Part shown: piece by piece, positions 1 to 31,012 of the stretch
Layout: every line of letters begins with the position of its first letter
How positions within the stretch are numbered: the stretch's first letter is position 1
From: a virus
Direction: 5' to 3' (one strand)
Virus record (IMG/VR): IMGVR_UViG_3300046517_000245
Coordinates: 1 to 31,012 of that record
Length of the DNA stretch: 31,012 bases
Program-made: the position numbers and the translations under genes
The notes under the pieces: generated by a model
Seen by the model: only the letters and a program-made list of their open reading frames with translations
What the model was told of the DNA's origin: nothing
Database searches by the model: none

Positions 1-135
1 CCAACCTCCCCAAATGCAAAAACCACCATGGGGGCGCTTGAACACAGGAGGGAGGTGGGTTTCCTGCCGGGCTGTCGCCCGAGCGCCTTCATGGTGGTTC
101 TTTACTTCCCAGCCGTGTTCAGCGGCAACCATCAT
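1..135 (-). CDS. Small phage protein, truncated by the window edge
   Basis: An open frame of 45 codons starts at ATG (135) or the adjacent in-frame ATG (132) and runs off the left edge. Its first ATG overlaps the TGA stop of the upstream 66-residue gene, the same ATGA-type junction seen throughout this phage, and a GTGGA stretch lies just upstream. The visible N-terminus is His- and Gly-rich and contains KNHHEGARATARQ. No family is recognised. A longer plus-strand frame covers the same bases but lacks a good ribosome site and conflicts with the clear minus-strand operon. Confidence 0.4.
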   Translation of the reverse strand, partial: MMVAAEHGWEVKNHHEGARATARQETHLPPVFKRPHGGFCIWGGW

Positions 136-332
136 TTTCCACGTTTCTGGGGCTTTGTCAAGCAGGCCACTAAAGTCCTCTCCTGAGCCTTGGTCAGGAA
201 GAAACATATCCCATGATTCAGAGAAAGATCATCGCTTCGGACACGAACAGAGATCGCCTTATGGCCGTCCAAATATCTATGCACTATCAATTCGGTGCCA
301 TGCTTGCGATTCTGAAAGCTTTGAATCTCCAT
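132..332 (-). CDS. Conserved-type small phage protein, 66 aa
   Basis: The ATG at 332 is preceded by a strong AAGGAG ribosome site at a normal distance, which fixes both start and strand. The basic, soluble 66-residue product opens with MEIQSFQNRKHG and ends in KPQKRGK. There is no membrane segment and no recognised domain. It is the third gene of the minus-strand operon that begins with the helix-turn-helix gene at 814. Its stop overlaps the next start, which suggests co-translation. Function unknown; small proteins in such positions are often host-takeover or immunity accessories, but that is inference only. Confidence 0.65.
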   Translation of the reverse strand: MEIQSFQNRKHGTELIVHRYLDGHKAISVRVRSDDLSLNHGICFFLTKAQERTLVACLTKPQKRGK

Positions 333-414
333 TTAAACTCCTTCTAGTGTCAACTACAGCGTCAGATCAAATGAACGAACTGCTCTTTTCCTTCGCTTAT
401 CGCCCCAAAGATGG

Positions 415-615
415 TTAGGCTGGGCTATCCCATGTCTTAAGTTGTTCCTTCAATGCCTCCATGCTGTTCATGGATGGTCCCCAGCTATACCTTTCCTTGG
501 GCGTGGCAGCGATTATCGACCTAAGCCGGTGCATGTAGCCGAACAACTCGCTTTCCTTGTGGACATGAACCATCCGGTCATGTAGCCAGAGCAAGAATTC
601 ACGATCTGTTTCCAT
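415..615 (-). CDS. Small phage protein of the 'LHDRMVHVHxE…YMHRLRSII' type, 66 aa
   Basis: The frame is open from 672, but the ATG at 615 is preferred because GGAAGGA lies about 9 nt upstream of it. The product begins METDREFLLWLHDRMV and contains a pattern (LHDR, VHVHKE, YMHRLRSII) that I recall in small uncharacterised proteins of many tailed phages. It is predicted to be all alpha-helical and soluble. It follows the helix-turn-helix gene by about 35 nt and is probably co-transcribed with it. No function is assigned. Confidence 0.65.
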   Translation of the reverse strand: METDREFLLWLHDRMVHVHKESELFGYMHRLRSIIAATPKERYSWGPSMNSMEALKEQLKTWDSPA

Positions 616-649
616 ATAAAGGTTCCTTCCCTCCATGTTCAGTGCCGGT

Positions 650-814
650 CTACCTTCCATTAACGTGCGCAATCACTAACTCCCTAGCTCTCTGGCGACT
701 GATCCCAAGTCTTCGACCTACCGTTGCATATGATCCACAAAGACACCACAGGGTGTGGGCTTGTTCGCGTCGCTTGCGGGCCTGCTTCAGGAACCTTCTA
801 TATTCTTTGCTCAT
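650..814 (-). CDS. Small helix-turn-helix DNA-binding protein, 54 aa (candidate early regulator)
   Basis: The ORF runs from ATG 814 to TAG 650. Residues 1-18 are strongly basic (KQARKRREQ). Residues 29-47 (YATVGRRLGISRQRARELV) form a textbook helix-turn-helix of the sigma-region-4 type, with the turn at LGIS and a recognition helix SRQRARELV. Cys24 and Cys26 lie between the two parts. No Shine-Dalgarno sequence precedes the ATG. Instead a TTGACA-16-TATCCT promoter would start transcription at the A of the ATG, so the mRNA is probably leaderless. Its position, divergent from the early operon with a symmetric repeat in between, fits an autoregulating Cro/repressor-like switch protein. The DNA-binding call is fairly safe; repressor rather than activator is inference. 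Confidence 0.7.
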   Translation of the reverse strand: MSKEYRRFLKQARKRREQAHTLWCLCGSYATVGRRLGISRQRARELVIAHVNGR

Positions 815-820
815 GGTGTG

Positions 821-848
821 AGGATATACCTTTCACAGACAATGTCAA
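821..848 (-). promoter_or_regulatory. Promoter of the helix-turn-helix operon, leaderless geometry
   Basis: Read on the minus strand, TTGACA (848-843) is a perfect -35 box, followed after 16 nt by TATCCT (826-821; 4 of 6 consensus). Six bases lie between the -10 box and the A of ATG 814, so predicted +1 and start codon coincide. The box is the inverted partner of the plus-strand TTGACA at 866. Confidence 0.6.
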
Positions 849-878
849 CCCCCTACCGAAAGTTCTTGACAAGGGGGT
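848..878. promoter_or_regulatory. Operator-like inverted repeat in the divergent promoter
   Basis: ACCCCCT (848-854) and AGGGGGT (872-878) form a perfect 7-bp inverted repeat centred at 863. The left arm abuts the minus -35 box and the right arm lies directly after the plus -35 box. A dimeric protein bound here could contact both promoters. The adjacent helix-turn-helix protein is the obvious candidate ligand, by inference only. The 17-nt spacing makes a transcription terminator unlikely. Confidence 0.45.
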
Positions 879-894
879 AACGGAGGATTATCCT
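866..894 (+). promoter_or_regulatory. Early operon promoter
   Basis: TTGACA (866-871) is followed by exactly 17 nt and TATCCT (889-894), the same -10 sequence as the divergent minus-strand promoter. Predicted +1 is near 901, giving a leader of about 20 nt that contains the AGAGGAG ribosome site for the gene at 922. It is the only strong plus-strand promoter seen ahead of the 922-4954 gene train. Confidence 0.65.
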
Positions 895-921
895 GAAGGC
901 TAACGGTAAGAGGAGCCAGCC

Positions 922-1107
922 ATGACCTACAAGTGGGAAGCGATAGCACAGGACTTGACTGAGGAGCGGGACAGGCTCAAGGAAGCCTTGGAAACCGCCT
1001 ATGCAGAGATGGTAATGCTCAAGTCCAGGGTAGGTGAGCCATTCCGTTCTGCTTTGACCGCTGCTTGTGCTAAAGCCAGCGCTGCCTTGAAGTCGGAGAA
1101 GCAGTAA
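922..1107 (+). CDS. Small coiled-coil early protein, 61 aa
   Basis: First gene of the early operon, with AGAGGAG about 8 nt before ATG 922. The product is largely one amphipathic helix: charged residues and heptad-like leucines in LTEERDRLKEALETAY, followed by an Ala/Lys-rich tail ending KSEKQ. No catalytic motif or membrane segment is visible. Being promoter-proximal it should be among the first proteins made. It probably acts as a small dimerising host- or phage-interacting protein, but its family is not recognised. Confidence 0.65.
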   Translation: MTYKWEAIAQDLTEERDRLKEALETAYAEMVMLKSRVGEPFRSALTAACAKASAALKSEKQ

Positions 1108-1125
1108 CTACAAAGGAACGATCAA

Positions 1126-1317
1126 ATGAAACCAGTCAAGCAGCCCCCACCTGCCGAAGCCTACTACGACATCTTCGAGGAGATCAAGAAGGCAACCGAG
1201 GCGTTCTACCCGAAGACCACATACTGGGAGGAAAAGGCAGAGGAACGGCGCGATGAGTTTAAGCAGCAAGACGCTGAAGACCGAGAGCGTGCCTATCCAG
1301 AGCGGAGGCCATCGTGA
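1126..1317 (+). CDS. Charged small early protein, 63 aa
   Basis: AAAGGAAC precedes ATG 1126 at good spacing. The protein has a proline-rich N-terminus (KQPPPAEAYYD) followed by a highly charged helix rich in Glu, Lys and Arg (WEEKAEERRDEFKQQD). No domain is recognised. The end of the gene overlaps the GTG start of the next by 4 nt (GTGA), so translation of the two is likely coupled. Function unknown. Confidence 0.65.
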   Translation: MKPVKQPPPAEAYYDIFEEIKKATEAFYPKTTYWEEKAEERRDEFKQQDAEDRERAYPERRPS

Positions 1318-1598
1318 TAAACCGAGATTGGGTACAGCCTTGGGAAAGAATTCCAACCCCACTTTCATGGCAGGCTAAGTTAGCTCTGTCTTTTCTAGTA
1401 GGAGTGGTGATCTACTTACTAATGCAAGACTCTCAAGCTGCCACAGTCTCCACTCAATCCAAGGAGCCTTGGTCTTTAAGTCAGTGCGACAAAGTATTAA
1501 TGAGAGCGGATGCGGTTTTCAATGTCTCACTCTGGAATAAGGGTGGATGGCCGCTTTGGAAAGTCACCTGCTGGAGGAAAGATGGAACGCAAAAGTGA
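1314..1598 (+). CDS. Small single-span membrane protein, 94 aa
   Basis: Starts at GTG 1314 in a GTGA overlap with the previous stop. After about 22 mostly polar residues there is one hydrophobic span, roughly residues 23-39 (LALSFLVGVVIYLLM). A Ser/Thr/Gln-rich stretch and a Trp-rich C-terminus with two cysteines (SQCDKV, KVTCWRKD) follow. The topology suggests an inner-membrane protein with the C-terminal part outside the cytoplasm. Such early membrane proteins in phages are sometimes superinfection-exclusion or host-envelope modifiers; nothing here proves that. Confidence 0.6.
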   Translation: MINRDWVQPWERIPTPLSWQAKLALSFLVGVVIYLLMQDSQAATVSTQSKEPWSLSQCDKVLMRADAVFNVSLWNKGGWPLWKVTCWRKDGTQK

Positions 1599-1938
1599 AT
1601 TCTGGCATTTCAGCCAAAACAACAGTGGCGGGCATTTCTCTTACGATCTGAAAAAGGGGATTACCCATCACGTGGTCATTGAGGCCAAGTCCAAGGCTGA
1701 AGTCCTTGAACGCGCCTCTAAGATAGGGTTGTACTTTGATGGTGTTGCTTCAGGTATGGGCGACTGCCCCTGCTGCGGGGATAGGTGGTATGAACCGTGT
1801 GCAGAGAAAGGCGAAACCGCTCCGAGCGTCTATGGCAGGCCGTACAAGCAATGGAATAAGAATTCCTTCGGTGGTTGGATGAAGAAAGGACGCGAGGTAT
1901 GCGTTCATTATCTCAATGGCAAAAAGGCTTGGGCCTAA
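1582..1938 (+). CDS. Conserved phage protein with a CPCCGDRWYEP motif, 118 aa
   Basis: The ATG at 1582 is chosen because GGAGGAAAG lies immediately upstream at ideal distance; the upstream in-frame ATG at 1510 lies inside the previous gene. The start overlaps that gene's last 17 nt. An N-terminal segment with two beta strands (WHFSQNNSGGHFSYDL, KGITHHVVIEAKSKAE) leads to a helix, then GLYFDGVASGMGDCPCCGDRWYEP, given here only in outline, with the C-P-C-C-G knuckle. The C-terminus is VHYLNGKKAWA. I recall this arrangement (AGVYFDGV…CDCCGDRW…VHY.DG) in small uncharacterised proteins of many tailed phages. A metal or nucleic-acid role is plausible but unproven. Confidence 0.75.
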   Translation: MERKSEFWHFSQNNSGGHFSYDLKKGITHHVVIEAKSKAEVLERASKIGLYFDGVASGMGDCPCCGDRWYEPCAEKGETAPSVYGRPYKQWNKNSFGGWMKKGREVCVHYLNGKKAWA

Positions 1939-1955
1939 TTCTTGGAGAAGCAACC

Positions 1956-2171
1956 ATGACACAGACAGATCAAATGTCCCAACAGGAAGTTAGTTTCCGT
2001 TCCGACGAACAAGCTCAATCCCAAGATAGGGAAAGACTCCAAAGTGAGATACAAGAGGCTTGGGATAGGATGTTGGAAGATCATACTGACTGTCGCGCGT
2101 GGAATGAGTTTGGCGCGGCATCCTCCGAAGCCGATATCAAGCTCCTCAAGTGGGCTCTGGGGGTGAAATGA
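1956..2171 (+). CDS. Acidic helical early protein, 71 aa
   Basis: Start ATG 1956 has GGAG about 8 nt upstream; the longer frame from 1875 lies inside the previous gene and is not used. The product is Gln-, Glu- and Asp-rich at the N-terminus (QDRERLQSEIQEAWDRM) and ends KLLKWALGVK, so it is predicted to be helical and soluble. Its TGA overlaps the ATG of the following zinc-ribbon gene by 4 nt (ATGA). No family is recognised. Confidence 0.65.
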   Translation: MTQTDQMSQQEVSFRSDEQAQSQDRERLQSEIQEAWDRMLEDHTDCRAWNEFGAASSEADIKLLKWALGVK

Positions 2172-2329
2172 CCAAATGTCCCAAATGCGGGTCGAGTGAA
2201 ATCAGCGGCCCAAGATACGGCGCGCAAGTAGAGGAGTATTACTCCCATGAGGGTCTTTACTACACATGCAGAAGGTGTGGATTTACTAAGGCCGAACCAA
2301 CCTTAGACGCGAAGAAACTGGAGGAGTGA
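2168..2329 (+). CDS. Zinc-ribbon miniprotein, 53 aa
   Basis: Short ORF from ATG 2168 to TGA 2329, joined by 4-nt overlap to the gene before and by 1-nt TGATG overlap to the gene after. It carries two cysteine knuckles: CPKCG at residues 4-8 and CRRCG at residues 34-38, separated by about 25 residues rich in Tyr and Gly. This is a canonical C4 zinc ribbon with almost nothing else. Such proteins bind zinc and often nucleic acid or a larger enzyme. Its position directly before the annealing-protein gene suggests a role in phage DNA metabolism, by inference. Confidence 0.75.
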   Translation: MTKCPKCGSSEISGPRYGAQVEEYYSHEGLYYTCRRCGFTKAEPTLDAKKLEE

Positions 2330-2931
2330 TGAGCGATACCGGCAAGGTCAAGATACATGGGAAATCCTACCTGACAGTTGCCTTACGGGTGGATCAGTTC
2401 CGAGGAGACCATGGGGATTGGTGCATCGCAACAGAGATACTCCATAGGGACGATGAAACGGTGGTCATGAAGGCGTCAGTCCTAGACGAGAAGGGAGTCT
2501 TGAAGGCTACGGGCCACTCTGAGGAAAAACGGGCCTCCAGCCAGATAAACAAGACTTCGGCTTTGGAGAACGCTGAAACAAGTGCCATAGGAAGGGCTCT
2601 AGCGGCCCTAGGTTACGTCGGGACGGAGTTTGCCAGTGCTGACGAGGTAGCTAACGCTATAACGCAGCAGAAGGGCATACAGCCCTCTACAGGCGTACTT
2701 GAGTCTCTAACAGCTAAACAGCAACAAAGGGTATTCGATACCGCTACGTATTGTAAGGACTTACTAACTGAGGGGAAGGTAGCTGAAGTAGTACACGTAA
2801 TAGAGAACGCCAATCCCCCTTTTGACAATGAGGAGAAGATAGCTCTGTGGATACAGTTCGACTCAAAGCAGAAGTCGGCAATCAAAAGACAGCAGGCGTC
2901 TGGAAATACCTCCTCACCTTCCGCGAGTTGA
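2329..2931 (+). CDS. ERF/single-strand-annealing-like DNA protein, 200 aa (tentative)
   Basis: Start ATG 2329 (GTG 2326 is also in frame) follows GGAGGAG. The first 120 residues contain alternating strands (LTVALRVDQFRGDHGDW, ETVVMKASVLDEKG), an Ile-Asn-Lys turn and the helix SALENAETSAIGRALAALGY, with Gly-Arg-Ala-Leu-Ala. I recall this ETSAxGRALAxLG helix in phage ssDNA-binding and annealing proteins placed in early operons. The C-terminal 80 residues are less ordered and end in a Ser/Pro tail, like the loose tails of ERF-type proteins. Probable role: binding and annealing single-stranded DNA in phage recombination or replication. No recombinase partner, exonuclease or SSB is seen in the window. 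The family assignment is moderate, not certain. Confidence 0.55.
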   Translation: MSDTGKVKIHGKSYLTVALRVDQFRGDHGDWCIATEILHRDDETVVMKASVLDEKGVLKATGHSEEKRASSQINKTSALENAETSAIGRALAALGYVGTEFASADEVANAITQQKGIQPSTGVLESLTAKQQQRVFDTATYCKDLLTEGKVAEVVHVIENANPPFDNEEKIALWIQFDSKQKSAIKRQQASGNTSSPSAS

Positions 2932-3005
2932 AGAAGAAGGAATACGAGCGGGAACGTAAAAGGAAATGGCGTGGTAAGCGACGAAGCACTGGAGAAGGCA
3001 CTTGA
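2847..3005 (+). CDS. Possible overlapping ORF with a very basic tail, 52 aa
   Basis: A frame overlapping the last 85 nt of the annealing-like gene opens at GTG 2847 (GAGGAG about 12 nt upstream) and ends at TGA 3005. It contains VWKYLLTFRELKKKEYERER followed by another Lys/Arg-rich run and ends RRSTGEGT. It also overlaps the start of the next gene. It may be a small nucleic-acid-binding protein, a former C-terminus of the annealing-like gene lost by frameshift, or chance. Confidence 0.25.
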   Translation: MDTVRLKAEVGNQKTAGVWKYLLTFRELKKKEYERERKRKWRGKRRSTGEGT

Positions 3006-3291
3006 CTACCTCAGGGACACTGCTTTGGATGCTGCCAATGCCAGAGCTTCCAGGCTATATCTGGACGATTACTCAAGGGTCGTCAAGGCAATGGTTATGT
3101 CTGAACACCTTGCGGAGCCGGTCAACGCCCAAGAAAGATATGCCTATAGTGACCTCCGATACAAGAATCATCTGGAAGCCCTTAAATTGGCGATCTACGA
3201 AGACGAAAAAGCGCGTTACCTCCGGGAAGCGGCGGCGGTCAAAATAGAGGTATGGCGTAGCGAGCAAGCTAATGAGAGACAGAAACTTTAG
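2971..3291 (+). CDS. Helical phage protein next to the annealing gene, 106 aa
   Basis: Starts at GTG 2971 with AAAAGG about 8 nt upstream; no ATG is available in frame nearby. The product is almost wholly helical: EKALDYLRDTALDAANARAS, a Tyr-rich middle (YLDDYSRVV, ERYAYSDLRYKNH) and a C-terminal helix with KIEVWRSEQANERQKL. I recall similar ~100-residue proteins, with an AQER.AY…HLE.L motif and a W-R-S-x-x-A-N-x-R end, beside recombination genes in other phages, without a defined function. An accessory to the annealing or replication machinery is a fair guess. Confidence 0.65.
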   Translation: MVSDEALEKALDYLRDTALDAANARASRLYLDDYSRVVKAMVMSEHLAEPVNAQERYAYSDLRYKNHLEALKLAIYEDEKARYLREAAAVKIEVWRSEQANERQKL

Positions 3292-3325
3292 TCTTGGATA
3301 GAAGCCAACCACAAAGTGAGATCAA

Positions 3326-3460
3326 ATGAACACTAAAGAGTTGCGCGACCAGCTAGACCAGATAGCGAGACTACTGTCTTGGCTTTGCAAGTGCGGTACA
3401 GAGAATCCCGAGGACGCAGGATTCTGCTGGAAGTGCCACCGTCATCGGACAGGATGGTAG
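3326..3460 (+). CDS. Zinc-ribbon miniprotein, 44 aa
   Basis: ORF from ATG 3326 (context AGTGAGATCAAATG, weak ribosome site) to TAG 3460. After a leucine-rich helix (ELRDQLDQIARLLSWL) it has knuckle one, CKCG (residues 21-24), and knuckle two, CWKCHRH (residues 34-40), nine residues apart. Both the AGFCWKC pattern and the length match tiny treble-clef or zinc-ribbon proteins. It is read in a different frame from the following gene, whose start lies 2 nt after this stop. It is the second of several zinc-knuckle miniproteins in this operon. Confidence 0.65.
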   Translation: MNTKELRDQLDQIARLLSWLCKCGTENPEDAGFCWKCHRHRTGW

Positions 3461-3462
3461 CC

Positions 3463-4056
3463 ATGACCATCACTCTGCAAGACCTCCAAGTGCTGACCAA
3501 GAAAGAAATAGAGGATGCTCGCCCAGATCACGCCTATGGTCATGGCACTATGGACTCATGGATACCGACTCCTGAACGGCAGAACGCCCTCTGCGACCTC
3601 GCCCTCAAGGGCCTGCAAGCCGAGGCCATGCGGGAGGCGATCGTGCTGAACGTAGGCAGGATGAGGAATGATATGAAACTGCGCGGTTATTTAAGCGTCG
3701 GTACATTGACCAGCGCCCTCGATGACCTCTCGCAGTCCCTCAATCCGAAGAACGAGGAGGGGAAGACGGCGGCTGCGCCAGATGAATTACGCAAAGCCTA
3801 TTTCGAAGGATACGAGGACGCGCTCAAAGACCGTGCCGCCCCCGCAGAGGTAGCCGAGGGTGCGCCTGTCTGTCCCTATATCGTCACCGACAAAGAGGGA
3901 ACAAGCTATTGCAGGTTGGCAGAGCAGGTTGCCGCCCCCTCGCTGTCGAGGGAGGAGTGGGGGATGATCCTTACCATGACGGATCACTTCCTGAAAACTG
4001 TCTCCACGCACGAATGGGAAGCCCTCCGCGCGAAGGTGAGAGAGGCGGCGAAGTGA
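3463..4056 (+). CDS. Early protein of unknown function, 197 aa
   Basis: ATG 3463 is preferred (AGGA about 8 nt upstream, 2 nt after the previous stop); ATG 3454 is a possible alternative. The N-terminal part (TITLQDLQVLTKKEIEDARP) and the stretch DSWIPTPERQNALCDLALKG are mainly helical. A linker follows (LNPKNEEGKTAAAPDELRKA), then YFEGYEDALKDRA. A short Cys-containing segment (VCPYIVTDKEGTSYCRL) precedes a C-terminal helix with SREEWGMILTMTDHFLK. The layout looks like two or three short modules joined by Ala/Pro linkers, typical of mosaic phage early genes. No enzyme motif is seen. Confidence 0.65.
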   Translation: MTITLQDLQVLTKKEIEDARPDHAYGHGTMDSWIPTPERQNALCDLALKGLQAEAMREAIVLNVGRMRNDMKLRGYLSVGTLTSALDDLSQSLNPKNEEGKTAAAPDELRKAYFEGYEDALKDRAAPAEVAEGAPVCPYIVTDKEGTSYCRLAEQVAAPSLSREEWGMILTMTDHFLKTVSTHEWEALRAKVREAAK

Positions 4057-4223
4057 ATCCAGGTGAACTCCCAACAGGCAGAAGGCAAAAGACTCCGGGG
4101 GTTCTTTTCTTAGGTCTTTGCGGGAGGTGTTTCAATTCGATCTACTGGCCTGCCAAAACTATACCCCAGGAAAACGGGTGGAACTTGGTAGTATGTGACC
4201 GATGTTTCTTGGAGGCTCAATGA
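4053..4223 (+). CDS. Zinc-ribbon miniprotein, 56 aa
   Basis: GTG 4053 overlaps the previous stop as GTGA. Cysteine pairs CGRCF (residues 25-29) and CDRCF (residues 48-52) are separated by about 18 residues with a Trp-Pro turn (YWPAKTIP). This makes a compact two-knuckle zinc ribbon. Its TGA overlaps the ATG of the following secreted-protein gene (ATGA). Function unknown; it is the third clear zinc ribbon in 2 kb. Confidence 0.6.
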   Translation: MNPGELPTGRRQKTPGVLFLGLCGRCFNSIYWPAKTIPQENGWNLVVCDRCFLEAQ

Positions 4224-4954
4224 AAATCCTGCTACTTGCTCTACTTCCGCTCACCGCCCAAGCCCAACTCTCAGTAGACGCTCCAGCCGCTTCTCTAAGG
4301 GCTCCGTTTTCAGAGCTTCAAGGCGCTTCCATCAATATAAAAGTCCAGCTCGAAGCTGCTAATTCTGGAGGTTCACTGGCGCTTGTCGGAACTTCAGTCC
4401 CGGTCTCGTTCAATCTGGCGAACGACTCGTTGATTCTGGTAGACCTACCTGGGAGCAAGACAACTCCGACTACAGCGTCTTCAGTGAGAGCAACCATCAC
4501 CATGTCAGGAGTAGTAGGTTGGCAGCAGATGTCTTCGATGACTTGGAGATTTCCCTTCACGACTCCGGTGGTAATACCAGCTGGGCAGAAGCTAGGGTGT
4601 CGTTACGACATTCCTGGTCAGGGCTGGAACTTCGATCTCACGACTTTGAAGGTCTCATGGTCTCCAGCGGGTCAAGGTCGTTTCAGGTGCGCCCAGCCTG
4701 GAGTTCTAGCTTCGACCATTCCAGACCTCACTGTCACTCCAATCCCACCACCGCCTCCTCCACCTACAACCTGGACGACGATCGCTACCCAGCATCAAAG
4801 CTTCACGCTCTCCGCGACAACGCTAGTCAGATATGGAGAAATAGCGACTAACCGATTCGTTCAGCAGACGCTCGCCGCGGGGAGTTATGTCTGCGACAAC
4901 GCTCAGTTCACCGACCCAGCAGTGGGAGTGGATGCTAAGGTCTGCCAGAAGTGA
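4220..4954 (+). CDS. Secreted two-domain protein with a proline linker, 244 aa
   Basis: ATG 4220 follows GGAGG. Residues 1-16 form a signal peptide (KILLLALLPLTAQAQ, probable cleavage at AQA-Q). Residues 18-165 are beta-rich with two cysteines (C127, C157) and no recognised fold. A proline run lies at 175-182. The last 60 residues form a small domain with FTLSATTLVRYGE, AGSYVCDNAQFTDP and AVGVDAKVCQK. That pattern (VRYG…C.N..F.DP..GV.K.C) recurs at the ends of secreted surface proteins and depolymerases in my recollection. The likely site is periplasm or cell surface. It is the last plus-strand gene and abuts the holin gene tail-to-tail with no spacer. Confidence 0.7.
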   Translation: MKILLLALLPLTAQAQLSVDAPAASLRAPFSELQGASINIKVQLEAANSGGSLALVGTSVPVSFNLANDSLILVDLPGSKTTPTTASSVRATITMSGVVGWQQMSSMTWRFPFTTPVVIPAGQKLGCRYDIPGQGWNFDLTTLKVSWSPAGQGRFRCAQPGVLASTIPDLTVTPIPPPPPPPTTWTTIATQHQSFTLSATTLVRYGEIATNRFVQQTLAAGSYVCDNAQFTDPAVGVDAKVCQK

Positions 4955-5497
4955 CTAGGACTTAGCGATCTCAGAGATGGTCGCGTCTTTTTCCTTCGAG
5001 CTCGCAGAACTTCCGAAGTAGTAGTTCCCGGCGGATTTGGCTTCAGCAGCGAGATACCCGTACACGCTACCGATGAGCAGCCATCCAGACTGCGGTATCT
5101 TCGCTGTGAGTTCTGGAAGCACCATGATGCAATAGATCATCGCGCCAGACATGAGGAAGAATCCTCCGATGATAAGGTAAGCAAGAATCGAAGGCGTCTT
5201 GTCCTTTACCGACGCTTCCCTTTGACGTGCCGAAGCACGGTCTTCAATAGCAAGTTTCTCAAGATCAACGTCCATTTGCCGCATCTTCTCTGCGAAGTCC
5301 TGGTCGGCCTGCTTCAATTTCAACAGGTCGTCAGGCTTCGCTCCCGCAAGCGCAGCAGAGATGTTCTGCTCCGTGGAGTCTGAAAGCCCCAAAGCCCCTC
5401 CGATAGCCTGAACAGCCATCCCAGCTAGTGGGCCACCTAGCGCAGTCGCTAGGGTAGGAGCCACGCTACTTACGAGCGACTTCCAGTTGAAGGCCAT
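4955..5497 (-). CDS. Holin, three-transmembrane type, 180 aa
   Basis: ATG 5497 overlaps the previous stop (TAATG). The N-terminus is hydrophobic and Gly/Ala-rich (ATALGGPLAGMAVQAIGGAL). A charged coiled coil (LLKLKQADQDFAEKMRQ) and RASARQREASVKD follow, then two strong membrane spans (residues ~104-127 LAYLIIGGFFLMSGAMIY and ~139-153 WLLIGSVYGYLAAEA). The end has NYYFGSSASSKEKD, the YFGSS-x-x-SK signature I recall from three-transmembrane phage holins. It would permeabilise the inner membrane at the end of infection. It is the last gene of the late operon, after the endolysin, and its TAG is adjacent to the stop of the converging early operon. Confidence 0.75.
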   Translation of the reverse strand: MAFNWKSLVSSVAPTLATALGGPLAGMAVQAIGGALGLSDSTEQNISAALAGAKPDDLLKLKQADQDFAEKMRQMDVDLEKLAIEDRASARQREASVKDKTPSILAYLIIGGFFLMSGAMIYCIMVLPELTAKIPQSGWLLIGSVYGYLAAEAKSAGNYYFGSSASSKEKDATISEIAKS

Positions 5498-5844
5498 TAT
5501 TTCCCCTTGTCCATCTTGTTGTTAAGCTGGGTCAGGATGTTGACCTGAACGTCATTTATCTTTTCGGCCAAACGCCCCACCCCGCCGTTGAAGTCTTTGG
5601 TAATCACTTCAAATCTGGCAGCGTCCAGTTTCTCGTGATTATCAGCCTTCTCGAACAGCTTGATAATCGAGGTCTTCAATGCTTCTCTGGATTCCTTGGC
5701 ATCATCCAGATAGGACTTGAATTCATCTCTACTGAGTTTTGATTTCACGTCATCCGCCGTAGTCTTCCATAGATATCCGATTATGAGGACTAGTATCCCA
5801 AGCACACCAGTCGCTATATCACGATAGAACTGTAGTTCACCCAT
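5497..5844 (-). CDS. Lysis-cassette membrane-anchored coiled-coil protein, 115 aa
   Basis: GAGGGG lies about 5 nt before ATG 5844. One N-terminal membrane span (residues ~12-27, GVLGILVLIIGYLW) is followed by a charged coiled coil (DEFKSYLDDAKESREALKTS, KADNHEKLDAARFEV) and a C-terminal helix. The layout resembles hemolysin XhlA-like holin partners and inner-membrane spanins. Between endolysin and holin, a lysis-timing or spanin role is the best guess. No lipobox outer-membrane spanin partner was seen. Confidence 0.65.
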   Translation of the reverse strand: MGELQFYRDIATGVLGILVLIIGYLWKTTADDVKSKLSRDEFKSYLDDAKESREALKTSIIKLFEKADNHEKLDAARFEVITKDFNGGVGRLAEKINDVQVNILTQLNNKMDKGK

Positions 5845-5860
5845 TACACCCCTCTCGTTC

Positions 5861-6310
5861 TTAACTGCTTGTCAGGCCGTCTGTGTAAGTCACTTTCCCG
5901 CTAGCAAACGTCGCCGTAAGAATTTCTCTACGCATACTTGGTGCGATGCTAAAGTGCGTCCATCCTGAAAGGCCTCCCTCCAATATAAGCTGGTCATAAG
6001 ATATTCCAGAGCCTTCAATCGCTTTGCAGACATCGAGCGGACTCCCGAATCCAGAGGCCGTAAAATCTGCCGCATATCCCTGAGTGTGGGCGCTATTAAC
6101 TGAACCTCCGATGACTGTATTGAGCTTGGGACTTCTGAACCCGGAGGAGATGTGAAGTTCCCCAACCAGGTCTCTAACCCGCTCAAGACTTTGTGCAAGC
6201 TCTGTGAGATTGGCGATCTGTTCATCGTTTGGGACATTGGATATTCCTCTGCGTTCGGCTATCTCGGAGAAGGTCAGAGCCTCAAGAGTGAAGGATTTGG
6301 AGAGGATCAT
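5861..6310 (-). CDS. Endolysin, peptidase M15 family (D-Ala carboxy/endopeptidase type), 149 aa
   Basis: ATG 6310 overlaps the tailspike stop (ATGA). The zinc-peptidase core is visible: SGFRSPKLN (residues 56-64), then S-x-H-x-x-G-x-A-x-D as SAHTQGYAAD (His75 and Asp82 as metal ligands), and GWTHFS with His119 as third ligand. Glu111 in LILEGG is the candidate general base. This is the arrangement of M15 phage endolysins that cleave peptide cross-links of peptidoglycan. There is no signal peptide, so export should depend on the holin two genes downstream. The length is normal for a single-domain enzyme. Confidence 0.85.
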   Translation of the reverse strand: MILSKSFTLEALTFSEIAERRGISNVPNDEQIANLTELAQSLERVRDLVGELHISSGFRSPKLNTVIGGSVNSAHTQGYAADFTASGFGSPLDVCKAIEGSGISYDQLILEGGLSGWTHFSIAPSMRREILTATFASGKVTYTDGLTSS

Positions 6311-8385
6311 CTCACCCTTCTTGCAAAGATAGACCCATAGACTTTAAGCGTGCTTACAGCGAAAGTAACTTGCGCGACCAAATAGACTATAGTGCTGCTT
6401 GCAATAGATATTCTGACAGTCGGGGTGGTCTGAGCCATATCAGAGGCAGCGGCTAATGTTCCGGCCAGAGCGAGATTGGTGAAAGTATCCTGAGAGCCTA
6501 TAGTCGCGCTCGTAGTGCTGATCCCTGACTTCATCACGGTGAAAGTAGTGGCCCCGCCAGCAAGATAATCAATCACCCCCCACACATCCCAGTCTCCAGG
6601 AGTAAGGGTAAAGTTAGTGACATTCAGGGCATTCGGGCTTGTAAGGGAAAGAGAAGAACCAGTTGCTATAGTCGCGGTCGAATACTCTCCAATATCACTA
6701 GCGTTAGCGTTGTCATTTGACCCAGTGCCGTGAATGGCAGTCGGCGTTATCTGCGATGCCGTGTTTATAGAATAGGCAGTAGAAATGTTGGTGAATTGAT
6801 TCGGTCCAATCTGTATTGAGGTGGCAGTCGAATTTACAGTAGCGATACCTGTCCCCGTTGGTCCTGTAAATTGATTCCCGCAAATTTCATATGCGATACC
6901 GCCGTCTATTTGAATACCAGTTCCGCCACCACTTAGAATGAAATTATTGCCGTTGAGAGTTGTATTCACGAATACGCCAGGATCGTTTTTCTTGAACCAT
7001 ATCGCTGGAGTAACAGTGTTCGTAAATAGATAGTTGCCGACGATAGAGATGCCAGCAATCCCGCCACTTGCAGTCGATCTATCGAAAATAAAACCGCCGA
7101 CTTGTTGATTGCTGTCTACCGTGTTATTTGCAATCCTTATTTGAGATGATCCAACGGTAGAGCCCCAATTCATATGGTAGGCTGCCCCGAGAGTGTTGAA
7201 GTAGTTATTCACTACACGCAATCCGCCACCGCTGAGATGGCTTATTCCTTTCAGGGAAGCGGAAGAACTATTCCCGAAGAATGCACAATCAGTAATCCAA
7301 CTCGGAGTGGAATCGGCATTTACGGTGTCTTGAACGGTGACACCAACATTCAGGATTCCGTTTATGACACAGTTGTGAATTCTCGCGGATGCAACAGAAA
7401 TGAACTCGATGCTGTTCCAGCACTGAGAGAAAAGAAGGTTCTCGAATGTGCTGTTTAGATTGGTCGTCACCCCATTGGTTGCGCCATTGACTTTGATCGC
7501 AGCTCCCGCAGTTTGAGAAGCTCCTCCAAAGACTTTCATATCACGAAAGTGAACTGAAGAATCACACGCGATGTTGAATCCGTTTTGCGTAGTCGTACCA
7601 AGCTGAATTACAGAAATCTCCACGCCTGCGCCGAAAATAGTGATCGACCCGGAGATGGTGATTTCCGAGTTGATAACATAAAACCCAGGCGGGAAGTACA
7701 GCGATCTGCCCAATGCAGCCGTAACCGCCGCCTGTATCGCCGCCGTATCATCCGTTACCCCATCTCCCTTGGCTCCGAAATTCAAGACGCTAACAATGAG
7801 AGGCAGAGAGGTATTTTTAGGATTTATGAGTCCATAACTGACCGCACTAAGTCCTGAATCTATTCCTATGGTGTCGCTTTGAATTCCAATAGTCGTAGAA
7901 GCTGAGAAGACAGAAGTACTTATAGTGCTGTAGAACGTCCCAGCAGTATTCAGTGTCTTCAGTCGTCTACCAGTGGTGAAAGTCCCAGTCTGATCTCCTG
8001 AGAAGATGAAACTAGACCCACTTACAAAAGTCGGAGTCAGACCACTGGGTATCCATTCGCTCTGAACCTGTGAAGGATCGTTGACCCCCGGTAGGTTGTC
8101 CCTCGACCAGTAAGGCGAAGCAGGCGGGTCGGTATCGTTTGAAGGGGCTAGGACAAACTTCGCTGTTGAGGCTATCCAGACTTCCCCATTTCCAGGGATG
8201 TTCCCACCTGAATCCAAGACTATCGGATTAGTCCTCGCTGTAGAGGCTGTGGCGTCTGTGTAGGTGTTCTGTTTGGTCGAACTGCCGACTTGATAGCAAA
8301 AGAGCAATCCGCCAGCAGCAGGCGTGTTTCCTCCCGGTATGAGTTGGGTCGAATTGATCGGGTCGGGAGCGTAGAAAGCGGTCAT
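6307..8385 (-). CDS. Tailspike 1: shared head-binding anchor plus pectate-lyase-type beta helix, 692 aa
   Basis: Start ATG 8385. Residues 1-100 (DPINSTQLIPGGNTPAAGG, LDSGGNIPGNGEVWI, APSNDTDPPASPYWSRDNL) form an N-terminal anchor shared with tailspike 2. The FGAKGDGVTDDTAAIQAA segment at about residues 203-220 opens a pectate-lyase-3/right-handed beta-helix domain. Short Asn/Gly-rich coils with N-x-F, N-T-V-D and I-x-I-D-G turns continue to about residue 560. A beta-rich C-terminal cap ends FARRVR. The protein should trimerise, attach to the tail and bind or cleave surface polysaccharide. Catalytic acids cannot be placed from sequence alone. The N-terminal FYAPDP lead is typical of podovirus spikes. 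Confidence 0.85.
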   Translation of the reverse strand: MTAFYAPDPINSTQLIPGGNTPAAGGLLFCYQVGSSTKQNTYTDATASTARTNPIVLDSGGNIPGNGEVWIASTAKFVLAPSNDTDPPASPYWSRDNLPGVNDPSQVQSEWIPSGLTPTFVSGSSFIFSGDQTGTFTTGRRLKTLNTAGTFYSTISTSVFSASTTIGIQSDTIGIDSGLSAVSYGLINPKNTSLPLIVSVLNFGAKGDGVTDDTAAIQAAVTAALGRSLYFPPGFYVINSEITISGSITIFGAGVEISVIQLGTTTQNGFNIACDSSVHFRDMKVFGGASQTAGAAIKVNGATNGVTTNLNSTFENLLFSQCWNSIEFISVASARIHNCVINGILNVGVTVQDTVNADSTPSWITDCAFFGNSSSASLKGISHLSGGGLRVVNNYFNTLGAAYHMNWGSTVGSSQIRIANNTVDSNQQVGGFIFDRSTASGGIAGISIVGNYLFTNTVTPAIWFKKNDPGVFVNTTLNGNNFILSGGGTGIQIDGGIAYEICGNQFTGPTGTGIATVNSTATSIQIGPNQFTNISTAYSINTASQITPTAIHGTGSNDNANASDIGEYSTATIATGSSLSLTSPNALNVTNFTLTPGDWDVWGVIDYLAGGATTFTVMKSGISTTSATIGSQDTFTNLALAGTLAAASDMAQTTPTVRISIASSTIVYLVAQVTFAVSTLKVYGSIFARRVR

Positions 8386-8414
8386 TTGACAATCCGTGTA
8401 TTACCAGATAGGCT
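8386..8414 (+). promoter_or_regulatory. Promoter-like sequence for the plus-strand gene at 8424
   Basis: TTGACA (8386-8391) follows the start codon of tailspike 1 on the other strand. After 17 nt comes TAGGCT (8409-8414), a weak -10 box matching at the three most important positions. Predicted +1 is near 8421, leaving only about 3 nt before the ATG and no ribosome site. The gene would have a nearly leaderless mRNA. Confidence 0.4.
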
Positions 8415-8423
8415 TCGTGTATT

Positions 8424-8774
8424 ATGCGATATCTGCAAATCCTGCTGTTTCTTCCGTCCCTCGCCTTTGGGGGAGATTGGACGACTGCCGACACGGTGAG
8501 GCAGGGTCTTTATACTGGATTGACCATAGTTGACTGCGAACAAACCAAGACATTCCTCAAGAATCCCCATATGTACGAGAACAACCCCATTCTTGGGAAG
8601 CATCCTAGTCAAGCCAAAGTCAACAATCTCTGTGCGTTGAGCATTGTAGGAAACGCCGCAGTCTCTTATGTCCTTCCTAGAGGGTGGAGGGAGGCTTGGC
8701 AATACGTCTGGATCGGAGCGGAAGCTAGTGCTGTTTATCATAACTATTCCGCAGGGGTTCGAATCCCATTCTAG
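8424..8774 (+). CDS. Exported small phage protein embedded in the tailspike region, 116 aa
   Basis: This is the only plus-strand gene within the 26-kb minus-strand block. Residues 1-17 form a signal peptide (RYLQILLFLPSLAFGG). The mature part has DWTTADTVRQGLYTGLT, DCEQT, NPILGKHPS, a hydrophobic helix and EASAVYHNYSAGVRIPF. I recall this family (D.GQT…NPILG.HPS…WQY..I..E…NHS.G) as a common uncharacterised phage protein, so the frame is real. The likely location is periplasm or membrane. It lies between two receptor-binding genes, shares the palindromic CTAG stop with tailspike 2, and has its own promoter-like sequence. It may act on the host envelope or against superinfection, by inference. 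Confidence 0.75.
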   Translation: MRYLQILLFLPSLAFGGDWTTADTVRQGLYTGLTIVDCEQTKTFLKNPHMYENNPILGKHPSQAKVNNLCALSIVGNAAVSYVLPRGWREAWQYVWIGAEASAVYHNYSAGVRIPF

Positions 8775-10000
8775 TTCTTGGCTTCATATAAAACTGTGAA
8801 TTGAAAAGCTGAGGCATTTTTAATATCACCTACAGTAAGAGTAGCCGGGGTGCCAGTAGTAGCCGTTGCAAATCCAACTAGAGCGGCACTTGAGAATCCT
8901 GAATTCCCAGGGAAAGACAGAAATATATTCACCCAAGTGCTATTTAATCCAGCCCATGTTATGGAACCACATTTCCCACTATATGTATTATTGAATGGAT
9001 AGGGCATGGAAATATCCAAAAGGCCACTGGCCGAACCAGTTGCATTTATAGCCAACGCTCCTGAAGCAACTACAAGCCTACCAACTTTAATTGCTGTTCC
9101 ATTTTGAAGTATATATGTAACTCCAGTTGATGCTCCGCTAAAAGATATCCCAGGAACCCAAGTCGTAGTTTCTCTGTAGTCATCAAGAATGGTCGTTGAA
9201 GCATTGGCATTTGTAGTAGAAGCAAATCTAATCCCTGAGGTCGTTCCTGAAACATCAATCAGATTCTGGAAAGTAGCTGTACTTATCGCTGTAAAACTCG
9301 TTGTAATAGCCGTAGTCGCCGCAACTGAATAGGCAGTTATGATATTTCCGGTGATTGAAACACCAGTAGAGGTCTCTATCGACCAGGGCACAGACCCATT
9401 AGGCGTCGAGAGAATCCCATAGGAGATAACACTCAAGCCCCCGTTTAGCGTCCCCGAGTCTAGAGTCACTCCAACTGCCGTACTTCCTGTAGCTAATACA
9501 GCAGAGGTGACTATTCCAAACCTATCCCCCCCAGTAACTGTAGCTTTTACTCTCCGACCTGTCGTGTAGAGCGCAGTCTGATCTCCAACTACTGAAAAGC
9601 CTGTAACTCCCACGAACGTCGCTGTAGAGCCTTGTACCCACTCAGACTGAGCAGAGAGGCTTTGGACTTGAGCAGCGGAGATGTTGTTTATTCCGGGGTA
9701 GTTGTCCTTAGACCAGTAAGGGCTTGAAGGAGGATCGGTGTCATTACTCGGGGCTAGAACGAATTTAGCCGTGCTGGTGATCCAGACCTCACCATTCCCA
9801 GGTATATTGCCCCCACTGTCTAGAACGATAGGATTAGTACGAGCAGTCGAAGCTGAAGGATCGGTATAGGAGTTAGACTTTGTAGTAGACCCGACTTGAT
9901 AGACGAATAAGAGACCTCCAGAGGCAGGTGTATTACCCCCAGGAATGAATTGTGTTGACTGTATTGGGTCGGGAACGAGAAAAGCGATAGGGCCAGCCAT
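8771..10000 (-). CDS. Tailspike/tail fibre 2 sharing the N-terminal anchor, 409 aa
   Basis: ATG 10000 overlaps the previous stop (TAATG). Residues 1-105 repeat the tailspike 1 anchor almost residue for residue (DPIQSTQFIPGGNTPASGG, LDSGGNIPGNGEVWI, APSNDTDPPSSPYWS). The rest differs: no pectate-lyase motif, Thr/Ser/Ala-rich strands (TATFQNLIDVSGTTSGIRF), a region with DDYRETTTWVPGISFSG, and a compact beta-rich C-terminus similar in style to the terminal knob of podovirus tail fibres. It probably recognises a second receptor. Its stop shares CTAG with the opposite-strand gene. Confidence 0.8.
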   Translation of the reverse strand: MAGPIAFLVPDPIQSTQFIPGGNTPASGGLLFVYQVGSTTKSNSYTDPSASTARTNPIVLDSGGNIPGNGEVWITSTAKFVLAPSNDTDPPSSPYWSKDNYPGINNISAAQVQSLSAQSEWVQGSTATFVGVTGFSVVGDQTALYTTGRRVKATVTGGDRFGIVTSAVLATGSTAVGVTLDSGTLNGGLSVISYGILSTPNGSVPWSIETSTGVSITGNIITAYSVAATTAITTSFTAISTATFQNLIDVSGTTSGIRFASTTNANASTTILDDYRETTTWVPGISFSGASTGVTYILQNGTAIKVGRLVVASGALAINATGSASGLLDISMPYPFNNTYSGKCGSITWAGLNSTWVNIFLSFPGNSGFSSAALVGFATATTGTPATLTVGDIKNASAFQFTVLYEAKN

Positions 10001-11607
10001 TATCCCCTCACTCCATTCATGCCAGGACTAAAAGTATGGATTTGATCTAGCGGAATTCCACTATCCTGAACAGGTCTTGCAAGTATCCCGCTCAAAGGAA
10101 TCCCTGGTAGGGCTTGCTGTCCTGCTTGAGCAGCCACATTCCCAAGGCTTATCATCGAAGAAGGGCCAGTACCAGCAGGATTCACCATATACTTTTGGTA
10201 TGGGCCTGAAGTTATCCCCGCTCTTACAGCAGGTCTACCGGCAGCAGCAGCAAGGTAGTAGGGATTGTGCATCAATGCCGAAGCCCCGCCCCCGATAGCG
10301 AAATCGAAAAGACTCAAAGGCGTACCCCCAGTCTTCTCTGGAAGCCTTGCTACTTTAGGAAACTGCTGTCCAAACTCTGCAATCGTTCTGATATTGCCTT
10401 GCAAGGGGACATTCTTCTTCAGTTCTCTAGCAAGCCCTATAGCATCTATGTTCCCATCGGCTTGGAGGTGTTTCTGGACGGTATAGGTCTCCGCTATAGT
10501 CCGTCTTGCTGCTTGATAGTCTTGGACGAGATTTGGATTAGCCCCAGTCCTTTCCAAATGCCTACCAAGTTCGTCCTCTAGAGCGCCTGAAATGTCCTTG
10601 TATGATCTACCAAGAGCTTTATCGCCTTTGGCAAAGGCAGCATCGGCCTTTCCTCTCAAAAGCCTGATCTGATCCACGGCGGAACTTGCATCAAAGGAGT
10701 TCTGTTTCACCGCTTTTACTGCATCGGTGATATCTGTTCTCGCGCTTTCAGGGAAATCTTTAGCAGCACTTTTGTAAGGAGCGGCTATCTCGTCCAGTTT
10801 CTTGAAATAGTCATCACTGGCAGTCACCCTGCCTGAATTGCGGACGTTTTCATAAGCTTTCCCAGCATCGGCCCTGATCTGAGAGAGGGTTTGTTGATTC
10901 ATAGGCACTTCATCAGGCACACCATAGTGTTCCCTGAGAAGCCTGTTCGAGTTCAACTGATCCTTCTCTGCAAGCTTTTGAGCGGTTTTGATCTTCCCAG
11001 CCACTCCTTCTATGGCTTGATTGGCTAAAGAAGGATTGACCTGAGTAGGAGAAAGTGAATATCCAGCTTCTTTTGCTTGGACTACACCTTGATCTACTTG
11101 GGCGCGCTTAAGCTCCCCTGATACACGTTTGGTCATTCCAGCATCAGACTCCATGACCAAAGGCCCCTTCATCCGTGGAATTGAGGCCAAATCTACAGAT
11201 TCAGTAGGCCCCAGACCGGCTAGCTTGCTCTGATCGAAAAGCTGTCCAATATCGCTTAGATAGGTCTTACCTTCCTCAGTCCTTGGGCTGTAGGTCAACC
11301 CCCCAGAGACCTCTTTAGCGCGCTCTGAAGCTATTCTGGTGCCTTCTGGGGTGCCTAAAGTGCCACCACCTATGTTTCTCGCAATCCCAGCAACCCCCCC
11401 AGCGATAGAGGCGGGAATCCCAGTAGCCACCGAAAGCGCAGCCTCTCCAGCACCCTTGAGTTTCTGTCCTAGACTGGATTCTTGCTTTACAGCAGCCTCT
11501 TGAGGGGTTTGCGCCCTGATTTCATCAGCCAAAGCCTTAGCCCCTGCCGTATCACCAGCAGCATCAGCCTTGACTAAAGCAGAGTGAAGGTCGTCTAGAT
11601 AGGCCAC
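10000..11607 (-). CDS. Ejection protein (internal virion protein), 535 aa
   Basis: GTG 11607 overlaps the previous stop (TAGTG). The N-terminal 60 residues are helical and Ala-rich (DLHSALVKADAAGDTAGAKA). A hydrophobic Gly/Ala segment follows (AALSVATGIPASIAGGVAGIARNIGG, quoted here only to mark the membrane-active stretch near residues 53-78; the core is SIAGGVAGIARNIGG). The middle is long and helical (LRGKADAAFAKGDKALGRSY). The C-terminus contains another Gly/Ala/Pro-rich segment. Size, helicity and position just before the tailspikes match P22 gp16/gp20-type proteins that leave the capsid ahead of DNA and form the trans-envelope channel. Which P22 protein it equals is not resolvable here. 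Confidence 0.75.
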   Translation of the reverse strand: MAYLDDLHSALVKADAAGDTAGAKALADEIRAQTPQEAAVKQESSLGQKLKGAGEAALSVATGIPASIAGGVAGIARNIGGGTLGTPEGTRIASERAKEVSGGLTYSPRTEEGKTYLSDIGQLFDQSKLAGLGPTESVDLASIPRMKGPLVMESDAGMTKRVSGELKRAQVDQGVVQAKEAGYSLSPTQVNPSLANQAIEGVAGKIKTAQKLAEKDQLNSNRLLREHYGVPDEVPMNQQTLSQIRADAGKAYENVRNSGRVTASDDYFKKLDEIAAPYKSAAKDFPESARTDITDAVKAVKQNSFDASSAVDQIRLLRGKADAAFAKGDKALGRSYKDISGALEDELGRHLERTGANPNLVQDYQAARRTIAETYTVQKHLQADGNIDAIGLARELKKNVPLQGNIRTIAEFGQQFPKVARLPEKTGGTPLSLFDFAIGGGASALMHNPYYLAAAAGRPAVRAGITSGPYQKYMVNPAGTGPSSMISLGNVAAQAGQQALPGIPLSGILARPVQDSGIPLDQIHTFSPGMNGVRG

Positions 11608-12965
11608 TATTTGTACTTATCGAGCAATGATTTGATATCCGGTTTCGCAGCTTCTTCTGGTCTTTTTCCAGTGATTCCTTCTGCGATATCCTTCTTGACC
11701 TCTTTTGGTGCCTTTAAAGCACCTTTGGTCTCTAGTTGCAATTGATTCAGGACAGCCTTGTAAGCCTCATGACTGTCTGCGGTACTCAGCATCTTTTCAG
11801 CTTCTGTAACGCTGTGGACATTCGTCCCGCCCCTAGAGGCTACTTGTCCGTAAGCATTGATAACTGCTCTATTTGCAGCGACAAATGCCCTTTGATCTGG
11901 ACTCCATTGATTCTCGCTAATTTGCATGATTTGATTGATAGGCTTGAAACCCACTCTCGGCACAGCCTTACTTGCATTTTCAGCAAGGGGAACAAATTGA
12001 TCCAATTCATGCGCCGCAAATCCAAGTTGCGCTTCTCTCGTACCAGCCACTCGTTCCGCTGCCAAAGCGCCTTGGAACTCTGCCATCTTCACTGAAACAT
12101 GGGCAGGAGTCATTCCTTGTGCCTTCGCTTCAGATACGATCTCTTTCCTCATGGCATTCATGGTGATCGGGCTTCTAGCAAGCCCAACCATGACTGACTT
12201 ATCACCAGTCAGATATTGCTTCGCCATGAAGTTTAGAGTCTCCTTATCTGGAGCATTGGTCATGTTCAAGAATGTTGAAGTCGGCGGAGGCTCAATGAAT
12301 CTACCTTGAGCATCTTTTCTGAAGGTGCCAGTGCGACTATCGAATAATCCCAGTTTCTTAGTCTCTGGATTTATAGCGGTCGTATGCTCAAGCTTTGGAG
12401 GCTCAGCGACTTTCCCACCCATAGCTAATACAGCAGTCCTCGCGACTTCTGGAGGAGGGAGTTCATGCTCTAACTCGTTAGCACTAAAGCCTTGAGCCGC
12501 GAAGTGACCGCTTTTCTTCCCCTCTTGGATAGAAGCCATGGCTTCTTCTCTGGCTTGTTTCTCAGCCTGTGCTTTGTCTCCGGTGAGTTGAAGATTCCTC
12601 TGGTAGGAATCCACATATCCAGTAAGGATGTTCCTCTTGACAGCAGTTCTTTTCTCGTCAATAGCCATGTTCTGAATGTTCATCTGCTGGGCCATTTGAC
12701 TAAGCTTGATACCTCCTTCAGGGTCGATCCTAGTGTAAGCGGCTATCCCTTGAGGGGTAGGAGTACCACTATTAGGATCGCTAAACCCCGGAGACTGGGT
12801 GATCTGTAGAAGACTGTTCCTTCTTTGCACCTCCATCTGTTTCTCTTGGAGGTTCTGCTCATTGATCTGGCTTCTGACAGCCAAATCCTTCAAGGACATG
12901 ACTTCACCCGCTGTGGGGATTTTCAGCTGATGGACTTGTAGAGGGATGCTTGCATCAACAGGCAT
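11607..12965 (-). CDS. Ejection protein (internal virion protein), 452 aa
   Basis: ATG 12965, 3 nt after the preceding stop. The first 60 residues are Gln-rich and helical (LKDLAVRSQINEQNLQEKQM). Long amphipathic helices follow (QMAQQMNIQNMAIDEKRTAV, KAQAEKQAREEAMASIQEG), with a central linker and a C-terminal helix bundle (EKMLSTADSHEAYKAVLNQL). The acidic/basic tail ends SLLDKYK. There is no enzyme motif. It sits between two other ejection genes and is coupled to the next by a 1-nt overlap, so membership in the ejection complex is well supported by context. The exact role is inferred. Confidence 0.7.
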   Translation of the reverse strand: MPVDASIPLQVHQLKIPTAGEVMSLKDLAVRSQINEQNLQEKQMEVQRRNSLLQITQSPGFSDPNSGTPTPQGIAAYTRIDPEGGIKLSQMAQQMNIQNMAIDEKRTAVKRNILTGYVDSYQRNLQLTGDKAQAEKQAREEAMASIQEGKKSGHFAAQGFSANELEHELPPPEVARTAVLAMGGKVAEPPKLEHTTAINPETKKLGLFDSRTGTFRKDAQGRFIEPPPTSTFLNMTNAPDKETLNFMAKQYLTGDKSVMVGLARSPITMNAMRKEIVSEAKAQGMTPAHVSVKMAEFQGALAAERVAGTREAQLGFAAHELDQFVPLAENASKAVPRVGFKPINQIMQISENQWSPDQRAFVAANRAVINAYGQVASRGGTNVHSVTEAEKMLSTADSHEAYKAVLNQLQLETKGALKAPKEVKKDIAEGITGKRPEEAAKPDIKSLLDKYK

Positions 12966-12968
12966 AAC

Positions 12969-13688
12969 TTACTCCGGTTGAGGGTTATATCCTAAAGGAC
13001 CGATATATCCATTTACACTCGCATTATAAGGAACAGAACCCTTCTGATTATTGGCTAGAATCTGCTGGGTAAGGTCATAGTTCAGATAGTTTCCAACCCC
13101 GCCTGTAGCAGCATTTGCTACTCCTACCATCCCAGCAGCTTGAGCATTAGCAGCACCAGTGATGTTTTGGCCTATCTGACCGGCGACTTGAGTGCCGTAT
13201 TGTCCAGTCTGATTAGCAGCAGAAGCGCCTTGCCCGGAGATTCCATACAGACGACTGTAGATGTTGTTTATCCCGGTGTTGTAGTTAGAGAAAGCATTTT
13301 GATACTCGTTCGATGCAAGACCTTGGGAGAATTTCGCAATGTCTTGTAGAGTCGAAGGAGCGTAATACTTCCCTCTAGCTGCTGAGGCTTTGTCTAGAGC
13401 AAGTTTCCCCTGTTCAAGGTTGAAATTGTAAGCAGGAGAGGCTTGGAAGTCTTGGAGTCCGAATTGGTGTGAAAACTGTCCTCCGGGCTGAAGACCTTGG
13501 TTGATCTGGGAGAGAGCCATATTCCCAGCGTTCTGCCAAGGCATGAGGTCAGAGCGGGTCTGTTGGTACTGCTGGGCTGAAACGTCAGTCGCATGATTAG
13601 CGGCGTTTGCCTGCGCTCTACCACCGGCATAAGACGCTACCCCTCCTAAAACTGCACTACCTGCTATTGCAGTGGCTACCCAAGTCAT
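12969..13688 (-). CDS. DNA transfer protein, gp7-like ejection protein, 239 aa
   Basis: ATG 13688 overlaps the cupin stop (ATGA). The N-terminus has a hydrophobic Gly/Ala span (VATAIAGSAVLGGVASYAGG). Next come a helix with QYQQTRSDLMPWQNAGNMAL and the hallmark stretch FQASPAYNFNLEQGKLALDK followed by SAARGKYYAPSTLQDIAK and the run GLASNEYQNAFSNY. I recall this sequence from 'DNA transfer protein' annotations in many podoviruses. It ends with a Gly/Asn/Gln-rich region. It should be carried in the virion and released into the host envelope with the other two ejection proteins. Confidence 0.8.
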   Translation of the reverse strand: MTWVATAIAGSAVLGGVASYAGGRAQANAANHATDVSAQQYQQTRSDLMPWQNAGNMALSQINQGLQPGGQFSHQFGLQDFQASPAYNFNLEQGKLALDKASAARGKYYAPSTLQDIAKFSQGLASNEYQNAFSNYNTGINNIYSRLYGISGQGASAANQTGQYGTQVAGQIGQNITGAANAQAAGMVGVANAATGGVGNYLNYDLTQQILANNQKGSVPYNASVNGYIGPLGYNPQPE

Positions 13689-14089
13689 GTGAGCCTCTTG
13701 TTCTGCGCGTTAAATAGCGCCGTATTGTCTTCTTCAACCAATTCCTTTTCAATCTTATCCAGGTTTTTCTTCTTCGTTCTATGTACAGTCATGCAGATAG
13801 AATCTTCCAAAGCTAGAACTGCTCGCTTAGTCCCAGGTTTGGAAACTATCACATCTCCTGCTTCGTAAGTCTTGGTTCCGTCTTCTCCGGCAACTTCGAC
13901 TCTGCCTTTAGTAACGATGTAGAAATGCTCTTTCTTGTGTACCTTACCGACTATCAAAGTCCCAGCGGGTCTTTTAAGGACTCGGGCGTACATCCCATCT
14001 GCGAAGAAATGCTCAGTAGGTAGATCGGCTTGAGGAAGCCGACTCATAGCCTCTTGGAGTTTCCAAATCTTTCCAGTGGTCAGATTCAT
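13685..14089 (-). CDS. Cupin-fold virion-region protein, 134 aa
   Basis: ATG 14089 is chosen because it overlaps the previous stop as ATGA; the frame is open further to 14188. Cupin features are visible: DLPTEHFFADGMYARVLKRP, then PAGTLIVGKVHKKEHFYIVT with His in K-x-H and E-H, then TKGRVEVAG, EAGDVIVSKPGTKRAV and a second-barrel strand near MTVHRTKK. The C-terminus is a charged helix. I recall the same cupin, with the TEHFFADGMYAR start and PAGTKRA turn, near the tail genes of other podoviruses. Metal binding is possible through the two His, but no substrate can be named. Confidence 0.8.
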   Translation of the reverse strand: MNLTTGKIWKLQEAMSRLPQADLPTEHFFADGMYARVLKRPAGTLIVGKVHKKEHFYIVTKGRVEVAGEDGTKTYEAGDVIVSKPGTKRAVLALEDSICMTVHRTKKKNLDKIEKELVEEDNTALFNAQNKRLT

Positions 14090-14361
14090 ACCACCGCCCC
14101 TGACCCATCCACCCAGATAGAACTTGAAGTGAATTTCAGAAACACAGGCTTCCCTAAAGTCTGATCGAAATAAGGCATCCCAACCCATCTAACTCCTGTA
14201 GACCCGGTAGGGCGTTCTGCTGTCGTCCCTGCTCTAGTAGAGTAGAAGCTCACGATCTGTAAAAGGTTGAAGAAAGCCGCATACTCAAGCGAAGGAATCA
14301 GACTGTCCTGTTGAACCACAGGAGATAGAGCTTGAGGCTGTTGGAGTTTCGGGCCTTCCAC
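14086..14361 (-). CDS. Small tail-associated protein, 91 aa
   Basis: GTG 14361 overlaps the gp10-like stop (TAGTG). The first half is helical (QQDSLIPSLEYAAFFNLLQI). The second half ends in YFDQTLGKPVFLKF…WVDGSGAVV, the Y-F-D-x-T-L-G-K-P-x-(F/W)…W-V-D-x-x-G motif common in small phage tail proteins. Position right after gp10 corresponds to the tail-needle slot in P22, but the protein is far shorter than gp26 and lacks its long coiled coil. A cap or connector role for the tail is inferred. Confidence 0.65.
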   Translation of the reverse strand: MEGPKLQQPQALSPVVQQDSLIPSLEYAAFFNLLQIVSFYSTRAGTTAERPTGSTGVRWVGMPYFDQTLGKPVFLKFTSSSIWVDGSGAVV

Positions 14362-15785
14362 TAGAACGCCCCTCCTACTATCTCAGCACTCGCGCCTGTG
14401 ATGATCCTTTTCACTGGATCGGTCACACGAAGTTTCAAAACCCAGTCTCTAGCCCTTCCAAGTCTTCTCCAGATGACTCTTTGAGTGTAAGCGCCTATCG
14501 CACCCATCGAGGCCCAAGCTACTGCTGTGAAAGTCTGACCCCCATCTTTAGAGACTTCAAGCATGATCTGAGGATTTACGCCTTGTCCCATCGTCAAACC
14601 GACTCCTGATTCAATATCGACCTGTATTTGAGGGATGGTCAGGTACTTATCATCCTGCCAGATATGCTTAGACCAAATCTCCATAGGGATTTGAGACCCG
14701 TTGTCATCGAATACACTAGAATCTATCTCGTAGATATTCCCGTTTCTATAGTCTGAAACAAGCTGTCTAGAGAGAAAGGTCTCGAACTTCTGCGCCCAAT
14801 GTCTGTTCCCATTCGTATCCTGACGTTCGGCCCAAGCATTAGAAGCTTGGTCGAATTCCCAAGACTTTTGAGCAGATGGGAAAGTCAGATAGAGCATTGG
14901 ATGTCCACCGAGCATATATCCAAAAGCCTTACAGTCTCCTACAGTCGTGTATTGGTTCAGAAGAAAGTCAATCTCCATAGAGGAAAGCTGTTGAAGCCTA
15001 AAGCCGGAGAGTCTGGATACGTTGACTTCTCCCATATGGTTAGTGAACAACCCAGCTAGGCTGTTGTCGTATTTACACAGACTGAATGGTGAGGCTAGCC
15101 CATATTCTTGAGCCGACCCAGGAATAGGAGAGTAAGGATTTTCTAATCCGGTATCCTGCCAGAACTCCGATGCTTTTGGCCCGAAGATGTTGAGGATTGA
15201 ATGATCCGCTATCAGAGCTTGAACTGCTCCAGGTGCTGTACCAGTGAAATTGATCTGAATAGCAGGCCAAGTCGTCGGGTCTCCGTTCGCTGACAGATTG
15301 AATTGATTAGTAAGACCGTCATTTACAATGAAATAGGTGTCCTGCCAAGTCACCGTCACAGGGTTGGTAGGGAAGTTGCCTGAGACTATTTGGTTAAGAC
15401 CCGCAGGGGTTAGGACGTTGTAGTAGTACCCGTTAAACCCATCTACCAGAACTAGGTTAGTCCCATCATCGACCATCGACACATCACCCGAAGTAGTACC
15501 GATAGTCCCGATTACCGAAGTCGTTCCTGCGTTGTTAATCGAGTAGAGTGTATTACCGTGTACACTGAAAAGTAGTGGGGTTGCAATAGTATCCACCGCC
15601 CACATCCCTCTGGAAGGATTAGAGCCTATCGTCGTACAGAAAGGGGTAAGTCCTGGAGAACCTATTAGAGCAAGGGACGTTCTATCCCCATCAGTCCTAG
15701 TCTCACAGTAGCAGTTGATCCTTTTCTGCGCTGTGATAGCCGGAGACTTACCCTTCTCGCCTATCCCGAATAGCTGTACTCTCAA
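14361..15785 (-). CDS. Packaged-DNA stabilisation/tail protein, P22 gp10-like, 474 aa
   Basis: Starts at TTG 15785 within a TTGA overlap with the gp4-like stop; GGAAGAGGG lies immediately upstream. The N-terminus GIGEKGKSPAITAQKRINCY followed by SLALIGSPGLTPFCT is the typical gp10 opening. A beta-propeller-like series follows (WAVDTIATPLLFSVHGNTLY, SVIGTIGTTSG, GTNLVLVDGFNGYYY, TWQDTYFIVNDGL). The C-terminal half contains PQIMLEVSKDGGQTFT, WRRLGRARDWVLKLR and VTDPVKRIITGAS, all familiar from P22-type tail accessory proteins. With gp4 it closes the portal after packaging and forms part of the tail. Confidence 0.85.
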   Translation of the reverse strand: MRVQLFGIGEKGKSPAITAQKRINCYCETRTDGDRTSLALIGSPGLTPFCTTIGSNPSRGMWAVDTIATPLLFSVHGNTLYSINNAGTTSVIGTIGTTSGDVSMVDDGTNLVLVDGFNGYYYNVLTPAGLNQIVSGNFPTNPVTVTWQDTYFIVNDGLTNQFNLSANGDPTTWPAIQINFTGTAPGAVQALIADHSILNIFGPKASEFWQDTGLENPYSPIPGSAQEYGLASPFSLCKYDNSLAGLFTNHMGEVNVSRLSGFRLQQLSSMEIDFLLNQYTTVGDCKAFGYMLGGHPMLYLTFPSAQKSWEFDQASNAWAERQDTNGNRHWAQKFETFLSRQLVSDYRNGNIYEIDSSVFDDNGSQIPMEIWSKHIWQDDKYLTIPQIQVDIESGVGLTMGQGVNPQIMLEVSKDGGQTFTAVAWASMGAIGAYTQRVIWRRLGRARDWVLKLRVTDPVKRIITGASAEIVGGAF

Positions 15786-16525
15786 TTCCCTCTTCCGTAG
15801 TTGTCTGAGTAGATGTTGTAAGTCGCGTAGGAGTGAGAAACTATCGCCGGATCGTAGTTACTAATCACTTCCTTGATATTGTTCGACTTCACTGCAGCTA
15901 GGGATTCTTCTGCCAGTTGGACAAGATTTTTCTGACCTGGCCCCACAGCAGGTATATCGAAGCCAAACATGCTTGAAATCTCAACCGCAAGATTGTAAAC
16001 ATAGGCCCTCTCATAACCGACTGGCATTGCCAGAACAGTAGTCAGGCTGGCAAATGTCACTTGGTTTAAGACGTTATCAAAGAAACAGGTATAAGCAATC
16101 AAAGGGGTCGGGAAGATGTTTATCACTCCCAAAGGGCTTTGGGGATCGTAGAACATCGTATTCGGAATCTGACTCGTCCTCGTAGGGCCTCTATTACCTA
16201 TCTGGTTCCACTTGTCTCTAGGTAAGAGTCTCATCAGGAAGTTGTTGTTGTTCGTATCCCTGATATAGGCTTGTATGATCTCCTGTGGACGAATGGTGTT
16301 TATATTCCCCCCAGGCCCTACTGTGTAAGAAGCCTGACCCACTACTAGAGGAAAGCTTTGTTCCTCGACCTCATAGGAAACTAAGTCATCCAGACTCCAC
16401 GAATCTAGCATTGCATTGAAAGCTACCAATCCGTCGTTAGCTTCTGCTGCTGTGGGAACTTCGGTAGAACCCAAAGCTTTCAGAGCTTTCATCGCCCTCG
16501 TGATAAGGTCGTTCGCAGTTGTCAT
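15782..16525 (-). CDS. Tail accessory factor, P22 gp4-like, 247 aa
   Basis: ATG 16525 overlaps the glycosyltransferase stop (TAATG). The N-terminus TANDLITRAMKALKALGSTE followed by PTAAEANDGLVAFNAMLDSW is the diagnostic opening of gp4/head-to-tail adaptor proteins. The next strands include SFPLVVGQASYTVGPGGNI, RPQEIIQAYIRD and a WNQIGNRGPTRTSQIPNTM stretch. The C-terminus VAAVK-type helix is present as EESLAAVKSNN. It binds the portal ring and extends the channel. It is separated from the coat gene by a block (GroES, methyltransferase, glycosyltransferase) that P22 lacks. Confidence 0.85.
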   Translation of the reverse strand: MTTANDLITRAMKALKALGSTEVPTAAEANDGLVAFNAMLDSWSLDDLVSYEVEEQSFPLVVGQASYTVGPGGNINTIRPQEIIQAYIRDTNNNNFLMRLLPRDKWNQIGNRGPTRTSQIPNTMFYDPQSPLGVINIFPTPLIAYTCFFDNVLNQVTFASLTTVLAMPVGYERAYVYNLAVEISSMFGFDIPAVGPGQKNLVQLAEESLAAVKSNNIKEVISNYDPAIVSHSYATYNIYSDNYGRGN

Positions 16526-18675
16526 TAGGCCGCCTTTGGAGGATTCCTCAAGAACGTGTCATAGTTACCCATCCAACCTTTGATTCCATAGTGTCCGAAG
16601 TGGATATTGGGATAGATATACCCTTCCACTCCTATAGCTCTCATCCTCTTACCGAAGACTCTATCCTCACCCCACCTCAATCCATCTGCTCTCTCACAGG
16701 TGTAGAATTCTGTGTACATACGTTCAGGGTAGGAAGGATCGGCAGAACTGTCTTGGTAGGTCATGTCTTTATAGTGGTCTTTGAACTTCACTAGACACTC
16801 TCGTTTCATCCTGATAAACCCACCTGATATGTATTCCGCTTGGATCAAAGCCGTACCATCAGGTAAGACTCTGCCAACAGGATGATGCTTTCCGTTTTCC
16901 TCTTTCAGAACAGGGATGGAAGTCCACTTATCCCATGAGTTTTTCTGAGGATAAGACCCCATTACAATCTGTTCCGGCAGTTGGAGAATCTTGATTAGAG
17001 CGTCTGGATTCCATTGCATATCCGAGTCGATGATAAAGAGGTCTGTAGCATCCGGGTCTTCCAGGAACCTCATGGTGATCGTGTTCTTTGCACGGTCTAC
17101 ATAAGAGTCTCCAGAAAGCTCGTGCCACTCCCACTCAATCCCTAATTGAGTCAAAACCTTGGTCGTATAGACCATACTTTGAATGTATGGACTAAACCCT
17201 CTCATCTCATAGAAAGGAGTCGCCAGAATCACCTTCATTCTAGGCTGGTAGTAAGGGATTTTAGCGTCGTGGTATCGCTGCTTCAGTTTCCTGGATTCTT
17301 CAGGCTTTAGAAGACTTTTGTTCTCTCCATGAATTCTCGTATGAGTAAGTGGTTCCTCGATGATCTTGATGTTCTCTCTCTGTAAAAGCTTGAGATACAT
17401 CTCATAATCTGTAAGGACTCCACAGTCAGCCCAACCACCGACTGATTTGATCGTCTTCGTCCGATACATTCCCACCCCGAAATAGACGTTCCCATAGTAC
17501 ATATGGGTCAACCACTGATCCCTGGACTTGTTAGCAGCTTTGGGGATGTTTTTGAAAGGATGGTCTTCAGCGAACGGCTTTCCTTCTTCATTGATGAAAT
17601 CAGTTTGGGAAGCGACAAATTCAAGCCAAGCGTCTTTCTTGAACTCTCCTAGTGCTTTTTCAATGAAGTTAGGCTCGATCAAATCGTCAGCAGCTAGAGA
17701 AACGTAGAACTCTCCAGTAGCTAATGAGGCCATTTGATTAATAGCTTTTACAGTACCCCTGTTCTCGTCGAACTTCAGGTATTTGATCTTCTCTGCGTAA
17801 GGTGTAAGGACTTCTGCCAGATTGTCTGTAGAAGCGTCGTCTAGAACTAGAATCTCCAAGTCCTTATAGGTCTGGTTCAGAACCGAATCCAGAGCTTGAG
17901 GAATGAACTTCGCCATATTGAAGACTGGAATTCCAACCGTGACTTTACCCTCAATCGGAGGGAGTTTTACTTGATGCTTCTTCCTCACCAACATGATGTC
18001 TTTAGCGAACTTCTCCGCTGAATCCGGCTTGGGTGCGGTAAGTCTAGTGTCCGGTTGATCGGCATCGGCCCATCTATAAGGCAGTACCATCCCTTCATAC
18101 TTCTTGAAGAATCGGACGAACCATTCAAGGTCTGAGCAATAGAAAATCTGAGGATCGAAGACACCTATATCTTCAACAATAGACTTCCTCATCAGCATCG
18201 AAGCTCCACCAATGGGGATGTTATCCAGAGTCAATAGGGTTCTTACCCAAGCCTCTGAACTCCTGTTGTGTGCTCTTAGAGTGTTCTGCTCCCACAAAGG
18301 TCTTTCACCCATAAGACCTTTACCCGGAAGCCCCCAGACACATCCGATTTCAGGATGTGAGTCCATGAACTCTACTTGGATTTTTAGCTTGTCCTTCTCA
18401 ATCCATTCGTCTGCTGAGAGGGGTTGGACATACTCACCTAAAGCATGAGTCAGCGCCCAGTTAAGTCCGTGAGGGATACCCCTGTTAGTAGGGAACTTGT
18501 GGAGTCTGATCCTTGGATCGTTGAACTCGCGTATTACTCCTTCGATGTCCTCTGTAGAACCATCGTCAACGATCACCAATTCCCAATCCTCGAATGACTG
18601 AGCCTTTACAGACTCAATCATCTTTTTCAGATATGTCGATTGATTGAGAACCGAAGTACAGACACTGACCTTCAT
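16525..18675 (-). CDS. Three-domain glycosyltransferase, 716 aa
   Basis: ATG 18675 directly follows a TAA, with GGGGGT upstream. Domain 1 (residues 1-235) is a GT2 fold: VSVCTSVLNQSTYL, VIVDDGS (Asp37, Asp38), LSADE (86-90) and SDLEWFVRF (181-189). Domain 2 (244-470) is a second GT2: VTVGIPVFNMAKFI, LVLDDASTD (Asp279, Asp280), LAADD (327-331) and LTDYEMYLKL. Domain 3 (480-716) is a different, phage-type glycosyltransferase: KVILATPFYEM, VDRAKNTITMRFL, LFIIDSDMQW with D-S-D at 550-552, SGGFIRMKRE, WGEDRVFGKRM (Glu670, Asp671) and HFGHYG. All three keep their nucleotide-sugar/metal acidic motifs, so three sugar transfers per protein are possible. Targets are unknown; virion or host surface glycan is inferred. 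Confidence 0.85.
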   Translation of the reverse strand: MKVSVCTSVLNQSTYLKKMIESVKAQSFEDWELVIVDDGSTEDIEGVIREFNDPRIRLHKFPTNRGIPHGLNWALTHALGEYVQPLSADEWIEKDKLKIQVEFMDSHPEIGCVWGLPGKGLMGERPLWEQNTLRAHNRSSEAWVRTLLTLDNIPIGGASMLMRKSIVEDIGVFDPQIFYCSDLEWFVRFFKKYEGMVLPYRWADADQPDTRLTAPKPDSAEKFAKDIMLVRKKHQVKLPPIEGKVTVGIPVFNMAKFIPQALDSVLNQTYKDLEILVLDDASTDNLAEVLTPYAEKIKYLKFDENRGTVKAINQMASLATGEFYVSLAADDLIEPNFIEKALGEFKKDAWLEFVASQTDFINEEGKPFAEDHPFKNIPKAANKSRDQWLTHMYYGNVYFGVGMYRTKTIKSVGGWADCGVLTDYEMYLKLLQRENIKIIEEPLTHTRIHGENKSLLKPEESRKLKQRYHDAKIPYYQPRMKVILATPFYEMRGFSPYIQSMVYTTKVLTQLGIEWEWHELSGDSYVDRAKNTITMRFLEDPDATDLFIIDSDMQWNPDALIKILQLPEQIVMGSYPQKNSWDKWTSIPVLKEENGKHHPVGRVLPDGTALIQAEYISGGFIRMKRECLVKFKDHYKDMTYQDSSADPSYPERMYTEFYTCERADGLRWGEDRVFGKRMRAIGVEGYIYPNIHFGHYGIKGWMGNYDTFLRNPPKAA

Positions 18676-18834
18676 TTAACCCCCAAGTTGAAGAAACATA
18701 GCCTTCGTTTTACGACTGACAGAAAGAGTAAGCAATGGAAACCCTTCCACGGTATGACCAAATGCTACGATAAAAATGATCCCGAAAAGTCTTTTTGCAC
18801 TGACATATTCAATGTGAAAAGTTTTCCACTTCAT
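18676..18834 (-). CDS. Possible small membrane protein, 52 aa
   Basis: The 133-nt gap between the methyltransferase stop and the glycosyltransferase start is covered by a frame ending at TAA 18676, whose stop directly precedes the glycosyltransferase ATG. It is open from ATG 18870, but ATG 18834 is more likely because it shortens the overlap with the methyltransferase. The product has a basic start (KWKTFHIEYVSAKR), a hydrophobic span (LFGIIFIVAFGHTVEGFPLL) and a basic end. No good ribosome site is seen. It may be real or a chance frame in a spacer. Confidence 0.35.
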   Translation of the reverse strand: MKWKTFHIEYVSAKRLFGIIFIVAFGHTVEGFPLLTLSVSRKTKAMFLQLGG

Positions 18835-19513
18835 GTAAGTGAGTCTCGCTCTTGTATAAAGTGAACCCAAGAGAATCGGTTATCAGAGGCCAGATACTTC
18901 CAACCGCAGGAGTACCAACTGCGTCTTTCCTGTACTGATGTTGGATAGGTTGCTTATCTGAAGTCGTCTCCGGGCCTTTTCTAGCCATACTGACTACTAG
19001 AATGTGATTCCCATGCGTCTTGGGTGAGGGGCCGTTCTTGTTACCTTCCCACTTGTATTTGAACCATCTCCAAGGGCCGTAAAGAAGCTCCCTCATAGAT
19101 TTATACGAGCAGATGTAAGCCTCCCACTCAATGAAGTTGTTCTCCCGATAGTAGTCACAGAACCATCCGGGGGAGTACATGAGGTAGGGGCTGTTAAATG
19201 AGGAAGCAGACTCCATGCAAACGACTCTACCCCCTGGTTTTAGCATCTTGCTGAAGTTCATCATCGCTTGGGCGGGGTTGAACATATTGTCTAGACACCC
19301 CCCATTGAAGATGAAATCGAACCTGTTGTGTAAATCTTCGGGTACGGGATAACCCAAGTCCCAGACGATATCTGCCCCTTCATAGTCCGACTGGTCGAGT
19401 ATCATATGAGGTATATCTAGAGGCTTGAATTCGGTTTGATAGCCGATAAACAAGACCTCACCCTTTATTTCAAGGGTTTTCAGGTAGTCAACTATTGGGG
19501 CGAGAAGACTCAT
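18809..19513 (-). CDS. SAM-dependent methyltransferase-like protein, 234 aa
   Basis: ATG 19513 lies 26 nt inside the GroES gene, with weak GGCGG upstream. A Rossmann-type core is visible but degenerate: GEVLFIGYQTE replaces the usual GCGxG loop, ADIVWDLGYPVP supplies an acidic strand 2-3 region, and RFDFIFNGGCLDN (motif IV-like) is followed by NPAQAMMNFSKMLKPGGRVV (motif V/VI, clearly Methyltransf_11-like). The C-terminal part contains GWFCDYYRENNFIEW, WRWFKYKW and a Gln/His-rich tail. A partner modification enzyme for the adjacent glycosyltransferase (sugar or virion methylation) is the most economical idea. The weakened SAM-binding glycine loop leaves activity uncertain. Confidence 0.65.
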   Translation of the reverse strand: MSLLAPIVDYLKTLEIKGEVLFIGYQTEFKPLDIPHMILDQSDYEGADIVWDLGYPVPEDLHNRFDFIFNGGCLDNMFNPAQAMMNFSKMLKPGGRVVCMESASSFNSPYLMYSPGWFCDYYRENNFIEWEAYICSYKSMRELLYGPWRWFKYKWEGNKNGPSPKTHGNHILVVSMARKGPETTSDKQPIQHQYRKDAVGTPAVGSIWPLITDSLGFTLYKSETHLHEVENFSH

Positions 19514-19796
19514 TCAGTACCGCCATGATTGAGTTCTGTCGGGTCACGATGAACTCTGTTCCGTTCAATTTAGTGACCTGATGCCCTCCAGTAGAGAATA
19601 GGACTACATCTCCCTTTTTCACATCGTTTGGGATGAAGACGCCTTTAGAAGACAACTTCCCCGGCCCTGCTTCTTCTACCGTACCGATGTCTTCTAGAAA
19701 ATCTTTGGAATCGACTAAGAAAATCCCCCCGGCAGAGATTTCCTGCTGAGGGGTTCTCCTGATGATTACTACATCTTGTACAGCTTTGAAGTTCAC
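19488..19796 (-). CDS. Phage-encoded GroES-type co-chaperonin, 102 aa
   Basis: GTG 19796 overlaps the previous stop (GTGA). The sequence follows GroES along its length: AVQDVVIIRR (GDRVLVKR in bacterial GroES), a mobile loop PQQEISAGGIFLVDS (residues 16-30) with GGIFL in place of GGIVL, IGTVEEAGPGKL (39-48), PNDVKKGDVVLFSTGG (56-71) and EFIVTRQNSIMAVLN (81-95). The hydrophobic tripeptide that contacts GroEL is retained as Ile-Phe-Leu. It should cap the host chaperonin, probably to fold the coat protein encoded two genes upstream, as T4 gp31 does for gp23. Length is close to that of bacterial GroES. Confidence 0.85.
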   Translation of the reverse strand: MNFKAVQDVVIIRRTPQQEISAGGIFLVDSKDFLEDIGTVEEAGPGKLSSKGVFIPNDVKKGDVVLFSTGGHQVTKLNGTEFIVTRQNSIMAVLNESSRPNS

Positions 19797-20029
19797 GCAG
19801 CTACCGTAGAACAGTTAATCAGCCCGAGGGAGTGCAGAGCAATAGCCAAAGAACTAGCCAAAGCTCCAGAACTCAGCGATAGAGTGATGAAAGAGCTTCC
19901 ACCCGATTGCCTTGCCACAGTACTGACGTTGTAGAAACTGATCTTATCGGTTGCGCTTTGTCCCATAACCGTACCTTGGGAGTTAGCATCCGACAGTTGC
20001 TTTACTGCATTGCTTGAAGATAGTGGCAT
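19793..20029 (-). CDS. Small coat-adjacent protein, 78 aa
   Basis: ATG 20029 is chosen over 20041: GGAGG stands 5 nt upstream and the coat stop lies just before it. The sequence has SDANSQGTVMGQSATDKISF followed by YNVSTVARQSGG and ends in a small hydrophobic Ala/Ser/Leu-rich tail (GALASSLAIALHSLGL). The GT(V/L)xGQSATDKIxFY motif is one I recall from tiny phage proteins encoded next to coat genes. It may be a minor decoration or head-fibre protein; the role is inferred from position. Confidence 0.6.
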   Translation of the reverse strand: MPLSSSNAVKQLSDANSQGTVMGQSATDKISFYNVSTVARQSGGSSFITLSLSSGALASSLAIALHSLGLINCSTVAA

Positions 20030-20030
20030 G

Positions 20031-21242
20031 TTAGCCTCCAAGACGAACGGCTAGTTCGTCGTAATAGGTCGTAGTACCGTACAGAATATCAATACGAGTC
20101 GGGAATACGTCATTGTTAATGTCGTAAGCCCTGATGACTCTCATAGAGATGTTTCTGTAAGTCTCGCGTGCAGCAAAGTCTACTCCTTGCGGGATTTCCA
20201 TCGGCACCATCACCAGACCAAACGCGTCCCGAGTAAAGGCGAGGTTGTTGGGCCCAGAGATTTGGGTAGCACTCGTACCAGACAACCACAGAATCGCAGC
20301 CGCTGTACTCATCGGACCTGTTGCATTCTGATACGGCCCAGAAGTGATTACAGAAGGAGAGAAGGTCACTGTCCAAGAGCTACCTGCTACCGCTGTCGTA
20401 CCAGTCACTACAAAGTTCTTCAAAACTCCGGTAGACAGACGGCTTTGCGGATTGACGTTGAAGACCCCAGCTACGGTGAAGACTTCACCCAGACCCATGT
20501 TCTCGGTCGGGGTTCCACCTGCCATAACTGTGGAGGCTCCATTGCCTTGAGGGCCTGTAACTGAGGAAACAGTCATAGCAATAGAACTATTATGCTGAAT
20601 CCCCGTAGCGCCTCCTGGGATGTTCTGATCCATATAGACTTCGTAATTACCGATGGTTGCCAGATAACCCTTCACGAGGGCTTCTTTGGCAGTCGGCATC
20701 ACAAAGCTTGGAGTCATCCCATTAGCAATCGCCCAGTAAGCAGCCGGATTCAGAACTAGAGTCCGGTTGTCCTGCGGAGCGGATAATTCATCCTGCCTCC
20801 GACCCGTAAGCTGAACCGAGGTCGAAAAAGCAGCAGGAGTAATCAAGGGAGTGCCTACATAATTGGAAATCCCCGAGGTTGCATTGGCTAGAACGTCCAG
20901 ATCGACCTTATTAGCCAGCGAAGCCATTGCAGGCTTCAGATACCTTTCAGAGAACTCCTCAACGGTTAGAGTCAGGTCTTGAGAAGTAAACTGGAAGTCC
21001 GCATGTTGCTGTTGGTTGATGGTAATCGTGACTGAAGGCTCAGCAATGTCCTGAATCTGAAGTCCCGGGCCTGAAGCAATCGTGAAGCGATTGGGTTTCC
21101 GAATGGTAAGAGAATTGCCAATCTTGACGAATTGGTTCTCGAACTTCCGGTTGACCCTGTTCGCCGCCACGAGGTTATTCTCCAGGATCACCAGACTTTC
21201 TTTAGTGATGATCGTCGGAGTTAGAAGTACCTGTGAAGACAT
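20031..21242 (-). CDS. Major coat protein, P22 gp5-like, 403 aa
   Basis: ATG 21242 has AAGGA about 8 nt upstream. The N-terminus TIITKESLVILENNLVAANR and KFENQFVKIGNSLTIRKPNR followed by PSVTITINQQQHADFQF and LTVEEFSERYLKPAMASLAN match the P22 coat family (N-arm, E-loop, spine helix). The middle contains the nested insertion-type domain region, and the C-terminus ends RIDILYGTTTYYDELAVRLGG. It forms the T=7-type shell with the scaffold encoded just before it. It is the probable client of the GroES two genes downstream. Confidence 0.9.
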   Translation of the reverse strand: MSSQVLLTPTIITKESLVILENNLVAANRVNRKFENQFVKIGNSLTIRKPNRFTIASGPGLQIQDIAEPSVTITINQQQHADFQFTSQDLTLTVEEFSERYLKPAMASLANKVDLDVLANATSGISNYVGTPLITPAAFSTSVQLTGRRQDELSAPQDNRTLVLNPAAYWAIANGMTPSFVMPTAKEALVKGYLATIGNYEVYMDQNIPGGATGIQHNSSIAMTVSSVTGPQGNGASTVMAGGTPTENMGLGEVFTVAGVFNVNPQSRLSTGVLKNFVVTGTTAVAGSSWTVTFSPSVITSGPYQNATGPMSTAAAILWLSGTSATQISGPNNLAFTRDAFGLVMVPMEIPQGVDFAARETYRNISMRVIRAYDINNDVFPTRIDILYGTTTYYDELAVRLGG

Positions 21243-21258
21243 GATTTTTCCTTAAGGG

Positions 21259-22221
21259 TTAGTGCCGCATCCCTCCGGGTCTTCGTTCTTCGGCAAGTTG
21301 CTTTTTACGCCTGGAAGCGTATTCCTCCATACTTTCTTCTTCTGGAGATTTACTGACTTCCGAGCTTGCTTTGATCGGTTTCCCCGGTGCGGGTGCAGCG
21401 GATACGGACTTGGCAGATGTCGGAGGGGTTGAAATCCTCTGACTGATTTTGCCAAGCTCCACAAGCTGTAACTGGGGAAGGAGTTTGGAAATACGCTCGG
21501 CTTCAGCCGGATTCTTACCTAGAAAATGAGCGATGTCGGGCCCGTCTTCGGAATAGAAAATCGCATTCGCCATATGAGGAGTGACTTGAACATCGGGAGA
21601 TTCCGCGACTTCTGAATAGTCCGGGTATTTCTCCTTGGCCTTCTCCACTCTGGTTTTATAGGATGTCCGGGCTTGCTCCATGTCCTGAGCAAGTCTCGCA
21701 TCCAGGCGCTTTTTGTCTTCCTCCGCAATAGAAGCTTTCACTTCCCTTCTAGCAATCCAACTGGCGCGATCTGTTACGTACTTTTCCAGCGCACCGTCGT
21801 AGCCTTCAGGGTCGTTAGGGTCTCGTTGCGGTTTTTGGGGTTCCTGATCGTCATCCTTGACTTCAAGCTTTGGCCTTTCTAAAGCGGACAAAGCCCTATC
21901 CAGGCGTGCTTCTGCGGCTTCTGCTCTACGTCTTTCGTCTTCTCGTTGCCTAGTAAGCTCATCAATCCTTTTCTGAACCCCTTTCGCCTTTTTAGGCTCA
22001 GGTTCTGCGGCGGGATCGTCCGGTTTGTCCGAGGGGGTCGATTCCTCGACTTCTGCGACAGGCGCTGTTTTAACTTCCGGTTCAGCGGGAGCCGGTTCTT
22101 TTGGAGGAGAAGCGTCTGGTTTTGTCTCTACTACAGGTATATCAGTCGTAGTAGACAAAGCCGGAGGGTTCTTATCCAGAATGTCCATCATCTTGGGTTG
22201 TTCGACTACTACGTCAGGCAT
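21259..22221 (-). CDS. Scaffolding protein, 320 aa
   Basis: GGAGG precedes ATG 22221 by 5 nt. The N-terminal 80 residues are Pro/Glu/Lys-rich and disordered (TKPDASPPKEPAPAEPEVKT). Long helical segments follow (QKRIDELTRQREDERRRAEA, EEDKKRLDARLAQDMEQART). A Glu/Pro hinge leads to a basic C-terminus (EYASRRKKQLAEERRPGGMR). Composition, helicity, the basic coat-binding end and position directly before the coat gene match P22-type scaffold. It should be expelled or lost on DNA packaging. Confidence 0.8.
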   Translation of the reverse strand: MPDVVVEQPKMMDILDKNPPALSTTTDIPVVETKPDASPPKEPAPAEPEVKTAPVAEVEESTPSDKPDDPAAEPEPKKAKGVQKRIDELTRQREDERRRAEAAEARLDRALSALERPKLEVKDDDQEPQKPQRDPNDPEGYDGALEKYVTDRASWIARREVKASIAEEDKKRLDARLAQDMEQARTSYKTRVEKAKEKYPDYSEVAESPDVQVTPHMANAIFYSEDGPDIAHFLGKNPAEAERISKLLPQLQLVELGKISQRISTPPTSAKSVSAAPAPGKPIKASSEVSKSPEEESMEEYASRRKKQLAEERRPGGMRH

Positions 22222-22237
22222 AAAACCTCCAAGTCGT

Positions 22238-22735
22238 CTAGTTAAGTAAGAATGTCGAAATCACAACAATATCTTCTTCTTCATCGGCTTCTGCAAGTAA
22301 TATACGCCGATTTTCCAACACCTGTTGAATTTCTGACTTCATCTCCCTCAAAACAGCGTTTATGATCCTGTCAGAGGAGATAGGTGGCAGATTCCTGACA
22401 GTGCGTTCCTCAATGACTCTAGTGGCTACAGTCTCGATCTTCGTATCGACCTTCTCTACGAGTTCTTCCTTGATTTCACGCGGAAGTATCCCGAATTCGA
22501 CCCGCTGTAGGTACTCTTTGGTCTTCCTTCTAGCTGCACGAGAAATAGGACTCTCGAAGTCTCCAAACCATCTATGGCGCTCGGCAGGGGTTAAAGCAGG
22601 CCCATAACGTACTGCTTGCCCTCCGGTATCAGGAGGAGGTGGAGGAGTGATATTCCCAAATTGCAGATACCCCATCGTCACCACCAGATTGAAGTTACCG
22701 TCTGGTTGATAGCCTTGGGTGATTACTGAACTCAT
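22238..22735 (-). CDS. Unknown structural-region protein with a proline hinge and helical body, 165 aa
   Basis: ATG 22735 overlaps the previous stop (ATGA). The N-terminus is strand-like with FNLVVTMGYLQFGNITPPPP, then a polyproline hinge. The rest is mainly charged helix (SRAARRKTKEYLQRVEFGIL, REIKEELVEKVDTKIETVAT, MKSEIQQVLENRRILLAEAD) and an acidic/hydrophobic tail (EEEDIVVISTFLLN). No family is recognised. It belongs to the four-gene block between portal and scaffold that has no P22 counterpart, so a head assembly or decoration role is possible. Confidence 0.65.
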   Translation of the reverse strand: MSSVITQGYQPDGNFNLVVTMGYLQFGNITPPPPPDTGGQAVRYGPALTPAERHRWFGDFESPISRAARRKTKEYLQRVEFGILPREIKEELVEKVDTKIETVATRVIEERTVRNLPPISSDRIINAVLREMKSEIQQVLENRRILLAEADEEEDIVVISTFLLN

Positions 22736-24258
22736 GCGATCCTGCTAATGGCTGAAGGAGTCGTAGAGTCGTACTGATATTGAACTGTGATTGCTGTATG
22801 ACTCGTCACCGAATTTAGAGTCCTGGACGTGCCGGAATTGACCATATCAGTGACGTTAGCCAGAACTTCATACATCAATTGAGTGACCGTCCCGGCTGCG
22901 CTAGAAGACCTGTAGGCTTCTGAAACCACCGTAGTATTGATAACGTCCATGATCGAAGCGCGCTCAGCAGCCGTAAGACTGTAGGCTGTCTTGTCTGCGT
23001 TCGTCGTTACTCCATAACCACCCTTATCTGAATTGGTAGTAACCCCATACCCGCCTTTGTCGATCTTCTGGGTGGATACGTTGATAATTCCCGCCCCTGA
23101 AGTAACAATTGGTACTCCATAGACAGAAATAATATCCCCTGCCCCAGCAGCTAGAGTCTGGGTGGAGACATTCAAAATCCCCGCCCCGGAGGTCACTACA
23201 GGCTGATTGAGGACGTTTATCAGATTGACATCAAAGACACCCGCTGCACTGGTGACAATCGGAGACCCCCAAACAGTCTGAATATCCGATCCCGCTGCTG
23301 CTAGAGTTTGGGTACTTACGGTAAGAATCCCAGAACCGCTTGTAACAGCCGACTTATTCCAAATGTTGACGAGATTAACATCTACTATCCCGCTAGAGGT
23401 CGCAACAACAGTAGAGTTAGCCCAGCTTGATACATTGACCTTGAAGTTCATCAACTGAGTGCTTACATTCAAAGTCCCGGATGCTGAAGTCACCGCAGAC
23501 TTGTTCCAGATATTCACTAGATTCACATCCACGATTCCACTTGAAGTGGCTGCGACCGTCGAATTAGCCCAAGAGGTCACATTGACGTTGTAAGTAAGGG
23601 CTTGGGTAGATACCACAATCCCGACAAGACTTTGAGTCGAGACTGTAAGAATCCCGGAAGCACTGGTGACTGCTGATTTGTTCCAGATATTGACTAGGTT
23701 TACATCGACAATCCCTGAAGATGTAGCCGCTACAGTGCTATTAGCCCAAGAGGTGACATTCACCTGATAGGTTAGAGCTTGAGTGCTTACACTCAATATC
23801 CCAGACCCAGTAGTTACTGCGTTCTGACCTTGAATCTGGACTACATTCGTAGGCGAGGTGCTTGTATGCGCTAGGAAGACCTTGGAGCTTGAGAACTGTT
23901 GAGGATTGTCTCTAACGAGTTCAATCTCTACCGGGAGAGGAACCATATTAGGAGCATTGTAAAAATGAATCCCAACACAGTCCCCAATGGCAAATACTCC
24001 ATCTGGAGTCCCGAATGAATACCAACCCAAAGCTTGAGAACTTGAGACTTGAGTCCAAGCACTGGTAGAATAAGTCCCAGTCGTCCCTGCGGTCGAAGCC
24101 GTTCCTGTAGAGACTGATGCTTGTGAGTTATGAAACCATGTATAAGCTACGTTAGAACCTACAACATTAGCCAACCCCGCCCCAGTAGAAACGGAGGCAT
24201 CCTGCACGAAAAGCAGCAGGATTTGCGAGGTCTGACCTATGGCTCGTTGGAGTTTCAA
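22732..24258 (-). CDS. Repeat-rich virion protein, probable head decoration, 508 aa
   Basis: Starts at TTG 24258 in a TTGA overlap; no ATG is available before residue 105. Residues 1-140 form a beta-rich module with WFHNSQASVS, YSTSAWTQVSSSQALGWYSF and EIELVRDNPQ, the last shared in style with many virion proteins. Residues 161-317 hold three repeats whose core is SGIVDVNLVNIWNKSAVTS, followed by weaker repeats to about 397. DKGGYGVTTN occurs twice with a third variant (401-431). The C-terminal domain AYSLTAAERASIMDVINTTV, AYRSSSAAGTVTQLMYEVL and TTPSAISRIA matches a C-terminus I recall from phage virion proteins. Ser/Thr content is very high. Surface exposure is likely; a fibre or decoration role is inferred. 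Confidence 0.7.
   Translation of the reverse strand: MKLQRAIGQTSQILLLFVQDASVSTGAGLANVVGSNVAYTWFHNSQASVSTGTASTAGTTGTYSTSAWTQVSSSQALGWYSFGTPDGVFAIGDCVGIHFYNAPNMVPLPVEIELVRDNPQQFSSSKVFLAHTSTSPTNVVQIQGQNAVTTGSGILSVSTQALTYQVNVTSWANSTVAATSSGIVDVNLVNIWNKSAVTSASGILTVSTQSLVGIVVSTQALTYNVNVTSWANSTVAATSSGIVDVNLVNIWNKSAVTSASGTLNVSTQLMNFKVNVSSWANSTVVATSSGIVDVNLVNIWNKSAVTSGSGILTVSTQTLAAAGSDIQTVWGSPIVTSAAGVFDVNLINVLNQPVVTSGAGILNVSTQTLAAGAGDIISVYGVPIVTSGAGIINVSTQKIDKGGYGVTTNSDKGGYGVTTNADKTAYSLTAAERASIMDVINTTVVSEAYRSSSAAGTVTQLMYEVLANVTDMVNSGTSRTLNSVTSHTAITVQYQYDSTTPSAISRIA
23308..23778 (-). repeat. Three tandem coding repeats of 49-59 codons
   Basis: Residues 161-209, 220-268 and 269-317 of the 508-residue protein repeat the unit ending in VSTQ; the first pair is separated by a short duplicated SLVGIVVSTQ. 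Over SGIVDVNLVNIWNKSAVTS the protein is the same in all copies apart from one Ser/Ala/Gly position nearby, yet most third codon bases differ (for Ile-Val: ATA GTA, ATC GTG, ATT GTC). The DNA copies are therefore diverged while the protein copies are not. Confidence 0.85.
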
Positions 24259-25319
24259 ATGTCGGTCTCGCAGTACATCTTAATCACCCCTATTGCTCCA
24301 GCATTTGCAGAGGTGTTCAAAGCACCAACTACTGCTACAGGCTTCATAAATGCTGTGCTATTAGGAAGATGATTCGCACAGGAGCTATTGATGATCGTAG
24401 ACCCTGTGTTTAACTCATCCAGTCTGTAGTAGATGACCGTGGTATTAGCAGGAGCATAGATATATGCGTCATATCCATTACCACTTGCTAATCCTGTCTG
24501 TCCAGAAATCGCTTCAGTCGTTCCAGACCCTGTACTAGCATGGTAGAAGCCCCAAGTCGTTACGGTGTCAATGAAACTGAAGCCTGCGGTATTTAGTAAT
24601 GCGGTATTTGAAGTTACGACCGCAGAAGAACCGGCAGCAGTCACCCCTACTAGATATCTTGTACTCGTAGCGAACGTGTCCACTCCAAATCTACAGAAAA
24701 AGAACCAGCCTCCATATCCTGAAGTAGACCCTTGGAAGAATTCATTCCTATCAAGACCCATCCCCGCTACACCATTGGCTGTATTGCTAGCGGTCTTATA
24801 GACAGCGCGTTTCTTCGTGGTATAAGCACTTCCCACCGTCCCGGAAGCAGAGGAGAAACTACCGATATTGAAACTATCCCCACCCAAAACTCTTCCAGGC
24901 GCTGAAGTAGTCGGATACCAAGCCGCTATGGAGTCGTCATACAAAGAAACTTGGAGCGGTCTTTCCAGTCCGGGCCAACTCATAAAAGCGGGTCGATTCA
25001 TCCCACCCATAATCGATCTGCCATAAAAAGCTACTGTACTAGCAGCAGTCGAAGCAGGTTGAGCAACTACGCTTTGAAACCATATCTGACTCGAAGACCC
25101 TGCAAGGTGTTGGACTTGGGTAGAGAAGTGATATTGAAGACTCGAAACGTCTGTCGAGACCTGACCTTGGTTGTTAAATAGAATCCCTTGACTGGAGGTA
25201 TTAGTCCCTACCATTGAAGATACGGTGACTGCCTGACTCGTACCTGCCTGATCTACGGCAAAGATATCCCCAGGAGTCGGCACTACTAACGCTAAAGCTG
25301 AATACTTTTGGTCAGCCAC
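24255..25319 (-). CDS. Virion structural protein of fibre type, 354 aa
   Basis: GTG 25319 overlaps the previous stop by 8 nt. The first 40 residues, DQKYSALALVVPTPGDIFAV and AGTSQAVTVSSMVG, match the short N-terminal attachment module seen on many phage fibre and decoration proteins. The remainder is Ser/Thr/Ala/Gly-rich and beta-rich with a probable jelly-roll (AFMSWPGLERPLQVSLYDDS, GYGGWFFFCRFGVDTFATST, WGFYHASTGSG). It ends in a strand with IKMYCETDI. It was not assigned to a named family. It sits in the portal-scaffold insertion block and may be a surface fibre or carbohydrate-binding protein. Confidence 0.65.
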   Translation of the reverse strand: MADQKYSALALVVPTPGDIFAVDQAGTSQAVTVSSMVGTNTSSQGILFNNQGQVSTDVSSLQYHFSTQVQHLAGSSSQIWFQSVVAQPASTAASTVAFYGRSIMGGMNRPAFMSWPGLERPLQVSLYDDSIAAWYPTTSAPGRVLGGDSFNIGSFSSASGTVGSAYTTKKRAVYKTASNTANGVAGMGLDRNEFFQGSTSGYGGWFFFCRFGVDTFATSTRYLVGVTAAGSSAVVTSNTALLNTAGFSFIDTVTTWGFYHASTGSGTTEAISGQTGLASGNGYDAYIYAPANTTVIYYRLDELNTGSTIINSSCANHLPNSTAFMKPVAVVGALNTSANAGAIGVIKMYCETDI

Positions 25320-26409
25320 TTAATCTGTCCTTGAAGAACCTTCTGCCCAAACCGTCTAAATCACCCCAATAGAACGGTGGAATAAATCCACTCGCAGCAG
25401 AGGTTGACCAACTCTCCATCAGATAAAGACCTGATCCGTCCTCTAGAGTGAACCTGCTTGAGGTATTTACTTCCTGAAGATAGTAAAGACCTCCATTGAA
25501 GTTCAGTCTTAAAATCCCCGCTCCAGAGTTAGTCGTCCCATTCGAATCCCACACACTTACCGTAAGGCTTCCGTTCTGGTCTGTTTGAAGTGTGGGATTG
25601 ATCGTTACAGAAGCATTCGTAGCCGAGGCTATGTTTGTACCATTTTCCTTCCACTGATAACTCAATACCGCACCAATTTGGGAGGAAGCAGACACACTGA
25701 AACTGGCTGAATTTCCTGAATCGACCGTCTTATCTGTAGGCCCTGAAAGAATTATCGGAGGGCCGCTAATGGTAAAAGCTAAAGCGATGGAATCCCAAGC
25801 CCCGGAGACTTGGGTCATATTCAAAGCCGTTCCTCCTGTCGAGGCGCTTAGAATATATCCGCTAGCTTGACCATCCCCGTCTATTACCCCCTGAGTCCAG
25901 GGACTGTTTACAGATGAAATCGAATTAGCAGGAGTAGCATGGCAATAAAGTAAATCTCCTGCGCTGTTGGAGCTAATGGTAGGAGTGTTAATCGTCCCGC
26001 CAGTAGTACCTGACCCTACAGCATCAGCAAAGAAAGAAATTGAGCCTGTTACATTGAAATCGTCAGCCTGAAGGATGGCGGCATGAACCGCACCACCTCC
26101 GGTATCCTGATAAGTTGCTTTAAGTGTCTTACTGGCGTTTGCTGGTGCGCTGAGTAAGTAAAAAACATAGTCAAACCCAGCAGAAGCGGCTTGAGTTGAA
26201 GAAGGAGACTTTGGGCTTAATGTATAAGCATTGCTATTGGAATCTACTACGGTAGGAGTTGATGGAGCCGTACCAGCACCATTAGCCCAAGTAAATCCAG
26301 CGACTACCAAATCCCCGAGCGTGGGGTTATTTGGCAGATTTATCGTTAAACTGGTCGAGTTGGCATTGTTGTTACTGCCAGTGGTCGCTTGGGAATGGGC
26401 AAAAGCCAC
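25312..26409 (-). CDS. Surface protein with an Ig-like domain, 365 aa
   Basis: GTG 26409 overlaps the portal stop (TAGTG). Residues 1-215 form a beta-sandwich-like domain (TSLTINLPNNPTLGDLVVAG, GFDYVFYLLSAPANASKTLK) rich in Asn/Ser/Thr. Residues ~217-305 are an Ig-like domain: ILSGPTDKTVDSGNSASFSV with the strand C tryptophan in LSYQWKENGTNI and the downstream TLQTDQNGSLTVSVWDSNG. A short C-terminal tail has YYLQEVNTSSRFTLEDGSGL and FFKDRLSG. Ig-like domains are common on phage capsid surfaces and are thought to give weak binding to host or mucus glycans. Its location directly after the portal gene supports a head-surface role. Confidence 0.7.
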   Translation of the reverse strand: MAFAHSQATTGSNNNANSTSLTINLPNNPTLGDLVVAGFTWANGAGTAPSTPTVVDSNSNAYTLSPKSPSSTQAASAGFDYVFYLLSAPANASKTLKATYQDTGGGAVHAAILQADDFNVTGSISFFADAVGSGTTGGTINTPTISSNSAGDLLYCHATPANSISSVNSPWTQGVIDGDGQASGYILSASTGGTALNMTQVSGAWDSIALAFTISGPPIILSGPTDKTVDSGNSASFSVSASSQIGAVLSYQWKENGTNIASATNASVTINPTLQTDQNGSLTVSVWDSNGTTNSGAGILRLNFNGGLYYLQEVNTSSRFTLEDGSGLYLMESWSTSAASGFIPPFYWGDLDGLGRRFFKDRLSG

Positions 26410-28730
26410 TAAGAACTCTCTACTTCATAAGTCTTATTACCTGTCTTGATCTTCAGTTTCTTGGGCTTGGCAGAAGCAGCAAGAGTGTCCTTGATCGTAT
26501 TCAAAGCCTCAATAGACTGCTTGTGTGTCTCAGTCATTGATTTAGCCATTTCACCTAATTGGCCTATATCGGACTGTCTTGCTTGTTGAGGCGCTTGAGC
26601 AGCCTGCTCTTTAGCCTTCTCTGCCTTGTCGTTTGCTTCTTTGACCTTCGCTCCCGCTTCGGCAAGAATGTTCTGGCGCGCGAACTCATTTTGCATGTCC
26701 TGGACCATCTTGGTTATCTGATCCATCGAACTACCAACCCCGGTCATTACCTTAGTTTCATAATCAGCCACGACTTTAGTCAGTTTGGCCTCAAAGTCCT
26801 TGTTGATCTTCTCGCGCTCTAAATCTCTGTCGCCTTGCTTGTCGCCAAGCATCGCAAGAGCCTGCTGATGCTCTTGACCCAGTTTCTGCAATTGCGCGTT
26901 GAGGGATTGGATAAGAGCTTTAGCCTGTGGCGGGAAGTCACTCGTATCCTTCTGGAGTAGATTAGGAGGAAGCTGAGATGCAAGTCGTTCAGCAATCTCC
27001 TCTGATCCAGGCCAATCCATGTTCTTGGCAATGAGATCGGCCACCATCGGGGCAGTGTTAGGAAGCACCTTGAGGAAATTAACCATGCTATCCGCAGCCT
27101 CGGCCCTTTTTGTAGCGAAACTAGGTCCGATTGTAACTGCCACTTCATATTCACCTACCTTTGGGTTGAACATCGAAACAGTCTTACCATTTTGATCTGA
27201 CTTCTGGTAAGAAGTAGTTTGTTGTGGATTTACTCTTACTTGTTCTTCTGATCCGTCTTCTCTGAGAATGGTGAGGACGCGCTCAGTGTCATATATCTTT
27301 GGGATGAGGTCGATAAGAATACGTCCCGTATGCCTGAGACTTCTAGAAAGGTTATCAACATAGTGGAAGTTTCCAAGATCACTCGTCCTCTTTAACTCGC
27401 GTATAGCTTTACCACTTTCATCAGCCATTCTCTCTTGTAGAGTGGCATCAAATCGAACTCCTGTAACCGCTTGCATGTCTTGTGCTGCTGCAAGCTTGGC
27501 ATTAACAACTCCTACCGGAGGGCCGGCGAACTGCTGTCGTTGAGGAGGAGGAGCAGGCTTCCCACCTACATTCACATTCTTGTAGAGCAGGTAAGGCATG
27601 GACTTCGTATTAGCTTCCTGCCAGCGTTTCTCTTGTCCTTCTACCTGACCTTCCTCCATGATCCACGGAGCTTTAGGAGCGAGAGCGAGTAATTCAGTCT
27701 CAGCCGTACACCAAAAGTTATACATTCTCTGCGGGTCTTTGGCGTCTCGTATGATTCCAGACAGATGGTTCTTTCCTTCTACGTCTACTTCATCTCCAAT
27801 GACTTTAACTACTGGAATCCACTTTCCCGCCCAATCGTGTTCTTCCAGGACTTGATGAGCCGTTATGGTATCCCAGCAAATCGACTGTATTTGGCACTCC
27901 CGTTTCTTTGTTATTAGACTCGGATTGGCTTTGATCTCAGCTTGTAAATCAGGAGTCAGCTCGTCTTCATATCCTACATGCCCGTTTTGTAAAGCTACTA
28001 GAGTCTTGTATTCGTACTCACAGTAGAAGTATTCAGCTATTCTTACGTGAGTCGAAGTAACCCAATATCTGTACTCATCCCCCATGCCTGATTCTTCCCA
28101 GTTCTCAGGTTTAGCCTTGGGGTAGAGGTCTTTGTATTCCTCTCTAGTAACTAGGTCGGAGATGAAGCACCACTTCGCGTCACTACCATCTGGTTGTTGG
28201 GAGTCCGGGTCGAGATATACACGGAAGGGGTTTCTAATCCGTTCTATCTTGATGACCTGATCGAAGGTATCCGAGTCTTCGTAATCCGTAAGGATTCTCC
28301 AATACCCCCAGCCATTAGAGACTGCGTTATCAAAAGCACTGTCATAAGCTACGTCTGCGTTAGAGACTCTCTCGATCTGCTTAATAAGTCCTTTGAGCAT
28401 CTTGGCTGTGTTGGGGTCGGACTTATCCCCCACAGGACTTACATTGATAGCGGGTCTGTTCTGTCTCTGATCGTTTGTAATCTGATGGACGAACGTCTTT
28501 ACTTTGTTGATCGTCAAACAAGGGCGCTTTTCAATGGTACGGGCTGACTTAATATCTGCAGGCCACTGTTCCCCTGACTTGAATCTCAAGTCGTCTACAG
28601 CTTCTTTACGGTTGAAGGCTTCGGCTGCTGCTGACCGATTGAATCGCTTAACAGCTTGGACTAAGAACTCAGCCTCAGTCTTGGGCTCTAGAACGTCAGG
28701 GGCTCGATCAGTGGTAGCAGGTTCAGCCAT
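26409..28730 (-). CDS. Portal protein, P22-like, 773 aa
   Basis: ATG 28730. The N-terminus has FLVQAVKRFNRSAAAEAFNR, DDLRFKSGEQWPADI and the portal stretch RPCLTINKVKTFVHQITNDQ followed by RQNRPAINVSPVGD, classic for the P22 gp1 group. The stem region has YDSAFDNAVSNGWGYWRILT, and the wing has RNPFRVYLDPDSQQ. The long C-terminal barrel-like part is Ala/Gln/Lys-rich coiled coil (AEAGAKVKEANDKAEKAKEQ, AAQAPQQARQSDIGQLG), as in P22's helical barrel. It forms the dodecameric DNA entry ring and binds terminase and gp4. Confidence 0.9.
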   Translation of the reverse strand: MAEPATTDRAPDVLEPKTEAEFLVQAVKRFNRSAAAEAFNRKEAVDDLRFKSGEQWPADIKSARTIEKRPCLTINKVKTFVHQITNDQRQNRPAINVSPVGDKSDPNTAKMLKGLIKQIERVSNADVAYDSAFDNAVSNGWGYWRILTDYEDSDTFDQVIKIERIRNPFRVYLDPDSQQPDGSDAKWCFISDLVTREEYKDLYPKAKPENWEESGMGDEYRYWVTSTHVRIAEYFYCEYEYKTLVALQNGHVGYEDELTPDLQAEIKANPSLITKKRECQIQSICWDTITAHQVLEEHDWAGKWIPVVKVIGDEVDVEGKNHLSGIIRDAKDPQRMYNFWCTAETELLALAPKAPWIMEEGQVEGQEKRWQEANTKSMPYLLYKNVNVGGKPAPPPQRQQFAGPPVGVVNAKLAAAQDMQAVTGVRFDATLQERMADESGKAIRELKRTSDLGNFHYVDNLSRSLRHTGRILIDLIPKIYDTERVLTILREDGSEEQVRVNPQQTTSYQKSDQNGKTVSMFNPKVGEYEVAVTIGPSFATKRAEAADSMVNFLKVLPNTAPMVADLIAKNMDWPGSEEIAERLASQLPPNLLQKDTSDFPPQAKALIQSLNAQLQKLGQEHQQALAMLGDKQGDRDLEREKINKDFEAKLTKVVADYETKVMTGVGSSMDQITKMVQDMQNEFARQNILAEAGAKVKEANDKAEKAKEQAAQAPQQARQSDIGQLGEMAKSMTETHKQSIEALNTIKDTLAASAKPKKLKIKTGNKTYEVESS

Positions 28731-28732
28731 TG

Positions 28733-29014
28733 CTATTTACCAAATGGGATGAATGTATCGCCATCCCAACGCCCAGGCTTACCATAAGGAGCATAGATTG
28801 ACTCAACTGAGAAAGTAGGATGATTGGGTTTCTTGAAAGTATCCGGCCAATGCCCATTGATCGGATCAGGAGTGAGTCCAGCCTTGAAAGCGCCTCTAAG
28901 GTCATAATCTGCGCCTGAGTCTCTAGGGGCATAAATCTGCTTCCATTTCAAGAAGGCCATTTCCTCAAAAGGATTCAATTGAGTATCAAACCTAAAAGAG
29001 TCAGGAGTAGGCAT
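28733..29014 (-). CDS. Small phage protein of the 'YDLRGA…KPNHPTFS' type, 93 aa
   Basis: ATG 29014, weak ribosome site. The sequence has FEEMAFLKWKQIYAPRDSGA, DYDLRGAFKAGLTPDPINGH, WPDTFKKPNHPTFSVESIYA and GRWDGDTFIPFGK. I recall this combination from uncharacterised proteins encoded near the portal or terminase of many phages, where it is nearly invariant. No catalytic motif is known for it. It lies 2 nt upstream of the portal gene and should be co-expressed in packaging-stage transcription. Confidence 0.75.
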   Translation of the reverse strand: MPTPDSFRFDTQLNPFEEMAFLKWKQIYAPRDSGADYDLRGAFKAGLTPDPINGHWPDTFKKPNHPTFSVESIYAPYGKPGRWDGDTFIPFGK

Positions 29015-29024
29015 GTTCAGCCAT

Positions 29025-29279
29025 TTATCGGTTAATCATGTATTGGGCCATTATCAATGCGTCCTGAGGGGTTCTGGCCCTTCCAGTCCTCAAGAGCAGA
29101 TCAGCAAGACCTTGAATGTTCTTAGGGATAGGAACTACCCCCTGAGAGCTTCTTTGTACTTGTTGTTGCGGTGCGGGATTAAGTGGTACACCCAAAGCTT
29201 GTAGATAAGCCTGATGCTCCTGCATCGACATAGGGTCTGAACCTATACTCGAAAGAGGTATTAGGTCAGGCATAAGCAT
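29025..29279 (-). CDS. Small unknown protein between terminase and portal, 84 aa
   Basis: ATG 29279 is preferred over the upstream in-frame ATG 29309, because the longer version lies inside the zinc-knuckle gene and AGAGA precedes 29279. The N-terminus is flexible (PDLIPLSSIGSDPMSMQEHQ), with a Gln/Pro-rich middle (PLNPAPQQQVQRSSQG) and a C-terminal helix (IQGLADLLLRTGRARTPQDA, ALIMAQYMINR). No family is recognised. It is probably a packaging- or head-related accessory by position only. Confidence 0.55.
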   Translation of the reverse strand: MLMPDLIPLSSIGSDPMSMQEHQAYLQALGVPLNPAPQQQVQRSSQGVVPIPKNIQGLADLLLRTGRARTPQDALIMAQYMINR

Positions 29280-29409
29280 GTTCTCTGAAACAGGCCGGAC
29301 ACAAGACACCTATCCGCTTCCAGAATCTCTGAATGCCGTGCCTCTTACAGAAGCCCCAATACTTCGGCAGGATCATCCTGGATTCGAATTCAAGCTGTTT
29401 AGTAGTCAA
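29266..29409 (-). CDS. Zinc-knuckle miniprotein in the late operon, 47 aa (or 36 aa)
   Basis: The frame opens with TTG 29409 in a TTGA overlap with the previous stop and has GAAGAG about 8 nt upstream; the alternative ATG 29376 gives 36 residues. It contains YWGFCKRHGIQRFWKRIG and then VLCPACFREHAYA, so C-K-R-H pairs with C-P-A-C as a likely zinc ribbon or CHCC knuckle. The ending TGA lies inside the start region of the next gene. A role as a DNA-packaging or host-interaction cofactor is only inference. Confidence 0.55.
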   Translation of the reverse strand: MTTKQLEFESRMILPKYWGFCKRHGIQRFWKRIGVLCPACFREHAYA

Positions 29410-29636
29410 TGGATAGTCTCTTCTAACGAGACTTCACAAGGATCAATACACGAGGCGAGACAATCTATGACCTTAGCCTTGAACTTATCCCGGTTCTCAC
29501 GAAATACACGAGCCGAGACCCTGGGGACTTCGGCGTAGTAACTACCTCGATCGACTGTGGCGGTAAATCTCACCCAGTCCTCATCGTGGTTGATGTCGTA
29601 ATACTCGAACTCAGCGAATCTAACCGTTACCTGCAT
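29406..29636 (-). CDS. Small unknown protein downstream of terminase, 76 aa
   Basis: ATG 29636 is preferred; it overlaps the end of the 42-residue ORF in another frame. A GTG at 29681 would give 91 residues. The product opens MQVTVRFAEFEYYDINHDED and continues with WVRFTATVDRGSYYAEVPRV. It has a helical middle (FRENRDKFKAKVIDCLASCI) and an end with PCEVSLEETIH. The short N-terminal strands plus an Arg/Lys-rich helix suggest a small alpha/beta fold. No recognised family. Confidence 0.6.
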   Translation of the reverse strand: MQVTVRFAEFEYYDINHDEDWVRFTATVDRGSYYAEVPRVSARVFRENRDKFKAKVIDCLASCIDPCEVSLEETIH

Positions 29637-29755
29637 GGCAAGACTCTGAAACGTCTTACAAAGGCGTACTGCTCTGCCCACTTCAAGATAAGAGGATCGG
29701 GCTTCAATTGACCCCGTTTCATGCGCTTTGCAAGACGTTCTGTAATGGTTCTCAT
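29627..29755 (-). CDS. Very small basic ORF coupled to terminase, 42 aa
   Basis: ATG 29755 overlaps the terminase stop (ATGA). The product is basic and helical: TITERLAKRMKRGQLKPDPL, then ILKWAEQYAFVRRFRVLPCR. It fills the space between terminase and the next gene, and its last bases overlap the next start. Its coupling and composition argue for a real gene; the short length and lack of known relatives argue for caution. Confidence 0.4.
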   Translation of the reverse strand: MRTITERLAKRMKRGQLKPDPLILKWAEQYAFVRRFRVLPCR

Positions 29756-31012
29756 GTTCCCAACCAACTAACAGCTTGACTCTCGGGCTCGTAGGTCATG
29801 ATCTCGATCAAAGGCGCTTTGACCTTGGCAGTCGTAGTTTTATGCCCTACTGCCAGGTATCTGAAGGCGTCAGCAGCATGGGAAGACCAATCGTGGTTAG
29901 GCTGAGACTTCCAATCTCTAAGCTTGTCGTCATAGGCCTTGTGGTATGAAGACAACGCATTTAGCCCTCTTTCACACTTCTGCCGGTCGAAGTAACAGCG
30001 CGCAAGGATAGAACGAGCAGCTTCAATTCCATCCTCAATGGGAAGATTAGGCACCACGTTAAACAAGATGCCCAATGCTTTAGCAGTTTCCTTTCGTGAA
30101 CGACCGCTACCCAACTCACGCACTTCAATGTCATGGGGTGCATGATGCGCACTATAAACATAAGGCTTGCTCTGTAACACCTTTGCATAATGAGGGAATC
30201 CTTCACCCGAAGCTTCGTAGTAGTCGATTACTCTGATCTCTCTCCCGACTGACTGGGTGAACCAAATAGCCGTCGAATCTCCAATACCCAAGTCCCACCA
30301 GGTCTCTACCCCTAGTTCAGTCTCGTACAATACACGAGAGATACGACCTTCCTGCTCGGCAAGGGTAAGTTGCTTACCGTAGTAAGCTCCAAACGCCACT
30401 CCCTCGAACGAACAGTAATATTCTTGCTGGATCATCTCCTCTGACATGCCTTCTTCTCGCTCTTTCTGCATGTCTGAAGCGGTTAGAACCCCGGTATCCT
30501 CGATACTCAGGACTTCACAGAACCATTCAGGGTTACCTCTAGCCATCTGAATCAGTTGGTAGCCGTGATTCTTACCCCTGGGGGTCATGTTGAAGATCGC
30601 CCAGCCACCATTCTCTCTCAGTATGGGTCTCATATAGTCCCAAGCCTTAGGGTCTTGGAGGGCGTATTCAGAGAAGATACAACCTAGAGGGTTAGTCCCC
30701 ATTATTGCATTGATGTTGTCTGTACCGATTAGCTGTACAGCACTGCCCCCTACAAGCTCTACCCTCAGTTCAGACTCATTCCGCTTCTCGACTATCTCTT
30801 TTGGAAAGTGCCCCATGAACGGAAAGCCTGACCTATCCATACCATCCCAAATGACCTTCTTGGCTTGACTGTATGTAGGAAATAGATAGAAGTACGTGCC
30901 CCGCTTCTCTAGGGCCTTCTTTACAGCTATGTTGATGAAGGTCTTGTCCTTACCGCTACGTCTGTGCCAGCAGGCAACTGCTCTCTTAGTGCCGCTGTCC
31001 AGTGCCTTCAAT
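29752..31012 (-). CDS. terL: Large terminase subunit, N-terminus cut by the window edge (about 420 residues visible)
   Basis: The frame runs off the right edge; the first in-frame TTG (31011) is an internal leucine, so the N-terminal part is missing. The ATPase remnant shows ACWHRRSGKDKT (Walker A-like, residues 13-24 of the visible part), GCIFSEYALQDPK (Walker B-like, 110-122) and the coupling motif FNMTPRG (140-146). The C-terminal nuclease has WWDLGIGDSTAIW, HHAPHDIEVRELG and SHAADAFRYLAVG, giving three acidic positions of the RNase-H-like site. It packages DNA through the portal encoded downstream. A small-terminase gene is not visible and probably lies beyond the right edge. Confidence 0.9.
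   Translation of the reverse strand, partial: LKALDSGTKRAVACWHRRSGKDKTFINIAVKKALEKRGTYFYLFPTYSQAKKVIWDGMDRSGFPFMGHFPKEIVEKRNESELRVELVGGSAVQLIGTDNINAIMGTNPLGCIFSEYALQDPKAWDYMRPILRENGGWAIFNMTPRGKNHGYQLIQMARGNPEWFCEVLSIEDTGVLTASDMQKEREEGMSEEMIQQEYYCSFEGVAFGAYYGKQLTLAEQEGRISRVLYETELGVETWWDLGIGDSTAIWFTQSVGREIRVIDYYEASGEGFPHYAKVLQSKPYVYSAHHAPHDIEVRELGSGRSRKETAKALGILFNVVPNLPIEDGIEAARSILARCYFDRQKCERGLNALSSYHKAYDDKLRDWKSQPNHDWSSHAADAFRYLAVGHKTTTAKVKAPLIEIMTYEPESQAVSWLGT

Follow-up and report, generated by a model that had tools for sequence, protein, structure and literature searches.

The DNA analyzed here (hereafter, the window), a virus record of 31,012 bases, encodes P22-type coat and portal proteins. 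We found that a single ORF of 716 aa on its (−) strand, at 16525..18675, starts with ATG and contains three putative glycosyltransferase (GT) domains (D1 to D3); the (+) strand opposite this ORF is full of stops. These coordinates agree with those of the original prediction, to which we add the strand. Its placement of the gene within the head-tail cluster proved right as well. Specifically, the gene lies between those for a P22-type major capsid protein (20031..21242; Pfam PF11651, E = 4e-36) and an SU10-type head-tail adaptor (15782..16525; phrog_12985, with Pfam SU10_adaptor below cut-off), its TAA stop codon overlapping the adaptor ATG (TAATG), and a head closure Hc3/stabilization protein is encoded next to the adaptor (14361..15785; phrog_578, E = 2e-81). 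All of the genes described in the window are on the (−) strand.

Further genes lie between the coat gene and the triple GT gene. The first encodes a small Ser-rich protein of 82 aa (19793..20041), for which we found no family in Pfam or PHROGs. It is kept beside the coat gene in most relatives, usually so in those that bear a GT, and a protein of 350–590 aa sometimes takes its place; we regard it as a candidate head decoration protein and a candidate glycan acceptor, and the coat protein is likewise a candidate acceptor. Directly after the coat region is a gene for a GroES-like co-chaperonin (19488..19796; Pfam Cpn10, E = 2e-16), which is also present in relatives without a GT (L139, L140, L142, and L161). 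The next gene encodes a methyltransferase-like protein of 234 aa (18809..19513) that matches the C-terminal half of the fold only; it seemingly has no clear SAM-binding motif I (VLFIGYQTE), and the enzyme may have degenerated or been altered.

Within the triple GT, D1 (aa 1–236; 17968..18675) and D2 (aa 237–476; 17248..17967) both match Pfam Glycos_transf_2 (PF00535), with an E-value of 2.7e-57 and 193.8 bits for the whole protein against a cut-off of 23.3. D3 (aa 480–716; 16528..17238), searched alone, matched none of the Pfam and NCBIfam models; it carries the motifs IIDSDMQW and WGEDRVFG and matches PHROG_1574, a family labeled "unknown function," over 220 residues (E = 9e-19). A search of the protein for hydrophobic or membrane segments revealed none.

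Conserved residues and predicted folds

Analysis of 21 aligned triple GT proteins, 48–86% identical to that of the window, revealed that the expected catalytic positions are invariant. In D1, these are the nucleotide-binding DD (D37-D38; 18562..18567), the predicted metal site D89-E90 (SADE; 18406..18411), and the expected catalytic base D182 (18130..18132). The corresponding set in D2 comprises D280, the predicted metal site D330-D331 (AADD; 17683..17688), and the expected base D423 (17407..17409), which sits in DYEMYLKL, aligned with DYDMYLKL of the chondroitin polymerase K4CP. Both Asp residues of the DxD motif of D3 (D550-S551-D552; 17020..17028) are invariant in the 21 triple fusions and in 34 D3 sequences, and D671 of the base-position GED motif (G669-E670-D671; 16663..16671) is invariant too; in D3 numbering, D71, D73, and D192 do not vary across the 34 sequences, which include stand-alone ones. 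Loss of key acids in homologues, a result that would have spoken against the original prediction, was thus seen in none of the 21 sequences.

The GT2 motifs had also been described as intact (DD with ADE or ADD). This holds for the second Asp of the metal site and the acid next to it but not for the first Asp of DxD, which in every one of the 21 sequences is replaced, by Ser/Ala in D1 (LSADE) and by Ala/Ser in D2 (LAADD). The replacement would fit a protein in which only one or two of the three domains are catalytic and the rest bind substrate or hold a complex together. Against this, the metal Asp, the next acid, and the base Asp of D1 and D2 are invariant, and dN/dS is low in all three domains (~0.03 to 0.23 per domain, read from pairs with unsaturated dS, pairs with saturated dS being left out); we consider such a division of labor quite unlikely. 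As these comparisons indicate, all three domains are under purifying selection, and the architecture is far beyond chance, given homologues of the same layout over the whole 48–86% range of identity and the low dN/dS.

AlphaFold models had a pLDDT of 88.8 and a pTM of 0.81 for the whole protein (21 sequences), with pLDDT mostly >85 in D1, and a pLDDT of 90.9 and a pTM of 0.89 for D3 (34 sequences). A Foldseek search with D3 gave as its top solved match the protein A197 of STIV (2c0n; E = 8.2e-9, probability 1.00), followed by the GT domain of lysyl hydroxylase LH3, a collagen glycosyltransferase. Further down was 2p6w, a PBCV-1 enzyme other than the one discussed below, whose fold resembles that of D3 weakly. 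When the D3 profile was run against PDB sequences, A197 was the sole match, and a weak one (E = 0.033). In its model, D3 has a GT-A fold. Three GT domains in one polypeptide, two of them GT2 and the third distinct, had been predicted from the sequence, and this is supported by motifs, conservation, fold, and selection.

With the whole model, the top Foldseek match was K4CP of E. coli K4 (2z86), another protein with two fused GT2 domains, which is also the best sequence match of D1-D2 and whose A2 domain is the closest solved relative of D2. K4CP makes a long capsule polymer and has no A197-like third domain. The likeness would suit a polymerizing synthase that yields a long polysaccharide coat, with D3 initiating the chain on a virion protein and the D1-D2 pair adding two sugars in alternation, as K4CP does. 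However, superposition of the whole chain on K4CP is poor (TM 0.3, rmsd >14 Å), so the domain arrangement may differ, and there are relatives of the triple GT, both GT2-D3 and D3-only, that do without the D1-D2 pair. We therefore assign a polymerizing synthase a low probability.

A ladder of fusions in the capsid-adaptor slot

Scans of IMG/VR, with domains assigned by profiles built for this analysis, yielded 53 full-length triple-fusion ORFs (repeat fetches of the same contigs counted), which correspond to 24 clusters at 95% identity and reach down to 48% identity. Since the 24 clusters come from many contigs, we reject an assembly artifact. Some relatives have D3 by itself or joined to a different C-terminal part; others have GT2-D3 or GT2-GT2-D3, and one has D3-GT2. 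The triple fusions form a single clade in the D3 tree, apart from contig-cut fragments; D1 forms one clade and D2 a separate one, and of the profiles, that of D2 gives the highest score with the GT2 domain of GT2-D3 proteins. Judged from the trees and profiles, the triple fusion has a single origin, and D3 would have come earliest, with D2 joining it and D1 being gained last. The original proposal of a short, ordered glycan becomes plausible in light of this sequence-derived ladder (D3, GT2-D3, GT2-GT2-D3), which predicts one, two, or three sugars, respectively.

Four apparent D3-only or GT2-D3 proteins inside the triple clade (L013, L022, L055, and L072) start at base 1–2 of their contigs and are contig-cut fragments. 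An 876-aa ORF (L079:2-2632) has a fragment, which from reading its sequence we take to be a MoxR-like ATPase, in frame ahead of the triple GT; we rejected it as a four-domain protein, the contig being probably chimeric. A genome scan for hosts returned only three MAG contigs, which belong to different phyla and are phage-contig-like, and no host was assigned.

Next to the fusion itself, its genomic position is conserved. Both markers were in view for 50 distinct D3 genes, and every one of these, including all 24 triple fusions (24/24), has the coat gene to one side and the adaptor or Hc3 gene to the other, with no other order seen. When relatives were sampled by coat protein, every genome with a coat identity of at least 68% had the triple fusion, whole or cut by the contig end; at 50–57% identity the slot held D3 or no GT, and in more distant genomes it was mostly GT-free. 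Other genes found in the slot in relatives encode a C-methyltransferase (Methyltransf_13/14), a rhamnosyl O-methyltransferase/CmcI, hexapeptide transferases, GDP-mannose-dehydratase-like and cytidylyltransferase-like proteins, other methyltransferases, and radical SAM/B12 enzymes. In two phage records, a methyltransferase is fused to the D3 gene or lies ahead of it. Many D3-only phages (L068, L112, L098, L099, L106, and L110) have radical SAM/B12-binding enzymes after the GT in the same slot, and L068 and L112 additionally have an MptE-like protein there, the match of L068 to PF01973 being weak. The adjacency of the triple GT to capsid genes may reflect late expression only.

Donor-sugar genes and marker genes in related contigs

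Over 25.9 kb, the window shares 99.1–99.96% identity with a related contig of 38,723 bp (G001). The two look like parts of a single ~44 kb genome that was cut at different places, each without a part that is present in the other. Upstream of terL (terminase) and on the same strand, G001 contains a sugar cluster of ~8 kb, which is absent from the window because the window ends inside the terminase gene. The enzyme names given here are at the family level, most NCBIfam scores being far below the equivalog cut-offs. The cluster encodes a GmhA-like SIS-domain protein, a transaldolase, an epimerase, a protein like heptose-1-phosphate nucleotidyltransferases, and a PfkB/HldA-like kinase. It further encodes a ThDP enzyme in two genes, an SDR, an FkbM methyltransferase, and proteins resembling 4,6-dehydratases and nucleotide-sugar dehydrogenases. 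We saw no phosphatase of the GmhB type.

The same gene set is present in G002 and parts of it in G003, G005, and G006; in G003, a homologue of the methyltransferase-like gene that neighbors the triple GT in the window is located inside the sugar cluster. The GmhA-like protein was found in G001 to G004 and at the edge of G009, and the same query had no match in G005 and G006 (two of the six large triple GT genomes). A ThDP enzyme together with a sugar epimerase occurred in six of the nine triple GT records (6/6 of those over 38 kb) versus 0/21 of the relatives that lack the triple fusion (Fisher P = 1.4e-4, in a test that ignores phylogeny). In all seven triple GT records tested, the triple GT was the source of the only GT2 hits (two each).

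Acetolactate-synthase-like ThDP enzymes normally consist of a single chain. The phage enzyme is split into two overlapping ORFs, an N-terminal PYR ORF and one with the middle and PP domains, in each of the four genomes examined (L118:17628-19278, L127:7606-9304, L125:11942-13530, and L124:2402-4104). Because the overlaps differ (26 nt, or a 4-nt start/stop type), the split is more likely natural than due to a sequencing error.

Heptose-type sugars are typical of LPS, so the donor cluster would also suit a triple GT that changes the host surface (LPS or another envelope glycan), blocking superinfection or altering a receptor, as in GtrB-type seroconversion; D2, moreover, matches PHROGs labeled GtrB-like O-antigen conversion. 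Yet the triple GT has no membrane segment, GtrA (PF04138) was absent from all eight records searched, and in every genome the gene is found with those for late virion proteins. Nor was a tyrosine integrase found in the records searched, which show no sign of lysogeny; a role in lysogenic conversion is thus not supported. On balance, we regard a change of the host surface as unlikely.

Some known phage glycosyltransferases act on DNA (PMC12619734, citing Pyle 2024), and glycosylation of the phage's own DNA by the triple GT has to be weighed too. We consider it highly improbable, since no thymidylate-synthase/hydroxymethylase homologue (PF00303) was found in seven large relatives and the gene lies in the capsid cluster, away from the replication genes. 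The markers missing from the records searched, together with the lack of a hydrophobic segment in the protein, make DNA glycosylation, seroconversion, and lysogenic conversion less likely.

Proposed glycosylation of the virion

We favor, with a probability of about two in three, a reading in which a soluble, assembly-line triple GT, supplied with unusual sugar donors made by the phage, assembles a short glycan on a virion protein. Its three GT-A domains, held in one chain, would add sugars successively in the cytoplasm during late infection. As the part that occurs alone in many related phages, D3 would probably transfer the first sugar, and D2 and then D1 would extend the chain. In the window's virus and its near-complete relatives, the donors would be made at least in part by phage enzymes, through a nucleotide-sugar route of the heptose type that includes epimerase/dehydratase and ThDP steps, and the glycan would probably be methylated. 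The acceptor would most likely be a virion protein, i.e., the coat protein, the adjacent small protein, or a tail protein. That virion proteins are the acceptors was already part of the original prediction; it draws indirect support from context, namely the slot shared by all 50 D3 genes, the A197-like fold of D3, and the lack of GtrA, integrase, membrane segment, and hydroxymethylase-type gene, and it stands here as a set of candidate acceptors. From these observations, we infer the transferase activity of the triple GT, its acceptor, the sugars and their order, and its role in a particle coat.

Comparison with known systems shows partial likenesses. One such system is A111/114R of the chlorovirus PBCV-1, one protein with three GT domains reported as galactosyl-, xylosyl-, and fucosyltransferase, which is thought to build the glycan of the major capsid protein with virus-encoded enzymes (PMC7826918). 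In contrast to the phage protein, it belongs to a eukaryotic algal virus, and its likeness to the triple GT is one of domain count. STIV A197 is essential for STIV and has been proposed to glycosylate the STIV coat protein (PMC10551542). It is a small viral enzyme with the GT-A fold of D3 but stands alone, comes from a virus with an archaeal host and an unrelated virion type, and resembles D3 in sequence at the weak level given above. In tailed phages, mycobacteriophage capsids and tails are glycosylated (Freeman 2023, cited in PMC12619734 and PMC11256854), and the jumbo phage XacN1 has glycoproteins (PMC5852040). These cases share with ours tailed-phage glycosyltransferases tied to glycans on capsid or tail proteins; they are likened here by description, and the text surveyed reports no triple fusion.

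Phage-encoded virion glycosylation is thus already known, and what seems new is that a phage of ~44 kb combines the triple fusion with a donor pathway of its own; a partial literature search found no report of such a combination in a tailed phage. More tentatively, we suggest as a possibility that this tailed phage carries a self-contained glycan system (heptose-type nucleotide-sugar pathway, split ThDP enzyme, triple GT, and tailoring methyltransferases) for a sugar coat on its capsid, in which the number of fused domains, as it varies across relatives, sets the length of the glycan. For PHROG_1574, until now a phage family without an assigned function, the results supply a fold, a motif, a gene context, and a likely activity. 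Autonomous viral glycosylation is best known in algal and giant viruses, virion glycans of tailed phages being scattered cases in the literature surveyed, and a small phage that seemingly makes unusual donors and joins them via a single enzyme of three domains would offer a compact model of it.
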